The notes under the pieces were generated by a model. The model was given only the letters and a program-made list of their open reading frames with translations. It was not told where the DNA came from and did not search any database. Positions 1-64,000 of a stretch of DNA of 64,000 bases are shown here, piece after piece. The stretch covers positions 62,001 to 126,000 of the forward strand of contig NZ_VUMM01000002.1 of NCBI RefSeq assembly GCF_009696175.1. Reading direction: 5' to 3'. Made by a program: the position numbers and the translations under genes. How positions within the stretch are numbered: the stretch's first letter is position 1; every line of letters starts with the position of its first letter. This DNA is from Floccifex porci. Lineage in GTDB: Bacteria; Bacillota_I; Bacilli_A; Erysipelotrichales; Erysipelotrichaceae.

Positions 1-34
1 TTTTTAAAAAGTTCTGTTCATCATAATTAATCAT
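1..34 (-). CDS. N-terminus of an unrecognised protein, cut by the window edge
   Basis: A reading frame on the minus strand starts at the ATG ending at 34 and runs off the left edge (MINYDEQNFLK). An AAAGGA ribosome site lies at about 45-50, roughly ten bases upstream. An ATG at 43 in the same frame is nearly on top of that site and is less likely. The gene follows the PTS operon in the same direction but lies beyond a hairpin terminator. Eleven residues are too few to name a family. A IIA subunit or sugar-phosphate enzyme would fit the context, but that is a guess. Confidence 0.4.
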   Translation of the reverse strand, partial: MINYDEQNFLK

Positions 35-47
35 ATTGTCCATTTCC

Positions 48-77
48 TTTATAAAAATGCACCCGATAAACGGGTGC
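48..77 (-). terminator. Rho-independent terminator of the first PTS operon
   Basis: GCACCCG (59-65) and CGGGTGC (71-77) form a perfect 7-bp stem with a 5-nt loop. On the minus strand the stem is followed by ATTTTTAT. It lies nine bases beyond the IID stop codon. Confidence 0.8.
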
Positions 78-85
78 TAAATTGT

Positions 86-901
86 TTACATCCAACCTAA
101 GAATGATAAAATAATACCCGCAATGATAATTGCGATAATCATTACAATTGTATTTGCGTTTTTCTTTTTAAATAAGTAGAAAATAAAGAATACAAATGCC
201 AATGGTAAAATATTTGGAAGCACATTATCAAATATAGATTGTACTGTCGCTCCTTCAATTCCATAAACTAAGTTATCTGAGAAAGCAAAAGATACATAGC
301 TAGGAATCAATCCACCAACAACTGTAACCCCTAAAATTCCTGCCGCATCTGTTAAATATTTGGAATAAGACGAAATAGAAGACACCGCTTTATTTCCTAA
401 TACATATCCAATTTCCGCAAACCAGATACGGCTGATGGCAGCAATGAACCAAATTAAGATATATAGAATCGGTCCTAATACCGAACCACTTTGTGCTAAA
501 GAACAGCAAATTGCAGCACTGATTGGAAGTAAAGTAAACCAGAAAATCGCATCTCCTAATCCAGCGAAAGGTCCAAATAAACCATTTCGGATTCCTTCAA
601 TCAATTTACGATCTTCTCCAGCTTCTTCCATGGCAATAATAATTCCCATCAGGAAAGTCGCCATATGCATTTCTGTATTCATAAATTCCATATTATACTG
701 CATAAATTCTTTCATATCTTCATCAGAATCTTTGAAGATTTTTTTTGCAGTTGGAATCATGGATTCTGTAAAACCACAAGCCTGCATACGTTCAAAACTA
801 AAAGAACTTTGTTCAATTACTGAATATAAACCCATCTTATGGATGTCTTTTTTAGTGACTTTTCCACGTTCTTTTCCATTTAATAATTTATTAGATGCCA
901 T
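86..901 (-). CDS. PTS mannose/fructose/sorbose-family IID subunit
   Basis: Membrane subunit that with IIC forms the sugar channel of a mannose-family phosphotransferase system. The 271-residue protein shows the IID layout: an N-terminal cytoplasmic region, a conserved segment with EEAGEDRKLIEGIRNGLFGP and GLGDAIFW, then hydrophobic segments and a C-terminal membrane helix. The frame is open to an ATG at 919, but GGAGG is placed eight bases before the ATG at 901, which I take as the start. The IIC stop codon falls just inside this gene, so the two are translationally coupled. The substrate cannot be read from sequence; the divergent SIS enzyme suggests an amino sugar or glycated compound. Confidence 0.9.
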   Translation of the reverse strand: MASNKLLNGKERGKVTKKDIHKMGLYSVIEQSSFSFERMQACGFTESMIPTAKKIFKDSDEDMKEFMQYNMEFMNTEMHMATFLMGIIIAMEEAGEDRKLIEGIRNGLFGPFAGLGDAIFWFTLLPISAAICCSLAQSGSVLGPILYILIWFIAAISRIWFAEIGYVLGNKAVSSISSYSKYLTDAAGILGVTVVGGLIPSYVSFAFSDNLVYGIEGATVQSIFDNVLPNILPLAFVFFIFYLFKKKNANTIVMIIAIIIAGIILSFLGWM

Positions 902-1682
902 CTTCTTCGCCTCCATCATAAACTACGGCTTTTGCAGCTGTATCATCAATTTTCTTATTATACATAAAATTAATTGCAGCCAGAGCAATTCCCACAATCG
1001 CAATTGGAAGAACATTTGGCATATCTAAGAATGTTGCCATAATAAATCCAATGAATAAATATGGAGCATTCTGTTTCTTCAAAGTAACCATCAATAATAA
1101 ACCTAACCCAATAGCTGGTAATAAGTTTCCAGCCACTTCAAATCCATGAACCAGCCATACAGGGAATGTATTCACAAAAGCCTGAATTGCGGATTGTGCT
1201 GCATAAGCACAAAGGAATACCATAACTGCATATCCAATCGCAACAATAAATACACCTGACCAAGTCCATTTTCTAAATGCTTTTGTATCGGCTTTTTCAG
1301 CAGCAGCATCACAGCGATGAGCAATGAATGCGAACAATGAGTTACAGACGATACCATACCATTGTGCCAGTAATGCGAATGGTAAAGATAAACCTAACGC
1401 GGTTTCTGCCGATTGTCCCGTTGTATACGCAATAACCATTGTCATCATACCTGCCATCAAAGCATCTGGTGGAACCGTTCCACCAACTGTCAACAATCCT
1501 AAATACGATAATTCAGCTACCGCACCACATTTAACACCCAGACTAATGTCGCCTAGAGCAATCCCCGCAAAGAATGCAACGACCATTGGACGGAACCAGT
1601 AAAAAGCTTCCCAGCATTTATCAACTGCACAAATAAATGCGACTAATGCAAGTAAAATCCCTTGCATAAATGTAATTGTCAT
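891..1682 (-). CDS. PTS mannose/fructose/sorbose-family IIC subunit
   Basis: Polytopic permease subunit that contributes to the translocation channel together with IID. The 263-residue protein carries the family segment GALGDISLG-like (here FFAGIALGDISLGVK) followed by GGTVPPDALMAG, and about seven hydrophobic stretches. A strong AGAAGGAG site precedes the ATG. It overlaps the start of IID and follows IIB after 27 bases, so the order is IIB-IIC-IID in one transcript. It resembles the AgaC/SorC-like branch more than the ManY-like protein at 20130-20960, but that placement is by eye. Confidence 0.9.
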   Translation of the reverse strand: MTITFMQGILLALVAFICAVDKCWEAFYWFRPMVVAFFAGIALGDISLGVKCGAVAELSYLGLLTVGGTVPPDALMAGMMTMVIAYTTGQSAETALGLSLPFALLAQWYGIVCNSLFAFIAHRCDAAAEKADTKAFRKWTWSGVFIVAIGYAVMVFLCAYAAQSAIQAFVNTFPVWLVHGFEVAGNLLPAIGLGLLLMVTLKKQNAPYLFIGFIMATFLDMPNVLPIAIVGIALAAINFMYNKKIDDTAAKAVVYDGGEEDGI

Positions 1683-1709
1683 ATTTTCTTCTCCTTCTAA
1701 ATTATTTAA

Positions 1710-2177
1710 TTAAATATCAATACGTTTGTTTCCTGGAGCAATTTGAATATATACATCCACTCCTTTTGCTTTCATTGCTTCGAAATCTTCCAGATCCTGA
1801 TCGTCTACATACACATGGGCTTCTTTGTATGTTACTTTTCCAGGTGCAGAATGCATATTTCCAACATTGACAGCTTTAATTGGCACTCCACCATCAATCA
1901 GCTTACGCATTGCCTGTGGATTCTTACAAACCAAGAAAATCAATTGTTTTGGACTTGCCTTTGAAATCACATCAATTGTTTTTTGAACGGTAAAAAAGCG
2001 GATTCCTACGCCAGCTGCATCTGCAGTCATAGTCATAACCTGTTTCATTATTGGATCTTGCGCACATTCATCATCTGCAACAACAATCAGATTGGCTCCA
2101 CTTGCTCCAGTCCATTGGTTTCCTACTTGTCCATGTACCAGGCGATTATCGATTCGAGCTAGTTTAATATTTGGCAT
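1710..2177 (-). CDS. PTS mannose/fructose/sorbose-family IIB subunit
   Basis: Cytoplasmic phosphocarrier of 155 residues that accepts phosphate from IIA on a histidine and passes it to the incoming sugar. The motif R-I-D-N-R-L-V-H-G-Q-V places the phosphorylated residue at His15. The ATG has an AAAGGAG site. It is the first gene of the operon, and a consensus-like promoter lies directly upstream (2208-2236). No IIA gene is present in this operon; it may lie left of the window, or the IIA encoded at 21600-22031 might serve both systems. Confidence 0.92.
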   Translation of the reverse strand: MPNIKLARIDNRLVHGQVGNQWTGASGANLIVVADDECAQDPIMKQVMTMTADAAGVGIRFFTVQKTIDVISKASPKQLIFLVCKNPQAMRKLIDGGVPIKAVNVGNMHSAPGKVTYKEAHVYVDDQDLEDFEAMKAKGVDVYIQIAPGNKRIDI

Positions 2178-2207
2178 ACTCTACTCCTTTCTATCTTTTA
2201 TAATTTA

Positions 2208-2236
2208 ATAATAATACCATTTTTAAAATTTGTAAA
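2208..2236 (-). promoter_or_regulatory. Promoter of the IIB-IIC-IID operon
   Basis: Minus-strand TTTACA (2231-2236), a 17-base spacer and TATTAT (2208-2213), about 30 bases before the IIB start. The -35 box lies inside the TGTAA-N8-TTACA palindrome at 2231-2248. Confidence 0.6.
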
Positions 2237-2253
2237 TTTGTTATTACATTTTT
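2225..2253. promoter_or_regulatory. Candidate operator between divergent PTS and SIS genes
   Basis: A perfect dyad TGTAA-N8-TTACA (2231-2248) is flanked by A/T arms that extend the symmetry imperfectly. It covers the -35 box of the PTS promoter and lies about 24 bases upstream of the candidate -35 of the SIS gene, so a single repressor or activator could control both directions. Confidence 0.45.
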
Positions 2254-2271
2254 AAAAAAGTAATTAATATC

Positions 2272-2302
2272 TTGCATTTTTACGCTTTATTTGCCATATT
2301 AT
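2272..2302 (+). promoter_or_regulatory. Candidate promoter of the SIS gene
   Basis: TTGCAT (2272-2277) and TATTAT (2297-2302) are separated by 19 bases, slightly longer than ideal. An AAGGAG ribosome site and the ATG at 2334 follow. Confidence 0.4.
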
Positions 2303-2333
2303 AAGTGAAATTTGTAAGGAAAAGGAGATATCT

Positions 2334-3458
2334 ATGGGAAATGAACCAACAATGATGACTTATATTTTAGAGTCACCAGATCAATTAAAAAATAATATTT
2401 TAAACGCAAAAGAAATCACAAAAGAACTTGTTGATCTATATTGTGAAAAAGACTATCGTACCATCTGGATCATTGCCTGTGGATCTAGTTCAAATGGATC
2501 CAATTGTGCAAAACCATTTATGATGAAATATTTGAACTGTGATGTAAAAATTGTAAATCCATCCACTTTCTTATATTCTGAAAATAAAATTAAAGAAGAT
2601 GATTTTGTATTTGTAGTATCTCAATCCGGATGTTCTACCAATTCCATTGATGCTTTAAGAAAATTAAAAGAAATGAACATTCGATCCATCGGATTAACAG
2701 GAAATGCAAATTCCGATTTCAAAAAAGAAGCGGATGTAACAATTGACTGGTGTGTAGGAGAAGAAAAAGTAGGCTATGTCACAAAAGGTGTAACAACTCT
2801 TTGTTTATTCTTTATTTTGTTCTCTTTAGAAGCTGGATTGAGAAAAGGAATCCTTTCAAAAGATGCTTATGATGCCGTTTTTGAAGAATTAAAAGAAGCT
2901 CCTGAAAGAAATCGTATTGTACAGGAAGAAACAATGGCATTCTATCAGACAAATAAAAAAGTATTAACATCTATGAACGTAGCTTATTCTGTTGGATTTG
3001 CACAAGGGTATGGAATTGCCTGTGAATCGGCTTTAAAAATGGGAGAAACGATTAAGGTTCCTAGTTTTTCTTATGAAGCAGAAGAATACATTCATGGTCC
3101 AAACTTACAGCTGACACCAGATTATACGGTATTCATTTATGATGATATGGAAGCGGGAAGTAAAAGAATCGGACAGATTTATCAGGCAACACAATCGGTA
3201 ACAGATAAAACTTTTATGGTCACAAACAATCCAATTGTACCAGAAGATCATGTGATTCGTTTACCATTTGATATAAAAGAACCAGCTTTACTTCCACTTT
3301 ATGTACTGCCATTTGTACAGACCATTTCGTATCTGGCAAGTGATGATTTAAATTCATGGGACAATCATCCATTGTTTGCTCAGTTCAAGCATTTTGCTTC
3401 TACAAAAACCGATACAATCAAAGACATTATGCCAGATTGTTATACAGAAAAAGAATAA
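2334..3458 (+). CDS. SIS-domain sugar-phosphate isomerase/deglycase (GlmS C-half/FrlB/GfrF-like)
   Basis: A 374-residue protein with two SIS (sugar isomerase) domains, about residues 35-170 and 200-350, like the isomerase half of GlmS but without the glutaminase domain. The first domain has ACGSSSNGS near residue 48-56 and a serine-rich phosphate loop VVSQSGCSTNS. The second has EEYIHGPNLQL, matching the E-x-x-HGP segment of GlmS-like and fructosamine-6-phosphate deglycase proteins. Family members deaminate or deglycate 6-phospho sugars. Its divergent position next to a mannose-family PTS resembles the gfr/frl layout for glycated amino acids, so the likely substrate is the phosphorylated PTS product. 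The exact substrate is inference. Confidence 0.8.
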   Translation: MGNEPTMMTYILESPDQLKNNILNAKEITKELVDLYCEKDYRTIWIIACGSSSNGSNCAKPFMMKYLNCDVKIVNPSTFLYSENKIKEDDFVFVVSQSGCSTNSIDALRKLKEMNIRSIGLTGNANSDFKKEADVTIDWCVGEEKVGYVTKGVTTLCLFFILFSLEAGLRKGILSKDAYDAVFEELKEAPERNRIVQEETMAFYQTNKKVLTSMNVAYSVGFAQGYGIACESALKMGETIKVPSFSYEAEEYIHGPNLQLTPDYTVFIYDDMEAGSKRIGQIYQATQSVTDKTFMVTNNPIVPEDHVIRLPFDIKEPALLPLYVLPFVQTISYLASDDLNSWDNHPLFAQFKHFASTKTDTIKDIMPDCYTEKE

Positions 3459-3480
3459 GAGCCAAACGGCTCTTTTTTTA
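3458..3480 (+). terminator. Terminator of the SIS gene
   Basis: AGAGCC/GGCTCT stem with a four-base loop followed by seven T residues, immediately after the SIS stop. Its T-run overlaps the stop codon of the convergent DUF218 gene. Confidence 0.85.
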
Positions 3481-4455
3481 TATAATTCCAATAAATATCA
3501 CAATAAGAAGAAGGACAAATCCATGGATTTTCCATCTTATGGATAAATATCCTATAAATTCACGAATCAGTGCATTCAATGTAAAATACCACTTTGTTTG
3601 TGATCCATATCCAACACAGCGAATTCCCTGTTTTTTTGCCAGGATCAAAGCTCTGAAAACATGATAGGAAGTGGTAACGATTGCCACTCTTTTAACAGGT
3701 TCTTCCATTTTCATTCTGGAATACATCAGATTTTCATATGTGTCTTTTGACTGATTTTCAATAAGAATGCGACTGGGATCCACACCCTTTTTAAGCGCAT
3801 ATTCTGCCATTGCTTCGGCTTCGGCCATGTCTTCTCCCTGTCCCTGACCACCTGAAAATATAAGAATGGAATCTGGATTTTTACGATACAGTTCAATTCC
3901 TTTTTCGATACGAGAAGCTAATAAAGGAGGAACTTTATCTTTGAATATGGCACATCCTAATACAACAATATACTGAAAATTATGATTTTTTCGAATATGC
4001 ATCAGATTTAATATGGCCGATACAACATAAATGGACATAATAAATAATAAATAAAATGCCGATATTTCAATCATGGCATATCCTTTAAAAAGAAGAGGGT
4101 CTTCTTTAATAGAACCATTGAACCAGGCTGAAACCAGTAAAAGAATCGCAAATACAAAGAATAAAGATAATAAATTCGAATAATGAAATCCTTCTTTTTT
4201 CAATATATTGATTCCTTCAATAAAATAAAAAATCAACAGGATAAAAGGAATCAGAAAGAACAAGAACAATCCAATCAATCCAATGTATATCAAAATCCTT
4301 GAAATTATAGAATCTGGAAACTGGCTGATGTATACCATCAAAATAAATAAGGTATAAAATCCTAAAGATCCTAATGCCATTAAAAATGTAAAACCACTCC
4401 AAAGTGTTCTACGATCGATGATCATAATCAAAAGAAATAAACTTAACATTATCAT
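3478..4455 (-). CDS. DUF218/YdcF-ElyC family membrane protein
   Basis: A 325-residue protein with about five hydrophobic segments in residues 1-165 and a C-terminal DUF218 domain. The domain is recognised by YIVVLGCAIFKDKVPPLLASR, FSGGQGQGEDMAEAEAMA, ENQSKDTYENL and VAIVTTSYHVFRA. Relatives (YdcF, SanA, ElyC) act in envelope integrity or are uncharacterised, so the function is open. No ribosome site precedes the ATG. Instead an extended -10 box TGG-TATGAT (4462-4470) lies six bases upstream, which predicts a leaderless mRNA. Confidence 0.85.
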   Translation of the reverse strand: MIMLSLFLLIMIIDRRTLWSGFTFLMALGSLGFYTLFILMVYISQFPDSIISRILIYIGLIGLFLFFLIPFILLIFYFIEGINILKKEGFHYSNLLSLFFVFAILLLVSAWFNGSIKEDPLLFKGYAMIEISAFYLLFIMSIYVVSAILNLMHIRKNHNFQYIVVLGCAIFKDKVPPLLASRIEKGIELYRKNPDSILIFSGGQGQGEDMAEAEAMAEYALKKGVDPSRILIENQSKDTYENLMYSRMKMEEPVKRVAIVTTSYHVFRALILAKKQGIRCVGYGSQTKWYFTLNALIREFIGYLSIRWKIHGFVLLLIVIFIGII

Positions 4456-4461
4456 AGAACT

Positions 4462-4470
4462 ATCATACCA
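4462..4470 (-). promoter_or_regulatory. Extended -10 promoter, predicted leaderless start
   Basis: Minus-strand TGG-TATGAT followed by six bases (AGTTCT) and the ATG of the DUF218 gene. The -35 region falls inside the metYA terminator and matches the consensus poorly, so the extended -10 would carry the promoter. Confidence 0.5.
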
Positions 4471-4500
4471 TAAAAAAATAAACGAAAAATTCGTTTATTT
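4471..4500 (-). terminator. Terminator of metY-metA
   Basis: An 11-bp stem AAATAAACGAA/TTCGTTTATTT (4476-4486 and 4490-4500) with a 3-nt loop is followed on the minus strand by a T-rich stretch. It overlaps the metA stop codon. Confidence 0.75.
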
Positions 4501-5472
4501 TATAAAAGCTTTTGAATATCCATGTTCATCTTTTTTACTTGTACCAATTGGATCCACATTCTGTATGTTTTCAATGACATATGGTGTTAACTGATAAACA
4601 TAATTTAACCAGTTACGATACAGTAAATTGGCATGGCTTCTCCATTTTAATATAGGTTTCTGTTCAGGATCGTCATTCAAAAAATAATTTTCAGGAATAT
4701 GAATGGGTTTTCCTTCATTTAAGTCTCTAAAATATTCCTGTGATAAAGTTTCCACTCCGTATTCAAAATGACCCGTCACAAAAATTTGACGATAATCTTT
4801 TGTGACTATGATGTTGCTGCCTGTTTTTTCTCCTTTTGACAATACAACCAGTCTTTTATCTTTTAGTAGAGCTTCTTCATCAATTTTTGTGTGACGAGAA
4901 TGAGGAGTAAAGTGATATTCATCAAATCCATTGGTTAAAAAATCATATTCATCTTCTAAATGATGTGTAAAAATTCCAAACATCTTTTCTGACAACATTT
5001 GTTTTTTAATTCCATAATGATAATATAGACCCGCCTGTGCTCCCCAGCAAATATGCATTACACTGTATACATGAGTTTTGGACCATTCCATGATCTCACA
5101 TAACTCTTTCCAGTAATCCACCTCTTCAAATTCAAGATGTTCGACAGGAGCTCCTGTAACGATCATACAATCGTAATAATTATTTAAAAAAGTATGATAA
5201 TCTTTATAAAATTTTACCAGATGTTCTTCACTTGTATTCTTTGATTTATGCGAATCAATTTTCATTAAATCAATCGATACCTGTAAAGGAGATTTACTGA
5301 TCAGTCTTAAGATTTGTGTTTCTGTTTCTATTTTTTTTGGCATTAAATTTAATATTACCATTTGAATAGGACGGACTCTCTGTTTACGAGCACTGTCATC
5401 TTCAATCGCAAAGATTTTTTCGTTTTCCAGTATTGTTTTGGCAGGCAATCCATTCTGTATATTAATTGGCAT
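4495..5472 (-). CDS. metA: Homoserine O-acyltransferase, predicted acetyl-CoA type
   Basis: First committed enzyme of methionine synthesis, acylating homoserine. The 325-residue protein starts MPINIQNGLP at 5472 behind GAGGA; an upstream ATG at 5514 in the same frame has no site. The catalytic cysteine is Cys142 (MHICWGAQ), with His235 and Glu237 in GHFEYG. Residue 111 in TGAPVE is glutamate. In this family Gly111 goes with succinyl-CoA use (E. coli) and Glu111 with acetyl-CoA use, so I predict O-acetylhomoserine as product. That matches metY directly upstream, ten bases away and co-transcribed. Confidence 0.93.
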   Translation of the reverse strand: MPINIQNGLPAKTILENEKIFAIEDDSARKQRVRPIQMVILNLMPKKIETETQILRLISKSPLQVSIDLMKIDSHKSKNTSEEHLVKFYKDYHTFLNNYYDCMIVTGAPVEHLEFEEVDYWKELCEIMEWSKTHVYSVMHICWGAQAGLYYHYGIKKQMLSEKMFGIFTHHLEDEYDFLTNGFDEYHFTPHSRHTKIDEEALLKDKRLVVLSKGEKTGSNIIVTKDYRQIFVTGHFEYGVETLSQEYFRDLNEGKPIHIPENYFLNDDPEQKPILKWRSHANLLYRNWLNYVYQLTPYVIENIQNVDPIGTSKKDEHGYSKAFIK

Positions 5473-5482
5473 AAAATCCTCA

Positions 5483-6757
5483 CTAAATATTATCGAATGC
5501 TTGCTGAAGATCAAATAAAATATCCTCTATATCTTCAATTCCAACCGATAAACGAATTAAATCTGGTTCCACTCCGCCCGCAATCAGCTCTTCATCGTTC
5601 ATTTGTCGGTGCGTAGAAGAAGCTGGATGCAGTACACAAGTATGAGCATCGGCAACATGAGTGGCAATCATCGCAATCTTCAGATTGGACATAAAGGCTT
5701 CTGCCTTTTGTCTTCCGCCTTTGATTCCAAAGGATACGACCCCACATGTCCCATCTGGCATATATTTTTTAGCTCTGTCATAGTATTTATTGGAAGGAAG
5801 AGATGGATAATTTACCCAGGCTACTTTATCATTTGACTCTAAATATTGAGCCACTTTCAATGCGTTTTCACAATGTCTAGGCATACGAACATGTAAAGAT
5901 TCCAAACCTAAATTCAATAGATACGCATTCATAGGAGCCTGAATGGACCCAAAATCTCTCATTAGCTGAGCCGTACATTTTGTGATAAACGCTCCTTCTT
6001 TTCCAAATTTTTCAGCATAAGTGATACCATGATACGAATCATCCGGTGTTGTCAGTCCTGGAAACTTATCCGCATATTTCATCCAGTCAAATTTTCCTGC
6101 ATCTACAATACATCCACCAACCGTAGCATCGTGTCCATCCATATATTTTGTGGTTGAATGTGTCACAATATCACATCCCCATTCAATTGGACGACAATTG
6201 ATTGGAGTAGCAAATGTATTATCTACAATTAAAGGAACCCCATGCTCATGTGCTTTATTGGCCCATGCTTCAATATCAAATACAATCAGAGCTGGATTGG
6301 CAATTGTTTCTCCAAATACACATTTTGTGTTTGGTTTAAAAGCCGCTTCCAGTTCTTCCATGGAACAATCTGGTGAAAGGAAAGTAAAATCAATTCCCAT
6401 TTTACGCATTGTCACATTAAATAAATTATATGTCCCTCCATAAATTGTGGATGAACAGATCACATGATCTCCATTGTTGGCGATATTAAAAATTGAATAA
6501 AAGTTGGCAGCCTGTCCACTGCTTGTCAGCATAGCTGCACTTCCTTTTTCTAAAGCACATATTTTATTGGCTACATAATCATTTGTCGGATTCTGAAGAC
6601 GTGTATAAAAATACCCTTCTGCTTCCAGATCAAATAATTTTCCCATATCTTCACTTGTATCGTATTTAAACGTTGTACTTTGTACAATTGGAATCATTCT
6701 TGATTCTCCATTTTTAGGTGTATATCCAGCCTGAATACATTTTGTAGCTTGTTTCAT
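5483..6757 (-). CDS. metY: O-acetylhomoserine sulfhydrylase (Cys/Met metabolism PLP enzyme)
   Basis: A 424-residue PLP enzyme that joins O-acetylhomoserine with sulfide to make homocysteine. The PLP lysine is Lys204 in THSTTKYMDGH. SSGQAANFYS, DNTFATPINCRP and LIRLSVGIED are typical of the MetY branch, as is the length (MetB/MetC proteins are near 380). It precedes metA in a two-gene methionine operon. The 82-base upstream gap is too short for a SAM riboswitch and none is visible, so the regulation of this operon is not evident from sequence. Confidence 0.93.
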   Translation of the reverse strand: MKQATKCIQAGYTPKNGESRMIPIVQSTTFKYDTSEDMGKLFDLEAEGYFYTRLQNPTNDYVANKICALEKGSAAMLTSSGQAANFYSIFNIANNGDHVICSSTIYGGTYNLFNVTMRKMGIDFTFLSPDCSMEELEAAFKPNTKCVFGETIANPALIVFDIEAWANKAHEHGVPLIVDNTFATPINCRPIEWGCDIVTHSTTKYMDGHDATVGGCIVDAGKFDWMKYADKFPGLTTPDDSYHGITYAEKFGKEGAFITKCTAQLMRDFGSIQAPMNAYLLNLGLESLHVRMPRHCENALKVAQYLESNDKVAWVNYPSLPSNKYYDRAKKYMPDGTCGVVSFGIKGGRQKAEAFMSNLKIAMIATHVADAHTCVLHPASSTHRQMNDEELIAGGVEPDLIRLSVGIEDIEDILFDLQQAFDNI

Positions 6758-6824
6758 TTCACCATCTCCGTTCTATGTTTTCTATTTTATCAAAAACTTC
6801 TTTCTTTTTAAAACCTATTTTTTA

Positions 6825-6833
6825 TGCTAATGT
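6825..6833 (+). promoter_or_regulatory. Extended -10 promoter, predicted leaderless start
   Basis: TGC-TAATGT (6825-6833) is followed by six bases (ATTTCT) and the ATG at 6840. No Shine-Dalgarno sequence precedes the start codon and the -35 match is poor. Confidence 0.4.
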
Positions 6834-6839
6834 ATTTCT

Positions 6840-9344
6840 ATGAATAAAAAAATATGTGTCGGAATTTTAGCCCATGTTGATGCTGGAAAAACCACTTTAA
6901 TTGAAAGTATGTTATACACATCCGGTCAGATCCGTAAATTAGGAAGAGTTGATCATAAAGATGCTTTTTTAGATTATGATAAACAGGAAAGAGATCGAGG
7001 AATTACTATTTATTCAAAAGAAGCTTTCTTTTCATGGAAAAATACGGATATTTTTGTTCTGGATACACCTGGTCATATCGATTTTTCAAGTGAAATGGAA
7101 CGAACTTTACAGGTTCTGGATTTAGCTATTGTCCTGATCAATGGTCAGGATGGCATACAAAGTCATAGTGAAACCATATGGAAATGTCTGGCTCATTATC
7201 AGGTTCCCACTCTTATATTTATTAATAAGATGGATATTTCTTATCATTCAAAAGAAGAATTAATGAAAGATATACATGAGAAATTTTCCGAGAACTGTAT
7301 TGATTTTACTCAGAATGATCTTTATGAATCTTTAGCTATGATCAATGATTCTTTATTAAATGAATATATGAACTCTCAATCTATATCCTTATCTTCCATT
7401 CAGAATATCGTCTTTAAAAGAGAATGTTTCCCTTGTTTTTTTGGAAGTGCCTTAAAACTGGAAGGAATTGAAAATTTACTGGATGCGATGGGAGATTATA
7501 CACTTGAAAAAGAGTATGGGAATGAATTTGGCGCAAAAATCTATAAAATCACAATGGATGAACAAGGAAATCCATTAACTCATATTAAAATCACAAGTGG
7601 AACTTTAAAAGCCAAACAGAAACTGAATGAAGACAATAAAGTGGATCAGATTCGTCTATATAATGGTAAAAACTATACCCTGGTCAATGAAGCCAGTGCC
7701 GGAATGATCTGTACCCTTAAAGGTTTAGAAAACTATGAAGTCGGTCAAGGTTTAGGAATAGAAACCGACAGTGAAAAGCCATTGTTGAATGCGTGTTTGA
7801 ATTATCATCTTTTATTACCCGATGGATTTGATCCCATTCAGATGAAAAAGGTATGCGATCAGCTGGAAAGTCAGGATCCTTCTTTACATATAGAATACGA
7901 TACTGCTTTAAAAAAGATTTCTATACAGCTTATGGGTGACATTCAAATGGAAGTACTCCAGAAAAAGATCGAACAGGAAACCGGAATTCAGGTTGGTTTT
8001 TCAACCGGCAATGTCATCTTTAAAGAAACCATTGCCGATACCGTTACCGGAGTTGGTCATTTCGAACCTTTGCGTCATTATGCAGAAGTTCATTTAAAAT
8101 TAGAGCCTTTAAAAAGAAACAGTGGACTTCAATTTGAAAGTGATGTTTCTATGGATGATCTGTCTTTAAACTGGCAAAGGCTGATATTGACCCATCTGCA
8201 GGAAAAGAAACATAAAGGTGTATTAACAGGTTCTCCAATCACCGATATGAAAATCACTTTGATTGCTGGTAAAAGTCATTTGAAACATACCGAAGGTGGA
8301 GATTTCAGACAGGCTACCTATCGTGCCGTTCGTCAAGGTTTAAAGAAAGCCCAGTCTATATTATTAGAACCTTATTATTCCTTTACTTTACAATTGGATG
8401 CTCATACACTTTCAAAAGCTTTATACGATTTAGAAACAAGACAGGCAAAAGTATCCATAGAAGATAATGGAGATGGAAAAGTGATTCTTCATGGAAGAGG
8501 TCCTGTACGTTATCTGATGAATTATCATAAAGATGTAATTGCTCTAACAAGGGGAAAAGGAGTCTATTCTTGTCAGTTGGATGGATACGATGAATGTAAA
8601 GATGCCAATTCCATTATTGAATCCATTGGATATGATAGTGAACAGGATTTTAAAAATCCAACCGGTTCTGTATTCTGTACGCATGGTTCTGGATTCTATG
8701 TACCTTATGACGAAGTTGAAAATTATATGCATATTAAACCAAAAGTTGAAAATACAAGTTCTTATTCTTCTTCTAAATACAATATAAAGGAAGAAGAAGT
8801 CCAACGAGTTTTTAATATGATTTCAGGTCAGAATCAAAACAAAAAGAAACAGTACCAGAAAAAGAAAAAGAAAGAAGATTTTTCTTATCAAAGAGTGGAA
8901 ATTGAAAAGAAACTGCCTGAATGTTTAATTGTTGATGGATACAATCAGATATATGGATGGGATTCTTTAAAATCCTATGCTTCTAAAGATATAGCTTATG
9001 CCCGTGATGAACTGATTCAGCTGCTTGTAAATTATCAGGGATATAAGAATATTAAACTGATTCTGGTATTTGATGCCTATCGTGTTAAAGATGGTTCCTG
9101 TCGTAATTCAAAATATGGTGATACACAGGTTATCTATACAAATTATGGACAGACTGCAGACAGTTATATTGAAAAACTGGTTCATGATCTAAAAGGAAAA
9201 TACAGTTTAACGGTTGCCTCTTCCGATGCTCTGATTCAGAATTCGATAATGGCAAGTGGAGCGAAACGAATGAGTGCAAGAGAACTGGAAATGAGAGTTA
9301 GAAATGTGAACAAAGAAGCATTTAAAGCATTAAAGGAGGGCTAG
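6840..9344 (+). CDS. TetM-like ribosome-protection GTPase fused to a YacP/Rae1 NYN endoribonuclease
   Basis: An 834-residue fusion. Residues 1 to about 635 follow TetM/TetO and EF-G: AHVDAGKT (11-18), RGITI, DTPGH, NKMD, and a domain IV with HTEGGDFRQATYRAVRQGL and LEPYYSF. All GTP-binding motifs look intact. A lysine-rich linker (about 655-690) leads to a complete NYN nuclease domain of the YacP/Rae1 family (about 692-834): VDGYN at 697-701, LVFDAY, QTADSYIEKL, SSDALIQ and RMSARELEMRV. Rae1 of Bacillus subtilis cuts mRNA in the ribosomal A site, where TetM-like domain IV also binds. I infer a GTP-driven, ribosome-coupled mRNA nuclease or rescue factor rather than a tetracycline resistance protein. 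Confidence 0.88.
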   Translation: MNKKICVGILAHVDAGKTTLIESMLYTSGQIRKLGRVDHKDAFLDYDKQERDRGITIYSKEAFFSWKNTDIFVLDTPGHIDFSSEMERTLQVLDLAIVLINGQDGIQSHSETIWKCLAHYQVPTLIFINKMDISYHSKEELMKDIHEKFSENCIDFTQNDLYESLAMINDSLLNEYMNSQSISLSSIQNIVFKRECFPCFFGSALKLEGIENLLDAMGDYTLEKEYGNEFGAKIYKITMDEQGNPLTHIKITSGTLKAKQKLNEDNKVDQIRLYNGKNYTLVNEASAGMICTLKGLENYEVGQGLGIETDSEKPLLNACLNYHLLLPDGFDPIQMKKVCDQLESQDPSLHIEYDTALKKISIQLMGDIQMEVLQKKIEQETGIQVGFSTGNVIFKETIADTVTGVGHFEPLRHYAEVHLKLEPLKRNSGLQFESDVSMDDLSLNWQRLILTHLQEKKHKGVLTGSPITDMKITLIAGKSHLKHTEGGDFRQATYRAVRQGLKKAQSILLEPYYSFTLQLDAHTLSKALYDLETRQAKVSIEDNGDGKVILHGRGPVRYLMNYHKDVIALTRGKGVYSCQLDGYDECKDANSIIESIGYDSEQDFKNPTGSVFCTHGSGFYVPYDEVENYMHIKPKVENTSSYSSSKYNIKEEEVQRVFNMISGQNQNKKKQYQKKKKKEDFSYQRVEIEKKLPECLIVDGYNQIYGWDSLKSYASKDIAYARDELIQLLVNYQGYKNIKLILVFDAYRVKDGSCRNSKYGDTQVIYTNYGQTADSYIEKLVHDLKGKYSLTVASSDALIQNSIMASGAKRMSARELEMRVRNVNKEAFKALKEG

Positions 9345-10255
9345 TTCCCTCCTTTGATCCATGTTGTCGCTCCAATTTTCTGAACATTCAGACTTCCAAA
9401 TTCATTTCCCATTTCACAACATTCATAAAACGATTTTTCTTCACTTAATGCTTTCACAAATCCTGAAACAAAACTATCGCCTGCTCCAGTTGTATCCACA
9501 CATACTACATCATTTGCCTTTACCCAGAATTTCTGTTTCCCATCACAGGCATAACATCCTTTTTCAGAACACTTTATGACTACATGTTTAACGCCTGCCT
9601 GTATCAGTTTTTCAGCAGCCTGTTCTACAGTATCACTTTGTGTAAATAAGCAGGCTTCCTGTTCATTGGGAAGCAGATAATCAATAAGAGGTAAAGATTT
9701 CTGTAAATCCTGAATGGTTTCTTGATTTTTACATTTTGTCATATCCGCAACCACTTTCATATGCTTTGATTTCGCATACGAAAACAAAGTAAATAAAGAA
9801 TCATCTTTCATTTCTGGATAAACAAATATAGAAGCAAAACATAAAATATCGCCATCAAATGTCAAAGGAATATCTCCTATTTCTAATTTCCTTAAACTTC
9901 CCTTCTGATTCACCAGAAAATGACGAGATCCATCCTTTTTGATCAGCACCACATTAATAGCTGTATCATAATCTCGAAAACACGAATTATAAATATCAAT
10001 TCCCATCTTCTGACAATGCGACAGAATATAACGTCCTGCATCATCGTCTTTCAGTGTTGTGATCCATTCCACTTCTTTTCCAAAAGAAGAAAGAATGGTC
10101 GCTTCATTCAGCGCATCTCCTCCAACAGACATGGAAATGTTTTCGCATGGATAACTTCCCGTTTCAAAAACCGTTTCATCACAAGGATGAACCAGTATAT
10201 CCACCACACCATTTCCAACAATCACAATTTTTTTACAAGTCTTCGAATCCAACAA
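9341..10255 (-). CDS. PfkB-family sugar or nucleoside kinase
   Basis: A 304-residue ribokinase-fold enzyme that phosphorylates a small carbohydrate-like substrate. It shows the N-terminal GNGVVDI and SVGGDALNEA glycine-rich segment and the C-terminal DTTGAGDSFVSGF signature with the catalytic aspartate. The start is a TTG at 10255 with GGGTGG just upstream, inside the end of the DegV gene, so the two are coupled. The substrate is not clear. It converges with the GTPase-nuclease gene and the last four bases overlap. Confidence 0.85.
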   Translation of the reverse strand: MLDSKTCKKIVIVGNGVVDILVHPCDETVFETGSYPCENISMSVGGDALNEATILSSFGKEVEWITTLKDDDAGRYILSHCQKMGIDIYNSCFRDYDTAINVVLIKKDGSRHFLVNQKGSLRKLEIGDIPLTFDGDILCFASIFVYPEMKDDSLFTLFSYAKSKHMKVVADMTKCKNQETIQDLQKSLPLIDYLLPNEQEACLFTQSDTVEQAAEKLIQAGVKHVVIKCSEKGCYACDGKQKFWVKANDVVCVDTTGAGDSFVSGFVKALSEEKSFYECCEMGNEFGSLNVQKIGATTWIKGGN

Positions 10256-11054
10256 TTAAACCACCCAATTCTGCATAGAAACTGCATAAACCTTTGCACG
10301 TTCCTATTACAATTTTAGCTTCTGGGAACTCATTAAGTAAAGTTTCTTTTAACTGGTTGGCACATTCTTCATTATAAACATGATCGATTCGAATCTTATT
10401 TCCTTTATATCCCATTTCTTTAATCAGCAAAACTAAATTTTTAATTGTCTTATTTCTTCCTCTTGCCTTCGAAACCATTTCAATGGTTCCTGTATCACTG
10501 GCTTTTCCAATCAGACGAATTCCAATCAATCCCGCTCCTTTTGCGACCAGCGGTGAAACACGCCCATTGTTTGCCAGATTGGTCATAGACTCTAAAGCAA
10601 ACAGTAAATGAATGTGTTTTTGATATTCATGAACCTGTTCTACAATTTCTTCAAAAGACAGATCCTGTCTGATTCCATCTATGATTTTTTCCACGATCAG
10701 CAACATTCCTGCTCCCGTACTTAAAGAATCAAACACTTCAATTTTTTTATCTGGAAATTCCTCTTTTGCCATACAGGCCGCATTATAGCTTCCCGATAAA
10801 TTCGAACTGATGGTAATGGCAAATACACAGTCCGCTCCTTCAAAGGCTTCCATCCATTCTCCAGCACTTGGACAGGAAGTTGAACTTTTTGTAGTAATAG
10901 ATTTTAGATCTTCTACCATTTCTCTTACATTTAAATCCGGATTGTCAACATACTCTTTATCCACTGTACGAATCCGTAAAGGTACAGTAGAATAGGGAAT
11001 ATTTTCTAAGAAATATTCATTACTTGATGAATCGGTAACAATTTTATAGTTCAT
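10233..11054 (-). CDS. DegV family fatty-acid-binding protein
   Basis: A 273-residue cytosolic protein of the DegV/FakB fold, which binds a fatty acid and, in known members, presents it to the FakA kinase for acyl-phosphate formation. Recognised by IVTDSSSN at the N-terminus, the KSSTSCPSAGEW segment (TSxPS motif), ISSNLSGSYNAA, SLSTGAGM and the C-terminal IGTCKGLCSFYAELG region. GAGGG precedes the ATG, and a TTGACA-17-TAGTAT promoter lies upstream. No fakA gene is in the window. The coupled PfkB kinase is unusual as a partner. Confidence 0.9.
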   Translation of the reverse strand: MNYKIVTDSSSNEYFLENIPYSTVPLRIRTVDKEYVDNPDLNVREMVEDLKSITTKSSTSCPSAGEWMEAFEGADCVFAITISSNLSGSYNAACMAKEEFPDKKIEVFDSLSTGAGMLLIVEKIIDGIRQDLSFEEIVEQVHEYQKHIHLLFALESMTNLANNGRVSPLVAKGAGLIGIRLIGKASDTGTIEMVSKARGRNKTIKNLVLLIKEMGYKGNKIRIDHVYNEECANQLKETLLNEFPEAKIVIGTCKGLCSFYAELGGLIVGFEDL

Positions 11055-11073
11055 TTTAACACCCTCTATTTAA

Positions 11074-11102
11074 ATACTATGCGTTTTTATATACTCTGTC
11101 AA
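11074..11102 (-). promoter_or_regulatory. Promoter of degV-pfkB
   Basis: Minus-strand TTGACA (11097-11102), a 17-base spacer and TAGTAT (11074-11079), with GAGGG and the ATG 20-25 bases further on. The -35 is a perfect consensus. Confidence 0.75.
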
Positions 11103-11138
11103 GAGTTTTTCAATAACCTATAAAAATATAATAATTTG

Positions 11139-11147
11139 TGCTATAAT
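11139..11147 (+). promoter_or_regulatory. Extended -10 promoter of the DUF1836 gene
   Basis: TGC-TATAAT at 11139-11147. A start of transcription six to seven bases later (about 11154) would give an 11-nt leader that begins with the ribosome site AGGTGAT. Confidence 0.6.
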
Positions 11148-11164
11148 CTTTTCAGGTGATGCAT

Positions 11165-11674
11165 ATGAATCAAAAAATCCAGGAAGAAATATTAAATTTT
11201 CATTTTCCATCTTATACAGAAATTCCCAATGTTGGACTGTATCTGGAACAAACACAGGATTATATCAATGAAATTTTATATCCTTTAACGCATGAAAAAA
11301 TCACAAAATCTATGATCAGTAATTATGTAAAAAAAGGATTAATTTCCAATCCTGTCAAAAAGAAATATTCTAGAGATCAGATTGCGGTTTTAATTTATTT
11401 AACCTTAGCTAAAACCGTTATCTCTTTAGAAGATATACAGCTGCTGATCGAATTAAAAAATCGTTCTTATGATAATAAAACCGCTTTTGATTATTTTAAA
11501 AAAGAATTTGAAAATACTTTATATTATATATTTGGCATAAAAGATCATCTGGATAGTGTAGGAAAAGATGATACTTTCCCAAAAGCTTTATTACGAAATA
11601 CTATTATGACCTTTGCACATAAAATCTATCTGGAAAAAAGCTTTGAAATGCTTCATGAACAAATAAATGAATGA
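11165..11674 (+). CDS. DUF1836 domain protein, MerR-like helix-turn-helix
   Basis: A 169-residue predicted DNA-binding protein of the Firmicutes DUF1836 family. The helix-turn-helix region is ITKSMISNYVKKGLI followed by KKKYSRDQIAVLIYL, which resembles the MerR recognition helix and wing. The rest is helical with no known ligand domain. The frame is open from a GTG at 11156 and an ATG at 11159, but AGGTG sits six bases before the ATG at 11165, which I choose. It diverges from degV. Targets are unknown. Confidence 0.8.
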   Translation: MNQKIQEEILNFHFPSYTEIPNVGLYLEQTQDYINEILYPLTHEKITKSMISNYVKKGLISNPVKKKYSRDQIAVLIYLTLAKTVISLEDIQLLIELKNRSYDNKTAFDYFKKEFENTLYYIFGIKDHLDSVGKDDTFPKALLRNTIMTFAHKIYLEKSFEMLHEQINE

Positions 11675-11776
11675 TACGATTCAACTATGAAATTTGATTT
11701 GCATTTTTAATAATTTAGTATCTTTTTTAATAGTATACTTTTTATTCCTTTTATTATACCGATTGTTCCATTAATA

Positions 11777-11805
11777 TTGATACAATGATTATCTTATCTT
11801 AAGCT
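11777..11805 (+). promoter_or_regulatory. Candidate promoter of the gene at 11831
   Basis: TTGATA (11777-11782), 17 bases, TAAGCT (11800-11805), then GAAAGGAG and the ATG at 11831. The 156-base gap upstream of this gene otherwise shows only A/T-rich sequence with two T-runs (near 11725 and 11750) and no clear hairpin. Confidence 0.4.
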
Positions 11806-11830
11806 AAATGTAGAAGAAAGGAGAATTTGT

Positions 11831-12217
11831 ATGAATCATGTCATTCAATACGATTCCGTACTTTTTGATACTGAAAATAAGACCATGGAAATCTTAGATG
11901 GAACCAAAGGCATTTATCCATATACAGAAATTGTAGAATGTAAAAGAGTAAATGAACTGGCAAAATATAAAGGAAAAGAAGAACCTTTTACACATATTTA
12001 TTATGGTGGTAGAGTTCAAGGTCGATGTTTTGGAGAAAAGGGGTTTTATGTTGGATTAAAGATTACTTTAAAAGATGGCAGTTTTCTGGCAATCTATATA
12101 TCAAAAAACAAAGTATATGCAGGAAATGATTTTCAGAAAAGAGATTATAAAGAAGCGGAGCAGATTAAAAATCTGATTGATAGAATCATTGATAAATACA
12201 ACAAAAGAGAATCTTAA
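11831..12217 (+). CDS. Small conserved-looking protein of unknown function
   Basis: A 128-residue soluble protein that I do not recognise. It has no signal peptide or membrane segment. The predicted pattern is beta-rich in residues 1-100 (alternating strands around YDSVLFDTENKTMEIL, FYVGLKITLKDGSFLAIYI) and ends in a charged helix (EAEQIKNLIDRIIDKYNK). This recalls small PH-like or lipocalin-like domains, but I cannot assign it. A good AGAAAGGAG site precedes the ATG. It is a single gene between its own promoter and a bidirectional terminator. Confidence 0.75.
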   Translation: MNHVIQYDSVLFDTENKTMEILDGTKGIYPYTEIVECKRVNELAKYKGKEEPFTHIYYGGRVQGRCFGEKGFYVGLKITLKDGSFLAIYISKNKVYAGNDFQKRDYKEAEQIKNLIDRIIDKYNKRES

Positions 12218-12234
12218 CAGATGGATTCTCTTTT
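12203..12234. terminator. Bidirectional terminator between convergent genes
   Basis: AAAAGAGAATC (12203-12213) and GATTCTCTTTT (12224-12234) form an 11-bp stem with a 10-nt loop and T-runs on both strands. It contains the stop codons of both the 11831-12217 gene and yjjB. Confidence 0.8.
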
Positions 12235-12669
12235 TACTTTACATCTTGAATAAATTTTAAATACTGTAGAAACAAGTAAAATACCAACGGCTAATGAACC
12301 TGCCACTCCAATCATATAACATCCTCTTTCCAGTGCTTTTAATAATATACCTTTTAATGCATAAGTCATCATACGATATAAAGCGGCTCCAGGAACCAGT
12401 GGAATCAAGGAACAAACAATATAAGTTGTGACTGGATTTTTATATTTACGTGCCAGTACTTCCGCACAGAAAGATAAACAGAGAGCGGCTATAAAATTGG
12501 AGACATAATCGTTTATATTCAAATATAAACAGAATTTATATACCAGTCCCCCTATAGCTCCTGTAACAGAAGCCCATAATAAATTTTTACCTTTAATATT
12601 GAATAAGATTCCAAATCCAAGTGTTGCGAAAAAACTGGAAAGGAAAGCTTTTAAAATCATTACTAACAT
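12214..12669 (-). CDS. YjjB/ThrE_2-like exporter subunit
   Basis: A 151-residue membrane protein with four or five hydrophobic segments, matching the short ThrE_2 (DUF3815) half of split threonine/serine exporters. Typical features are FFATLGFGILFN, GLVYK and the SLIPLVPGAALYRMM motif. The frame opens at 12690, but the ATG at 12669, one base after the yjjP stop, gives the usual family start and is translationally coupled. Together with YjjP it should form one transporter for amino acids or dicarboxylates (E. coli YjjPB has been linked to succinate export). Confidence 0.82.
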   Translation of the reverse strand: MLVMILKAFLSSFFATLGFGILFNIKGKNLLWASVTGAIGGLVYKFCLYLNINDYVSNFIAALCLSFCAEVLARKYKNPVTTYIVCSLIPLVPGAALYRMMTYALKGILLKALERGCYMIGVAGSLAVGILLVSTVFKIYSRCKVKRESIC

Positions 12670-12670
12670 A

Positions 12671-13417
12671 TTACACCACACTAAATACAACCATTACACC
12701 TAAAGCAATGGCACAGGCACAGACTAAAGTTTCCATTACACGAGAAACACCGGATAAATAATCTCCTGCAATGGTATCACGAATGGCATTGGTAAATGCC
12801 AGTCCGGGGATGAGAAGCATGATTCCAGATATCACAACAACATTGACATCAATAACTAGAAAAACTTTTTTAGAAAAAATAGACAGAATGGCCAGCAGCA
12901 TCGATGCGATTACATTATTGATAAAATCATTCATTTTCATCATACTTAATAAAGATACCAGTAAACGAATCAGAATTCCGATCGCAAAAGAAATCACAAT
13001 TTCCAGCATTCCACCATCAAAGAATAACGCAAAACCAGCGGCTCCAATACCACCAAATAAAGTGGTCATCCACACCGAATATTTTGGTTCTTTTTCTATT
13101 TTATTCAATTGCTGTTCTACTTCTTCTAAAGAATAATCCTGAATCTGAATATTACGTGATAAAGCATTGATCCTTGCGACACAATGAAGATTGACATTTC
13201 GATTTTTAATTCTTGAAATCTTAGAAAAAACTTGTCCATTGTAGCCAATGGACAACATAATTCCTGTAGACGTTACATAACTATCCACTTCATCTGTACA
13301 GGCTAAACCTGTACAAATACGAATCATCGTTTCTTCTACACGATAGACTTCGGCTCCACTTTCCAGAAGCATTCGTCCTGCACGTATTCCAACATCTAAT
13401 AATTTTTCTATTTCCAT
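12671..13417 (-). CDS. YjjP/ThrE-like exporter subunit
   Basis: A 248-residue member of the ThrE family (DUF1212). The N-terminal cytoplasmic part carries GRMLLESGAEVYRVEETM, the family hallmark, followed by five membrane segments from about residue 115. It forms a split exporter with the next gene. The frame opens at a TTG at 13432, but an ATG at 13417 lies exactly six bases after a near-consensus -10 box (TTGATA-17-TATACT) and has no ribosome site. I therefore choose 13417 and predict a leaderless mRNA. Confidence 0.83.
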   Translation of the reverse strand: MEIEKLLDVGIRAGRMLLESGAEVYRVEETMIRICTGLACTDEVDSYVTSTGIMLSIGYNGQVFSKISRIKNRNVNLHCVARINALSRNIQIQDYSLEEVEQQLNKIEKEPKYSVWMTTLFGGIGAAGFALFFDGGMLEIVISFAIGILIRLLVSLLSMMKMNDFINNVIASMLLAILSIFSKKVFLVIDVNVVVISGIMLLIPGLAFTNAIRDTIAGDYLSGVSRVMETLVCACAIALGVMVVFSVV

Positions 13418-13423
13418 GCGTTT

Positions 13424-13452
13424 AGTATACAATCCATGAACAAAATTATCAA
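13424..13452 (-). promoter_or_regulatory. Promoter of yjjP-yjjB, predicted leaderless
   Basis: Minus-strand TTGATA (13447-13452), 17 bases, TATACT (13424-13429), six bases, ATG. Both boxes are close to consensus, and there is no room for a ribosome site. Confidence 0.7.
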
Positions 13453-13460
13453 TAGAATCT

Positions 13461-13487
13461 AAAAAGGGAAAGCATTTCTACTTTCCC
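13461..13487 (-). terminator. Terminator of the GT-RecX to dUTPase operon
   Basis: GGGAAAG/CTTTCCC stem (13466-13472 and 13481-13487) with an 8-nt loop, followed by TTTTT on the minus strand. The dUTPase stop codon lies in the loop. Confidence 0.8.
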
Positions 13488-13975
13488 GAACTTCCCAATC
13501 TTCCATCGTTTCGTAAAGAAGCAATTTTTTTCAATTCATCATAAGATAAAGTTTCACTTTCTAATTGTGGCATCTTTAATAATACACCCTGACAAACGGC
13601 TTTTTCATAAGGATATAAAATATATTTTTCTTTTTGATCTTCATCCCATGTTTCTAATACTTCTTTTTTCACAATACATAAAGGCTTATCATTCACATTT
13701 GTGACAGGAGCCATATATTCTCCACGATATCCTGAATCAATCACACCTGCTCTTTGTGCCATTCCTTTTGTTCCAGTGGATCCTCTTTCTTTCAACAACA
13801 TGACATAATCACTATCAAACGCACTGGCCACTCCTAAAGGCACCAGTTTTGTATGTAATGGTAAAATTTCCAGATACTCTTCTTCAAAACAAGGATATAA
13901 ATCGTATCCTGCATCTTCTTCTCTTTTTGTTGGAATGATGGCATTTTCTTTTACTTTTGCCCAATATAATTTCAT
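13478..13975 (-). CDS. dut: dUTPase-like nucleotide hydrolase
   Basis: A 165-residue trimeric dUTPase-fold protein that would convert dUTP to dUMP and keep uracil out of DNA. The five family motifs are visible: DAGYDLY, LLKERGSTGTKG, AGVIDSGYRGEY, KAVCQGVLLKM, and a C-terminal glycine-rich arm NDGRLGSSGK. The arm lacks the usual GFGSTG phenylalanine, and there is an insertion before motif 4 (residues ~95-118), as in the longer Firmicute versions. It is the last gene of its operon and overlaps the glycosylase gene by four bases. Confidence 0.85.
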   Translation of the reverse strand: MKLYWAKVKENAIIPTKREEDAGYDLYPCFEEEYLEILPLHTKLVPLGVASAFDSDYVMLLKERGSTGTKGMAQRAGVIDSGYRGEYMAPVTNVNDKPLCIVKKEVLETWDEDQKEKYILYPYEKAVCQGVLLKMPQLESETLSYDELKKIASLRNDGRLGSSGK

Positions 13976-14439
13976 AAAAGTACTCCTTTATATTCAATAA
14001 TCAAATCTTCCAGTGTCTTTCTGGCATTGGCACTGGATGTCGATGAACAACATATTCCTTCCCTTTGAAAGTACTTTTTTAAAAGTGTATAACTCGTTTT
14101 TCCATTACAGATTATTTTTTGAATCGATGGATTTTCTTCTAATAAAAGTTCAATATCATTGGGAATGGTTTCTTTGATTGCACTATCCATACTTCCTTTT
14201 CGAATGCAGGAATGACAAATATCCCATAACGCAATCTGATTTTCTTTTAATAATTTTAGCTTTTCTTCTCTGGTTGTAACAGGCATATTGTATATTTTTG
14301 ACAACATAGGCCAGAATCGATTGGAAGGATTGGCATAATACATATTTTCTTCCAGACTTTTAATACTGGGCATGGACCCCAGTATCAGTATTTTATCATT
14401 ACCATGAACAATGGCATCAAATCCTATAATTCTTGACAT
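13972..14439 (-). CDS. DNA-deoxyinosine/uracil glycosylase, UDG superfamily (HDG type)
   Basis: A 155-residue base-excision enzyme of the uracil-DNA glycosylase fold. Residues 20-44 (LGSMPS then YYANPSNRFWP) match the hypoxanthine-DNA glycosylase branch (family 6), and SSTSSANAR at 132-140 corresponds to the DNA-intercalating loop usually written STSPANA. It should remove deaminated purine, and possibly uracil. It overlaps rimO by 16 bases and dUTPase by four, so a dUTP-cleansing enzyme and a deaminated-base repair enzyme are translated together. Confidence 0.85.
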   Translation of the reverse strand: MSRIIGFDAIVHGNDKILILGSMPSIKSLEENMYYANPSNRFWPMLSKIYNMPVTTREEKLKLLKENQIALWDICHSCIRKGSMDSAIKETIPNDIELLLEENPSIQKIICNGKTSYTLLKKYFQREGICCSSTSSANARKTLEDLIIEYKGVLL

Positions 14440-15722
14440 ATTCCATATAAATCATAGGCATTTGCCTTTTGAATTTTTACTTTCACAAAAGTACCCAATT
14501 CGATTGGAACTGTGGATGTGAAAATAACCTGTCCATCTACTTCATCTGGAGCATCAGCTATCGAACGCCCTCGATACGTTTCTTTTAGACCTTCTTTTTC
14601 TTCCACTAATACCTCAAAAACCTGACCAATTTTTTCCTGATTCTTTTCATATGAAATCTGATTTTGAAGTTTCATTAATGTTTCTAAACGATTTTGTGCG
14701 ATTTGTGCATCGACTTCTGGTTTCATATCAAAAGCTCTGGTATCTTCTTCTTTGGAATAAGTAAAAGCTCCCATACGATCCCATTTCACATTCTGTACAA
14801 ATTCCATTAATTCGTCAAAATCTTCATCTGTTTCAGAAGGAAATCCAACAATCATTGTCGTTCTTAATACTGGATGATCAAATAGAGTCTTTATGTGCTC
14901 AATGATTTCATAGGCATGTTCTTTGGTTCCTCTACGATTCATTGCCTTTAATAAACGATTGTTGGCATGCTGCATAGGAATATCAAAATAAGGAACCACT
15001 TTTTTACTTTCTTTCATTGCCAGAAGTACATCTTCCACAATTTCATCTGGATACATATATAATATACGAATCCAGTGAATTCCATCTATTTTATCGATTT
15101 CACGAACCAGATCTCCCAGCTTAAATTCTCCATAAAGATCCAAACCATATTTTGTGGTATCCTGTGCTATTAAAGTCAGTTCTTTTACCCCGTATGAAGC
15201 CAGCTGCTTGGCTTCTTCTACTAAATCTTCAATAGGACGACTGACCTGTTCCCCTCGAATCAAAGGAATCGCACAATAAGTACAATGATTGGAACATCCA
15301 TCACTGATTTTTAAATAAGCACGCCAGGGCTGTGTGGATAATACGCGTTCAAATTTAGATTCTGTAAACGTGCATCCCAACGCTTTTTCTAAAACAGATG
15401 CAAACTCATCGTAATCCTTAATAGGTATAATGGCATCAATTTCCGGAATTTCTTCTTCTAATTCTTTTTGATATCTTTGAGCTAAACACCCACATACAAT
15501 CAGTTTTTCCAGATTTTTTTCTTTATATTGAGCCATTTCAAAAATAGTCTGAATGGATTCCTCTTTTGCACTGGTAATAAATCCACATGTATTAATAATA
15601 ATGGCTTGTGCCTGTCTTGGATCCGATACAATTTCATGATGATTTTTTTTGATCATACCCATGATCTGTTCAGAATCCACCAGGTTTTTACAACATCCTA
15701 GTGATACAAATCCTATTTTCAT
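14424..15722 (-). CDS. rimO: Ribosomal protein S12 methylthiotransferase
   Basis: A 432-residue radical-SAM enzyme that methylthiolates an aspartate of ribosomal protein S12. The N-terminal MTTase domain has cysteines at 10, 46 and about 79 for one iron-sulfur cluster. The radical SAM cluster is Cys143-x3-Cys147-x2-Cys150 (SDGCSNHCTYCAIP). A TRAM domain occupies about the last 70 residues. KIGFVSLGCxKNLVDSE distinguishes RimO from MiaB. It overlaps yhaM by four bases upstream and the glycosylase downstream. Confidence 0.95.
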   Translation of the reverse strand: MKIGFVSLGCCKNLVDSEQIMGMIKKNHHEIVSDPRQAQAIIINTCGFITSAKEESIQTIFEMAQYKEKNLEKLIVCGCLAQRYQKELEEEIPEIDAIIPIKDYDEFASVLEKALGCTFTESKFERVLSTQPWRAYLKISDGCSNHCTYCAIPLIRGEQVSRPIEDLVEEAKQLASYGVKELTLIAQDTTKYGLDLYGEFKLGDLVREIDKIDGIHWIRILYMYPDEIVEDVLLAMKESKKVVPYFDIPMQHANNRLLKAMNRRGTKEHAYEIIEHIKTLFDHPVLRTTMIVGFPSETDEDFDELMEFVQNVKWDRMGAFTYSKEEDTRAFDMKPEVDAQIAQNRLETLMKLQNQISYEKNQEKIGQVFEVLVEEKEGLKETYRGRSIADAPDEVDGQVIFTSTVPIELGTFVKVKIQKANAYDLYGICQEL

Positions 15723-16648
15723 TTCTTATCCTTTCTATGATAAACCATTCGATTTTCAAGCGCAAAAAGACGGGGACCAAATTCCCCTGGTTTTGTCACA
15801 TCTATACTTTGTTTCATCATAAATAATCGAGAATCCAGATTATCCACTGTAGCTAAAACCTCTGCTTCTGGAATCATCGGAACAACAGGCGAGCCAAATT
15901 CCATTTTCCCATGATGAGATAAAATCATATGTTTCAACAATAATACACTTTCTTTATCCTGTATTTCCAATTCATAGCTTATACGATCTAAATATGAAGA
16001 AAATATACTAATATGACCAATTAAATTTCCTTTTGCGGTATATTCAGGCAATACCGGAGAAGAAAATTCTTCAATTTTTCCAATATCATGCAGTAAACAG
16101 GCACAAATCAATAAATCGGTATCTAAATATGGATACAATTCACAGATTTTCAAAGACAAACGCATCATAGATAAAGAATGATATGCTAATCCTCCAATAT
16201 AATTGTGATGGTTTTTCTTTGCGGCTGAATAAGAATAATAATCTTCTCCAACATTTTCCAGAATCGTTTGTGTTAATATTTGCAGATCGGTATCTTCTAC
16301 CTGATTTAAAATAGAATTTATTTCTTCTTTCATATCCTTTACACTCATAGGTGCTTGACGTACATAATCGGTTATTTTTTCATCTTCCAATACTTTTAAA
16401 GTTCTTACTTTCAATTGAATCGCATTTTTATGAATAATAATGTCTCCAGTAGCCTGTACAATCATACCCACTGTATAACTATCCACCTGTTCTTCTGTCA
16501 GATTCCAGAATTTTGCATCCAGTACACCCGATGAATCTTCCAAAGTCAAAGACAGATAAGGTGTTCCTTTTACTGTTTTGGCTTTATCACATCGCGTAAT
16601 TAAACAGGGAATACAAATTTTTCCCTCTTCTTGTATATCTTTAATCAT
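15719..16648 (-). CDS. yhaM: 3'-5' exoribonuclease YhaM family
   Basis: A 309-residue exoribonuclease with an N-terminal OB-fold (about residues 10-100; LTLEDSSGVLDAKFW) and a C-terminal HD hydrolase domain with HNYIGGLAYHS, LLHDIGKI and LSHHGKMEFGSP, as in B. subtilis YhaM. It trims RNA 3' ends and may also process DNA. The start overlaps the glycosyltransferase-RecX gene by eight bases, so it is translated from the same transcript. Confidence 0.92.
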   Translation of the reverse strand: MIKDIQEEGKICIPCLITRCDKAKTVKGTPYLSLTLEDSSGVLDAKFWNLTEEQVDSYTVGMIVQATGDIIIHKNAIQLKVRTLKVLEDEKITDYVRQAPMSVKDMKEEINSILNQVEDTDLQILTQTILENVGEDYYSYSAAKKNHHNYIGGLAYHSLSMMRLSLKICELYPYLDTDLLICACLLHDIGKIEEFSSPVLPEYTAKGNLIGHISIFSSYLDRISYELEIQDKESVLLLKHMILSHHGKMEFGSPVVPMIPEAEVLATVDNLDSRLFMMKQSIDVTKPGEFGPRLFALENRMVYHRKDKK

Positions 16649-18608
16649 CTTCTATCTCCTTTAATTTATTATCGATCAGATCCACTGAAAATCCTTTTCT
16701 AATACAATACATACGTATTTTATTATATTTTGTATCTTCTTCAAAATTAGAATACAGTCTTTTGGCTTTACGAATGGATTTTTCCAATGCCTCTTCATCA
16801 AAATCTTCTTTAAATTCAAGCTGATCCAAAGCATATTGTGCATCATCAAAGGAAAAACCTGCATTTAAACATTTCTGTATGATTCTTTGTGAAAACATTT
16901 TTCTTGATTGAGAATTTGAAGAAGTTTTAATATGTTTCACAAACCAAATCACATTTTCTCTTTCTTTTTCCTTATCTAATTTTGATAACGCTTCCTGAAT
17001 AAAATCTTCATTGATATGAAGTGATCTTAATTTACGACTGATTTCATTGATACTTTTACCAGAATGCTGCCAGTACTGGGCTTTATCAATCGCATATATG
17101 CGATCATTAATTAATAATTTCTGTTCCAGTATATGAACAACAACATCAATATCTTCATTTGGCAGATCTAAATATCGATGGCAGTATTTCTGAATTTCAA
17201 AACTGCAGCAATCTTTTTGTAGACAATGTTGTTTAACTTTTGAATAAGCTTTATACACCGATTGAAGCTCATCGTAATTATCAAATAATTCTGTATGGAT
17301 TACAGAATTTATTTCAAGCTGCAGATCCACAACATCTTCTAAAGGAATCAGCAATTTACGAAGTTCTTTATTCCCATCACTTGAAAAAGTAACCAGTAAA
17401 AAATCATTGGCATCTTCCATTTTTTCAACTGTATATTTCTTTTCATACTGTTTTATCGCAAACTGGTATACATCCAAAACATCTCGAGCAAAAATATCCG
17501 TATCATAAGGTATCGTTTTTTCTATACACTTATTAGAAACAGATATTCTTTCTTCTTTATCCTGTGCAAAAAATTCATCCAGTTTTTTTGCCAGTTCAAT
17601 TTCATCATCAAAATAATAACCTGTAATTCCTTCATCAATTAATTCATCCAATACCTCATCTCTTCTTCCAAACACACACAAACCACTGGCCAATGCTTCA
17701 ATATAAGTCATTCCCTGTGTTTCAGAAACCGATGCAGATACAAAACAGTCAAATGCAGAATAATAGTAAGGTACCATAGGTTTATCAATCATACCAGTGA
17801 AATGAACACGGGATTCCAAGTCTAGATTGTGAACCAGATTCTGATAATATTCTAAATCGGTTCCCTTACCAACAATTACTAAATGTAAATTTTCATCTTT
17901 TGAATATTTTAAAGCTTTTATTGGGATATCAATTGCCTTTTCTTTAGCAATTCTTCCCACAAAAGTTACAACATGATCTTCTTCCGTTAAATTTAAAGAT
18001 GGTCGAATGGATGATAAAATGTCTTGATCCAGTGATCTACGATCAAAGTGACTTAAATCCAACCCTGTAGGAATTACAAAAATAGGAGAATGTGCCCCAT
18101 AATCTATTAATTTCTTTTTCGTTTTCATACTGGGAGCAATCACTGCCAAAGAATGATTGACCCAGTATTTTGAAAATTTACGAATAATCAGTTTTTCTCC
18201 TTCATCAATTAGATTCAGATCAAGTGGATTTAAATAATGTGTATAATCTTCATACATTGTATGGTAAGTATATACAAGTGGAATATGAAAGGATTTAGAC
18301 ATAATACGAGCAAACATACCTATTCCTGCTTCCGTCTGAACATGTATAATATCTAAATTCATATCGCGTATATAATCGGATCCTTTAAATTGAATCGGGC
18401 TGGATAATTTATAGCCATAAAATTTTTTTAATTCCAAACCAGGTAAACGTAAAATATTTTCCTTAAAATCTATATCTGAACCTTTATGATTTGAAATCAC
18501 AAAAACAGTATGACCTCGTTTTTCTAACGCTTCTTTTAAAGTAGCCACACTTGAAACAACACCATTTATATCTGGATAATAAGCATCTGTAAACAATCCA
18601 ACACGCAT
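16641..18608 (-). CDS. GT4 glycosyltransferase fused to a full-length RecX
   Basis: A 655-residue fusion with no internal stop. Residues 1 to about 388 are a GT-B glycosyltransferase family 4 enzyme like diacylglycerol glucosyltransferases: RVGLFTDAYYPDINGVVSS, HVQTEAGIG, TYHTMYEDY, FVGRIAKEKAID, and the nucleotide-sugar motif VSETQGMTYIEALASG (294-309). Residues about 393-655 match RecX throughout: a beta-strand N-domain (VEKMEDANDFLLVTF), then three-helix repeats including LEQKLLINDRIYA, GKSINEISRKLRSLHI and IRMYCIRKGFSVDLIDNKL. RecX controls RecA filaments; the glucosyltransferase makes membrane glycolipid. GGAG eight bases before the ATG supports the start. Confidence 0.88.
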   Translation of the reverse strand: MRVGLFTDAYYPDINGVVSSVATLKEALEKRGHTVFVISNHKGSDIDFKENILRLPGLELKKFYGYKLSSPIQFKGSDYIRDMNLDIIHVQTEAGIGMFARIMSKSFHIPLVYTYHTMYEDYTHYLNPLDLNLIDEGEKLIIRKFSKYWVNHSLAVIAPSMKTKKKLIDYGAHSPIFVIPTGLDLSHFDRRSLDQDILSSIRPSLNLTEEDHVVTFVGRIAKEKAIDIPIKALKYSKDENLHLVIVGKGTDLEYYQNLVHNLDLESRVHFTGMIDKPMVPYYYSAFDCFVSASVSETQGMTYIEALASGLCVFGRRDEVLDELIDEGITGYYFDDEIELAKKLDEFFAQDKEERISVSNKCIEKTIPYDTDIFARDVLDVYQFAIKQYEKKYTVEKMEDANDFLLVTFSSDGNKELRKLLIPLEDVVDLQLEINSVIHTELFDNYDELQSVYKAYSKVKQHCLQKDCCSFEIQKYCHRYLDLPNEDIDVVVHILEQKLLINDRIYAIDKAQYWQHSGKSINEISRKLRSLHINEDFIQEALSKLDKEKERENVIWFVKHIKTSSNSQSRKMFSQRIIQKCLNAGFSFDDAQYALDQLEFKEDFDEEALEKSIRKAKRLYSNFEEDTKYNKIRMYCIRKGFSVDLIDNKLKEIEDD

Positions 18609-18635
18609 ATTTTATACTCCTCTTTAAGTATTATT

Positions 18636-18663
18636 AATATATCAAAAAAATCTTAATATTCAA
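18636..18663 (-). promoter_or_regulatory. Promoter of the GT-RecX operon
   Basis: Minus-strand TTGAAT (18658-18663), 16 bases, TATATT (18636-18641), then GAGGAG and the ATG at 18608. The 294 bases between 18609 and 18902 also hold the candidate small RNA and its promoter. Confidence 0.6.
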
Positions 18664-18687
18664 TAAATTAAAAATGAATTCTTTATA

Positions 18688-18765
18688 AAAGAACAAAACC
18701 GGCATATGCCGGCCTGTCCATAAATTTAAGAAAGGGAATTTGATTATGAAGGGTTATTTAACCCC
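18688..18765 (-). ncRNA. Candidate trans-acting small RNA, about 76 nt
   Basis: A complete transcription unit without a plausible reading frame. A promoter (TTTGAA-17-TATAAT with extended TGT) ends at 18771. The predicted 5' end near 18765 begins GGGG and folds into GGGTT-AAAT-AACCC (18751-18764). A single-stranded pyrimidine-rich region follows, with TTCCCTTTCTT at about 18729-18739. The 3' end is a CCGGC-ATAT-GCCGG hairpin (18699-18712) followed by TTTTGTTCTTTT. Two hairpins flanking an exposed C-rich, anti-Shine-Dalgarno loop is the layout of many Firmicute regulatory RNAs. I do not recognise a named family. Confidence 0.5.
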
Positions 18766-18770
18766 AAAAC

Positions 18771-18799
18771 ATTATAACATACAATATTAACTATTCAAA
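18771..18799 (-). promoter_or_regulatory. Promoter of the candidate small RNA
   Basis: Minus-strand TTTGAA (18794-18799), 17 bases, TATAAT (18771-18776). A TGT directly upstream of the -10 adds an extended -10 element. Confidence 0.6.
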
Positions 18800-18883
18800 A
18801 GTAAAAATTAGCGTTAACGATAAAATAGGCCAAAAATGTCATAAAAATGAATTTTTATTTACCTGTTTTAATTTTTAAAACAC

Positions 18884-18904
18884 AAAAAAAGACCTTCTGG
18901 TCTT
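18884..18904 (-). terminator. Terminator after the small membrane protein gene
   Basis: AAGACC-AGAA-GGTCTT followed by TTTTT on the minus strand. It overlaps the stop codon of the gene ending at 18903. Confidence 0.85.
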
Positions 18905-19241
18905 ATTTTGAGGATTTTCTTTTTTTACTGTCATCAAATAATTTGATTTTTCTTTGGACACTCTTTTTACCATTTCTTTGTGCAAGAAATACTAAAAGTG
19001 TAAATAAACCAAATAGAATGGAACCAATTAAGCCAGCCCATTTACTGAAAGTTCTAAATGCCTCAGGTGCATTAGGTATCAAAGGATCCACCATACCAGA
19101 CCATCCATAAATAGCTAATGCAACGAATACAGCTGTTATGACAAGACCATTACGAATCCATCCACCTAATTTTTTTAACATCTCATATTCCTGCTGAATA
19201 TCAGATGAAAGCATTTCTCTTTCTTTTCTCGATAATTGCAT
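18903..19241 (-). CDS. Small two-helix membrane protein downstream of the mannose-family PTS
   Basis: A 112-residue protein of unknown family. It has a charged N-terminus (QLSRKEREMLSSDIQQEYEMLKKL), two hydrophobic segments (NGLVITAVFVALAIYGW and AGLIGSILFGLFTLLVFLA) and a basic tail (KKSVQRKIK...KKRKSSK). The frame opens at 19319, but those extra codons lie over the PTS terminator. GAGGG six bases before the ATG at 19241 decides the start. It could be expressed by read-through from the PTS operon. A membrane accessory role for the PTS is only suggested by position. Confidence 0.7.
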   Translation of the reverse strand: MQLSRKEREMLSSDIQQEYEMLKKLGGWIRNGLVITAVFVALAIYGWSGMVDPLIPNAPEAFRTFSKWAGLIGSILFGLFTLLVFLAQRNGKKSVQRKIKLFDDSKKRKSSK

Positions 19242-19260
19242 ATAATCCCTCGTTTCTAAT

Positions 19261-19290
19261 AAAAAAAGAGAAGGGGTGAGTCCTTCTCTT
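19261..19290 (-). terminator. Terminator after the PTS IID gene
   Basis: A 9-bp stem AAGAGAAGG/CCTTCTCTT with a 7-nt loop and a long T-run on the minus strand, between the IID stop (19312) and the small membrane protein gene. It probably lowers, rather than abolishes, expression of that gene. Confidence 0.8.
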
Positions 19291-19311
19291 CGTAAAACCG
19301 TATTTGTTTTA

Positions 19312-20127
19312 TTATCCAAGTAATCCTACAACAGATCCAACGAATCCTACAACTACCATCAATAATAAACATTTAACAGGTGACATACCTTTCTTAGCCA
19401 TTAAGTACCAGCATAATAATACGAATAAGCATGTCAATAATTTAGGATAAGCACCGTCTAATTTAGATCCTAATGTGATGTCAGCACCAGTTGAGTCTTG
19501 AGCAATTACGATGTTTGTTGAAATTGCAACCCAAGAAGCAGCCATCGCACCAACGATTACTTGACCCATTGTGATTACAGCGTTACGGAATGCAGTAGCA
19601 CGATCCCCAACTAATAATTCAACAGCAGATCCACCTAAGTTATATCCTAAGAAATAAATGTAGTGTTGGAACCAAATTGAAGTAGCGTTCCATACAACGA
19701 TGTAGAAAATAGGACCGATAGCAGATCCACCTTCAGCGAATCCTAAAGCGATACCTAATAAGATAGGAATATATGTACCAACGATTAATGAGTCACCGAT
19801 ACCAGCTAAAGGACCCATCAAACCAGCACGGATACCATTGATCATTTCATCATCGATTCCGTCTGCTCCATTAGCACGTGCTTCTTCCAAACCAGCAGTG
19901 ATACCAACAACGATACATCCGATTTGTGGTTCAGTGTTGAAGAATGGATAGTATGTTTGCATTTTTTCGCATTGTTCTTCATGAGTTGGATACAATTCTT
20001 TGATGATTGGTAACATTGACCACATGTATCCAAATGTTTGCATGTGTTCGTGTGAGAAACATGTTAAGTTTCCATACCACCAACGCCAGAAGGAACTATT
20101 TAAAGTTTTCTTAGAGATTTTTTTCAT
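19312..20127 (-). CDS. manZ: PTS mannose-family IID subunit (ManZ-like)
   Basis: A 271-residue IID protein of the mannose/glucose branch: SFWRWWYGNLTCFSHEHMQTFGYMWSMLP at the N-terminus, then GCIVVGITAGLEEARANG, IRAGLMGPLAGIGDSL and several membrane segments. The WWYGN and MQ-x-GYMWSM segments are typical of ManZ-type proteins. It follows IIC by two bases and ends at a terminator. The gene uses a strikingly regular codon choice, in line with a highly expressed system. Confidence 0.92.
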   Translation of the reverse strand: MKKISKKTLNSSFWRWWYGNLTCFSHEHMQTFGYMWSMLPIIKELYPTHEEQCEKMQTYYPFFNTEPQIGCIVVGITAGLEEARANGADGIDDEMINGIRAGLMGPLAGIGDSLIVGTYIPILLGIALGFAEGGSAIGPIFYIVVWNATSIWFQHYIYFLGYNLGGSAVELLVGDRATAFRNAVITMGQVIVGAMAASWVAISTNIVIAQDSTGADITLGSKLDGAYPKLLTCLFVLLCWYLMAKKGMSPVKCLLLMVVVGFVGSVVGLLG

Positions 20128-20129
20128 GA

Positions 20130-20960
20130 TTAAATGTCCTCCTCTTCATCAGCAGCAGCTGCAGGTCCAGCTCCTAATTTAGCCATTGCCATTTCGTATT
20201 TAATTAACGCGAATACAGCACCGATACATGTAGCACCGATTAATGTTAATCCCATAGAAGCTGCCAATGTGAATCCAAATAAGAAGTATAATAAATCTGA
20301 AGTTTTATCGATAACTGATTTTAATAAGATAGCGATACCAACAGCAGGTAATACGGCACCAACTGTTAAGATAGCTTTAACGTACCATAAATCAGTTGTC
20401 AAGTTTTGGAACAATTGTTCTACAGCTCCAGCTCCATAGTAGCATAATAATGTACATGGTAAGAAAGATAATACGAAGTGTGAAAGTAATGGGAATAAAG
20501 CGTCAACTTTTCCAACAATTTCCAAGTTTCCTTTATCTAATTGAGCCCATCCATAGTGTTGCCAGATTAAGTTCATCATAGCTGTTCCGTAGAATAATGT
20601 GATACCGATAACACCAGTCATGGCAGAAATAGATGATGATAATCCATAAGCTTCTTCTCCACCAAAGTCAAGACCAGCAGCCTTAGCTCCAACGTAAGCA
20701 AGAGGAATACCAATATAAGAAACGGCACGTAAGTCAGATGCAACAGTACCACCAGGTGTAACTAATGCGATCCACATAACTTGCATAGGAATACCGATTT
20801 GAATAACACCTTGAACGTCACCCATGATTAATCCGACGAACAAAGAAGCAACTAATGGTCTGTTAAGAGTATAGTTACCAACAGTAGTTCCTAAACAAGC
20901 AATTGTAGAAGCAGCTGTACAAGACATTAAACCAATTAAAATTGCTTGAATTAAACTCAT
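20130..20960 (-). CDS. manY: PTS mannose-family IIC subunit (ManY-like)
   Basis: A 276-residue polytopic permease of the ManY type. Visible features are MSLIQAILIGLMSCTAAS, LVASLFVGLIMGDVQGVIQIGIPMQVMWI, TPGGTVASDLRAVSYIGIPLA and about seven hydrophobic segments, ending in an acidic tail (AADEEEDI). It forms the sugar channel with the following IID. A 94-base gap separates it from IIB and contains a weak hairpin (21005-21025). Confidence 0.92.
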   Translation of the reverse strand: MSLIQAILIGLMSCTAASTIACLGTTVGNYTLNRPLVASLFVGLIMGDVQGVIQIGIPMQVMWIALVTPGGTVASDLRAVSYIGIPLAYVGAKAAGLDFGGEEAYGLSSSISAMTGVIGITLFYGTAMMNLIWQHYGWAQLDKGNLEIVGKVDALFPLLSHFVLSFLPCTLLCYYGAGAVEQLFQNLTTDLWYVKAILTVGAVLPAVGIAILLKSVIDKTSDLLYFLFGFTLAASMGLTLIGATCIGAVFALIKYEMAMAKLGAGPAAAADEEEDI

Positions 20961-21054
20961 AAATCTTCTCTCCTTTTTCTATGAATTTTTATATATCAAA
21001 CCTACTATGAGCTCACCTATCATAGCAGTATCTGACCAAAATAATGTTTAAAAA

Positions 21055-21546
21055 TTAATAACCAAATTTTCCTCTATATTTGTCCCAAGTACCGATTGAA
21101 CTTTCTTTGATTAACGCAAATTCAATTTCATATCCTTTTTTAGAGATTGCTTCTAAAGCATCTGCTTCTTCTTGCGTAATAGATTGGTTTTGTCCTAATT
21201 TAGTAGCTCCTGGACGATCGTTACAAGGACCGATGATCAAGCGTTTAACATCGCTTGGTACGAATCCAAAGTCAACCAATAATTCTTTCATGTCAACTGG
21301 GTTCTTAGTGATCAAGAAATATCTTTTTGGTGAATCCAATACTTTTTGAGCATTTTCTTTGAATTTTGCTTTTGTCCATACAAATACTTTTTTATCTGTA
21401 CTAGCTTTGAATGATTGAGCCAATACAGGAGTTGTGGCAGCTTTGTCATTGATTGCCAAGATTCCATCACAAGGGTATTCTTTTGACCATCTTGTAACGA
21501 TTTGTCCGTGAATGATACGGTCATCCACACGCATAAATGTAATCAT
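21055..21546 (-). CDS. PTS mannose-family IIB subunit
   Basis: A 163-residue phosphocarrier. His13 in RVDDRIIHGQIVTRW is the predicted phosphorylation site. It is encoded separately from IIA, unlike E. coli ManX where the two are fused. It lies 53 bases after IIA with its own strong AGGAGGAG site. The phosphate goes from HPr through IIA His9 to this protein and then to the sugar, most likely glucose, mannose or a relative. Confidence 0.92.
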   Translation of the reverse strand: MITFMRVDDRIIHGQIVTRWSKEYPCDGILAINDKAATTPVLAQSFKASTDKKVFVWTKAKFKENAQKVLDSPKRYFLITKNPVDMKELLVDFGFVPSDVKRLIIGPCNDRPGATKLGQNQSITQEEADALEAISKKGYEIEFALIKESSIGTWDKYRGKFGY

Positions 21547-21599
21547 TATTTTCTCCTCCTATTGATGATTATGCTAACGCTTTGCGTTTAAGCCCCTTA

Positions 21600-22031
21600 T
21601 TATAGATCATCATCGTCGCCATCATTTGTTTCAACGACGAAATCAGTTAATCCCATACGACCTTCACTTAACAATACTTCTTTTAAAGTAGCTAAATCGT
21701 CAAAATTATCTTTCATTAATACAGCTGTGATAGCCAATGGCATGTTCATACCAGCGATGATTAATGTATTTCCGATTAACCCTTTATCACTTAAAACATT
21801 TAAAGCATTTGTAAATGGAGAACCACTTAAGATGTCAGCCAATAAAATAACTTGGTCATCTGCTGTAAAATCTTTTACCAATTCTGCGAAGTTTTCTGCA
21901 AATTGATCCGCACTCATATCTTCTCTTAAGCTTGTTGATAATACATCTGAACGATTTCCAGTCATCATTCTTACAGCTGAATGTAATCCTGGTGCAAATT
22001 CACCATGAGATACCATTACTACATATTTCAT
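21600..22031 (-). CDS. PTS mannose-family IIA subunit
   Basis: A 143-residue cytosolic subunit that takes phosphate from HPr. His9 in VMVSHGEFAPG is the predicted site; LLADILSGSPFTNAL is also typical. The frame is open from a TTG at 22049, but that codon is part of the GGAGG ribosome site of the ATG at 22031, which is therefore the start. It ends in an acidic tail (NDGDDDDL). It is the first gene of a IIA-IIB-IIC-IID operon controlled by the promoter and cre site at 22066-22103. Confidence 0.93.
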   Translation of the reverse strand: MKYVVMVSHGEFAPGLHSAVRMMTGNRSDVLSTSLREDMSADQFAENFAELVKDFTADDQVILLADILSGSPFTNALNVLSDKGLIGNTLIIAGMNMPLAITAVLMKDNFDDLATLKEVLLSEGRMGLTDFVVETNDGDDDDL

Positions 22032-22065
22032 AATTATAAATTCCTCCAAATTTTTCTTTAGTTTA

Positions 22066-22094
22066 AGTATAGTTTACTATCCCTTTGAATGCAA
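22066..22094 (-). promoter_or_regulatory. Promoter of the mannose-family PTS operon
   Basis: Minus-strand TTGCAT (22089-22094), 17 bases, TATACT (22066-22071). The start of IIA lies about 35 bases downstream. Confidence 0.75.
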
Positions 22095-22103
22095 GCGTTT
22101 TCG
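22090..22103 (-). promoter_or_regulatory. cre site (CcpA operator) over the -35 box
   Basis: CGAAAACGCTTGCA on the minus strand fits the cre pattern TGNAANCGNNNNCA except for the first base. It overlaps five of the six -35 bases, so CcpA bound here would block RNA polymerase. Confidence 0.65.
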
Positions 22104-22119
22104 TTAATTTCTAACACAC

Positions 22120-22140
22120 AATTCACATAATGTGTGAATT
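22120..22140. repeat. Inverted repeat AATTCACA/TGTGAATT
   Basis: A perfect 8-bp dyad (22120-22127 and 22133-22140) with a 5-nt centre. It touches the stop codon of the 22140-22469 gene and lies about 26 bases upstream of the PTS -35 box. There is no T-run, so it could be an operator or a weak terminator. Confidence 0.45.
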
Positions 22141-22469
22141 TATGCCATAAATTTCTGGATTGCGAACACAACTAAAATAGCTACGATTGGAACGATCAAA
22201 ATGACTGCATACCCTCTGAATACTCGTTTTGACAAACGATTGTATCCTTCTTCGTCATAGTAATACAAATCATTTTCTGTATGCCCCACAACACCTTGTT
22301 CAACCAAGTTTGAAATTGTATAACTAATTGTTGTTGTTGTTAATTTCAAATCTTTAAAAGCTGCAACAGGAATTGCTTTTTCAGGACTATATGCACCACG
22401 TTTTTTTAATATATCTAAAACCATTGTAGCCGCAGTGGCTTTTGCACTTGTTCCTCTTCTTCTTGACAT
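22140..22469 (-). CDS. Small winged-helix protein with a C-terminal membrane anchor
   Basis: A 109-residue protein. Residues about 10-82 look like a winged helix-turn-helix: ATAATMVLDILKKRGAYSPEKAIPV, then LTTTTISYTISNLVEQGVVGHTENDLYYYDEEGYNRLSKR, where the last part resembles a MarR/GntR-type wing. Residues about 86-107 are one hydrophobic helix (AVILIVPIVAILVVFAIQ). A DNA-binding-like domain tethered by a single C-terminal helix is unusual. It follows a membrane protein gene by 15 bases and lies just upstream of the PTS operon. I do not recognise the family, and DNA binding is not proven. Confidence 0.72.
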   Translation of the reverse strand: MSRRRGTSAKATAATMVLDILKKRGAYSPEKAIPVAAFKDLKLTTTTISYTISNLVEQGVVGHTENDLYYYDEEGYNRLSKRVFRGYAVILIVPIVAILVVFAIQKFMA

Positions 22470-22484
22470 ATAAATGTATCCCTT

Positions 22485-23021
22485 CTATTTTTGTTTATTC
22501 TTTTTCTTAGAACGACGTGTTTTTGCACATTCCTCTAGTTTTACACCCAGTTTATGCGAAACTTCAAATTTCTCTCCGTCTGCCATTAACACACGAACGT
22601 TACGGAATAAACTACGTTTCTTTTGTTCAAAACGAACCATAACACGGAAACGATAAATTTTATCCACATAAAAAATTCCTTCTTCAATAAAAAAACAGCG
22701 TTTACGGACATATGTTTCGAAAGTCAGTCCCACAAAAATAATTCCAATACATAAATAAGCCATAACGACATAAAACTGCTGTTCTACTGGATTTTTAAGA
22801 CAATAGAAAGCCATAGCCAGTGAAAAACCAGATAAGATTCCCGAAGCAATCCATAAAATCTGATTGTCTACATAAAGTGTATAATCTTTATGTACTTCTT
22901 TAAAATTCTCAAATTTCTTTTTAAACGTTACATACAGACGTATGCTTTTAAATGTGGTATATCCTGTATACCCAACAAAAATAAGTCCTACAATGAGTTT
23001 AACCCATAAAGACTCCATCAT
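22485..23021 (-). CDS. Membrane protein of unknown function
   Basis: A 178-residue protein with an N-terminal membrane helix (LWVKLIVGLIFVGYTGYTTF), a short charged region and a helical pair around residues 55-100. A basic cytoplasmic C-terminal half follows (IEEGIFYVDKIYRFRVMVRFEQKKRSLFRNVRVLM), ending in a lysine-rich tail. The tail half could form a small PH-like beta domain, as in other bacterial membrane-anchored PH proteins, but this is a guess. GGAG precedes the ATG and a TTGCAC-16-TATAAT promoter lies upstream. It is co-transcribed with the winged-helix protein. Confidence 0.7.
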   Translation of the reverse strand: MMESLWVKLIVGLIFVGYTGYTTFKSIRLYVTFKKKFENFKEVHKDYTLYVDNQILWIASGILSGFSLAMAFYCLKNPVEQQFYVVMAYLCIGIIFVGLTFETYVRKRCFFIEEGIFYVDKIYRFRVMVRFEQKKRSLFRNVRVLMADGEKFEVSHKLGVKLEECAKTRRSKKKNKQK

Positions 23022-23062
23022 ATACTCTCACTCCATTTCATAAAAAGTCATTAATTGTAAAC

Positions 23063-23090
23063 ATTATAACATTTCAATCAAAAAGTGCAA
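23063..23090 (-). promoter_or_regulatory. Promoter of the membrane protein/winged-helix pair
   Basis: Minus-strand TTGCAC (23085-23090), 16 bases, TATAAT (23063-23068), with an extended TGT before the -10. Confidence 0.65.
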
Positions 23091-23158
23091 AATGAAATAA
23101 GGTAGAATTACATTCTTTTCGATTATATAAATTTAAAAATACATTTATAAGTATTATA

Positions 23159-23186
23159 TGTCATCATTTTATATGACAAATGTCAT
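23159..23186. repeat. Triple TGTCAT/ATGACA boxes in a divergent gap
   Basis: TGTCAT (23159-23164), ATGACA (23173-23178) and TGTCAT (23181-23186) form two overlapping dyads, with spacings of 8 and 2. They lie about 30 bases upstream of the deacetylase promoter, in a position suited to an activator site. Confidence 0.4.
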
Positions 23187-23216
23187 TTTTGGTTTGTTTT
23201 TTTACATAAGATGATA

Positions 23217-23245
23217 TTGTGAAAATTTTATCAATATTATATGAT
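23217..23245 (+). promoter_or_regulatory. Candidate promoter of the polysaccharide deacetylase
   Basis: TTGTGA (23217-23222), 17 bases, TATGAT (23240-23245), followed by GGGGAT and the ATG at 23263. Confidence 0.5.
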
Positions 23246-23262
23246 GAGATTGGGGATACATT

Positions 23263-24642
23263 ATGAAGAAAAAACAATTTATTCTAATTTTTTCAGGAGC
23301 GGTATGTCTTTTTCTTGCTGGAATTCATTTTTATTTCCATGCACATCCTATCCAGTTAAAATCCACAGATTTAGAAATTGAAGTTAATTCTAAATATAAT
23401 TTTAAAGACAACCTTCGATTTATTTATTTTGGAAATGAAAAAGACGTATCGATTCAGCCAGAAATAGATACATCCAGTCTCAATGAATACGATATTTTCT
23501 ATCAGTATAAAGATTATAAACAGAAATGTCATATTCGAATTGTGGATACAACTCCACCAGTTTTAAAATTAAAAAATTATAAGACCGATTTAGTGGAAAA
23601 AGTAAAACCTGAACAATTTATTGAAAGCTGCAAAGATTATTCTGACTGTTCTTTCAAAATCATGAATGAAAATACAGATAAAGAAGGAAAAACAGAAATA
23701 ATTATATTTGCGGTTGATTCTTCTGGTAATGAAACAAAAGAAAAATGTACTTTAACTCGTATTGAGGACACAAAACCACCTGTAATAAATAATTTTCAAT
23801 CGAATATAGAAATCTATCAGGGAGAAAGCTACGATTTTAATCAGATTCAAATAGAAGATGATATGGATCCAGATCCTGATGTTACCATAGAAGAAAATGT
23901 AGATTTTACCGTTCCTGATACTTATAAAATAAAATATATCGTTCAGGATCGGAGTGGAAATAAGACTGAAAAAACCACAACTCTTCTTGTTAAAGAAAAT
24001 AAAGAAGCCAATATGAAAGTTGTCTATTTAACTTTTGATGATGGACCTAGTTATAATACCGAAAAAGTATTGGATATTTTAAAAGAAAACAAAGTAAAAG
24101 CTACTTTCTTTGTGACCGGAAATGGGCAGAATTACAATCATTTGATCACACGTGCTTACAATGAAGGACACACCATTGGTTTACATACTTATTCTCATAA
24201 TTATGAATATGTATATTCTTCTACAGAAAACTATTTTAACGATCTGAATCAGATTTCCGATATGGTTTATCAATTAACAGGAAATCGATCCACTGTAATT
24301 CGTTTTCCCGGTGGTTCTTCCAATACTGTCAGTAAAAATTACAAAGAAGGAATCATGAGTGAATTATCCCAACTTGTACAATCAAAGGGATATCAGTACT
24401 ATGACTGGAATGTATCCAGTGGAGATGCAGCCGGTCATGGAATTGCTGCAGAATCAATTATTGAACAGTCAAATGCAGGAACAGGTGATAAAATTATGAT
24501 TTTGTTTCACGACGCTTATGGTAAAGATACAACAGTAGAAGCATTGGATAAAGTCATTAAACATTATAAAAAAGAAGGTTATGTATTTAAACCCATCACA
24601 AAAGGTGCATCTTATGTATGTCATCATGGCATAAACAATTAA
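23263..24642 (+). CDS. Exported polysaccharide deacetylase with Ig-like repeats (PgdA-like)
   Basis: A 459-residue envelope protein. Residues 1-25 are a basic start plus one hydrophobic helix (signal or anchor). Two Ig-like repeats follow, marked by DTTPPVLKL (95-103) and DTKPPVINN (169-177) with AVDSSGNETKEK and VQDRSGNKTEK. The C-terminal carbohydrate esterase 4 domain has LTFDDGPSYNTEKVLDIL (TFDDGP at 257-262), the metal motif His308-x3-His312 (HTYSH), RFPGGSSN and LFHDAYGKDTT. It probably removes N-acetyl groups from peptidoglycan, giving lysozyme resistance. It is a single gene with its own promoter and terminator. Confidence 0.9.
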   Translation: MKKKQFILIFSGAVCLFLAGIHFYFHAHPIQLKSTDLEIEVNSKYNFKDNLRFIYFGNEKDVSIQPEIDTSSLNEYDIFYQYKDYKQKCHIRIVDTTPPVLKLKNYKTDLVEKVKPEQFIESCKDYSDCSFKIMNENTDKEGKTEIIIFAVDSSGNETKEKCTLTRIEDTKPPVINNFQSNIEIYQGESYDFNQIQIEDDMDPDPDVTIEENVDFTVPDTYKIKYIVQDRSGNKTEKTTTLLVKENKEANMKVVYLTFDDGPSYNTEKVLDILKENKVKATFFVTGNGQNYNHLITRAYNEGHTIGLHTYSHNYEYVYSSTENYFNDLNQISDMVYQLTGNRSTVIRFPGGSSNTVSKNYKEGIMSELSQLVQSKGYQYYDWNVSSGDAAGHGIAAESIIEQSNAGTGDKIMILFHDAYGKDTTVEALDKVIKHYKKEGYVFKPITKGASYVCHHGINN

Positions 24643-24664
24643 AGGTCTACAATGTAGACCTTAT
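24642..24664. terminator. Terminator between the deacetylase gene and dnaJ
   Basis: A 9-bp stem AAGGTCTAC/GTAGACCTT (24642-24650 and 24654-24662) with a 3-nt loop. T-rich sequence follows on the plus strand, and on the minus strand TTTAATTG. It serves both convergent units. Confidence 0.75.
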
Positions 24665-24667
24665 TTG

Positions 24668-25826
<1,159 letters not shown>

Positions 25827-25832
25827 TATTTT

Positions 25833-28169
<2,337 letters not shown>

Positions 28170-28177
<8 letters not shown>

Positions 28178-29210
28178 CGTTTCCACCTCCCTTATTTTTA
28201 TCATCATAGAATATATCTTCAATCACATTTGTCATATAATCCATCAAACCGACTACTTTAGAATACTGCATTCGATTTGGACCCACAACCATTAACTGAC
28301 CTTCTTCACTATCTGAATAATGGAATTTTGCACTGATAATGGAACAGTCCCCAATCTGTGTCAATTCTTTTCGATTTCCAATCCGAACTGAAACATTGCT
28401 TTCTTTATTTGTCCATTCTTTGATCATATGACCATTTTCCAGTACATTCATTAATTCTTTCAAACGATTCAGGTCTGAAAATTCAGGTTGAAATAACATA
28501 TTCCCACGACCAGAGACTTTTATTCGATCCTGTGCAAATTTCATAAAGGCTGTCACAAATGCTTCAAACAAAACTTCATGACGAACCAGGGTCGCTGCCA
28601 TAATAGGATGTATATCGTTCATACGATCCACTACCTGGCAAATTGGCGTTCCCACCAGTTTATCATTTAATAAATCCGTACATTTCTTTAAATCATCTGT
28701 GGACACTTCTTCTTTAAACTGAAAAAATTTATTTTCTGTATGACCTTTATTCGTCACAATGATAGCCACTGCACTTTTTTCATTTACAGGAACCAGCTGA
28801 ACATGCTGAAGACATTGATCCTCACAATCCGGTCCCAATGCGATGGAAGTTAAATTTGTCATTTCAGAAAGAATATCACAGCTTTTTGAAACAACATCAT
28901 CGATTGAATAATGTCTTTGTGTAAAATATGTTTTCAGAGTTTGCTGCATAGGTACATCCAGATTCGTTTCCAGAAGATTCTCGACATAATATCGATATCC
29001 TTTCGAACTTGGGATCCGTCCACTGGAAGTATGTGTTTTTTCAAGCAATCCCACCTTTTCCAGTGCTGCCATCTCATTTCGAATCGTGGCGGATGAAACA
29101 GGGAAATCCAGTAAATTCATTAAAGTCTTAGAGCCAATCGGTTCTGCAGTACGAGTAAACTCTTCAACAATCGTTTTAAAGATAACATTTTGTCTATTCG
29201 TTAATCCCAT
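28170..29210 (-). CDS. hrcA: Heat-inducible transcription repressor HrcA
   Basis: A 346-residue repressor that binds CIRCE elements and autoregulates the class I heat-shock operon. The N-terminal winged helix includes RTAEPIGSKTLMNLLDFPVSSATIRNEMAALEKVGLLEKTHTSSGRIPSSKGYRYYV, which is diagnostic. Two CIRCE elements flank its promoter just upstream. GGAGGG lies four bases before the ATG. Confidence 0.97.
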
Positions 29211-29222
29211 ATGCCCTCCAAT

Positions 29223-29249
29223 CTAGCACTCCATTTCTCTGTCTGCTAA
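29223..29249. promoter_or_regulatory. CIRCE element 1 (promoter-downstream)
   Basis: CTAGCACTC-N9-GTCTGCTAA. The left arm matches the CIRCE consensus TTAGCACTC in eight of nine bases and the right arm GAGTGCTAA in seven of nine, with the exact 9-base spacing. It lies directly downstream of the -10 box. Confidence 0.75.
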
Positions 29250-29250
29250 C

Positions 29251-29278
29251 AGTATACCATAATATTTAGCACCGTCAA
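29251..29278 (-). promoter_or_regulatory. Promoter of the hrcA operon
   Basis: Minus-strand TTGACG (29273-29278), 16 bases, TATACT (29251-29256). It is sandwiched between the two CIRCE elements. Confidence 0.8.
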
Positions 29279-29292
29279 TATTTTAGTGCTAA
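29266..29292. promoter_or_regulatory. CIRCE element 2 (over the -35 box)
   Basis: TTAGCACCG-N9-TAGTGCTAA matches the consensus in seven of nine and eight of nine bases with exact spacing. It overlaps the -35 box of the hrcA operon and lies about 20 bases upstream of the likely -10 of the divergent gene at 29337. Confidence 0.75.
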
Positions 29293-29336
29293 ATTTTTGA
29301 AAATTTGTTACAATAAATAAAAAAAGGGGGACTATC

Positions 29337-29837
29337 ATGTTTAAACCAATCGATTATCATACCTTAAATTTTGATCCATTTCATAAAATCGGAAAGGACT
29401 GGCTACTGATCAGTGCCAGAAAAGATGGTATCACAAATACCATGACTGCATCCTGGGGAGCTTTAGGTCATCTTTGGAATAAAGACATTGCTATTGTATT
29501 TATTCGTCCACAACGATACACCAGAGAATTTGTTGATGCATCCGATTCATTTACTTTATCTTTCTTTGATGGATATCATAAAGAATTGTCCTATCTGGGA
29601 ACTAAATCCGGTAAAGATGAAAATAAAATTGAAAACGTTCATTTTCATTTAACAGATATAGATGGTCAGCCTGCTTTTGAAGAAGCAAAAGAAGTATGGA
29701 TCCTGAAGAAATTATATGTCAGTAAATTTGAAAAAGATTCATTTATCTTTCCTGACATTTATGAAAAGAATTATCCAAATGACGATCTTCATTATATCTA
29801 TATAGGAGAAATTACAGGGGTGTATCGAAATGAATAA
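29337..29837 (+). CDS. Flavin reductase-like FMN-binding protein
   Basis: A 166-residue protein of the flavin reductase-like split-barrel family. Recognised by DWLLISARKDGITNTMTASWGALGHLW (flavin-phosphate region), VFIRPQRYTREFVDASDSFTLSFF and LSYLGTKSGKDENKI. Members bind FMN and often reduce it with NAD(P)H; the partner here is unknown. GGGGG precedes the ATG. It overlaps the next gene by eight bases. Being divergent from hrcA with a CIRCE element in the gap, it might share heat control. Confidence 0.88.
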   Translation: MFKPIDYHTLNFDPFHKIGKDWLLISARKDGITNTMTASWGALGHLWNKDIAIVFIRPQRYTREFVDASDSFTLSFFDGYHKELSYLGTKSGKDENKIENVHFHLTDIDGQPAFEEAKEVWILKKLYVSKFEKDSFIFPDIYEKNYPNDDLHYIYIGEITGVYRNE

Positions 29838-30582
29838 GATCGTTCATCTAAATACCAATATTTATGGAGCTACCACTCTTAAAGATTTAAAAGCTCCTGA
29901 ACAGAACAATATGGCTCTACATGTCTGCATTAATCCAGAAGATGTATTAAAGAATCGACATCAGCTGGAAATGGAAACTCTTCCTTTGAACCAGTGGATA
30001 TTACCCTGGCAAAAACACACCGCCAATATCCAGGAAGTCACAAAAAAAGACTGGTCAAAAGGAGCTTATGAAAAAGAAAGCAGTATTATGAATGTAGATG
30101 CACTCTATACAACCGAATCAAATACTTTAATCGGTGTTTTTACAGCAGACTGTATTGGATTATTACTGGTGGATGAAACAACTCCTTGTGTTTGTGTCAT
30201 TCATTCAGGATGGAAAGGAACCTGCCAGCAGATTGTAGATAAAGCCGTAAAAGAATTGATCCGCAAAAAAGTGATTCGTCCTGAGTCCACAAAAGCTTTT
30301 TTCTCTCCCAGCATTTTATTTGATTCTTTAGAAGTTGGTATGGAAGTCATTGAACAGATCAAAGCTTTACCTTTTGATGTAGAGCCTTTTATTCGTTATA
30401 TGCCAAATGAAAAAGCCTATCTGGATAATCAGGGAATCAACATTCAAATGCTTAAAAATAATGGAATCACAAATATCTATTCTAGTCATATGGACACAAA
30501 AAAAGAAAAAGAATTGTGTTTTAGTTATCGAAACGATAAAAAAACAGGGGAACATTTTACCTTTGGCTATATAAAGGAGTAA
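29830..30582 (+). CDS. PgeF/YfiH (LACC1) family multicopper-oxidase-like purine nucleoside phosphorylase
   Basis: A 250-residue member of the family first called polyphenol oxidase (DUF152) and later shown to act on purine nucleosides. In E. coli it is also reported to correct misincorporated peptidoglycan residues. The conserved metal and catalytic segments are visible: LPWQKHTANI, NVDALYTTESNTLIGVFTADCIGLLL and CVIHSGWKGTCQQIV. The usual GPCCYEVG segment is changed to FSPSILFDSLEVGMEV. It is translationally coupled to the flavin protein and to the downstream DeoR regulator. Confidence 0.88.
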   Translation: MNKIVHLNTNIYGATTLKDLKAPEQNNMALHVCINPEDVLKNRHQLEMETLPLNQWILPWQKHTANIQEVTKKDWSKGAYEKESSIMNVDALYTTESNTLIGVFTADCIGLLLVDETTPCVCVIHSGWKGTCQQIVDKAVKELIRKKVIRPESTKAFFSPSILFDSLEVGMEVIEQIKALPFDVEPFIRYMPNEKAYLDNQGINIQMLKNNGITNIYSSHMDTKKEKELCFSYRNDKKTGEHFTFGYIKE

Positions 30583-30585
30583 AAG

Positions 30586-31350
30586 ATGTCAAAAAAGAAA
30601 GATGAAAGACAGACCCAGATTCGTAACATTCTACTACAGGAGGGTCGAATTAAAATTGTGGATCTGGCAAAACTATTAAAAGTCACTCCAGAAACTTTAC
30701 GAAACGATTTAAATGAAATGGAACAGCAGAACATTGTCATTCGAGAACATGGATACGCTCGTATGGATAATTCTTTAGGAGAACTTCCTGTTTATTTAAG
30801 AAGTCAGGAACATCCCAAAGAAAAAAGAAAGGTTGTATTTCGTGCCTTTCAGGAAATTAAAGATGGTCAGGTTGTTTATCTGGATTCAGGAAGTACGATC
30901 ATTTTAGGAATTCAATACATTACGATGAAAAAAGATCTGACCATAGTGACAAATTCACTTCCACTGGCTTTAGAATGTGCAAAAATGAATTTAAGAATTG
31001 TTTTTGCGGGCGGTAATGTATTAAATGAAGGATTGCGCTGTTATGGATTTTTTGCGGATGAAGTCATCAATCGTATTAATATCGATGTTGCGATCTTAGG
31101 TACCGATGGCATTATGAATTGTGATGGATTCACACATAATGATATGCGTGAAGTTGGATTTAAAAGACACATCATCAATCGCAGCAAAAAAATCATAGCG
31201 GTTTGTGATCGATATAAATTTCAAAAAGAAGCTCCATTTATTTACTGTAAATTCAGTGAAATCGATCAGCTGATCACAAATGAACTGACAAAAGAAGAAC
31301 TGGAACAAGTCAAAGATATTAAAAATATTATACAAATAAAAGAGGCCTAG
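30586..31350 (+). CDS. DeoR/GlpR family transcription regulator
   Basis: A 254-residue regulator. The N-terminal DeoR helix-turn-helix is ERQTQIRNILLQEGRIKIVDLAKLLKVTPETLRNDLNEME. The sugar-phosphate-sensing domain has VVYLDSGSTIILGIQYI, LTIVTNSLPLALECA, VFAGGNVL and VAILGTDGIMNCDGFTHND. It is the third gene of a three-gene unit, four bases after pgeF. The effector is not predictable. The bidirectional terminator 31338-31360 ends the unit. Confidence 0.9.
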   Translation: MSKKKDERQTQIRNILLQEGRIKIVDLAKLLKVTPETLRNDLNEMEQQNIVIREHGYARMDNSLGELPVYLRSQEHPKEKRKVVFRAFQEIKDGQVVYLDSGSTIILGIQYITMKKDLTIVTNSLPLALECAKMNLRIVFAGGNVLNEGLRCYGFFADEVINRINIDVAILGTDGIMNCDGFTHNDMREVGFKRHIINRSKKIIAVCDRYKFQKEAPFIYCKFSEIDQLITNELTKEELEQVKDIKNIIQIKEA

Positions 31351-31360
31351 GCCTCTTTTG
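31338..31360. terminator. Bidirectional terminator
   Basis: The palindrome AAAAGAGGCCTAGGCCTCTTTT (an 8-bp or longer stem around CTAG) gives T-runs on both strands. It contains the stop codons of the DeoR gene and of the convergent EamA gene. Confidence 0.85.
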
Positions 31361-32168
31361 CTGTCCATATTGTATTTAATGCAACAGAGAAAATAATAAC
31401 CGCAGAACCCATTAAAGCATACGTTCCCATTGTTTCTCCATAAAACAGGAAAACCCATATTGGATTCATAACTGCCTCTAACAGTCCAATTAAAGAAGTT
31501 GTTACAGGATTGGTCATTTTAGAACCTTTGGAAAAGAATACATAAGCCAGTCCCACCTGGAATATTCCTAAAGCCAGTAAGGCAATATTCGAAACGGTAT
31601 TGGTATAATCCATCTGATTCAAGAACGGAATGGCTACGATAAAAGAAAGCAGAAATCCTAACATACTGGCATCTTCGCTGCTGGATTCAGGTAAAGAATT
31701 CACAAAGAAAACTCCTGAGAAACAAAGCCCTGCACAGATTGCCAGACAGTTTCCAATCAGTTTTCCGCCATCCAGCTGATCAAAGAAGAATAGTACCATT
31801 CCACTAAATGCCATTAAAACAAGAATAAACTGTTTTAAAGAAGGAAGTCTTTTATGATAGATACAGTCCCACAATAAAACAAATATAGGAGCCAGATACT
31901 GTAATACGATAGCATTGGCTGCCGTTGTCATTTTATTGGCAATCACATATAACGTATTGGTCATCATCAAACAGAAGGCAGCCAGTATGACATACCGATT
32001 GATCTTAATCTTTAATCCTCGTTTATATAGATAAAATAAACCTAAAGCAACCAAAGAACGAATCCCATTGATCGCAATGGCATTTCCAGAAGTATATTTT
32101 ATTAAAATACCACCAGTCGACCATAAAAATACAGTGATTAAAATATAGATATACCCTTTGTTTTTCAT
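31347..32168 (-). CDS. EamA/DMT family metabolite transporter
   Basis: A 273-residue protein with ten hydrophobic segments in two EamA repeats (about residues 5-125 and 135-270). Typical features are LITVFLWSTGGILIKYTSG at the N-terminus and ALGIFQVGLAYVFFSKGSKMTNPVTTSLIGLLEAVMNPIWVFLFYGE in the second repeat. The substrate is unknown. No ribosome site precedes the ATG. A strong promoter (TTGTCA-17-TAGAAT) ends seven bases before it, so the mRNA should be leaderless. Confidence 0.88.
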   Translation of the reverse strand: MKNKGYIYILITVFLWSTGGILIKYTSGNAIAINGIRSLVALGLFYLYKRGLKIKINRYVILAAFCLMMTNTLYVIANKMTTAANAIVLQYLAPIFVLLWDCIYHKRLPSLKQFILVLMAFSGMVLFFFDQLDGGKLIGNCLAICAGLCFSGVFFVNSLPESSSEDASMLGFLLSFIVAIPFLNQMDYTNTVSNIALLALGIFQVGLAYVFFSKGSKMTNPVTTSLIGLLEAVMNPIWVFLFYGETMGTYALMGSAVIIFSVALNTIWTAKEA

Positions 32169-32175
32169 AAAATGT

Positions 32176-32204
32176 ATTCTAACAAAAATTCATTTTATTG
32201 ACAA
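32176..32204 (-). promoter_or_regulatory. Promoter of the EamA gene, predicted leaderless
   Basis: Minus-strand TTGTCA (32199-32204), 17 bases, TAGAAT (32176-32181) with TGT upstream, then seven bases and the ATG. The -35 overlaps the end of the methyltransferase gene. Confidence 0.75.
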
Positions 32205-32782
32205 TATATCTTTAAAACCCAGTATCCCTTTTCTCTGGCAATTCTTTGTACATTGCATCCCTTTTCAACAAAATGATTCATTGCACTTTGTGCTCCATGC
32301 TGCTTACGAATCACTATATAAAGATTTCCATCCAAATGTTCAATACATTGATCAAATAAAGAATACATAATCGTTTTTCCTGTACGAATCGGAGGGTTAA
32401 AAACGATACAGTCAAACAATCCGTCTTCTTCAACTAATCCATTCTGACATTTCACAGTTGCTTTACAATGATTCCTTTCAATATTCTCCTTTGATAAAGA
32501 TATAGCTTTTTCATTGACATCGATCATCACAATATCACTTTTCCAGTTCTGATACAAAACCACACCAACCGGGCCAATCCCACATCCCAGATCCAGCACT
32601 CGATTCGGTTTCTTTTCTTCTTTTAGTACAGTTTCCAGTAAAATACGTGTTCCCATATCCAGTTTATCTTTGGAAAATACGCCTGTATTAGACTGTAAAA
32701 CATAATTTTTGTTCATCAATTCAAAATGAATGACATTTGGTTCATCTTTTAATTTTAAATCGTTTTCAAAATATTGACTCAT
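32195..32782 (-). CDS. Class I SAM methyltransferase, RsmC-like (YbxB type)
   Basis: A 195-residue methyltransferase of the MTS/RsmC family. SNTGVFSKDKLDMGTRILLE, then motif I VLDLGCGIGPVGVVL, motif II VMIDVNEKAISLSKENI and motif IV FNPPIRTGK (the NPP motif of N-methyltransferases). The likely substrate is guanine in 16S rRNA, judged from YbxB relatives. The ATG lies six bases after a TATAAT box and has no ribosome site, so it should be translated from a leaderless mRNA. Confidence 0.88.
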   Translation of the reverse strand: MSQYFENDLKLKDEPNVIHFELMNKNYVLQSNTGVFSKDKLDMGTRILLETVLKEEKKPNRVLDLGCGIGPVGVVLYQNWKSDIVMIDVNEKAISLSKENIERNHCKATVKCQNGLVEEDGLFDCIVFNPPIRTGKTIMYSLFDQCIEHLDGNLYIVIRKQHGAQSAMNHFVEKGCNVQRIAREKGYWVLKIYCQ

Positions 32783-32788
32783 ATTGAG

Positions 32789-32817
32789 ATTATAACAGAT
32801 TATTTATAATAATTTAA
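32789..32817 (-). promoter_or_regulatory. Promoter of the methyltransferase gene, predicted leaderless
   Basis: Minus-strand TTAAAT (32812-32817), 17 bases, TATAAT (32789-32794), six bases, ATG at 32782. The spacer contains the nagB stop codon. Confidence 0.7.
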
Positions 32818-33558
32818 GATTTCTTCATCCAATTCACTGGCTGCCTGTTCATCAATGATAAATTCTACATTTGGATGCATTCTTAAAAAAGAAACAGGAT
32901 ACATTGGATCAATATGATCGTTTTCAAATAATTTCTTTAATAAAGGTGCTTTGTGTTTACCAGAACATACCACAAAATAATTTCTGGTTTTCATATGTTC
33001 TTCCATTCCTGTAGAAATTGCATATTCTGGTACACCTGTCAGACAGTCTTTAAAAGCAGATTCATTCTGTTTGCGTGTTGCTTCATCCAGTTTGACCACA
33101 TGACATCTTGGAAGAAGATAAGAATTCGGTTCGTTAAAAGCAATGTGCCCATCATCCCCAATTCCTGTAATGGCAATGTCCAATCCTCCAGCATCAATAA
33201 TATCCTGAGCGTACTGTTTACACATCGCATCTAAATCCTCTGCACATGCATCTGGATATCTTACGTTTTTCAGATCGATATTTACATGATCCAAAAAATG
33301 TTGATGCATAAAATAGATAAAACTATGACAATCCTCTGGTTTCAAACCTGCATATTCATCCATATCAAATGTTCTCATTTGAGAAAAGTCCACTTTTCCT
33401 TCCTGATACATTTTCACCAGTTCTTTATACATTCCAATTGGAGAATTTCCAGCTGGTAAACAAAAAACACAATCGGGTTTCTGATTCACAATAGACACCA
33501 CTTTTTCAGCCATTACTTTACTGACTTCTTCATAATCTTTACATACAATAATTTTCAT
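32800..33558 (-). CDS. nagB: Glucosamine-6-phosphate deaminase
   Basis: A 252-residue enzyme that converts glucosamine 6-phosphate to fructose 6-phosphate and ammonia. It shows MKIIVCKDYEEVSKVMAEKV at the start, LPAGNSPIGMYKELV, the acidic pair in RTFDMDEYAGL, and ITGIGDDGHIAFNEPNS with the catalytic histidine. AAGGAGG lies 11 bases upstream of the ATG at 33558; the frame opens further upstream without a site. A perfect 10-bp dyad lies about 40 bases upstream and a DeoR-type regulator is the next gene, so regulation by that protein is plausible. Confidence 0.95.
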   Translation of the reverse strand: MKIIVCKDYEEVSKVMAEKVVSIVNQKPDCVFCLPAGNSPIGMYKELVKMYQEGKVDFSQMRTFDMDEYAGLKPEDCHSFIYFMHQHFLDHVNIDLKNVRYPDACAEDLDAMCKQYAQDIIDAGGLDIAITGIGDDGHIAFNEPNSYLLPRCHVVKLDEATRKQNESAFKDCLTGVPEYAISTGMEEHMKTRNYFVVCSGKHKAPLLKKLFENDHIDPMYPVSFLRMHPNVEFIIDEQAASELDEEILNYYK

Positions 33559-33595
33559 AGTACATTGTACCTCCTTCTTTTCTATAGCATAACAC

Positions 33596-33619
33596 AAAAT
33601 TAGCGTCATCGCTAATTTT
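33596..33619. promoter_or_regulatory. Perfect dyad upstream of nagB (candidate operator or attenuator)
   Basis: AAAATTAGCG (33596-33605) and CGCTAATTTT (33610-33619) form a perfect 10-bp inverted repeat with a 4-nt centre. It lies between the terminator of the DeoR gene and the nagB ribosome site. As RNA it is a second terminator-like hairpin; as DNA it looks like a DeoR-type operator. Confidence 0.6.
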
Positions 33620-33623
33620 GGAT

Positions 33624-33649
33624 TTAAAAAAAGACGGATTTATCCGTCT
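33624..33649 (-). terminator. Terminator of the DeoR gene
   Basis: AGACGGA/TCCGTCT with a 4-nt loop followed by TTTTTTT on the minus strand. The stop codon of the DeoR gene lies in the loop. Confidence 0.85.
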
Positions 33650-34368
33650 ATTGTCGTATCACTGATAAATTCATTGACATCTTCTACATCCATCAGATAA
33701 TTTCCTGCATTTCGATTGAATTTTGAATGGTCGGCAACCACAATCACTTTGTTTGCATTCTCTATAAAAACTCTTTTAATGATTGCTTCCTGTCTTGAAC
33801 TCAAAGAAATACAGTGAGAATCAATTCCATTCGGAGAAAGAAAATAAATATCTGTTTTATATTGTTCTGCCTGTTCAATAGCTTTTCGATCAAAGAAAGC
33901 GTTGTGCTCTTTATTTAATTTTCCTCCAATCAGATGAATCTCAATATTTTTTGACTTTATTAACGTAGATAATATATTGGATGCATTTGTGATTACTTTA
34001 CATGGTATATCCTTTTCCATTAACGCCTGTGCAATATATTGATTGGTTGTTCCTGCATCCAGACAAATTGTCATATTCTTCTCAATTATATGATCGACTA
34101 CATATCTTGCGATTTTTTCTTTTTCTTCTTTAAACAAATTGATTCGCGAAGCATAGATCGTATCTCGACAAGTTCCTTCCGTTGAAACCGCTCCTCCAAT
34201 GACCCGCTTTAATACGCCAATTTTTTCCAGATACGTCAAATCATTTCGAATGGTCGCAATTGAAACATCACAGATCCTGCATAGGTCCTGTATTTTCATC
34301 ACATCATTTTTCTGCAGAAGATCTCGAATTTTTTCATGTCGAAGTTTGGCTTTTTTTGAATTGTTCAT
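33640..34368 (-). CDS. DeoR/GlpR family transcription regulator, likely linked to nagB
   Basis: A 242-residue regulator with an N-terminal helix-turn-helix (KLRHEKIRDLLQKNDVMKIQDLCRICDVSIATIRNDLTYLEKIGVLKR) and a DeoR sensor domain (MTICLDAGTTNQYIAQAL, CKVITNASNILSTL, IHLIGGKLNKEHNAFF, VIVVADHSKFNRNAG). It lies between glgB and nagB. The terminator and the perfect dyad downstream separate it from nagB. Control of nagB in response to an amino-sugar phosphate is the obvious hypothesis, not shown. Confidence 0.88.
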   Translation of the reverse strand: MNNSKKAKLRHEKIRDLLQKNDVMKIQDLCRICDVSIATIRNDLTYLEKIGVLKRVIGGAVSTEGTCRDTIYASRINLFKEEKEKIARYVVDHIIEKNMTICLDAGTTNQYIAQALMEKDIPCKVITNASNILSTLIKSKNIEIHLIGGKLNKEHNAFFDRKAIEQAEQYKTDIYFLSPNGIDSHCISLSSRQEAIIKRVFIENANKVIVVADHSKFNRNAGNYLMDVEDVNEFISDTTIDG

Positions 34369-34385
34369 AACTCACTCTCTATCTA

Positions 34386-34417
34386 AAAAGAAAGAAGGAA
34401 CTATCCTTCTTTCTTTT
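34386..34417 (-). terminator. Terminator at the end of glgB
   Basis: A 14-bp stem (34386-34399 and 34404-34417) with a 4-nt loop and a short T-rich tail on the minus strand. The glgB stop lies in the loop. It is 18 bases upstream of the DeoR start, so read-through is possible. Confidence 0.75.
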
Positions 34418-36275
34418 GTGTTGCTTTTGGTTTTTGGTGACGAACCTCAAAGATAGTTGCTCCTAAAGCTGGAACATTAATTTCAATCATGTATGGCATA
34501 TTGTGTTTTTCCAGTTTAATTGCCTGACAAGTCTGTTTCTGTTCATTAGGTATAGTTCCGCTGTAACAATGCCATTGTGTATTGATGATTTCTTTATATT
34601 TTCCTTTTCGTTCTACACCAAATTGCTGATTAGTATACGCATTGGTTGAAAAATTTAATACAACCACAAAATCTTTAGTAGATCCTCTTCTAATATAAGA
34701 GAACAGATTCTGTTTATTGTTGTCTGCATCGATCCATTTAAAACTTTCCCAACTATAATCTTTTTCAAAGAAGGCATCATTTTTTGTATACAATTTTCCC
34801 AATTCCATAAATAATTTCTCAAAACTATCATGCATTGGCATTTCTCTTAAGAACCAGTCACATGTTTTCTTTTCATCCCATTCACGCATCTGACCAATTT
34901 CATTTCCCATGAAATTTAATTTCTTTCCAGGATGCGTAAACATATATACATATAAAGCACGTGCCTGAGCAAATTTATCGTTGTAATTTCCCCACATCTT
35001 ATTCACAATCGTTGCTTTTCCGTGTACAGTTTCATCATGTGAGAATGGCAAAATAAAGTTTTCAGAATAGAAATAAGCCATAGAGAAATTAATTTTATTA
35101 TGGTGCCATTGACGATAAATCGGATCCATTGCCAGATATTTTAAAGTATCATTCATCCAGCCCATATCCCATTTATAATCAAATCCCAATCCTCCATCGC
35201 TTCCTAAACGAGTCACACCTGGAAAATCACTGGAATCTTCCGCAATCAACATAATGCTTCCATTATGGGCTACATTTAATAAGTGGTTCATTCTTCTTAA
35301 GAAGATACATGCCCCTTCATTTACACCACGATCCTTATTTCCTTTCCAGTAAATCGCATTGGAAATCGCATCCATTCTCAATCCGTCAAAATGGAATTCT
35401 TCTAACCAGAAATTCGCAGCAGACATTAAGAACGATCTTACTTCTTCACGCCATAAATTGAAATTTAAAGTTCCCCATTCTGAATATGCATCTTCTGCTT
35501 TATCATATTCATATAATGGAGTTCCATCATAATAACGAAGAGCATAATTATCTGTCACAAAATGAACCGGAACAAAATCCATGATAACTCCAATTCCCGC
35601 TTTATGAAGCGCATTGACAAAATGTTTTAATTTTTCAATGGTTCCATAACGAGCTGTTGGGGCAAAGTAACATGTACATTGATATCCCCAGGATCCATCA
35701 AACGGAAATTCACATAAAGGCATAAATTCGACATGAGTAAATCCATGCGATTTACAATGTTGAATTAGATTTTTTTCAATTTCATCATAATGAAGGAAAT
35801 GTTCAATGATTTCTCCTTCTTTTGTTCCATCCCCTTTCATCCATGAACCCAGATTTAATTCATAGATGTTGACAGGTTTGTCAAATCCTTTTGTACGAGT
35901 GGACATCCATTTCTCATCAGACCATTTATAATGTTCCAACGAAGCAACGACGCATGCATTGTTTGGTCTTAATTCTGAACGGAAAGCATATGGATCGATT
36001 TTATCCACTGTTTCTCCACTGGCTTGTTTTACTCTGAATTTGTACAGATCTCCTTCTTTTGCATCTTTTACGGTACAAGACCAGATTCCCTGGAAATCTC
36101 TTTTCATTACATTTTTAGTATCATCCCAATTGTTGAAAGATCCCACTACTGAAATGGTCTGTGCATGAGGTGCATATACACGAAAAGTAACGCCATTTTT
36201 TTCAATGTGTGCCCCAAAATATTTATAAGCCTGAATTTCTCTTCCTTCAAAAAACGCTTTTGTATTATATTTCAT
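34401..36275 (-). CDS. glgB: 1,4-alpha-glucan branching enzyme
   Basis: A 624-residue GH13 branching enzyme that makes alpha-1,6 branches in glycogen. An N-terminal CBM48 (VTFRVYAPHAQTISVVGSFNNW, residues 29-50) precedes the catalytic barrel. Conserved regions are DFVPVHF, GLRMDAISNAIYW with nucleophile Asp302, IAEDSSD with acid Glu346, and FSHDETVHG with Asp414. A C-terminal beta domain follows. There are no other glycogen genes (glgA, glgC, glgP) around it, which is unusual. AAAGGAG precedes the ATG. Confidence 0.94.
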   Translation of the reverse strand: MKYNTKAFFEGREIQAYKYFGAHIEKNGVTFRVYAPHAQTISVVGSFNNWDDTKNVMKRDFQGIWSCTVKDAKEGDLYKFRVKQASGETVDKIDPYAFRSELRPNNACVVASLEHYKWSDEKWMSTRTKGFDKPVNIYELNLGSWMKGDGTKEGEIIEHFLHYDEIEKNLIQHCKSHGFTHVEFMPLCEFPFDGSWGYQCTCYFAPTARYGTIEKLKHFVNALHKAGIGVIMDFVPVHFVTDNYALRYYDGTPLYEYDKAEDAYSEWGTLNFNLWREEVRSFLMSAANFWLEEFHFDGLRMDAISNAIYWKGNKDRGVNEGACIFLRRMNHLLNVAHNGSIMLIAEDSSDFPGVTRLGSDGGLGFDYKWDMGWMNDTLKYLAMDPIYRQWHHNKINFSMAYFYSENFILPFSHDETVHGKATIVNKMWGNYNDKFAQARALYVYMFTHPGKKLNFMGNEIGQMREWDEKKTCDWFLREMPMHDSFEKLFMELGKLYTKNDAFFEKDYSWESFKWIDADNNKQNLFSYIRRGSTKDFVVVLNFSTNAYTNQQFGVERKGKYKEIINTQWHCYSGTIPNEQKQTCQAIKLEKHNMPYMIEINVPALGATIFEVRHQKPKATQKKEG

Positions 36276-36330
36276 AATTTCGTTCTCCTTTATATAGATT
36301 ATATTAATAAAATGACTCCTTGTCTACTAA

Positions 36331-36353
36331 ATTTAAAACCGCTTACAAAGCGG
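36331..36353 (-). terminator. Terminator after dusB
   Basis: CCGCTT/AAGCGG (36339-36344 and 36348-36353) with a 3-nt loop, followed by TTTTAAATTT on the minus strand. It overlaps the dusB stop. Confidence 0.75.
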
Positions 36354-37305
36354 CTTTATATTCATTTAATATATTTTCCAGGTCTTGTAACGAATTCATA
36401 CTGGAACACATATTTTTAAAAACATGACAATTGGGTAATCCTTTTAAATACCAGGAAGCCAATCCTCTCATCTGATGAATTGCTACTTTTTCTCCTTTAT
36501 AATAAGAAAGATCTCTGGCATGCTGCATACAGATCTGAATTCGATCTTCAATCGAAAATTCATGATGCCCTCCTTCTAAAGCATCTTTACATTCCTGTAT
36601 CAAAAATGGATTTCCTATAATTCCCCTTCCAATCATGACTCCATCACAGCCCGTCTGTTCTTTCATCAAAAAGAAATCTGACACACTCTTGACATCTCCA
36701 TTACCAATTACCGGAATGGAAACGGCTTCTTTTACTTTTTTAATATAAGACCAGTCTGCTTTTCCCTCATACATTTGACGTCGTGTTCTTCCATGTACAG
36801 TGATACAGGAAACCCCTGCTTTTTCCAGTGCTTTTGCCATTTCAATACAATTGATATGATCTTCATCGTATCCCAAACGCATTTTTACTGTTACCGGTTT
36901 ATGTACATTCTGTACAATCGCATGTATCAATTCCTGTGCATAGTCAATGTCTTTCATTAAATAACTGCCGGATTTTGCTTTAATCACTTTGTTAACCGGA
37001 CATCCCATATTAAAATCAATAATGTCACAATCCGTCTGTGTATCTAAATATTTAGCTCCATAAATGACCGTTTCTAAATCATGACCAAACAATTGAAAAC
37101 TCAATGGATGTTCATCTGGATTACTTACACACATCTCTATTGTTTTCTTGGACTGATAAAATAACGCTTTATCACTTACCATCTCATTACAAACCAGACC
37201 AGCTCCAAACTGTTTCGCTATTTTACGAAACGCAATATTAGATACTCCAGCTAATGGAGCAATCACAATGGGATTTTCAATGGTCACATTTCCAATTTTA
37301 AACAT
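36343..37305 (-). CDS. dusB: tRNA-dihydrouridine synthase
   Basis: A 320-residue FMN enzyme that reduces uridines in the tRNA D-loop. It starts [29 protein letters not shown] and has [13 protein letters not shown] with the catalytic cysteine, [37 protein letters not shown] and [10 protein letters not shown]. It overlaps hslO by eight bases. The tilS-hpt-ftsH-hslO-dusB order is the conserved Firmicute arrangement. Confidence 0.95.
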
Positions 37306-38182
37306 GTTTTTTCTCCAGGATCTGTTTTAAATCTTCCGCTGAAAAAGAATACTGTTCGTTACAGAAATTACATGTGACACTGCATCCTTTGTCAACTTCG
37401 ATCATTTCTTTTAAATCTTCATCCTTTAAACAGGACAGACCCGATGCCATTCTTTCCTTTGAACAAGGGCAGGAATAATGAATTTCCTGAGTGGATAATA
37501 GATTAGGAGCATCAAAGATATCCTGTACCAGTCTTTTTAGACCAACATCTTCATAATCTAAAATTAAAGTGGACATCGGTTTTAATCCCTGAATGATATT
37601 TTCACAAATACAGATATCTTCTTCTGTGGCATCTGGCAACATTTGAAGAATCAAACCTCCTGCGCTTAATACATTCCCATTGGGATCCACCAGTACACCA
37701 ACCGAAACGGCTGTTGGTGTCTGTTCCGAAACGGCAAAATAATACGCAAAATCCTCTCCAATTTCACCAGTCTGTAATTGTACCGTTCCTGAAAAATTAT
37801 CCTGCATATGTAAATTTTTTGTGACCGTCAATGTTCCATTTTTTCCAACAACTGCCCCTACATTTAATTTTTTATCATTGATATGAATATCTTCCACATG
37901 AGGATTGGAACAGAATCCACATACATTTCCATTGGAATAGGCATCAACCATAATTGTTCCAATAGGTCCATGTCCATTAATAGTAATATTCAGCATTTCC
38001 TGTTCATCTTTCAACATAGAACCCATCATGCTTCCAATTGTTAAGGTTCTTCCTAAAGCAGCACAGGCACAAGGATGTAAATCAAAACGATCTCTGGCTT
38101 CTTGTACCATATCGGTTGTTTTACAAATAAAAATACGAACTCGATTTTCTAAAACCAGGGCTCTGCATAACTGATCTTTCAT
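37298..38182 (-). CDS. hslO: Redox-regulated chaperone Hsp33
   Basis: A 294-residue holdase activated by oxidation. The C-terminal zinc centre is visible as CPC ([11 protein letters not shown]) and CNFC ([13 protein letters not shown]). The N-terminal domain has [33 protein letters not shown], typical of the family. GGAGG precedes the ATG. It follows ftsH beyond a hairpin terminator, so it may depend on read-through. Confidence 0.95.
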
Positions 38183-38190
38183 TTTATTCC

Positions 38191-38218
38191 TCCAAAAGAA
38201 AAGACGCTATGCGTCTTT
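38191..38218 (-). terminator. Terminator after ftsH
   Basis: AAAGACGC/GCGTCTTT with a 3-nt loop, followed on the minus strand by TCTTTT. It overlaps the ftsH stop and the ribosome site region of hslO, so it may be partial. Confidence 0.65.
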
Positions 38219-40162
38219 TTTCTTTGTTAATTCATTCATCGCATCATCCAGATCTTTCTGATCCACTCCTGCTGGAATGGGAGGCAGTTCCTGTTCTGGT
38301 TCAACAATGACTTCTTCTACTTTCTGAACATTTGGATTCTCAATGGTCCCATAATTCATCAGATTTAGAATTTCTTCACTTGTTAATGTTTCATATTCAT
38401 ATAAAGATTTCGCAATCAGGTCCAGAAGCTCACGATTGTCTTCCAGAATCTGACGACACTGTTTTTTACAGCTGTCTACAATATTACGAACTTCTTTATC
38501 AATTTCTTCGGCAACACCTGCCGAATAATTTCCACCTTGTGTATAATCACGTCCTAAGAATACATTTCCCTGAGGATCCGCATATTGAATCGGTCCTAAA
38601 GTGGACATACCATAGACACGAACCATGTTTTTGGCAATTTTTGTCAATTTTTCAATATCATTGCTGGCTCCTGCACTCACCGCATCCTGACCAAAAATGA
38701 TTTCTTCGGCAACACGACCCCCTAATAAACCAGTAATCTGTGCCAGGAATGCTTTTTTGGTAGGGAACATTCTTTCTTCTCGAGGCATCATCAGGTTATA
38801 ACCACCTGCTTCTCCACGAGGAATGATCGTAACTTTCTGTACCGCATCCGCATCTGGAAGCTTCAGACCAATGACTGCATGTCCAGCTTCATGATAAGAT
38901 ACAAGCATTTTATCTTTTTCGGTATATTTTTTACTTTTCTTTGCAGGACCCATCATTACACGGTCAATGGCTTCATCTAAATCATTCATCGTAATGAAAT
39001 TTTTACGATTCCGTACCGCTAAAATCGCCCCTTCATTCAATACATTGGCCAGATCTGCCCCTGAAAAACCAGGTGTACGTTTTGCCAGATTTTCCAGATT
39101 GACATCGCTTGCCAGTTTTTTATTTCGAGCATGAACACCTAAAATTTCTTTACGTCCTTTTACATCTGGTAAATTTACAGTAATCTGACGATCAAATCGT
39201 CCAGAACGCAATAATGCAGGATCTAGTACATCCGGACGGTTAGTGGCTGCAATGACAACAATTCCTGTATTATCTGTCATTCCATCCATTTCTACCAGCA
39301 GCTGGTTCAATGTCTGTTCACGTTCATCGTTTCCGCCACCCATACCGGCTCCACGCTGACGACCAACCGCATCAATTTCATCAATAAATACAATACATGG
39401 TGCATTTTTCTGTGCATTTTTGAACATATCACGCACACGAGAAGCTCCTGTACCTACAAACATTTCCACAAAATCCGAACCTGAAATTGAAAAGAATGGA
39501 ACATTGGCTTCCCCGGCAACCGCTTTGGCCAATAATGTCTTTCCCGTTCCAGGAGGACCTACCATCAGGACACCTTTAGGAATATGAGCACCCATATCTG
39601 TAAAACGTTTTGGCGTTTTCAGATAATCAATAATTTCTTTCACTTCTTCTTTTTCTTCTTCGCAACCCGCAACATCTTTAAAACGGACTTTTACATCGTT
39701 TTCCATGCGAGCTCTGCTTTTGGCAAATTCAAAAGCTTTCGCATTGGAGCCTCCGCCCATTTTTGCCATCATTAAATAAAATACAACCGCAATGATCAAA
39801 AATGGAATCATCTGTGCCAGCATTGAAACCCAGACTTTATTCGCATCCGGATTGGTAACAGTAATCTGTCCACCATCTTTAGATAATGTTTCTTCCAACC
39901 ATTCAATATTTTTATCCGTATTTGGAATAATTGCTTTAAACGCTGTTACTTTATCATTTGTTTTATAAGTTCCTTCTACCTGAATAATAGTAGATTCAAT
40001 TGTAATCGAAGAATCTTTAAATTCTACTTTTTCAGCTTTCTTTTCAAACTGCGTAAAATTCAGATTTTCGCTGGTTGAAGAAGATGAATACATCATCAGC
40101 GAAACAATAATACAAATGATAAAAATGGTTGGTAAATAATTCAGCCACTTTTTCTTCATCAT
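38207..40162 (-). CDS. ftsH: ATP-dependent zinc metalloprotease FtsH
   Basis: A 651-residue membrane protease. Two membrane helices (about residues 8-26 and 114-132) flank a small extracytoplasmic domain. The AAA+ module has Walker A GPPGTGKT (202-209), Walker [13 protein letters not shown] and the second region of homology with [20 protein letters not shown]. The protease has HEAGH (424-428). GGAGG lies before a tandem ATG ATG; either could be used. It is located 9 bases after hpt. Confidence 0.98.
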
Positions 40163-40171
40163 TTAACCTCC

Positions 40172-40714
40172 TTACTTTGTATATACACTTGGACTTAAAA
40201 CACCTACATAAGGTAGATTGCGATATTTCTGATCATAATCCAGACCATATCCCACTACAAATTCATTTGGAATGGTAAATCCAACATAATCTGCTTCAAT
40301 ATCCACTTGTCGACCTTCTGGTTTATCCAGTAAAGCCACAATTTTAACATCTTTTGCTCCTTTATTATAGAACATCTGTTTTACAGCTTTAATTGTTTTA
40401 CCTGTATCAATAATATCTTCCACAATTAAAACACATTTTCCATCACAAGTATGATCCAGATCTTTATTGATTTTTACATCTCCAACAGATTTTGTTCCTA
40501 CGTAAGAACTGACTTTCATAAAATCAATTTCACAGGGAATCGTGAATCGTTTCATTAATTCTGCCATGAAAGGCACACTTCCCTTTAATAAACCAACAAT
40601 CAATAATGGTTCTTCTAAATCTTTATAATTCATTTCCAGTTCAGATGCCAGTAATCTGCATCGACTGGATATTTCTTCTTCTGAAATTAATACTTTTTCA
40701 ATATCTTTATTCAT
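40172..40714 (-). CDS. hpt: Hypoxanthine phosphoribosyltransferase
   Basis: A 180-residue purine salvage enzyme that makes IMP or GMP from hypoxanthine or guanine and PRPP. The PRPP motif is CVLIVEDIIDTGKTIKAV. LLIVGLLKGSVPFMAELM and the FVVGYGLDYDQKYRNLPYVGVL end are typical of the family. It lies between tilS and ftsH, as in most Firmicutes. GGAG precedes the ATG. Confidence 0.96.
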   Translation of the reverse strand: MNKDIEKVLISEEEISSRCRLLASELEMNYKDLEEPLLIVGLLKGSVPFMAELMKRFTIPCEIDFMKVSSYVGTKSVGDVKINKDLDHTCDGKCVLIVEDIIDTGKTIKAVKQMFYNKGAKDVKIVALLDKPEGRQVDIEADYVGFTIPNEFVVGYGLDYDQKYRNLPYVGVLSPSVYTK

Positions 40715-40728
40715 AACATTCTCCTAAG

Positions 40729-41910
40729 TTACAAAATGTATTGTATCATAAACAAATTCGAATTCACACTAAAATGTTGTACATCACAACCAATTCCAGG
40801 TACAAAAATAATCTTTTGTTTACAATTTTCAACCACAAGCCAGTTTCTTCGTTTATAATGCGGAATTTTACGATCGATAAAGAAACGATTGATATTTTTT
40901 GTACCATAGCGAAGTAAAATACTGTCTCCTTTTTCTGCATTTCGTACCACTAAAGGAAAATCTTCTTCTTTCACAAAAATTCCTTCAATGGTCTTCCCTT
41001 CTTTTTTTAATTCAAATTCTTTATATTTTTTATATTCCATCTGATTTATGATGTAATATACCTTCTCTTTTTTCTTTTCACAATACAAATGATTATGGTA
41101 CCGTTCTAAAATAAAATCCTTTATATCAATACATATATCCTTTTTTAATTTATCTATCAGATCCATTAAATATCTCTTTGAAAAATGTATTTTCATCCTG
41201 TCATATAAATACTGATCCAGATACAGCCAGCTGTATTCTTTATCCAATAATTCATCCACTGTAAAAGAAATCAGAAAATCTTTAATTTGATTCCGAAATT
41301 CTTCTAACTGTTTGTTTTTTATTTCAATTTCTTTGCACACTTCTTCCTTCTGGCTTCTTGTCATATATTCGATTTTTGAATGACGGATTTTATTTCTTGT
41401 GTAATGATCGGTAAAATTGGATTCATCCAATCCATAAGAAATCTTATGATGTATACAATACTCTTCCAATTCTTTCTTTGTATATCCCAATAAAGGCCGA
41501 ACGATTTCCATCCCATTTCGAATCATTGAATTTGCCAATCCATACGTATCACAGATCATCTGTCGTTGAACCTGAAAATAATACGTTTCAATTAAATCGT
41601 CCATATGATGTGCTACAAAAATCTGATGACATTTGTATTCTTTAGCTGTTTGTTCAAAAAAATCATAACGAACATCTCTTGCCCATGCCTGAAAATTCTG
41701 ACTGGAAGAATAAATGGGTTTTAACAGATGAAAGGAAAGATTATGTTTTAGACAGTATTCTTTCACAATAGATTCATCACGAAAAGCACTTTCTCTTTTC
41801 TGATAATTCACATGGCATACAATAATATTATAGTTTTGTTTCTGATTCAGCATATCCAGCAAAGCCATACTGTCTGGGCCACCTGAACAAGCCACAACAA
41901 TTGTTTTCAT
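40729..41910 (-). CDS. tilS: tRNA(Ile)-lysidine synthase
   Basis: A 393-residue essential enzyme that converts C34 to lysidine in the tRNA reading AUA. The ATP-pyrophosphatase loop is ACSGGPDSMALLD at residues 8-20. The N-terminal domain continues with VCHVNYQKRESA, VAHHMDDLIETYYFQVQR and RPLLGYTKKELEEY; a diverged C-terminal domain follows. There is no ribosome site. A promoter TTGAAA-17-TATAGT lies exactly six bases before the ATG, so translation should start on a leaderless mRNA. It heads the tilS-hpt-ftsH operon. Confidence 0.94.
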   Translation of the reverse strand: MKTIVVACSGGPDSMALLDMLNQKQNYNIIVCHVNYQKRESAFRDESIVKEYCLKHNLSFHLLKPIYSSSQNFQAWARDVRYDFFEQTAKEYKCHQIFVAHHMDDLIETYYFQVQRQMICDTYGLANSMIRNGMEIVRPLLGYTKKELEEYCIHHKISYGLDESNFTDHYTRNKIRHSKIEYMTRSQKEEVCKEIEIKNKQLEEFRNQIKDFLISFTVDELLDKEYSWLYLDQYLYDRMKIHFSKRYLMDLIDKLKKDICIDIKDFILERYHNHLYCEKKKEKVYYIINQMEYKKYKEFELKKEGKTIEGIFVKEEDFPLVVRNAEKGDSILLRYGTKNINRFFIDRKIPHYKRRNWLVVENCKQKIIFVPGIGCDVQHFSVNSNLFMIQYIL

Positions 41911-41916
41911 GAAGAA

Positions 41917-41945
41917 ACTATAATAAAAATTTTTTTAAATTTCAA
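41917..41945 (-). promoter_or_regulatory. Promoter of the tilS operon, predicted leaderless
   Basis: Minus-strand TTGAAA (41940-41945), 17 bases, TATAGT (41917-41922), six bases (TTCTTC), ATG at 41910. Confidence 0.75.
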
Positions 41946-41960
41946 ATTAAAAAGGACATT

Positions 41961-42488
41961 TTATCCAATGCCCTCATGAATTCTTTGTTTGATTGATAAA
42001 TATAATGCACTATCTACTGGAATATGTGCTTTTACATCTATAATACGAGAAGAATTGATCCATTTCGCATCATTTAAATAACATGCACTGATCTTACTCA
42101 TTCCTTCAATCTTACCCAGCTGCATAATGTGTTCTTTGTTGCCAGATACTTTTGTATTGGAACCAGTAATAGGAACCACAAACACCTTTCCTCTTTGTAT
42201 AGATAAAATCAAACCAAAATGTAAATACCCAATTTCGTATAAATAGGAATTTCCAAAATCAATAAAACAAATATCTCCACAACGAATATTCACATTAAAA
42301 TCCTGACAGGAACCCATCATTTTTCTTCTGCAGTAATTTAATTTTGAAACCATATAATCAAATATTTCGTTGTCAGATAAAGAAACCAGTAAATTGTTTT
42401 CTTCTTTTTCTGCCTGCTCTTTAAGAATTTCTAACTTCTGATTTTTTAAAACAATATTTTTATTCATCATCCATTCTTTTGGTTCCAT
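41961..42488 (-). CDS. MazF/PemK-like protein without a recognisable antitoxin
   Basis: A 175-residue protein. Residues 1-65 are helical and charged (KNQKLEILKEQAEKEENNLLVSLSDNEIFDYMVSKL). Residues about 68-172 resemble the MazF/PemK barrel: VNIRCGDICFIDFGNSY (the GDI start), HFGLILSIQRGKVFVVPITGS and SKISACYLNDAKWINSSRI, ending in a helix. MazF proteins are usually about 110 residues and paired with an antitoxin gene; none is adjacent. The helical N-terminus could act as a built-in antitoxin or partner domain, which is speculation. The ATG lies six bases after an extended -10 and has no ribosome site. Confidence 0.62.
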   Translation of the reverse strand: MEPKEWMMNKNIVLKNQKLEILKEQAEKEENNLLVSLSDNEIFDYMVSKLNYCRRKMMGSCQDFNVNIRCGDICFIDFGNSYLYEIGYLHFGLILSIQRGKVFVVPITGSNTKVSGNKEHIMQLGKIEGMSKISACYLNDAKWINSSRIIDVKAHIPVDSALYLSIKQRIHEGIG

Positions 42489-42494
42489 AAAATT

Positions 42495-42503
42495 AGAATA
42501 CCA
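42495..42503 (-). promoter_or_regulatory. Extended -10 promoter of the MazF-like gene, predicted leaderless
   Basis: Minus-strand TGG-TATTCT followed by six bases (AATTTT) and the ATG at 42488. The -35 match is poor. Confidence 0.45.
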
Positions 42504-42529
42504 ATATAAAATGAATTAAGAATGACTTT

Positions 42530-43600
42530 TTAACGAAAATAGAATTTAGCTTTTATTTCATTATATTTTTTTATAATTCTTCGATACAATCCCATTAAAG
42601 GATGAAATTTTTCATTGATCATAGCTGATTTTTCAATAAATAATTCAATTCCTAATAATAAAGATAAGATTACAATAAAACCAATCACTTTATTGATCAT
42701 ATAAATAAAAGCACTTAATCCAAATAAAGAAGTAATCCCACACATAATAATTACGGTTTTTCCATGACCAAACTGTTTCATTAATAAGTGATGAATATGA
42801 CTCTTATCCGCCTGCATAAATTTCATACCCTTTAATGTACGCCTTAAAATTGCTGATAAGGTATCAATAATAGGAAGCATCAATAAAAGCATAGGCAAAG
42901 CCAATGTGACAATGGTTGAACTCTTAAATCCCAGTAATGAAATTGCAGATATCATAAATCCTAAAAATAAAGAACCACAATCTCCCATAAATATACTGGC
43001 AGGATGGGCATTAAAAATTAAAAAACCAAATGTCGCTCCAGCCAGAATAAATGTAATGGTCACTACATCGATCCGTCTTTCCACAAGAGCCAGGCATCCA
43101 ATGACAACCAGTATCACAACGCTCATTCCACCAGCCAGTCCATCCAGTCCATCCATAAGATTGACGGCATTGGTAATTCCCGCAATCCATATAACTGTAA
43201 ATAAAACAGTTAAAAACGGAATATCGATAACCACTCCAAAGATACGTATTACGTCCACTGAAACTCCATAATAAATCAGCACAATGGCTGCTGCAATTTC
43301 TAATGCCAGTTTAACAATGGGCTTCATATCAATCAGATCATCGATCAGTCCCGCAAAAAACATAATGGATCCGCCAATAACGATACCTGATAAAGCTCGA
43401 TCGGTTGATACAAAAAATGCCATTGTGATAAAAAAGGCCAGATATATTGCTACACCTCCAATACGACTGATTTTCCCGTGATGAACTGTTCTTTCATTTT
43501 CCAGAGCATAAGCTTTGGCATAAATCGAGTATCTTTTGATAAAAGGTGTCAATAAAGTCGATATAATCAGTGGAATCAATATAATTTTAAAATCAATCAT
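42530..43600 (-). CDS. tagO: Undecaprenyl-phosphate GlcNAc-1-phosphate transferase (TagO/WecA)
   Basis: A 356-residue polytopic enzyme that starts wall teichoic acid or other envelope polymer synthesis on undecaprenyl phosphate. About eleven membrane segments are visible. Catalytic features are GLIDDLIDMKP, NAVNLMDGLDGLAGGM, ASIFMGDCGSLFLGF and the histidine loop ADKSHIHHLLM. The frame opens at a TTG at 43609, but AAGGG before the ATG at 43600 fixes the start. The ATG overlaps the stop of the MreB-like gene (ATGA), so the two are coupled. Confidence 0.92.
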   Translation of the reverse strand: MIDFKIILIPLIISTLLTPFIKRYSIYAKAYALENERTVHHGKISRIGGVAIYLAFFITMAFFVSTDRALSGIVIGGSIMFFAGLIDDLIDMKPIVKLALEIAAAIVLIYYGVSVDVIRIFGVVIDIPFLTVLFTVIWIAGITNAVNLMDGLDGLAGGMSVVILVVIGCLALVERRIDVVTITFILAGATFGFLIFNAHPASIFMGDCGSLFLGFMISAISLLGFKSSTIVTLALPMLLLMLPIIDTLSAILRRTLKGMKFMQADKSHIHHLLMKQFGHGKTVIIMCGITSLFGLSAFIYMINKVIGFIVILSLLLGIELFIEKSAMINEKFHPLMGLYRRIIKKYNEIKAKFYFR

Positions 43601-44520
43601 TTTTTCCAACCCTTCATTTTATTTATAATATCGTATTGTGGACTCTGTGTGCAAATAATTGGACAATGAAGTTCATGTTTTAAATACGCTCTTAATCCAA
43701 AACAGTTTGCCAGTCCTCCACTTAAATATATACCCTGTTCCAGTATCTTTTCCTGCAGATCAAGGTTACAGGAAGAAATCATCTGCTTGGTCCATAATAC
43801 AATCTGCTGTTCAATAGCTAAAAGATCTGGCCAAATATTCATAGAAGTAATATTGATTTTTTCATACTGATTGTATTTATTCATCCCAAAACAAGTTAAA
43901 TTCGCATTTTTATTTATATTTAAACTTTTACTGCACGCTTCTTTTAATATACGTGCATCTTCTTTTGAAATAATACAGGAAGTCTTTTTTAATACAGTCT
44001 GAACAATGGCTTCATCCATTTGAATTCCCGCAAATGGAATTTGTTTGTACAGGATTTCTTTTCCATTCACATTGCATCCAATCAATGTATAGGAATGACC
44101 TGCATGAATATAAAAATGTATTTTTTCATTCATCAGTTGAGGAATAGAAATAAACTCAATTTTTCGAATACCTTCATTTTTTAAAGCTTTCAGCCACTTA
44201 TCCTGTTCGGTTTCATTTTTATCCGGCAAACAAATCAGTAAACAGGGTTTTGAAAAAATAGACTTCTCTTTTTTTAAATTTAATCCATATTGAATTAAAG
44301 GAACAATATCTCCTTTAATTTTTCCTTCTGAAAAAGGATATTTTACTTTAATAGAAGTACTGCGATGGTATACATATTCTAAAGCATCATGCGATAAAGC
44401 AACGATTTCATTATTTTTATACGCAATCAGACTTTGAAACTGGACAAAACAATCCTTTGATTCATCATAAATTCGGATTTGATGTGATCCTGCATCCAGG
44501 GCATACCATCTTTCAAACAT
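43597..44520 (-). CDS. Divergent MreB/Mbl-like actin-family protein
   Basis: A 307-residue protein that I align by eye with MreB. YALDAGSHQIRIYDE takes the place of the phosphate-1 loop (usually DLGTxNT). IVALSHDALEYVYHRSTSIKVKYPFSEGKIKGDI mirrors the AVGEEAK...RPLKDGVIAD segment. IYLSGGLANCFGLRAYLKHELHCPI mirrors the LTGGGALLRGL...T-x-I-P-V end. The nucleotide-binding loops are degenerate, so ATP binding and polymerisation are uncertain. The context of DUF1146 directly upstream and tagO downstream recalls the ywzB/mbl region of Bacillus. GGAGG precedes the ATG. Confidence 0.7.
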   Translation of the reverse strand: MFERWYALDAGSHQIRIYDESKDCFVQFQSLIAYKNNEIVALSHDALEYVYHRSTSIKVKYPFSEGKIKGDIVPLIQYGLNLKKEKSIFSKPCLLICLPDKNETEQDKWLKALKNEGIRKIEFISIPQLMNEKIHFYIHAGHSYTLIGCNVNGKEILYKQIPFAGIQMDEAIVQTVLKKTSCIISKEDARILKEACSKSLNINKNANLTCFGMNKYNQYEKINITSMNIWPDLLAIEQQIVLWTKQMISSCNLDLQEKILEQGIYLSGGLANCFGLRAYLKHELHCPIICTQSPQYDIINKMKGWKK

Positions 44521-44522
44521 AC

Positions 44523-44732
44523 TTATCCTCCAAGTCCATTATATATTGTCAAATCAAGAATTGCCTGTGTGGCCAGATAAGCCAGCACAAAAGAAATAAG
44601 AAATAGAAGTGTGATCACTTTTCCACTCTTCTGTACTTTACATATTTTTTCAAATTGAATAGATGAACAAGCATATACACTCAATATAAAACATACTAAA
44701 AATATACAGTATTTTAAAATTGAAAAGACCAT
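44523..44732 (-). CDS. DUF1146 (YwzB-like) small membrane protein
   Basis: A 69-residue protein with two membrane helices (about residues 3-22 and 38-58) joined by a basic loop containing IQFEKICKVQKSGK. This is the layout and loop of the DUF1146 family found near mbl and murA genes in Bacillus. The frame opens at a TTG at 44744 that is actually part of the GGAGG site, so the ATG at 44732, one base after the ispE stop, is the start. Function unknown. Confidence 0.8.
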   Translation of the reverse strand: MVFSILKYCIFLVCFILSVYACSSIQFEKICKVQKSGKVITLLFLISFVLAYLATQAILDLTIYNGLGG

Positions 44733-44733
44733 A

Positions 44734-45567
44734 TTATCCTCCAATTGTCACTATCTTTACAAAATTATACTTTTTTTCCATTTCTTTTTTCGCATGATTC
44801 ATAATGTCCATATTCATCGAAAATCCCATCATAGAAGATCCCGATCCAGACATCATAACCCGATCCATTCCCAGATTCATCATTTCTTCTTCGATTGTAT
44901 TCAGAATTGGTTCCATCTTTCTGGCAACCGGTTCCAGCGTATTATTGATGGATCGAATAAAGGCATCATAATCTTTATGTACAACACTTTCACAGATGGC
45001 ATCTACATCTACCTGTATCGGTCTGGATTCATGCCAGTTTTTAAAGGCAACCGGAGTGGAAATCCCACAATCCGGTTTTAAGATCAGACAAGGAATTTTC
45101 CAGTCAGTATCCAGTACAGTAATTTTTTCCCCGATTCCTTTGACTCTGGCCCATTGATTCACAACACAGAAAGGAACATCGGCTCCAATCTGTTTAGCCA
45201 GGTTGATTTTTTCTTCTAAGGATATAGAAATCTTTTCCATTTCCAATATGGCTTTTAAAACAGCTGCTCCATCTGCAGATCCTCCCGCCATACCAGACAT
45301 TTGAGGAATGTTTTTATGAATCACAATACGATAATGAGAATCAATTGAATAAGTTTTCTTTAATAAGTCAACCATACTGGAAACAGTATTTCTTTTGGGA
45401 ATGTCTTCATTTAAACAGATGACTTCATCTTTCTCACTTTCTGATATTTCAATTTCATCATATAAAGAAATGGGAGCCATGATCATATCTAAGTCATGAT
45501 ATCCATTTTCAAATACTCCTACAATATCCAGTGCACAATTTACTTTTGCATAAGCTCTAACAATCAT
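44734..45567 (-). CDS. ispE: 4-diphosphocytidyl-2-C-methyl-D-erythritol kinase
   Basis: A 277-residue GHMP kinase of the MEP isoprenoid pathway. It starts IVRAYAKVNCALDIVG and has the ATP loop PQMSGMAGGSADGAAVL and the C-terminal VMMSGSGSSMMGF. AAAGGA before the ATG at 45567 sets the start; the frame is open to 45606. It overlaps the ksgA stop by eleven bases. Its presence shows that the organism uses the MEP route, supplying the isoprenoid lipid on which TagO acts. Confidence 0.95.
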   Translation of the reverse strand: MIVRAYAKVNCALDIVGVFENGYHDLDMIMAPISLYDEIEISESEKDEVICLNEDIPKRNTVSSMVDLLKKTYSIDSHYRIVIHKNIPQMSGMAGGSADGAAVLKAILEMEKISISLEEKINLAKQIGADVPFCVVNQWARVKGIGEKITVLDTDWKIPCLILKPDCGISTPVAFKNWHESRPIQVDVDAICESVVHKDYDAFIRSINNTLEPVARKMEPILNTIEEEMMNLGMDRVMMSGSGSSMMGFSMNMDIMNHAKKEMEKKYNFVKIVTIGG

Positions 45568-46177
45568 AATATTCCTTTCCACATTCATATAAACGTATAA
45601 AATCATCCAATGTACATTGTTGCCCTCGAGTGGAAGCTTCTATACCAGCTTTTTCTAAAATTGATAAAGCTATTTCTTTATTTTGAACAAAGGCTGAAAA
45701 ATTGTTGTAGATGGTTTTTCTTCTTTGTGTAAAACAGGCTTTAACCATCTTAAAAAATACATCTTCGTTTTCTAAATGATATTTATGATGAAATGTAAAT
45801 TGTATCACCATAGAATCCACATTTGGTTTTGGCCAGAATACATGACGAGATACATCCATTACTTTTTTTACATCACATCGATATTTCGTAATTACACTTA
45901 ACGCATTGTAGTCTTTATCATTTTCTTTTGCCAGAAAACGATCATCAATTTCAAAGGCAATCACCTGATTGCTTCTCTGACATAGAAACTGCGTCAAAGC
46001 TCCTATTCCTGGACCAATTTCAAACACCAGTTCATTCGGATCTTTTATTGCCGCCTGTGCAATTTTCTCAACCACTTTTGGCTCAATGATAAAATTCTGC
46101 CCATATGTTTTCTTTGTGAAAACATTGTATTTTTCCTGTATTTCTTTTGTTTTTTTAATTGTCGCAATTGGCTGCAT
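45557..46177 (-). CDS. ksgA: KsgA-like 16S rRNA dimethyladenosine transferase with a large internal deletion
   Basis: Only 206 residues, while KsgA is normally 270-295. The N-terminal part is intact (YGQNFIIEPKVVEKIA, the SAM motif FEIGPGIGALTQFL, VIAFEIDDRF to residue 81). The C-terminal part is intact from AKENDKDYNALSVITKYR through VFWPKPNVDSMVIQF and CFTQRRKTIYNNF. Between them about 80 residues are missing in frame, including the remaining SAM-binding strands and the catalytic NLPY motif. The enzyme should not methylate A1518/A1519, and loss of that activity gives kasugamycin resistance in other bacteria. GAGGAT precedes the ATG; it overlaps rnmV and ispE. A real deletion or an assembly collapse are both possible. 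Confidence 0.85.
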   Translation of the reverse strand: MQPIATIKKTKEIQEKYNVFTKKTYGQNFIIEPKVVEKIAQAAIKDPNELVFEIGPGIGALTQFLCQRSNQVIAFEIDDRFLAKENDKDYNALSVITKYRCDVKKVMDVSRHVFWPKPNVDSMVIQFTFHHKYHLENEDVFFKMVKACFTQRRKTIYNNFSAFVQNKEIALSILEKAGIEASTRGQQCTLDDFIRLYECGKEYYDC

Positions 46178-46706
46178 TGAATCGATCCTCTATTTCTTTT
46201 TTTGTTACATTCATACCATTTAATCTTTTAAAACACGTTTTCGCATTACAAGGTCCAATATGAAACCACTGACAGACCTGATTTCTTCTGAAAGAATCTC
46301 CCATCAATCCCAGATCTAAAAATTCTTCAAAAGACAAGCTTTGTATCGGACTGGAAAACGTAACACAATTCTTTAAAGACTGCCATAAATCTTCTTTACT
46401 GGCATGTTCCACTCCCACCTTTTTATCCGTTCTGGCTTTTTTCTTATCAATAAAAGCATTTTTACAACCTGGTATTCTTTCATTGATCTGTCTTCGAATA
46501 TGTTCACCCGGTGTATCTGGATCGGTAAATACGATGATTCCTCTTACTTTCTGGGCCTGTTCAATTCGTTTTAATGTATTTTCATTCAAAGTATCCCCAT
46601 TGGTTTCAATGGTATCACACTGAAAATAGGACTGCAGGGTATTGGTATCATTTTTCCCTTCAACAACAATGATTTCCTTTATTTTATTCTTCGTCATAGT
46701 ATCCAT
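46155..46706 (-). CDS. rnmV: Ribonuclease M5
   Basis: A 183-residue Toprim-domain ribonuclease that matures 5S rRNA. IIVVEGKNDTNTL and VFTDPDTPGEHIRRQI carry the acidic Toprim residues, and VGVEHASKEDLWQSL matches RnmV. AAGGA seven bases before the ATG at 46706 sets the start, inside the end of yitT. It is followed immediately by ksgA, the usual Firmicute order. Confidence 0.94.
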   Translation of the reverse strand: MDTMTKNKIKEIIVVEGKNDTNTLQSYFQCDTIETNGDTLNENTLKRIEQAQKVRGIIVFTDPDTPGEHIRRQINERIPGCKNAFIDKKKARTDKKVGVEHASKEDLWQSLKNCVTFSSPIQSLSFEEFLDLGLMGDSFRRNQVCQWFHIGPCNAKTCFKRLNGMNVTKKEIEDRFNAANCDN

Positions 46707-47556
46707 ATGTGAATCCTTCCCCATGAACTTCATTAACATTATTCACAATAATAAAAGCGGATGGATCTATTTTTTTGATATTCGATTCAAGAATGGATAA
46801 ATGTTTCTGTTTGATAACACACATAATCACTGGATGGTATTCCTGAGAATAGCCTCCGATTCCATCCAATATCGTTACCCCTCTTCCCAGCTGATTAACC
46901 AGATAGTCACGCACTTCGATCCATTTATTTGAAATCACCATACAATTGATGGCTTTCTGTGTTCCCAGTAAAATCGTTCGATTGATTGCCGCACTGGAAG
47001 TAAATACCGATAGAATTCCAATTAAAGCCGGCTGCAGACCATGAATCATCAAACCTAACAGAATGGTCAATACATCCACAATGGCAACGCTGTCTCCTGA
47101 AGATAAAGGTGTGTATTTATGCAGAATCAAAGCTGGAATGTCCATTCCTCCTGTACTGGCATTGACGCGAAAACAAAGTCCCAATCCCACTCCAGAAATC
47201 AATCCTGAATAAATGGAAGCCAGATAAGGTTCCATAATAAAGGTTCCTTCTGGAAAATAATTGTATATATAAGAAAATATAGAAACACCTAAAGGGTAAA
47301 CAAGAGTAGACAATAACGTTCTAAGTGCAAATCCTTTTCCTAATAAAATAGCTCCCAGAATAAACAGAGCATACGTAATAATATTGATCATTAAAACGCT
47401 GTCCATATGTATCAGTGGACTTAAAGCTACGACCACTCCAGCGACTCCTCCGGTTAAAATATCATTTGGTAAAATAAAAAAAGACACAGAAGCGGCCACC
47501 AGTAAGTTACCAATTATAATAAAAATAAAAGATATCCATTTATTCTTTTCTTTCAT
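46684..47556 (-). CDS. YitT family membrane protein
   Basis: A 290-residue protein with five or six membrane helices (ISFIFIIIGNLLVAASVSFFILPNDILTGGVAGVV at the start) and a C-terminal cytoplasmic DUF2179 domain (GVTILDGIGGYSQEYHPVIMCVIKQKHLSILESNIKKIDPSAFIIVNNVNEVHGEGF). This is the standard YitT layout. The function of the family is not established. GGAGG precedes the ATG. It heads the run of seven overlapping genes to 42530. Confidence 0.9.
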   Translation of the reverse strand: MKEKNKWISFIFIIIGNLLVAASVSFFILPNDILTGGVAGVVVALSPLIHMDSVLMINIITYALFILGAILLGKGFALRTLLSTLVYPLGVSIFSYIYNYFPEGTFIMEPYLASIYSGLISGVGLGLCFRVNASTGGMDIPALILHKYTPLSSGDSVAIVDVLTILLGLMIHGLQPALIGILSVFTSSAAINRTILLGTQKAINCMVISNKWIEVRDYLVNQLGRGVTILDGIGGYSQEYHPVIMCVIKQKHLSILESNIKKIDPSAFIIVNNVNEVHGEGFTYGYYDEE

Positions 47557-47642
47557 TGAAACACCTCCATACCAAAAAGATTATATCATTAATTTTAAAT
47601 CAGTGGTATCCTAATAATAGAGTAAAGAAAGGAGATAAAAAA

Positions 47643-48350
47643 ATGTCAACACCTCATAATCAGGCTCAAAAAGGAGAAGTCGCAAAAGTTGTTTTAATGC
47701 CTGGAGATCCATTACGTGCAAAATACATTGCGGAAAACTTTTTAGAAAATCCAGTATGTTTTAATACCATTCGAAATATGTTTGGATACACAGGATATTA
47801 TAAAGGAAAGAAAGTATCGGTTATGGGTTCTGGAATGGGAATGCCAAGCATTGGCATCTATTCCTATGAATTATATTCTCAATACGATGTCGATACTATT
47901 ATTCGTATTGGTTCCGCTGGAGGATACACTCCCGATTTAAAACTATTTGATGTCACTTTAATTGAAAGTGCCTATTCTCGTTCCAGTTTTGCACAAGTTC
48001 AGTCCAATGATCCAGATGATATTCAATATCCAGATGAAGAATTATGCCAGACAATAAAAGATTGTGCCAGCAATCTAAATTTATCAATCAAGCCAATCCG
48101 CATTCATTCTTCCGATGTATTCTACTGTCAGGATGATTCCTGTACAAAAGATGCGATGGATCATGGATGTCAGGCTGTTGAAATGGAAAGTTTTGCCTTA
48201 TTTCACAATGCGAAAGTATTACATAAAAAAGCAGCTGCAATCTGCACAATTTCCGATTCTTTCGCATTTGAAGAAATCACAACTCCACAACAAAGAGAAC
48301 AATGTTTCAATGACATGATGAAAATTGCTTTGGAAGCCAGTATCCGTTAA
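47643..48350 (+). CDS. deoD: Purine nucleoside phosphorylase, DeoD type
   Basis: A 235-residue hexameric phosphorylase that splits purine nucleosides to base and (deoxy)ribose 1-phosphate. It starts STPHNQAQKGEVAKVVLMPGDPLRAKYIAENFL and has VMGSGMGMPSIGIY, RIGSAGG, and the AVEMESFALF active-site loop. The frame opens at 47556, but AAAGGAG before the ATG at 47643 fixes the start. It converges with deoC, so base and sugar salvage genes lie side by side. Confidence 0.95.
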   Translation: MSTPHNQAQKGEVAKVVLMPGDPLRAKYIAENFLENPVCFNTIRNMFGYTGYYKGKKVSVMGSGMGMPSIGIYSYELYSQYDVDTIIRIGSAGGYTPDLKLFDVTLIESAYSRSSFAQVQSNDPDDIQYPDEELCQTIKDCASNLNLSIKPIRIHSSDVFYCQDDSCTKDAMDHGCQAVEMESFALFHNAKVLHKKAAAICTISDSFAFEEITTPQQREQCFNDMMKIALEASIR

Positions 48351-48376
48351 AAAAAGCTGCAATCTGCAGCTTTTTT
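48350..48376. terminator. Bidirectional terminator between deoD and deoC
   Basis: AAAAAAGCTGCA/TGCAGCTTTTTT, a 12-bp stem with a 3-nt loop and T-runs on both strands. Confidence 0.9.
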
Positions 48377-49010
48377 ACATTAAAGAAATTCCTTTTGAAG
48401 TTCCAATACGACTGGCTCCTGCTTTGATCATTTCATCCATATCTTCCGGTGTTCTTACCCCACCTGCAGCCTTGATCAAAGCTTTATCCTGTACCGCTTC
48501 CTTCATCACTTTAACCACATGAACATTGGCTCCTTCACGATTGAAACCAGTGGATGTCTTCACAAATTCCGCTTTGGCTTCTACACATAAATTACAGGCT
48601 CTTCTAATTTCATCATCAGATAATAGACACGTTTCAAGAATGACTTTTACCGTCTTATCTTCTGAAGCCTGTACAACGGCTTTAATATCTTCTAAAACCG
48701 CTTTGTCATTGCCTGCTTTTAATTCCCCAATGTTGATTACCATATCCACTTCATCGGCTCCATTTTCAATGGCTTCTTTAGTTTCAAATGCTTTAAGTGC
48801 ACTGGTATTGGCTCCTAATGGAAATCCGATAACTGTACAGACCATTACATCGCTTTCTTTTAATAACTGCGCACAATAAGAAACCCAGTATGGATTCACA
48901 CAGACCGATGCGAAATCATATTCCATCGCCTGCTGACATAACTCTTTGATCTGTTCTTTTGTTGCTTCTGGTTTTAATAACGTATGATCAATATATTTAC
49001 TTCTTTTCAT
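48375..49010 (-). CDS. deoC: Deoxyribose-phosphate aldolase
   Basis: A 211-residue aldolase that cleaves deoxyribose 5-phosphate to glyceraldehyde 3-phosphate and acetaldehyde. It starts [21 protein letters not shown]. The Schiff-base lysine is Lys151 in FVKTSTGF, and the second lysine is in [18 protein letters not shown] before the ATG at 49010 sets the start; the frame is open to 49073. A TTGTTT-17-TATAAT promoter is upstream. Confidence 0.96.
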
Positions 49011-49028
49011 GATAGCCTCCTTATTTTT

Positions 49029-49057
49029 ATTATACCTTTCTTCTGATACACAAACAA
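49029..49057 (-). promoter_or_regulatory. Promoter of deoC
   Basis: Minus-strand TTGTTT (49052-49057), 17 bases, TATAAT (49029-49034), then GGAGG and the ATG. Confidence 0.7.
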
Positions 49058-49102
49058 ATACATTCCCTTTCACTTTGATTTGAAAGATTTTATTTCAAAC
49101 TA

Positions 49103-49111
49103 TGGTAAAAT
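49103..49111 (+). promoter_or_regulatory. Extended -10 promoter of addBA with a very short leader
   Basis: TGG-TAAAAT at 49103-49111. A transcript starting near 49118 would have the nine-base leader GGTGATTCT, so the weak ribosome site GGTGAT would be the 5' end itself. Confidence 0.4.
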
Positions 49112-49126
49112 AAGAATGGTGATTCT

Positions 49127-51628
49127 ATGAAAACAATAATTGTACCTTCCAGCCTTCATTTAGTAATGTATCAGAAGCTATTAAAAGAATATTCCAATAC
49201 AATTGATGTACAGGTTCTTTCTTTAAATTCTTTTCTATATGATCATTCTGAACAGGAATTAAATATTTTATATCAATATCAGAAAAAAGGAGAGTCTTTA
49301 AGAGATTCGAATACATACAAAAACAGTTTTAATGATTTAACATTTTTAAAATCCTGTCTGTCTTTTATTCGTTTCTGTAAATTATATAATGTAAAAGACT
49401 TTCCTGAACATACACAGAAAGATAAAGATTTAAAAGAACTTCTTTTATCTATTTATTCAATAGAAACAAAAGAAGATCATATAAAACCTATAATCGATTT
49501 TCAATCCGTTTATATTCTTCATAAACCTTATAACGATATAGAAATGAAATGGATCTTATTTTTACTGGAAAATGGCGCACAATTTATAGATAAAAAGACT
49601 CAGACAAACTTTCATTATCATTCTATGGCCAATCCAAAAAAAGAAGCCCAATGGATCTGTCAAAGTATTATAGAAAAAAATTACAATGCCTGTGACTGTA
49701 TGATTTTTACCAGTCAGGAAAGTGAAAATCAGGTATTAGCCCAAATGCTGGATCAATATAATATTCCTTATACTTTTTTAAAGAAAACGATCAATTCGTT
49801 TATTCTGGATGAATTCAATTCTGTCTTTTCCTGGATTCAGGAAAAGACACTTTCTTCTTTTTTAAATATGATTCAGCTTTTATATCCAGAAATATATAAA
49901 GATATGAATGCCTATTACACTTCCTTTCCAGATTCTATTTATCCTTCGTTTCATCTGGAAAAGATTGAATATGAAAAAAATTATTTAATAGAAGAAACTG
50001 ATTTTCTATATTTAAAAAATGCAGAATCAAATATAAAACAATGGTTCTTAGACCATGATTTTCTATTACACTTAACAATGAATGATTTTGTTTCAATTTG
50101 TGAAATCATCCAGAACCATCACATAAATCCTTCAATAGAAGATATAAAAGCTTATCAGTATGTACAGGATTGTTACAAACAGTCTTTTGATTACTTAAAG
50201 GATCCTTTCTTACTGATTCAATATTTGAAACAAAGCTCTTTAACACAAAGTGTAAAGGAAATAAAAGGAGTCTGTATCTCTTCTTTAAACGATTGTAATG
50301 GAATTCGTCCGCATTGTTTTATTATGTCTGCCAATGCGAAAAATTTTCCTTCCATTGTCATTCATAAAGACATTTTTAATGAGAACTATATTCAGAATAC
50401 AACTCTACCTTCTTTACAGAAACGATTATCTTTTCAGCTTCAGCAATTAAAAGATACTTTATTTCAGATGGAAGATTGTTTTATATCTTATGCACAATCC
50501 GATTATGAAGGAAAAACAGTGGAAGCTTCAAATGATATAAAAGAATGGATTGGAAAAGATGCTTCTTTTATAGATGTAAAAGAAAGTTCAAATTATGAAA
50601 AGACAAAGCTGTTTATTTCCAGAGAACAGGCAAAAGATCTGTTTTTTAAAGATTCTATCTTTAGTGTATCCCGATTAGAATCTTTCGCAAAATGTCCTTT
50701 TTATCATTATTTAAAATATGGTTTACATTTAAGAGAACCAAAAAGTGTTACAGAAGTCAGTACAAAAGGAACCTTATTTCATTCGATGCTGGAACATCTA
50801 ACAACTATCTATCATAAAGATTATATTCATGTTCCTCTTATAGAAATTGAAAAAATCATTAAAGATGAATTTTCTTTCTTTTTAAAAGTATATCCTAATA
50901 AAAAAACATGGGTAGAAGGACAAATTATTGAATATTCACAAAAGATTCATCGTGTATTGCAGCAGCTGTCTGAATTTGAAAACAGCTGGCATATGAATAT
51001 AAAGGAACAGGAATATAAAATTCTAAAAAAGATGGAATTTGAAGATATGACACTTACTTTTACTGGATATATTGATCGAATGGATACATCCAGCACCAGT
51101 TTCTGTATTTTTGATTATAAATCCAGTAAAAAAGAACTAAGAAAAGAAAATTTTCAAGCCGGTTTATCGCTTCAATTGTTGACCTATACTATTTATATAG
51201 AAGAAAACGAACATTTAAAACCAGTTGGATGTTTCTATATTTCTTTGTCTTCTCCTTTTATACAGGATGAAGCATTGCATATTTCCTATCCAAAAGACAA
51301 TCAGAAGTTAGGATTTGTAGAACCATCCAATTCAAATGGACTGGATGAATACAATAGACAGAAAATTATTTCAGGATGGAATTTTGATGGCTTTGATATA
51401 TATATCGATTCTAAAGAACAATTTGCCATTCCTAAAAATACTTTATCTTACGAAGAATGCAAAGAACAATGGGATATCATCGTGAATGGATTGTTAAAGA
51501 AGATGAAAGAAGGAGACATCCAGGCCAATCATGTTGAAAATGCATGTATGTATTGTAAATTCCAAAGAATCTGTCGTAACAATCGAAAAGAAGTCCGTCA
51601 AATATCATTTATAGAGGAGGAAGCCTGA
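49127..51628 (+). CDS. addB: AddB-like helicase/exonuclease subunit, short and without Walker A
   Basis: An 833-residue protein; AddB is usually about 1,100-1,170. The C-terminal PD-(D/E)XK nuclease is present: GTLFHSMLEHL, FTGYIDRMD, FCIFDYKSSKKE, GLSLQLLTY. The four cysteines of the AddB iron-sulfur cluster are also there (SFAKCPFYHYL and ENACMYCKFQRICRN). The N-terminus (MKTIIVPSSLHLVMYQKLL) lacks the GxxGxGKT nucleotide loop. The central helicase-like part is much reduced, so it probably acts as nuclease and scaffold only. It is translationally coupled to addA (TGATG). Confidence 0.88.
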   Translation: MKTIIVPSSLHLVMYQKLLKEYSNTIDVQVLSLNSFLYDHSEQELNILYQYQKKGESLRDSNTYKNSFNDLTFLKSCLSFIRFCKLYNVKDFPEHTQKDKDLKELLLSIYSIETKEDHIKPIIDFQSVYILHKPYNDIEMKWILFLLENGAQFIDKKTQTNFHYHSMANPKKEAQWICQSIIEKNYNACDCMIFTSQESENQVLAQMLDQYNIPYTFLKKTINSFILDEFNSVFSWIQEKTLSSFLNMIQLLYPEIYKDMNAYYTSFPDSIYPSFHLEKIEYEKNYLIEETDFLYLKNAESNIKQWFLDHDFLLHLTMNDFVSICEIIQNHHINPSIEDIKAYQYVQDCYKQSFDYLKDPFLLIQYLKQSSLTQSVKEIKGVCISSLNDCNGIRPHCFIMSANAKNFPSIVIHKDIFNENYIQNTTLPSLQKRLSFQLQQLKDTLFQMEDCFISYAQSDYEGKTVEASNDIKEWIGKDASFIDVKESSNYEKTKLFISREQAKDLFFKDSIFSVSRLESFAKCPFYHYLKYGLHLREPKSVTEVSTKGTLFHSMLEHLTTIYHKDYIHVPLIEIEKIIKDEFSFFLKVYPNKKTWVEGQIIEYSQKIHRVLQQLSEFENSWHMNIKEQEYKILKKMEFEDMTLTFTGYIDRMDTSSTSFCIFDYKSSKKELRKENFQAGLSLQLLTYTIYIEENEHLKPVGCFYISLSSPFIQDEALHISYPKDNQKLGFVEPSNSNGLDEYNRQKIISGWNFDGFDIYIDSKEQFAIPKNTLSYEECKEQWDIIVNGLLKKMKEGDIQANHVENACMYCKFQRICRNNRKEVRQISFIEEEA

Positions 51629-54600
51629 TGCCGTTTTCACCCGCTCAATTAGAAGCCATTCAAATTCGAAATAAAAATGTGATTGTATCTGCCAGTGCAG
51701 GAAGCGGAAAAACCAGCGTGCTGGTTCAAAGACTCAGTACGCTTGTGATCCAGGATCGTATATCCATTGATTCCATTCTGGCTATGACATTTACCAATGA
51801 TGCTGCCAGTGAAATGAAAGATCGTTTAAAACAGGATCTTCTCAAACAGAAACAGAAAAATCCAGAAGATGCCTATCTGTCTAATCAATTGACATTGCTG
51901 GAAACCGCTTCGATCTGTACCATTGACAGTTTCTGTCAGAATTTAGTTAAAACCTATTACTACAAAATTCCAATTTCCCTGACAATGGCCACGACTGTAG
52001 GTAGTGCTTCTCAGATTCGAAAGGCAATGACAAAAGCGTATCAAAGAGCTACTCAACAGATTTCGGTAAAGGATTATATGGAGTGTAAGCTGTATTTTCA
52101 ATCGTTTGGAAAAAAAGAAGAAGACATTCAGAAAACAATTGAACAAATGATTCAGACTGGTCAATCCAAGCCACATATGGATCAGTGGTTTTCTCTAATT
52201 TCAAATCATTTTGATACGATTCAGGAAGAGTCTTTAAACTGGTTTTTTCAATATTTTACAGAAAAAATGATTTCAATGATTGAAATTTTAGATTCTATGA
52301 TCGATAAAGTAAACGATATGGAATTTAAAAAAGAAAGTCAGAAAATGGCTATGTTATCTCGTTTAGAAAAGAAACGGGAATTTAATTCCATTTGTTTAAA
52401 GCCTCTTAAAGAAAAAAATTATGATGAATTCAGAAAAATTTTTATTGCTTCCATTAATCTGACAGAAAATATTCCTGGAACGATCAATAAAATAAAAATG
52501 AAGGAAAAAGACAATTATTTATCTTTTCAGAAAGATATTTCAAATGTTTTATATCCATGGCCTCAATTTATAAATGACATTGAGAATCAGAAATCTTTAG
52601 TTCATACACTGATTTCTTTATGTAAATATACATGTATATTTTTTGCTGAAGAAAAGAAACAGCAGGAATTTATTGATTTTAATGATATGGAACATTTTGC
52701 CCTTTTACTTCTGGAAGATCAAAGCATTCAGGAAGAACTGCAGACTAAATACAATGAAATATTAATTGATGAATTTCAGGATACCAATGAACTGCAGGAA
52801 ACCATTGTTTCTAAATTCTGTCGCAAAAATAACGTCTTTCGTGTTGGAGACATCAAACAGTCTATCTATGGATTTCGTCAGGCAAAGCCTTCTATTATGA
52901 AGGAACATATGAAAAGTACTTCTAATTATGATAAAGCTTTGGTATTAAAAGAAAATTATCGTTCCAATCAAAGTATCATTGAATTTAATAATGATTTTTA
53001 TGAAAAATTAATGAATTCCAATTTATTAGGAACACAATTTGAAGAAGTGGATATCGCAAAAGTGGGTATGGAATCACAAAAAGATTCTTTAGCCCATCCC
53101 ATTCGTTTTCTTTATTCCTGTATCGATGAGATTAAAGAAAGTTATGATCTTTCTTATCCAGAAGCCAAAAAATACAGTCTGGTTAATCGTTATCATTTAA
53201 TGGCAAAATCTATATTAAAGGATATTCAGAATGGAAGAAACTATAAAGATATCTGTATTTTATTAAGAAATCGAAATCAGCTGGATGATATCAAAACCTG
53301 TCTGGAATCGTATTCTATTCCTGTATTTGCACAGGTAACCAATGGATTTTTTACCAACCAGGCAGTTCAGATTGTCTGTGCCTGTTTAAGCTGTCTAAAT
53401 AACCCTTATGATGATATTCAGCTGATTGCCTGTTTATGTTCTGGTTTATTTGAAATTTCTTATGAACAGATCAGCCAGGTCTGCAAGACAAAAAATAGAA
53501 ATGCATCTTTATATGAAACAATAAAAGACTGTGATTTTATGATTCCTTTTCATACTTTCAGAAAACAGAAAGAAAAAGTCATTCCCAGTCTAATTCGACA
53601 AATTTATCGATATAATGATTTTTATGAAAATCATACGTCTTCCCAGGATAAAACCAATCTGGACTATTTACTGGAAAAAGCAGTAAATTATCCAGATCTT
53701 TTAGACATTGATGGATTTATCCTGGAAATTGAAGAAGAATCAAAACTGGATATTATCGGACAGGCCAATGCGTTTGGAAAGGAAGAAAATGTGGTTCGTA
53801 TTATGACCATGCACGCTTCAAAAGGACTTCAGTTTCCAGTTGTCTATATTTTATCCAGCAATGAAATGAAAAAAAGAACTGGTATTGTTTCCATCGATTC
53901 CGATTTAGGGATTGCTTTACAGTATCTGGATTATCCTCATCGTTTAAAACGTAAAAGTTTATTTTCTTTAGCTTTTGAGACTAAAGCCATTCATGAAGAA
54001 CTGATGGAAGAAATGCGTATTTTATATGTGGCAACAACACGAGCAAAAGAAGAACTGATTTTTGTCGATGCGATCAAATCTGAATCGGATTATGAATCCA
54101 GTCTGAATACACAGGCTTTATTATCTTTTAAATCCTATACCAGCTGGCTGTTTCATATTTATCGAAATGAAAATACAATTCAATTTATAAAAGACAATCA
54201 TTTATATGAAGTAGAAGAAAAAGAACCGGTCAATATAAAGATTCCTGTTTTAAAATATCAGAAAGAAGAATCTGTTTTTACTTCTTTTGCGGCTTCACAA
54301 ACGAAATTAAAAACAGGCTGGCCTTCTTTTGAATCCAATGATTCAGCTATGAATCGAGGTACTTTATTTCATGAAATGGCAGGTTTGCTAGACTATCCAT
54401 ATCTGAAAGAAAAGGTCATCCAATACGCAAAAATGAACAGTTATGTCATGTCAAATAAAGATCTGGATCAGTTCTTATCTTTAAATGAGAATAAACTGTA
54501 TAAAAAATGGATGAGATTGAATCATCAGTTTGAATTGAGCTATATTGTTTTAAAAGATGAAATGGTTCTTCATGGATACATGGACCTTGTGATTTTTGAT

Positions 54601-54789
54601 ACCGATATTACGATACTGGATTTTAAAACGGATGCGTTAAACGAAATGGAATTAGTTGAGACTTATAAAGAACAATTAATAACTTATAAAGAAGCTTTAC
54701 AGAAAATTTATCCAGATTCTAAAATTTCTACTGTTTTATATTCATTTTATTTAAAAAAAGTCATTCCTGTAGTTGAATCTGAATCCTAA
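51628..54789 (+). CDS. addA: Helicase/nuclease AddA
   Basis: A 1053-residue UvrD-family helicase with a C-terminal nuclease, the motor of the AddAB double-strand-break resection enzyme. Walker A is SASAGSGKTSVLVQRL (21-36), Walker B LIDEFQDTNELQ, later helicase motifs VGDIKQSIYGFRQA, MTMHASKGLQFPVVYI and LYVATTRAKEELI. The C-terminal nuclease has RGTLFHEM and HGYMDLVIFDTDITILDFKTDAL. It is somewhat shorter than typical (about 1,200). The start ATG overlaps the addB stop. Confidence 0.96.
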   Translation: MPFSPAQLEAIQIRNKNVIVSASAGSGKTSVLVQRLSTLVIQDRISIDSILAMTFTNDAASEMKDRLKQDLLKQKQKNPEDAYLSNQLTLLETASICTIDSFCQNLVKTYYYKIPISLTMATTVGSASQIRKAMTKAYQRATQQISVKDYMECKLYFQSFGKKEEDIQKTIEQMIQTGQSKPHMDQWFSLISNHFDTIQEESLNWFFQYFTEKMISMIEILDSMIDKVNDMEFKKESQKMAMLSRLEKKREFNSICLKPLKEKNYDEFRKIFIASINLTENIPGTINKIKMKEKDNYLSFQKDISNVLYPWPQFINDIENQKSLVHTLISLCKYTCIFFAEEKKQQEFIDFNDMEHFALLLLEDQSIQEELQTKYNEILIDEFQDTNELQETIVSKFCRKNNVFRVGDIKQSIYGFRQAKPSIMKEHMKSTSNYDKALVLKENYRSNQSIIEFNNDFYEKLMNSNLLGTQFEEVDIAKVGMESQKDSLAHPIRFLYSCIDEIKESYDLSYPEAKKYSLVNRYHLMAKSILKDIQNGRNYKDICILLRNRNQLDDIKTCLESYSIPVFAQVTNGFFTNQAVQIVCACLSCLNNPYDDIQLIACLCSGLFEISYEQISQVCKTKNRNASLYETIKDCDFMIPFHTFRKQKEKVIPSLIRQIYRYNDFYENHTSSQDKTNLDYLLEKAVNYPDLLDIDGFILEIEEESKLDIIGQANAFGKEENVVRIMTMHASKGLQFPVVYILSSNEMKKRTGIVSIDSDLGIALQYLDYPHRLKRKSLFSLAFETKAIHEELMEEMRILYVATTRAKEELIFVDAIKSESDYESSLNTQALLSFKSYTSWLFHIYRNENTIQFIKDNHLYEVEEKEPVNIKIPVLKYQKEESVFTSFAASQTKLKTGWPSFESNDSAMNRGTLFHEMAGLLDYPYLKEKVIQYAKMNSYVMSNKDLDQFLSLNENKLYKKWMRLNHQFELSYIVLKDEMVLHGYMDLVIFDTDITILDFKTDALNEMELVETYKEQLITYKEALQKIYPDSKISTVLYSFYLKKVIPVVESES

Positions 54790-54830
54790 AACAAATACAA
54801 TGAAAGAGTATTTTTTAAAGGAGAGAATAT

Positions 54831-56153
54831 ATGGAAAAATTATTCAAACTTAAGGAAAAAGGATCCGATGTTAAAACTGAGATTCTTGCCGGTATTACTA
54901 CTTTCTTAGCTATGGCATATATCTTAGGTGTTAACCCAAGTATTTTGTCTGCTTCTGGTATGAGCCCAACAGCTGTATTTACAGCAACTGCCATTGCTTC
55001 TGGTTTTGCTTCCATTTTAATGGGAATCGTTGCAAACTATCCAGTAGCATTAGCTCCAGGTATGGGAGTTAACGCATTATTTGCCTATACAGTATGTGGA
55101 GCAATGGGATATAGCTGGCAAGCTGCATTAGCTGCCGTATTTATTTCCGGTGTCATCTTCGTTTTGATTTCTGTAACAGGAATTCGTAAAGCTATTATCA
55201 ATGCCATCCCTGTACAAATGAAATTTGCGATTGGTGCTGGAATTGGTTTCTTTATTGCCTTTATCGGATTTAAAAATGCAGGAATCATTGTCAGCAACGA
55301 AGCAACCTTTGTTGGAATTGGAAATTTAGCACAACCTGCTGTTCTGCTGGCATTATTTGGATTATTGGTCACAATCGCACTGGTTGTTAAAAAAGTTCCT
55401 GCTGCTGTATTTGTGGGAATGGTTGTTACAGCCATTGTTGGTGTAATTCTTGGTTTCATGGGAATGGAAGGAATGCCTGTTATTTCTCAGGTGGCATCTT
55501 TCAACTTTGATTTCTCTGCTGCCGGACAATTTGCGAATGGTTTTGCGGAATTGTTTGCTTCTCCATTCCAGGCTATCGTTATTCTTTTCTCTTTCTTATT
55601 CGTTGATTTCTTTGATACAGCAGGTACTTTGATTTCAATTGGAAACAGTATTGGACTGGTAAATAAAAAAGGTGAACTTGAAAATGGCGAAAGAGCTTTA
55701 TTATCGGATGCGATTGGTACCGTTGCTGGAGCCGCTTTAGGAACTTCAACCGTTACAAGTTTCGTTGAATCCACTTCTGGTGTTGGTGTTGGTGGACGTA
55801 CAGGTTTAACAGCTGTTACAACAGGTGTATTATTCTTACTGGCTACTATTTTCTCACCATTCATCTTATCCATCGCAACAAATGCGGTTACAGCTCCTGC
55901 TTTGATCGTTGTTGGTATTATGATGGCTCAACAGTTAGGAAACATCGAATGGAAAGATATGGTAATTGCTGCAGCTGCCTTTACAACTGTAATTATGATG
56001 GTATTGATGTATTCCATTTCAGATGGTATTGCCTGCGGATTTATCATTTATTCCATTGGAATGTTAGCAGCTGGAAGAAGCAAAGAATTAAATCCAATTA
56101 TCTATGCACTGGATGTATTATTCATCATTTACTTTATCAGTTTATGCATATAA
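54831..56153 (+). CDS. NCS2/AzgA family purine permease (PbuG/PbuO-like)
   Basis: A 440-residue permease with about twelve membrane helices for guanine, hypoxanthine or adenine. It has KTEILAGITTFLAMAYILGVNPSIL, APGMGVNALFAYTV, the DFFDTAGTLISIGNSIG segment and LGTSTVTSFVESTSGVGVGGRTGLTAV, all typical of the AzgA branch. AAAGGAG precedes the ATG, 41 bases after addA. The gap is too short for a purine riboswitch. It complements deoD and hpt in purine salvage. Confidence 0.92.
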   Translation: MEKLFKLKEKGSDVKTEILAGITTFLAMAYILGVNPSILSASGMSPTAVFTATAIASGFASILMGIVANYPVALAPGMGVNALFAYTVCGAMGYSWQAALAAVFISGVIFVLISVTGIRKAIINAIPVQMKFAIGAGIGFFIAFIGFKNAGIIVSNEATFVGIGNLAQPAVLLALFGLLVTIALVVKKVPAAVFVGMVVTAIVGVILGFMGMEGMPVISQVASFNFDFSAAGQFANGFAELFASPFQAIVILFSFLFVDFFDTAGTLISIGNSIGLVNKKGELENGERALLSDAIGTVAGAALGTSTVTSFVESTSGVGVGGRTGLTAVTTGVLFLLATIFSPFILSIATNAVTAPALIVVGIMMAQQLGNIEWKDMVIAAAAFTTVIMMVLMYSISDGIACGFIIYSIGMLAAGRSKELNPIIYALDVLFIIYFISLCI

Positions 56154-56178
56154 GGACTTGAAAAAGTCCTTTTTTTTT
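56152..56178 (+). terminator. Terminator of the purine permease gene
   Basis: AAGGACTT/AAGTCCTT with a 4-nt loop followed by eight T residues; it overlaps the stop codon. Confidence 0.88.
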
Positions 56179-56180
56179 GC

Positions 56181-56211
56181 AAAAAAAAAGATATTGAAAA
56201 TTCAATATCTT
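56181..56211 (-). terminator. Terminator of the 56210-56509 gene
   Basis: AAGATATTGAA/TTCAATATCTT (56188-56198 and 56201-56211), followed by a long T-run on the minus strand. It sits back to back with the permease terminator. Confidence 0.8.
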
Positions 56212-56509
56212 ATCCATTAACTACATCTTTGTATTTTCTACGATCTGGATGTAAGTTATCTACATAATAACGAATTGTTAAAGCCTTCGCAATTTTTGTA
56301 CGAATTTTAGGTTCTACGATAAATCCGTCTCCTTCTAACATAGCATCTAACATAGCTTTGCAGCATGGTGAAATATTATTCACTCCTGGTTCACAATTTT
56401 CTTTTAATTCACCCGCATTCAATTCTATATATAACCACATTTTATCATGCGCTTCCTGTTTCATTTCCTGAATCTTAGCTGCATATTGTTCCTGAGTCCA
56501 TTTTTCCAT
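56210..56509 (-). CDS. Small soluble protein of unknown function
   Basis: A 99-residue protein that I do not recognise. It is helical with a charged N-terminus (EKWTQEQYAAKIQEMKQEAHDKMWLYIEL), three cysteines in the middle (ENCEPGVNNISPCCKAML) and a basic C-terminus (IRTKIAKALTIRYYVDNLHPDRRKYKDVVNG). Possible DNA, RNA or metal binding is conjecture. AAAGGA lies 13 bases before the ATG, rather far. It is a single gene with its own terminator. Confidence 0.7.
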   Translation of the reverse strand: MEKWTQEQYAAKIQEMKQEAHDKMWLYIELNAGELKENCEPGVNNISPCCKAMLDAMLEGDGFIVEPKIRTKIAKALTIRYYVDNLHPDRRKYKDVVNG

Positions 56510-56628
56510 AAATAATATAAATCCTTTCTATTACGTTGATAATATACTAATTTAATATGAAATACAAGATTTTGTTCCTTTTTGAAATACTTTTTTTCAT
56601 TAATTTTCATGAAATCGCTCACATTTTT

Positions 56629-56665
56629 AAAAAAAGTAGAAATTTTAATAAGCTAAAATTTCTAC
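56629..56665 (-). terminator. Terminator after the methionine aminopeptidase gene
   Basis: A 12-bp stem GTAGAAATTTTA/TAAAATTTCTAC (56636-56647 and 56654-56665) with a 6-nt loop and a run of T on the minus strand. It contains the map stop codon. Confidence 0.82.
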
Positions 56666-57511
56666 TCCTTTTTCTGTTACATAAATTGTATTTTCCCATT
56701 GTGCCGACAATAGACCATCTTCTGTATAAGCTGTCCAGCCATTATCCGCATCAATAAATAAATCTCTTTTTCCTTCATTGATCATTGGTTCAATGGTAAA
56801 AACCATACCCGGTGCAATGACCATACCTGTGTTTCGGATTCCTACATGATGGACAAACGGATCTTCATGAAACGCATTTCCTACTCCATGCCCGCAGAAA
56901 TCTGTTACAACACTGTATCCATTTTTATGAGCTACTTCCTGAATTGCCGCTCCAATATCACCAAAATATCCCCATGGACGTACGGCTTTGATTCCTGCTT
57001 CCAGACATTCTTTTGTGACATCCACTAATTTTTTTGCTTCACTGGATACCTCTCCAATGCAATACATTCTAGAAGCATCCGCAAAATGACCATGTACAAT
57101 GGTTGTACAGTCTACATTTATAATATCTCCCTGCTGCAATATAATATTTTTGTCTGGAATTCCATGGCATACTTCATCATTTAAAGACGTACAGCAGCTT
57201 TTAGGATACCCTTCATATCCCAGACAGGCTGGAATTGCTCCATGAGATACAGTATAATCATAAACCAGCTGATCAATCTGTTCCGTTGACATTCCTTCCT
57301 TTATCGTTTTTCCAACTAGATCCAGTATTTCATTATTGATCTTTGCTGCTTTTCTAATCCATTTTATATCTTCCTCATTTTTGATCAAAGAATGAGGAGG
57401 TACTATTTTTCCCTGCAGTTTCAATACAGAAATGGTATTATCCCATTGTTCATGACAATGTTTATATTTCTTTTTTGAACCACACCAGCATTCTGAATTC
57501 TTTTTTAACAA
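56645..57511 (-). CDS. map: Methionine aminopeptidase with N-terminal SEC-C zinc motif
   Basis: A 288-residue type I methionine aminopeptidase. Residues 8-20 are a SEC-C zinc-binding motif (CWCGSKKKYKHCH), found in the MetAP1c subgroup and absent from the minimal bacterial enzyme. The catalytic domain shows LNDEVCHGIPD, INVDCTTIVHGHFADASRMY, CGHGVGNAFHEDPFVHH and FTIEPMIN, carrying the metal ligands. The start codon is a TTG at 57511 behind AAGGA. It is 15 bases downstream of prmC, probably in the prfA-prmC-map operon. Confidence 0.93.
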   Translation of the reverse strand: MLKKNSECWCGSKKKYKHCHEQWDNTISVLKLQGKIVPPHSLIKNEEDIKWIRKAAKINNEILDLVGKTIKEGMSTEQIDQLVYDYTVSHGAIPACLGYEGYPKSCCTSLNDEVCHGIPDKNIILQQGDIINVDCTTIVHGHFADASRMYCIGEVSSEAKKLVDVTKECLEAGIKAVRPWGYFGDIGAAIQEVAHKNGYSVVTDFCGHGVGNAFHEDPFVHHVGIRNTGMVIAPGMVFTIEPMINEGKRDLFIDADNGWTAYTEDGLLSAQWENTIYVTEKGVEILAY

Positions 57512-57526
57512 GTCGATTCCTTCTTT

Positions 57527-58372
57527 CTATAATTCAATGGTCAACATACGATCTTTTCCAGACATATCTTTATGAACCTGAATACAGGCATCTGGAAAAT
57601 ATTGTCTGGACAGTTCCATTAAGGCTTTTCCCTGTTGATATCCCATTTCAAAAGCCATAAATGCATGTTCTAAACAGACAAGATGTGCTTTTTCAAATAC
57701 ATCTCTATAAAATTTTAAACCATCTTCTCCTCCAAATAAGGCAACATGTGGTTCATAATCAACCACACTGTGTTCCATTTCTTCTTCATCTGGAATATAA
57801 GGAGGATTGCATACTAAAATATCACAATGAAGATTTCGATCTATAAATGGATCCAGCATACTTCCACATATGAAATTCACATGAGCCTTTAATTTTTCAT
57901 TGTTTTTATACGCAACATCCAATGCCTTCTGTGAAATATCTGATGCGATAACATCCATTTTTTCTTCTTCTAAATTCAAAGTAATCCCAATGGCTCCCGA
58001 TCCAGTTGCCACATCAAAAACAGTGACATGATCTCGATTTGAAAATTTCTCATCAAATTTCTGTAAAACAAGTTCGACCAGTTCTTCTGTTTCACAGCGA
58101 GGAATCAGAACATCTTCATTTACGATAAAATCATAGCCAAAAAACCATTCATATCCTAAAACATAGCCTAAAGGCTTTCCCTGTTCCATTTCGATTACTG
58201 CTTTTTTATAGATTTCTTCAATTTCCTTATCGCATTCTTCATTCATCAGAATGTATAAATTTTTATCTCTTTGACGACATAATTCCACCATTAAGAGCTG
58301 AGCAGCCTGTTCTCCCTGACCCGCCTGAAAAAGACGTTCTCTGGCATCCAGAATCAATGAATGATAGGTCAT
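57527..58372 (-). CDS. prmC: Peptide chain release factor glutamine methyltransferase
   Basis: A 281-residue methyltransferase that modifies the GGQ glutamine of release factors. The N-terminal domain has LLMVELCRQRDKNLYILMNEE; then LGYEWFFGYDFIVNEDVLIPRCETEELVEL, motif I VFDVATGSGAIGI and NPPYIPDEE. The start overlaps the prfA stop (ATGA), so the factor and its modifying enzyme are made together. Confidence 0.96.
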   Translation of the reverse strand: MTYHSLILDARERLFQAGQGEQAAQLLMVELCRQRDKNLYILMNEECDKEIEEIYKKAVIEMEQGKPLGYVLGYEWFFGYDFIVNEDVLIPRCETEELVELVLQKFDEKFSNRDHVTVFDVATGSGAIGITLNLEEEKMDVIASDISQKALDVAYKNNEKLKAHVNFICGSMLDPFIDRNLHCDILVCNPPYIPDEEEMEHSVVDYEPHVALFGGEDGLKFYRDVFEKAHLVCLEHAFMAFEMGYQQGKALMELSRQYFPDACIQVHKDMSGKDRMLTIEL

Positions 58373-59445
58373 TGGTTTTCTCCTGCCAGTTTTGCCTGCT
58401 GGTCTGCCAGTTGTAATGCGTTCATCAGATCTTCTAAACGTCCATCCATAATACGATCCAGCTGATTGACTGTATAGCCAATACGATGGTCGGTTACACG
58501 ATTCTGAGGATAATTATAGGTACGAATCTTTTCTGCACGATCTCCTGTTCCAATTTTCGTACGACGCTCCGCTCCAGCTTTTTCATCGATTTCTCTTTGT
58601 CTTTCTTCATAGACACGGGCACGAATGGTCATTAAAGCTGTCGCTCTATTTTCATGCTGGGAACGACCATCCTGACACTTCACAACAATTCCGGTAGGTT
58701 TATGTACAATACGCACCGCTGAATCGGTTTTATTGATGTGCTGTCCACCCGCTCCAGAAGAACGCATGGTTTCAATTTCCAGATCGTTCATATCAATGTC
58801 AAAATCTTCTTCTTCAATTTCTGGCATACACAATACCGTAGCAGTAGAAGTATGAATTCGTCCTTGTGATTCTGTCTTAGGAACACGCTGTACACGATGA
58901 GAACCCGATTCAAACTTTAACGTTCCATAAGCCCCATCTCCATTGACTTTAAAGGAAACCAGAGAATATCCACCAGCTTCACTGTCTTCCATTTCAATGA
59001 TTTCAACACGCCATCCTTTAGATTCACAATATTTTGAATACATTCGAAATAAATCTCCCGCAAAAATGTTTCCTTCATCTCCACCAGCAGCTCCACGAAT
59101 TTCTAGAATACAATTATGAGAATCATTTGGATCTTTTGGTACCAGTAATAGTTCCAGCTTATCTAAATATTCCTGAATTGCTGGTTCCAGTTCTTCAATT
59201 TCCATCAATGCCATTTCACGAATTTCCTTATCATCTTCTAACGATAATACCTTTGCATCTTCTAATTCCTGACACGCTTTTTTATATGCATTATATGTAT
59301 CCACAACAGGAAGCAATTCATTCTGTTCACGTCCTAATTTTGCCATTTCTTTACGATCGGAAACAATATCGTTTCGCATCATCAATTCATTTATTTCTTC
59401 ATGACGAGCCACTAAAGACTCTAATCTTTCTTCCATTTTTGCCAT
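58369..59445 (-). CDS. prfA: Peptide chain release factor 1
   Basis: A 358-residue release factor reading UAA and UAG. The GGQ motif is in MRSSGAGGQHINKTDSAVRI. The domain that reads the stop codon contains HRVQRVPKTESQGRIHTSTATV, and the C-terminal YNYPQNRVTDHRIGYT is typical. The frame opens at 59463, but GGAAAGGA eight bases before the ATG at 59445 supports MAKMEERLESL as the start. Confidence 0.96.
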   Translation of the reverse strand: MAKMEERLESLVARHEEINELMMRNDIVSDRKEMAKLGREQNELLPVVDTYNAYKKACQELEDAKVLSLEDDKEIREMALMEIEELEPAIQEYLDKLELLLVPKDPNDSHNCILEIRGAAGGDEGNIFAGDLFRMYSKYCESKGWRVEIIEMEDSEAGGYSLVSFKVNGDGAYGTLKFESGSHRVQRVPKTESQGRIHTSTATVLCMPEIEEEDFDIDMNDLEIETMRSSGAGGQHINKTDSAVRIVHKPTGIVVKCQDGRSQHENRATALMTIRARVYEERQREIDEKAGAERRTKIGTGDRAEKIRTYNYPQNRVTDHRIGYTVNQLDRIMDGRLEDLMNALQLADQQAKLAGENQ

Positions 59446-59538
59446 ACTTGTTTTCCTTTCCATCTACATAAAATCGCATCATAAATATATCATGAAACCA
59501 CATAAAAATCATTTATTAATCAATAAACAAATAATATA

Positions 59539-59547
59539 TGTTATAAT
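59539..59547 (+). promoter_or_regulatory. Extended -10 promoter of the MATE gene
   Basis: TGT-TATAAT at 59539-59547, followed by GGAGG and the ATG at 59570. The -35 region is weak. Confidence 0.5.
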
Positions 59548-59569
59548 TTATTTCGTTTTTGGAGGTATT

Positions 59570-60892
59570 ATGAATCAAATTTCTTTAATCAAAGGACCTG
59601 TTAAAAAAAGTATTCTCCTATTTTCCATTCCCTTCTTTTTTTCCAATCTGTTTCAACAGTTATACAATACCATTGATACTCTTATTATTGGACATTTTCT
59701 TGGTGATTTACCTCTAGCTGCCATTGGAAGTACATCTGCTGTATTTGAATTAATGGTCGGTTTCTGTAATGGATTGGGACTTGGATTTGGAATTGTTGCT
59801 TCTAAATATTTTGGAGCCAACGATAAAACTTCTTTAAAAAAAGTTGTTTCTCATTCTATCTTTTTAGGCATTCTATTTTCTTTAGGTCTAACTCTTTTAT
59901 CTTATTTTTTATTGCCTGAACTTTTAACTGTATTGGATACTCCTTCTTCCATTTATTCTCAGGCATTATCTTATATACAGATCATCGGTTTATTTTTAAT
60001 TGTCACTTTATTCTATAATTTATCCGCCGGTTTATTAAGAGCTATAGGAGATAGTGTAACTCCATTAATTGTTTTAATTCTCTCTTCTTTATTAAATGTA
60101 GGTTTAGATTTTATATTAATTACTCAATTTTCTTTAGGAATTAAAGGAGCTGCCATTGCCACAGTGATTGCTCAAATTGTATCCACTTTTGTATGTATTT
60201 TATTTATTTATAAAAAGGCAAAAATATTAATCCCAGATTCTTTTCAATTTGACTATGATCTTACTATGGATCTATGTGCACAAGGATTTTCAATGGGACT
60301 AATGTTAAGCATTGTATCCATTGGAACCGTTACTCTACAATTTGGAATCAATCAGTTAGGAACCCGCATTATTGCTGCACATACAACCGCTCGTAAAACA
60401 TTAAGTTTATGTTCGTTATTTTTAAGTGCTTTATGTTCTTCCATATCTACTTTTGTATCACAGAATCGAGGAGCCATGCGAAAAGATCGTATTATTGAAG
60501 GCATTCATTTTGTGAACCAGCTGGGAATTGTTTATGTATGTATTTTATCTGTACTGATTTATTTTATATCCAATTTTCTTGTTCAATTGATCAGTGGAAC
60601 AAAAGATCCCTATATTATTCAGAATGCGACAATGTATTTAAGAATCAATGTTCCCAGCATGATCGTTTTGGTGGTGCTGTTAAACAGTCGAAACGCTTTA
60701 CAGGGATTAGGTAAGAAAGTTATTCCATTAGTATCCAGTATCATAGAACTGATTGGAAAAGTTATTTTTACAATGATGATCATTCCCATTCTTTCTTATT
60801 TTGGTGTTTGTTTATGTGAACCGGTTATATGGATCTTAATGACCATACAGTTACAGTTTTCTCTTCATAAAGCAATAGAAGCGTTCCATTGA
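59570..60892 (+). CDS. MATE family efflux transporter
   Basis: A 440-residue exporter with twelve membrane helices, driven by Na+ or H+. It starts NQISLIKGPVKKSILLFSIPFFFSNLFQQLYNTIDTLIIGHFLGDLPLAAIG, the hallmark of the DinF/NorM-like group. GLGLGFGIVASKYFGA and LLRAIGDSVTPL also fit. The frame opens at 59492, but GGAGG before the ATG at 59570 sets the start. The substrate is unknown. It is a single gene with its own promoter and terminator. Confidence 0.92.
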   Translation: MNQISLIKGPVKKSILLFSIPFFFSNLFQQLYNTIDTLIIGHFLGDLPLAAIGSTSAVFELMVGFCNGLGLGFGIVASKYFGANDKTSLKKVVSHSIFLGILFSLGLTLLSYFLLPELLTVLDTPSSIYSQALSYIQIIGLFLIVTLFYNLSAGLLRAIGDSVTPLIVLILSSLLNVGLDFILITQFSLGIKGAAIATVIAQIVSTFVCILFIYKKAKILIPDSFQFDYDLTMDLCAQGFSMGLMLSIVSIGTVTLQFGINQLGTRIIAAHTTARKTLSLCSLFLSALCSSISTFVSQNRGAMRKDRIIEGIHFVNQLGIVYVCILSVLIYFISNFLVQLISGTKDPYIIQNATMYLRINVPSMIVLVVLLNSRNALQGLGKKVIPLVSSIIELIGKVIFTMMIIPILSYFGVCLCEPVIWILMTIQLQFSLHKAIEAFH

Positions 60893-60902
60893 ACGCTTCT
60901 AT
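60875..60902. terminator. Hairpin terminator between the MATE gene and proA
   Basis: A 12-bp stem ATAGAAGCGTTC/GAACGCTTCTAT with a 4-nt loop covers the ends of both convergent genes. T-runs are short, so it may act partly as a bidirectional block. Confidence 0.7.
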
Positions 60903-62122
60903 CTTATATTTCCATTTCCATAAATCACATATTTATATGTGGTTAATTCCTTTAATCCCATTGGTCCACGAGCATGCAGTTTTTGAGTGGATATCCCCAT
61001 TTCACAACCCAATCCAAATTCTCCTCCATCGGTAAAGCGAGTAGACGCATTTACATAAACTGCTGCACTATCAACTAATGATGTGAATAAAGAAGCGTTT
61101 TCTTCATTCTTTGTGATAATGCTTTCGGAATGATGTGTTGAATGTTTCTGAATATGTTCAATGGCTTCTTCAATATTTTTTACCACTTTAACTGCTAAAA
61201 TATAATCTAAAAATTCAGTATCATAATCTTGTGGAACTGCTTTCTTTCCATCAATGATTTCTAAAGCTTTTTCATCCAGTCTTAATTCTACTTCTGGAAT
61301 ATATTCTTTTAATTCTGGCAAAAATTCTCTTGCGACTTTTTCATGTACAAGTAATGTTTCCTGGGCATTGCATACCGATGGACGGCTGGTCTTGGCATTC
61401 TTTACAATCCGTAAAGCCATATCCAGATCACAATCCTGGTCTACATATACCGTACAGATTCCTGTTCCTGTTTCAATACATGGAACCTTTGCGTTTTCTA
61501 CACAGGAAGAAATCAGTCCTTTTCCACCTCTTGGGATCAGTAAATCAATATATCCCACACCATTCATCAATTCATAGGCACTGTTTCTTGTGATATCATC
61601 AATTAATTGAATCACTTCTTTCTGGATATTTGCCTTTTCCAATCCTTCCTGTAAAGCATCCACAATGGCTTTTGCGCTGTTATAAGCTTCTTTTCCAGTT
61701 CTTAAGATACAGACATTTCCACTTTTAATTGCTAAAGAAGCCGCATCACTTGTCACATTAGGTCTTGATTCATAAATAATGGCAATCACTCCTAAAGGAA
61801 CGCTTTTTTTCTGGATACACAAACCATTGCGATTTACTTCTTCCAGAATCTGATTGACTGGATCTTCCAATTCAATCACTTCTTCGATTCCTTTTGCCAT
61901 CGATTCAATTCGTTCTTCATTTAAAATCAGACGATCCAGCTTAACTTTTGATAATGTATCTTTTGCCTGCTGGACATCTTTCTGATTGGCTTTCAGTATG
62001 GAATCAGTATTTGTACGTAACGCATTGGCCATTTCCTGTAAAGCTCTGTTTTTCTGTTCTGTTGTTAAAGTAAGCATCTGTGATACTTCTTTTGCCTGCT
62101 TCATAATATCTACTGTTTTCAT
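60899..62122 (-). CDS. proA: Gamma-glutamyl phosphate reductase
   Basis: A 407-residue NADPH enzyme of proline synthesis. Typical segments are IYESRPNVTSDAASLAIKSGN, LIPRGGKGLI, the catalytic cysteine in SRPSVCNAQETLLV, and NASTRFTDGGEFGLGCEMGIST near the end. The start codon overlaps the proB stop (ATGA). Confidence 0.96.
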   Translation of the reverse strand: MKTVDIMKQAKEVSQMLTLTTEQKNRALQEMANALRTNTDSILKANQKDVQQAKDTLSKVKLDRLILNEERIESMAKGIEEVIELEDPVNQILEEVNRNGLCIQKKSVPLGVIAIIYESRPNVTSDAASLAIKSGNVCILRTGKEAYNSAKAIVDALQEGLEKANIQKEVIQLIDDITRNSAYELMNGVGYIDLLIPRGGKGLISSCVENAKVPCIETGTGICTVYVDQDCDLDMALRIVKNAKTSRPSVCNAQETLLVHEKVAREFLPELKEYIPEVELRLDEKALEIIDGKKAVPQDYDTEFLDYILAVKVVKNIEEAIEHIQKHSTHHSESIITKNEENASLFTSLVDSAAVYVNASTRFTDGGEFGLGCEMGISTQKLHARGPMGLKELTTYKYVIYGNGNIR

Positions 62123-62889
62123 TCTTTTACCTCTTTTTTGAATAATGTTCCAATAAACTGATTTTCCATAATATCATACAAAATATCTGGATTTTTCCCA
62201 TTGGCAATTACCATATCACAATTGGCTTTTGTGACAATCTGCGCTGCCTGCAATTTTGTGATCATTCCTCCCGTTCCTACTTTTGAAGAAGAATCTCCTG
62301 CCAGTTTTAATATGGAATCATCAATTGTATCCACTACCTGAATCAGTTTCGCATTTTTTTCTTTTGAAGGATCAGAAGTATATAATCCATTAATATCCGA
62401 TAATATAATATATAAATTCGCATTTAAACTTTTTGAAACGACCGCTCCTAATGTATCATTGTCTCCAATTTCAATTTCACTTGTCGAAATGGTATCATTT
62501 TCATTAATGATGGGAATACAGGAATACTTTAATAATTTTTCAATCGTATTGATACAGTTTTCTTTACGCTGCTCAATGTCTTCTTTTGTCAACAATACCT
62601 GTCCTACTGTATGATTGTATTCACTGAATAATTTATCATACGTATACATCAGTTCACACTGTCCAATCGAAGCAACTGCCTGTTTTCCCGGTAAAGTATC
62701 TGGTTTATCTTTTAATCCCAGCTTTCCCATTCCCATCGCAATGGCGCCACTGGAAACCAGAATCAGTTCATTTCCTTCATTTTTAATATCGCTTAACACT
62801 CTACATAAACTTTCCATTCTTCGAATGTTCAACAATCCTGTATTTGGATGCGTCAATGTAGAAGATCCCACTTTAACTACAACTCTCAT
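62119..62889 (-). CDS. proB: Glutamate 5-kinase without PUA domain
   Basis: A 256-residue amino acid kinase that makes gamma-glutamyl phosphate. It starts RVVVKVGSSTLTHPNTGLLN and has LVSSGAIAMGMGKLG, PIINENDTISTSEIEIGDNDTLGA and SSKVGTGGMITKLQAAQIV. It ends after the kinase domain, whereas the E. coli protein (367 residues) has a C-terminal PUA domain. GGGAG precedes the ATG. It forms the proBA operon. Confidence 0.95.
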   Translation of the reverse strand: MRVVVKVGSSTLTHPNTGLLNIRRMESLCRVLSDIKNEGNELILVSSGAIAMGMGKLGLKDKPDTLPGKQAVASIGQCELMYTYDKLFSEYNHTVGQVLLTKEDIEQRKENCINTIEKLLKYSCIPIINENDTISTSEIEIGDNDTLGAVVSKSLNANLYIILSDINGLYTSDPSKEKNAKLIQVVDTIDDSILKLAGDSSSKVGTGGMITKLQAAQIVTKANCDMVIANGKNPDILYDIMENQFIGTLFKKEVKE

Positions 62890-62974
62890 TTTATTCTCCC
62901 TTATAAAACCTTGTGTTTATTCTATCATATTTTAAAAATTTGTTGTAAAATTCATAGAGAAACGAGGAGTGTTT

Positions 62975-63730
62975 ATGTATACCGATTCACATTGTCATAT
63001 AACAGACGATTCTTTATACAATCGCATTGATGAAATTATGGAAAACTGTTTTAGTCAGAATGTATCGAATTTAATGGTCATATGCTGTAAAGAAACAGAT
63101 TTTATCAGAGCTTGTTCTCTAAAAGAAAAATATCCTTTTATTCGAATTGCTTTTGGATGGTTTCCAGGGGATGCGAAAGAAATAGCAGAATCACATTTTA
63201 AAATACTGGAAAAAAATATCGATAAAATTGATTGTATTGGTGAAATTGGTCTGGATTATTACTGGGATGATTCTTTCAAAGAAGAACAGAAAAGTATTTT
63301 TATTAAACAGATTTTACTTGCCAATCAATATCAGAAACCCATTGCGATCCATATGAGAAGCGCAACAAAAGATACATTGGATATTCTAAAAGAATATGCA
63401 CAGACAAAAATTCTTTTTCACTGTTTTTCTGGAAGCAAAGAAACGATGATGGAATGTTTAAAGTTAAATTCATATATTTCTTTTGCCGGACCCATCACAT
63501 TTAAAAATGCCAGACAGGCTCCTGAATGCATAATAAATTGTCCAGTGGATCACCTTTTAACGGAAACCGATTCTCCTTATTTATCACCAGTTCCTTTTCG
63601 TGGAAAGCAGAATGAGCCTAAAAATGTACAGTATGTCGTAAAAAAAATCTGTGAATTAAAACAGATCGAAGAGACTGTTTTATGTTCACAGATTGAAAAA
63701 AACTTTTATTCATTTTTTAATAAAAACTGA
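62975..63730 (+). CDS. TatD family metal-dependent DNase
   Basis: A 251-residue TIM-barrel hydrolase. The metal ligands are visible: HCH at residues 6-8 (TDSHCHIT), the glutamate in IGEIGLDYYW, AIHMRSA, LFHCFSGSKE and LTETDSPYLSP with the aspartate. The family has 3'-5' DNase activity linked to DNA or D-aminoacyl substrates, so the role is broad. GAGGAG before the ATG at 62975 sets the start; the GTG two codons earlier is inside that site. It overlaps the convergent Spx-like gene by 25 bases. Confidence 0.92.
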   Translation: MYTDSHCHITDDSLYNRIDEIMENCFSQNVSNLMVICCKETDFIRACSLKEKYPFIRIAFGWFPGDAKEIAESHFKILEKNIDKIDCIGEIGLDYYWDDSFKEEQKSIFIKQILLANQYQKPIAIHMRSATKDTLDILKEYAQTKILFHCFSGSKETMMECLKLNSYISFAGPITFKNARQAPECIINCPVDHLLTETDSPYLSPVPFRGKQNEPKNVQYVVKKICELKQIEETVLCSQIEKNFYSFFNKN

Positions 63731-64000
63731 TATTCATTTCCTATATAAATATTCTCTTTATCGATCACAATTGGACGCTTTACCAGCATTCCATTTTGTG
63801 CCAGCAAAGAAATCAGCTCTTCCTGTGAACAGACTGATTTCTTTTCTTTTATATTGAGTTCTCTATACAATTTTCCATGTGTATTAAATAAAGAATCCAA
63901 TTTAATTCCTTTTGAAATCCATATTTTGATTTCTTTTTCATCTGGATTGTCTTTAACAATATCTCGATATTCCACTTCATATTTTGCCTGTAATGCCTTA
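63706..64000 (-). CDS. Spx/ArsC-like (thioredoxin-fold) protein, 5' end outside the window
   Basis: The frame is open from the right edge of the window; a GTG at 63975 is only an internal codon because KALQAKYEVEYRDI precedes and continues the family pattern. The visible 97 residues match the C-terminal two thirds of the ArsC/Spx/MgsR family: EYRDIVKDNPDEKEIKIWI, LDSLFNTHGKLYREL, and NGMLVKRPIVIDKENIYIG with the conserved K-R-P. The N-terminal cysteine motif lies beyond 64000. Spx-type regulators and arsenate-reductase-like enzymes cannot be told apart here. Confidence 0.85.
   Translation of the reverse strand, partial: KALQAKYEVEYRDIVKDNPDEKEIKIWISKGIKLDSLFNTHGKLYRELNIKEKKSVCSQEELISLLAQNGMLVKRPIVIDKENIYIGNEYQFLLKNE

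Follow-up and report, generated by a model that had tools for sequence, protein, structure and literature searches.

A predicted translational GTPase–Rae1 endonuclease fusion in place of the free rae1 gene in Floccifex porci and related Firmicutes

Architecture of the fusion gene and its product

In the stretch of DNA analyzed here, hereafter the window (64,000 nucleotides of Floccifex porci contig NZ_VUMM01000002.1), a single uninterrupted frame opens with ATG on the plus strand and occupies positions 6840–9344, encoding a protein of 834 residues before its stop codon. Pfam and AlphaFold2 divide the product into three parts: an EF-G/Tet-like translational GTPase (residues 1–632), a disordered linker (residues 633–691), and a complete YacP/Rae1 nuclease (residues 692–834).

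The GTPase half (6840–8735, plus strand; delimited by Pfam, alignment, and AlphaFold2) comprises domains G, II, III, IV, and V, followed by a short extension at the C-terminus whose last residues are VENYMHI. Pfam matches GTP_EFTU at residues 5–220 (E-value 6e-50), EFG_IV at 390–505 (2e-20), and EFG_C at 508–588 (2e-14), along with EF-G_D2, while the matches to EFG_III and GTP_EFTU_D2 fall under their Pfam cut-offs. Pfam, the alignment, and the AlphaFold2 model agree on the architecture and the G1, G3, and G4 motifs of the EF-G/EF2 family, and in a structure search the model resembles EF-G structures. Its mean pLDDT is 86.7, with the GTPase and NYN domains well folded and values below 50 at residues 637–651 and 660–688 of the linker.

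The NYN endonuclease domain (8913–9341, plus strand; Pfam, structure match, and alignment) is matched by NYN_YacP (PF05991) at residues 696–831 with an E-value of 2.5e-40 and 138.7 bits, against a Pfam gathering threshold of 24.6, over positions 1–138 of the 166 in the profile. The C-terminal 151 residues, which include 692–834, match the Bacillus subtilis YacP/Rae1 structures 5mq8 and 5mq9 (1.6e-20), and the DGYN, VFDA, TAD, and SD motifs of the fusion align with those structures. Among 51 aligned fused proteins, residues D699, N702, D745, T772, A773, D774, E778, S795, and D796 are invariant. The GTP and nuclease motifs listed in an earlier note, written from the DNA letters and their translations, are likewise invariant or nearly so in this alignment. 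That note had read the frame as a TetM/EF-G-like GTPase joined to Rae1, with residues 692–834 as a YacP/NYN domain; Pfam, AlphaFold2, and the alignment bear out the joint architecture, and the profile score just given confirms the domain.

Gene start and neighborhood

About six bases 5′ of the ATG we find an extended −10-like element, TATGCTAATGT (TGNTANNNT), which is assigned by consensus match only (6823–6842, plus strand). Within the window's clade (L003, L004, L005, L086, and L225 were inspected), the element stands at the start of this gene, and no Shine-Dalgarno sequence is present at this start in the window or in the clade members inspected. Because the element lies so near the ATG and a Shine-Dalgarno sequence is missing, the start in this clade is probably leaderless, as the sequence suggests. 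The pattern TATGNTANNNTN6ATG has only two matches in the window (0.39 expected), at 4453–4472 on the minus strand and 6823–6842 on the plus strand. Both stand at gene starts, those of a DUF218 gene at 4455 and of the fusion, hinting that leaderless starts could be common in this genome.

On the minus strand (4495–6757), the divergent neighbors encode a homoserine O-succinyltransferase-family protein and a PLP enzyme of Cys/Met metabolism. The two genes overlap by about 30 bases; the PLP enzyme gene is also found upstream of the fusion in one other genome (G003). Across 84 loci we detected no conserved operon or defense island around the fusion.

Distribution of the fusion and earlier reports

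A YacP domain occurs in 219 of the 316 genomes from the window's order, mostly in frames of about 830–930 aa. At the level of the class, for which the sampled genomes had a completeness of 90% or more, 41 of 43 above-cut-off NYN_YacP matches lie in frames of at least 800 aa. The 45 genomes with such a locus each encode exactly one YacP domain, fused in 42 (a count that includes three loci split by apparent frameshifts) and standalone in 3. The loci L103, L121, and L135 seem to be split in this manner, with the GTPase and the NYN domain in adjacent frames. Carriers of the fusion include Beduini, Longibaculum, Mediterraneibacter, Robinsoniella, Faecalibacterium, and Agathobacter, and it is retained in the Erysipelotrichales, Lachnospiraceae, and Oscillospiraceae. 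The survey across genomes that the earlier note had proposed thus finds the architecture in well over 100 genomes; because fused frames turn up repeatedly in the order, the class, and Bacillota_A, a sequencing or assembly artifact joining two genes is ruled out.

Fusions of this kind have been mentioned before. Tet proteins of ten Clostridiales species were reported to have gained a YacP-like NYN RNase domain, with the brief remark that such a fusion may be a novel mechanism of tetracycline resistance (Atkinson 2015, PMC4342817). Matched on their described architecture, a Tet-like translational GTPase with a C-terminal YacP-like NYN domain, these proteins very probably belong to the same family as the fusion described here. 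The earlier note could not say whether the architecture had been studied and knew of no experimental work; it has in fact been in print since 2015, and full-text literature searches returned no experiments or biochemical data on the GTPase–Rae1 fusion. Beyond that report, we describe the replacement of rae1, a loop unlike that of Tet proteins, a conserved motif in the linker, and members from the Erysipelotrichales.

The fusion in place of free rae1

Rae1 of B. subtilis attacks mRNA within the ribosomal A site (PMC12320835). It resembles the nuclease half of the fusion in having an NYN domain with all catalytic motifs and one copy per genome, and its ribosome-dependent cleavage of mRNA is the known activity of this relative. 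The two differ in their setting. B. subtilis encodes Rae1 as a separate protein, about 170 aa long, in the cysS-mrnC-rlmB-sigH operon, and the order rlmB-rae1-sigH is found in B. subtilis, Listeria, and Clostridioides difficile, whereas the fused domain is the C-terminal part of an 834-aa GTPase encoded away from those genes. In the window's genome, cysS, mrnC, rlmB, and sigH (names assigned by sequence resemblance and order) follow one another with a gap of only about 20 bases at the usual site of rae1, and a profile search finds a single YacP domain. Although the fusion does not hold the rlmB-sigH position typical of Rae1, that position is a habit of the family and not a sequence criterion. 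Several records labeled as plasmids (L189, L190, and 12 from C. difficile of 97–150 kb; B. subtilis pBSUNA05-1 is among them) carry the chromosomal block cysS-rlmB-rae1-sigH-nusG-rplA, and for this reason look like segments of chromosomes.

The same pattern holds in a panel of 20 genomes: rae1 follows rlmB in all six with a standalone copy, and a sigH-like gene follows rlmB directly, without rae1, in 13/13 fused genomes (one further fused genome was unreadable and was left out). Counting the window's own genome, all 14 fused genomes examined lack rae1 at the rlmB-sigH junction. A profile of the GTPase identifies a member of the subfamily in 37 of 398 sampled Bacillota_A genomes, fused in 30 and unfused in 7. 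Exactly one YacP domain is present in every one of the 30 fused genomes, compared with 199 of the remaining 368. At the rate seen in non-fused genomes, the chance of zero free copies among 30 would be near 1e-10, although the genomes are kin and their counts not independent, so the real chance is less extreme. Individual checks of 72 fused genomes gave one Rae1 domain each. The idea that fused and free Rae1 coexist as specialized copies is ruled out, as the two never occur together in the genomes checked. Judged by gene content and order, then, the fusion substitutes for the ordinary rae1 gene and is predicted to encode the cell's only Rae1 endonuclease.

A GTPase subfamily distinct from the Tet proteins

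The GTPase half shares its fold and GTP motifs with elongation factor G. A profile search reveals two further EFG_IV genes in the same genome, and in our tree the fusion GTPase groups with other fused GTPases, away from these two EF-G-type proteins. Because the genome retains them, the fusion GTPase is not the housekeeping translocase.

Like Tet(M) and Tet(O), with which it shares about 31% identity, the fusion contains a five-domain EF-G-like GTPase, and TetM is its nearest solved structure by sequence (E-value 4e-75). The resemblance ends at domain IV, the loops of which dislodge the drug in Tet proteins (Atkinson 2015, PMC4342817). The tip loop of the fusion, HLKHTEGGDFR (residues 480–490; 8277–8309, plus strand), is a signature of its GTPase subfamily: the alignment shows HxKHTEGGDFR in 38 of 39 subfamily sequences, as against YYSPVSTP[AS]DFR in 7/7 Tet proteins, and the Tet sequence YYSPVSTPADFR is absent from the tip in the fusion. 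Neither this loop nor the GHFEPLRHYAEV segment varies among the 51 fused proteins. Against the curated NCBIfam Tet model, the fusion scores 392 bits, far under the cut-off of 775, while a TetM control scores 874. In the tree, the Tet proteins form one group (support 99/99), and fused and unfused members of the subfamily form another (96/97); the very long branches of the EF-G outgroup leave the root uncertain. The fusion also differs from Tet(M) and Tet(O) in its C-terminal extension and nuclease. The TetM-type ribosome-protection identity implied in the earlier note therefore fails, on the clade and on the loop. By its sequence, the fusion GTPase is assigned to a subfamily of its own, related to EF-G and Tet and without the defining sequence features of Tet proteins.

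Database naming has followed the Tet resemblance. Public annotation places the Agathobacter rectalis copy (L187, 2643–5444) in the TetM/TetW/TetO/TetS family of resistance proteins, and yet this copy has the non-Tet domain IV loop. Such names in public records may inflate counts of resistance genes in gut genomes. Separately, TetM and TetO occur as near-identical copies in two genomes of the window's order that are without the fusion (L229 in G059 and L230 in G054).

The linker and its conserved motif

The linker (8736–8912, plus strand; alignment and AlphaFold2) is predicted to be mainly disordered, and by a rough cut its length ranges from 49 to 261 residues across the fused proteins. The earlier note called it lysine-rich, which is true of the window's clade but not of the family, since 82 fused linkers are of mixed charge (E 11.5%, K 9.3%) and share instead a conserved ELxxIFxRTYG. 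The clade's divergent version of this helix motif is EEEVQRVFNMISGQ (residues 651–664; 8790–8831, plus strand; alignment and AlphaFold2). The motif is found in 66 of the 82 linkers, where 0.7 would be expected after shuffling, and its strict form E[LV]xxI[FY]x[RKQE][TA][YF]G in 48 (0 expected). An AlphaFold2 model of a second family member, L153, places a helix at the motif with low confidence. Our guess is that the motif makes contact with the ribosome or with a partner.

Origin of the fusion and its unfused relatives

Unfused members of the GTPase subfamily, represented by L226 in Clostridium sp. 12(A) and by L227, are 40–42% identical to the window's GTPase over about 630 aa and have the HTEGGDFR loop. 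They differ from the fusion in having no nuclease domain, and their genomes may or may not encode a separate Rae1. Both of these complete proteins extend only to the residue at which the linker of fused proteins begins, and hence stop short of the linker motif.

In the nuclease tree, the fused Rae1 domains and three standalone copies of Lachnospiraceae type form one clade (100/98) apart from other standalone Rae1. One of the three, L140, lies in the ordinary cysS-rlmB place, and each of the three genomes also has an unfused GTPase with 40–42% identity to the window's. The three copies are nested within the fused clade, where branch support is weak; they may be products of fission or may preserve the state before fusion. 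The simplest account has the two genes fusing once and the product then spreading by vertical descent, perhaps with some lateral transfer.

We also considered whether the GTPase and Rae1 always co-occur, which was not upheld: among the seven Bacillota_A genomes with an unfused GTPase, Rae1 is present in four, a proportion near the base rate of 54%, and absent from three. As separate proteins they are thus not obligate partners. The GTPase probably serves some function independent of Rae1, and the case for cooperation gains nothing from co-occurrence.

A proposed function at the ribosome

The A site is where EF-G and the Tet proteins act and where a domain IV of the EF-G type is placed. Rae1 of B. 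subtilis is active on ribosomes without any fused GTPase, so the GTPase is not needed for the chemistry of Rae1. In our view, the fusion is most economically explained if a GTPase that binds ribosomes delivers a nuclease that depends on them, and we think it probable, with some reserve, that the protein serves as a housekeeping factor, encoded on the chromosome, whose translational GTPase brings Rae1 to the ribosome through a flexible tether or gates it there. Starting from the conserved active sites and the replacement of free Rae1, we infer a cycle in which the GTPase would bind ribosomes with a free or blocked A site, and the HxKHTEGGDFR tip of domain IV would probe or clear the decoding site. 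GTP hydrolysis and withdrawal would then let the tethered Rae1 domain enter the A site and cut the mRNA, so that decay of the message could begin and the ribosome be freed for rescue. The weakest step of the scheme is a possible docking of the linker helix motif onto the ribosome or the GTPase. Against the proposal stand the GTPase-independent activity of B. subtilis Rae1, the absence of Rae1 from some genomes with an unfused GTPase, and the competition for the A site that domain IV and Rae1 would face; because both are expected there, they probably act in turn.

The two halves might instead work separately, with the tether merely setting their ratio or aiding folding. The long, variable, disordered linker, the unfused GTPases of three of seven genomes that are without Rae1, and the solitary activity of B. 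subtilis Rae1 would all fit such a fusion of convenience. We nonetheless regard it as unlikely, given a conserved motif within the linker and the long retention of the fusion in the Erysipelotrichales, Lachnospiraceae, and Oscillospiraceae, where the separate gene has been lost. An anti-phage or toxin-like system that halts translation upon infection, the defense reading raised in the earlier note, draws on the fact that ribosome-directed nucleases are common effectors. It is barely credible for a single-copy stand-in for a housekeeping gene that has no recurring neighbors in the 84 loci and for which a PADLOC search of anti-phage defense matched 0 families.

Nor do we give much credit to an enzyme of rRNA or tRNA maturation that the GTPase directs to ribosomes: a role in the maturation of stable RNA was once proposed for NYN domains (cited in Atkinson 2015, PMC4342817), but the catalytic domain belongs to the family of Rae1, the characterized close relative, which cuts mRNA on the ribosome (PMC12320835). 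The published suggestion that the fusion is a tetracycline ribosome-protection protein with a gained RNase domain, and as such a new form of antibiotic resistance (Atkinson 2015, PMC4342817), has on its side the closeness of TetM among solved structures and the Tet name of the Agathobacter copy. The fusion GTPase nevertheless lies outside the Tet clade, bears another loop, and scores far below the curated cut-off. It also stands in for a chromosomal housekeeping gene, and two fused genomes (G868 and G927) have in addition a separate, Tet-sized protein of 644 aa (392 bits on the GTPase profile). We consider resistance very improbable.

The housekeeping delivery of Rae1 that we prefer can be taken further, if tentatively. 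The fusion might represent its own class of translational GTPase, one that inspects stalled ribosomes and, after hydrolysis, passes a tethered nuclease into the A site. Under this same speculative but possible reading, it would act as a machine for mRNA surveillance that is gated by GTP and contained in a single protein, and that stands in for free Rae1 in many gut Firmicutes. If this is true, sensing and mRNA cutting would be combined in one chain, a bacterial counterpart in principle to the GTPase-assisted sensors of stalled ribosomes in eukaryotes, and the fusion makes the question of how Rae1 chooses its ribosomes testable.

Follow-up and report, generated by a model that had tools for sequence, protein, structure and literature searches.

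This locus raises the question of whether the joining of a glycosyltransferase to the RecA modulator RecX in one polypeptide means that the two activities are coupled or that neighboring genes simply fused, two possibilities that were both put forward in an earlier note on this DNA. Within the window, i.e., the whole 64-kb stretch of the Floccifex porci genome that was analyzed, a minus-strand frame runs from an ATG at 18608 to a stop at 16641 and encodes a single protein of 655 amino acids, with 0 internal stops in an open-frame scan. Its parts are as follows (positions are those of the window).

16641..18608, minus strand: fused gene, GT4 glycosyltransferase plus RecX, 655 amino acids (open frame, family matches, and model)
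17445..18608, minus strand: glycosyltransferase half, residues 1-388, GT-B fold, E-x7-E motif ETQGMTYIE at residues 296-304 (family matches, model, and fold match)
17409..17501, minus strand: junction, residues 370-400 (model)
16641..17444, minus strand: RecX half, residues 389-655, N-terminal β part plus tandem three-helix repeats (family matches, profile, and model)

The glycosyltransferase half shows two Rossmann-like domains and the E-x7-E motif of GT4/GT-B enzymes, and both E296 and E304 are invariant in the 44 fused proteins that were aligned (44/44). Pfam PF13439 (GT4) and PF00534 (GT1 domain) score above their cut-offs in residues 1-388, and a fold search with the full-length model matched the retaining GT-B enzymes MshA, BshA, and PimA, in agreement with the description of residues 1-388 as a complete GT-B enzyme; the nucleotide-sugar motif VSETQGMTYIEA that had been pointed out starts at residue 294. 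The curated family that scores best across the whole length of this half, and that is matched by 44 of 44 fused members, is the NCBIfam alpha-monoglucosyldiacylglycerol synthase (Mgs; NF049988), with residues 1-392 matching at 2.1e-73 and 247.9 bits, below the equivalog cut-off of 400. The F. porci enzyme differs from Mgs in this score and in carrying RecX. The product of the N-terminal half, judged by family and fold, is most likely a monoglucosyl-diacylglycerol-type glycolipid of the membrane. The claim that it glycosylates diacylglycerol thus agrees with the nearest family and holds at the level of family resemblance, with a score under the cut-off.

For the C-terminal half, the NCBIfam RecX model matches residues 419-653 at 1.5e-25 and 90.4 bits, below its cut-off of 240, and the Pfam model RecX_HTH3 scores above its cut-off, with HTH2 and HTH1 below theirs. 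Low NCBIfam scores are not peculiar to the fusion, as three free RecX proteins of relatives that were scanned also fell far below the cut-off. A profile of 19 relatives, searched against the PDB, matched 3e3v (1.2e-27) and 3d5l (1.2e-25) as well as 3c1d and 3dfg, and at an E value of ≤0.01, the only match besides RecX structures was one designed protein. The AlphaFold2 model of the RecX half alone (mean pLDDT, 92.6) has an N-terminal three-strand β part followed by about four tandem three-helix repeats, and the PDB fold matches at an E value of ≤0.001 were three RecX chains (3d5l A, 3d5l B, and 3e3v), with 3dfg next at 1.1e-3. Structure prediction therefore upholds the RecX identity that had been assigned, with only RecX structures matching significantly, as well as the three-helix repeats; of the complete RecX pattern that had been described, the β domain and the repeats stand, whereas HTH2 is weak at the sequence level in this copy.

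Fold, sequence profile, and the presence of recA in the same genome all place this half among RecX proteins. The recA gene is intact (525 bits; cut-off, 325), and the fused copy is the genome's sole recX: the NCBIfam RecX model found no second copy in the 2.02-Mb genome, the one other row being noise (13.7 bits over 26 positions), and Pfam RecX_HTH2 gave zero matches in the same 2.02 Mb. The N-terminal β part and the tandem three-helix repeats are shared with RecX proteins of Firmicutes (such as B. subtilis YfhG/RecX, L. reuteri 3d5l, and L. salivarius 3e3v); the F. porci protein differs from these in being joined to the C terminus of a glycosyltransferase, in its weak HTH2, and in its net charge of −9. 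In length, the RecX half comes near B. subtilis RecX, which has 264 residues and modulates RecA (PMC3527212), and RecX is described in PMC9252578 as shortening and disassembling RecA filaments. Given its family and fold, the C-terminal half is most likely a modulator of RecA filaments, like other RecX proteins.

In the full-length model (mean pLDDT, 86.9; pTM, 0.63, a modest value that limits the reading of how the halves sit together), the last glycosyltransferase helix (residues 370-389) is predicted to lead directly into the first RecX strand (residues 391-400), with pLDDT values of 86 to 93 in these blocks, and a disordered or flexible linker appears to be absent. A ribosome site with a start is likewise absent at the junction of the F. 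porci copy; the frame and the junction scan thus confirm the statement in the earlier note that neither a stop nor an internal ribosome site separates the halves.

How widespread the fusion is was asked in the same note. A recX match was obtained for 191 of the 196 genomes of the Erysipelotrichales-type order, and 172 of these 191 are fused; the fusion is an order-wide trait. The 172 consist of 167 with frames of at least 620 amino acids, the length by which they were called fused, 4 that are cut by contig ends with glycosyltransferase sequence still ahead of RecX (G133, G139, G042, and G179), and 1 (G061, locus L180) that has a frameshift inside the glycosyltransferase and was counted as fused. 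Both halves were checked with profiles in 75 distinct fused frames, which come from two collections and some of which are cut by contig ends. Among the remaining genomes, 14 are without the glycosyltransferase and have recX still beside yhaM, and 5 have separate overlapping genes. As for the five genomes without a recX match, G041 and G062 have no recA match either and seem unreadable, the sequence of G081 breaks off within the glycosyltransferase, G174 has a completeness of 80%, and G112 is the reverse case, with a free 402-amino-acid glycosyltransferase (L173, 6158-7363) and no recX found in the genome.

The fusion was also present at full length in 23 of the best 80 loci of a contig collection, and it occurs in named strains of Holdemanella, Faecalicoccus, Longicatena, Amedibacillus, Traorella, Dielma, and Breznakia. 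Outside the order but within the class, none of the 114 matches listed is fused, 113 of them lying in frames of 164 to 317 amino acids; an 881-amino-acid frame outside the order (G338) turned out on fetching to be a 259-amino-acid recX frame without a glycosyltransferase. No fused frame outside the order was present among the matches listed in a wider draw from the phylum. In a Clostridia metagenome-assembled genome, one frame (L032, 5842-8181) joins an IagA/BgsA-like glycosyltransferase to a monoglucosyldiacylglycerol-synthase-like one; it was rejected as a relative, as a glycosyltransferase-glycosyltransferase fusion is another protein.

An origin of the fusion is suggested by the outgroups. 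In 19 of the 57 nonfused loci of the best-80 set, recX directly follows a glycosyltransferase gene and overlaps its 3′ end, and a yhaM relative is present as well. The relative frame of the two overlapping genes is identical in 19 of 19 loci, and in 17 of these, the GTG or ATG start of recX is preceded by a 5- to 6-nucleotide ribosome-site match inside the glycosyltransferase gene. The glycosyltransferase-recX-yhaM sets of other Bacilli, as represented by L039 and L083 (17 further loci have the same glycosyltransferase-recX overlap), have genes, order, and relative frame in common and differ from the fused locus in encoding two proteins, with recX having its own ribosome site. In L039 and L083, the glycosyltransferase gene is preceded by that of a large polytopic membrane protein, presumably a lysylphosphatidylglycerol-synthase/AglD-type flippase. 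A strong ribosome site at the junction is found in 5 of 75 fused genes versus 17 of 19 overlap loci (Fisher P value, 2e-12). Junction sites of any kind occur in 11 of 75 fused genes versus 222 of 962 control windows taken from these genes, and an internal start for the translation of RecX was rejected for the fused genes, as there is no excess of sites over the control windows. Since the fused genes lack the internal ribosome site, RecX is now probably made 1:1 with the glycosyltransferase, as far as can be read from the sequence.

In a tree of RecX plus YhaM, built by a quick method without bootstrap, the 19 outgroup rows form one clade and the 99 rows of the order another (SH-aLRT, 99 each). 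Both families of the order are fused at the base, and the deepest split within the order has fused rows on either side of it, which makes one fusion at the base of the order the simplest account. Five genomes stand twice in the overlapping loci of this tree (G148, G125, G171, G185, and G006), and L180 is labeled as lacking the glycosyltransferase though its gene is just frameshifted; with this corrected, the 15 rows without the glycosyltransferase are 14 genomes, and the 9 split rows are 5 genomes. The fusion is thus probably an order-wide merger of overlapping neighbors with a single origin. That adjacent genes simply fused, as the earlier note had allowed, is favored by the overlap in the outgroups and by later losses of the glycosyltransferase with recX kept.

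The reading that we prefer, with a probability of roughly 0.7, is that one frame-shift fusion of overlapping neighbors gave a double protein in which the halves keep their own jobs and the fusion is tolerated. The ancestor would have had a glycosyltransferase gene and recX as overlapping neighbors, as seen in the outgroups, and a small frame change in the overlap, presumably one indel, would have merged the frames in a single event at the root of the order. With the loss of its internal ribosome site, recX would then have been expressed solely in fused form, C-terminal to the glycosyltransferase and in a 1:1 ratio with it. The halves would act on their own, and the fusion would be kept by inertia and now and then undone; functional coupling of the halves is most likely absent.

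Such undoing is seen in two forms. In 14 genomes of about five clades, recX was retained after loss of the glycosyltransferase (G107, G102, and G002; G167 and G186; G131; G083 and G137; and six genomes of genus g4), and the pair was split again in 5 genomes of about three clades (G148; G125; and G171, G176, and G185). The halves are separable, as these losses and splits show, and since RecX is kept where the glycosyltransferase is gone, it does not need its partner, which favors independent jobs. In a profile search for the enzyme, in which true copies score at least 480 bits, the best matches in the 14 loss genomes were 61 to 160 bits in 11 and 320 to 339 bits, elsewhere in the genome, in 3. 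One loss locus (L177 of G083, 6064-7218, minus strand) has a 385-amino-acid frame that consists of a glycosyltransferase-like start (MRIGFLTNAY...), about 120 degenerate residues, and an intact RecX. The match of this start to the glycosyltransferase is weak (E value of 1.9e-4 for one target), and the frame is no more than suggestive of a glycosyltransferase in decay whose start may still serve as that of RecX.

A functional fusion, in which a peripheral-membrane glycosyltransferase would hold RecX at the membrane and thereby tie RecA control to lipid synthesis spatially or metabolically, seems to us unlikely, as RecX survives alone after about five losses of the glycosyltransferase and after three splits. 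It would fit the fused state being kept in 172 of 191 genomes and a junction that appears to have neither a linker nor an internal start, and membrane binding by an amphipathic helix is described for a mycoplasma glycolipid synthase in PMC6506492. Counted against inertia is the retention of the fusion through deep divergence (RecX halves to about 21% identity); this deep persistence, with just about three resplits, could mean selection for the fusion.

The net charge of RecX bears on the same point. Its mean is −2.3 in fused rows (n = 75), +6.2 in outgroup rows (n = 19), and +5.1 in rows labeled as lacking the glycosyltransferase (n = 15), the rows being those of the tree, with duplicates and the mislabeled L180 included; YhaM, as a control, shows no such shift (−10.8, −10.1, and −10.7, respectively). 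When loss clades are compared with their nearest fused relatives, free RecX is more basic on average in 4 of 5 contrasts; in the fifth, genus g4, the charge of free RecX is no different from that of fused RecX, which speaks against a functional fusion. The RecX halves of genus g23 (L136, L138, L145, L148, L181, and L182) lie between −12 and −22 and are far more acidic than most of the free RecX proteins analyzed. Inertia alone does not explain the less positive charge of fused RecX, which looks as if its own DNA binding were less needed, and the shift therefore keeps the functional reading alive; it may reflect a changed contact with DNA or RecA, or chance in few lineages. In a membrane-bound RecA modulator, a glycolipid synthase would hold RecX 1:1, lipid synthesis or membrane state would set the amount and place of RecA restraint, and the charge loss would be a trace of this; we think this slightly more doubtful still.

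A connection from membrane state or envelope synthesis to the SOS response had also been proposed. The fused gene heads a tight operon in which each gene overlaps the preceding one, and mannose/sorbose-type phosphotransferase system (PTS) components are among the genes upstream.

18696..18715, minus strand: terminator-like hairpin between the fused gene and the upstream PTS genes (motif scan; 3 such sites found in the region versus 0.4 expected)
18636..18663, minus strand: promoter-like site TTGAAT-16-TATATT with TG extension (consensus match only; 8 such sites found in the region versus 5.6 expected)
18617..18623, minus strand: ribosome-binding site AGAGGAG, 8 nucleotides before the ATG (sequence)
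15719..16648, minus strand: YhaM-type OB-HD exoribonuclease, next gene, 8-nucleotide overlap with the fused gene (family match)
14424..15722, minus strand: rimO, same operon (495 bits; cut-off, 357)
13972..14439, minus strand: DNA-deoxyinosine glycosylase of the UDG superfamily, same operon (TIGR04274, 139.8 bits; cut-off, 80)
13478..13975, minus strand: dUTPase-family protein, same operon (Pfam above cut-off, NCBIfam below)

Family matches bear out the operon of YhaM, RimO, DNA glycosylase, and dUTPase that had been read from the sequence, the last being a dUTPase relative; the glycosylase and the dUTPase-family gene form a compact base-damage pair. No LexA-type box lies between the fused gene and position 19679, near-matches to the box across the 64-kb window number 20 versus 19.1 expected, and a perfect box within 300 nucleotides upstream was found in 0 of the 20 fused relatives examined (of 23), with a single-mismatch box in 2. 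The best match in a genome-wide search for a LexA gene has 78.9 bits, below the cut-off of 110.95. The proposed SOS connection is thus unsupported, and the missing LexA-like box also counts against a functional fusion.

Still less probable is a RecX half that has given up RecA regulation and now serves the glycosyltransferase as a structural or regulatory appendix. The weak HTH2, the acidic shift to −22 in one clade, and the faster evolution of the RecX half, with 21 to 58% identity to the F. porci copy among fused relatives versus 38 to 78% for the glycosyltransferase half, would agree with such a role. However, the ratio of RecX to glycosyltransferase distances is 1.35 for fused genes (300 pairs, 72 loci) and 1.51 for separate ones (171 pairs, 19 loci); RecX is faster also when the genes are separate, and the fast RecX half is therefore no sign of fusion-driven decay. 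Moreover, genomes that lost the glycosyltransferase have kept recX, and the sole recX of F. porci stands beside an intact recA. In all close fused pairs, dN/dS is below 0.3 for both halves, i.e., both are under purifying selection. Lastly, an assembly or frame artifact, in which a sequencing error joined two genes of what is a single draft assembly of 44 contigs, is already refuted, as the same fusion recurs in 172 of 191 genomes and in 23 independent contig records, of which several belong to named type strains.

In the open-licence papers searched, we found none on a fusion of this kind, which is not proof that it is unreported. The findings correct the search for RecX, and its annotation, for a whole order of gut bacteria, in which Pfam RecX_HTH2 misses the F. 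porci copy. They also provide a well-sampled natural series, from overlapping genes through fusion to splitting and the disappearance of one partner, in which the question of whether fused genes are functionally coupled can be addressed. If RecX were indeed tethered to the membrane, lipid synthesis would be linked to recombination control.
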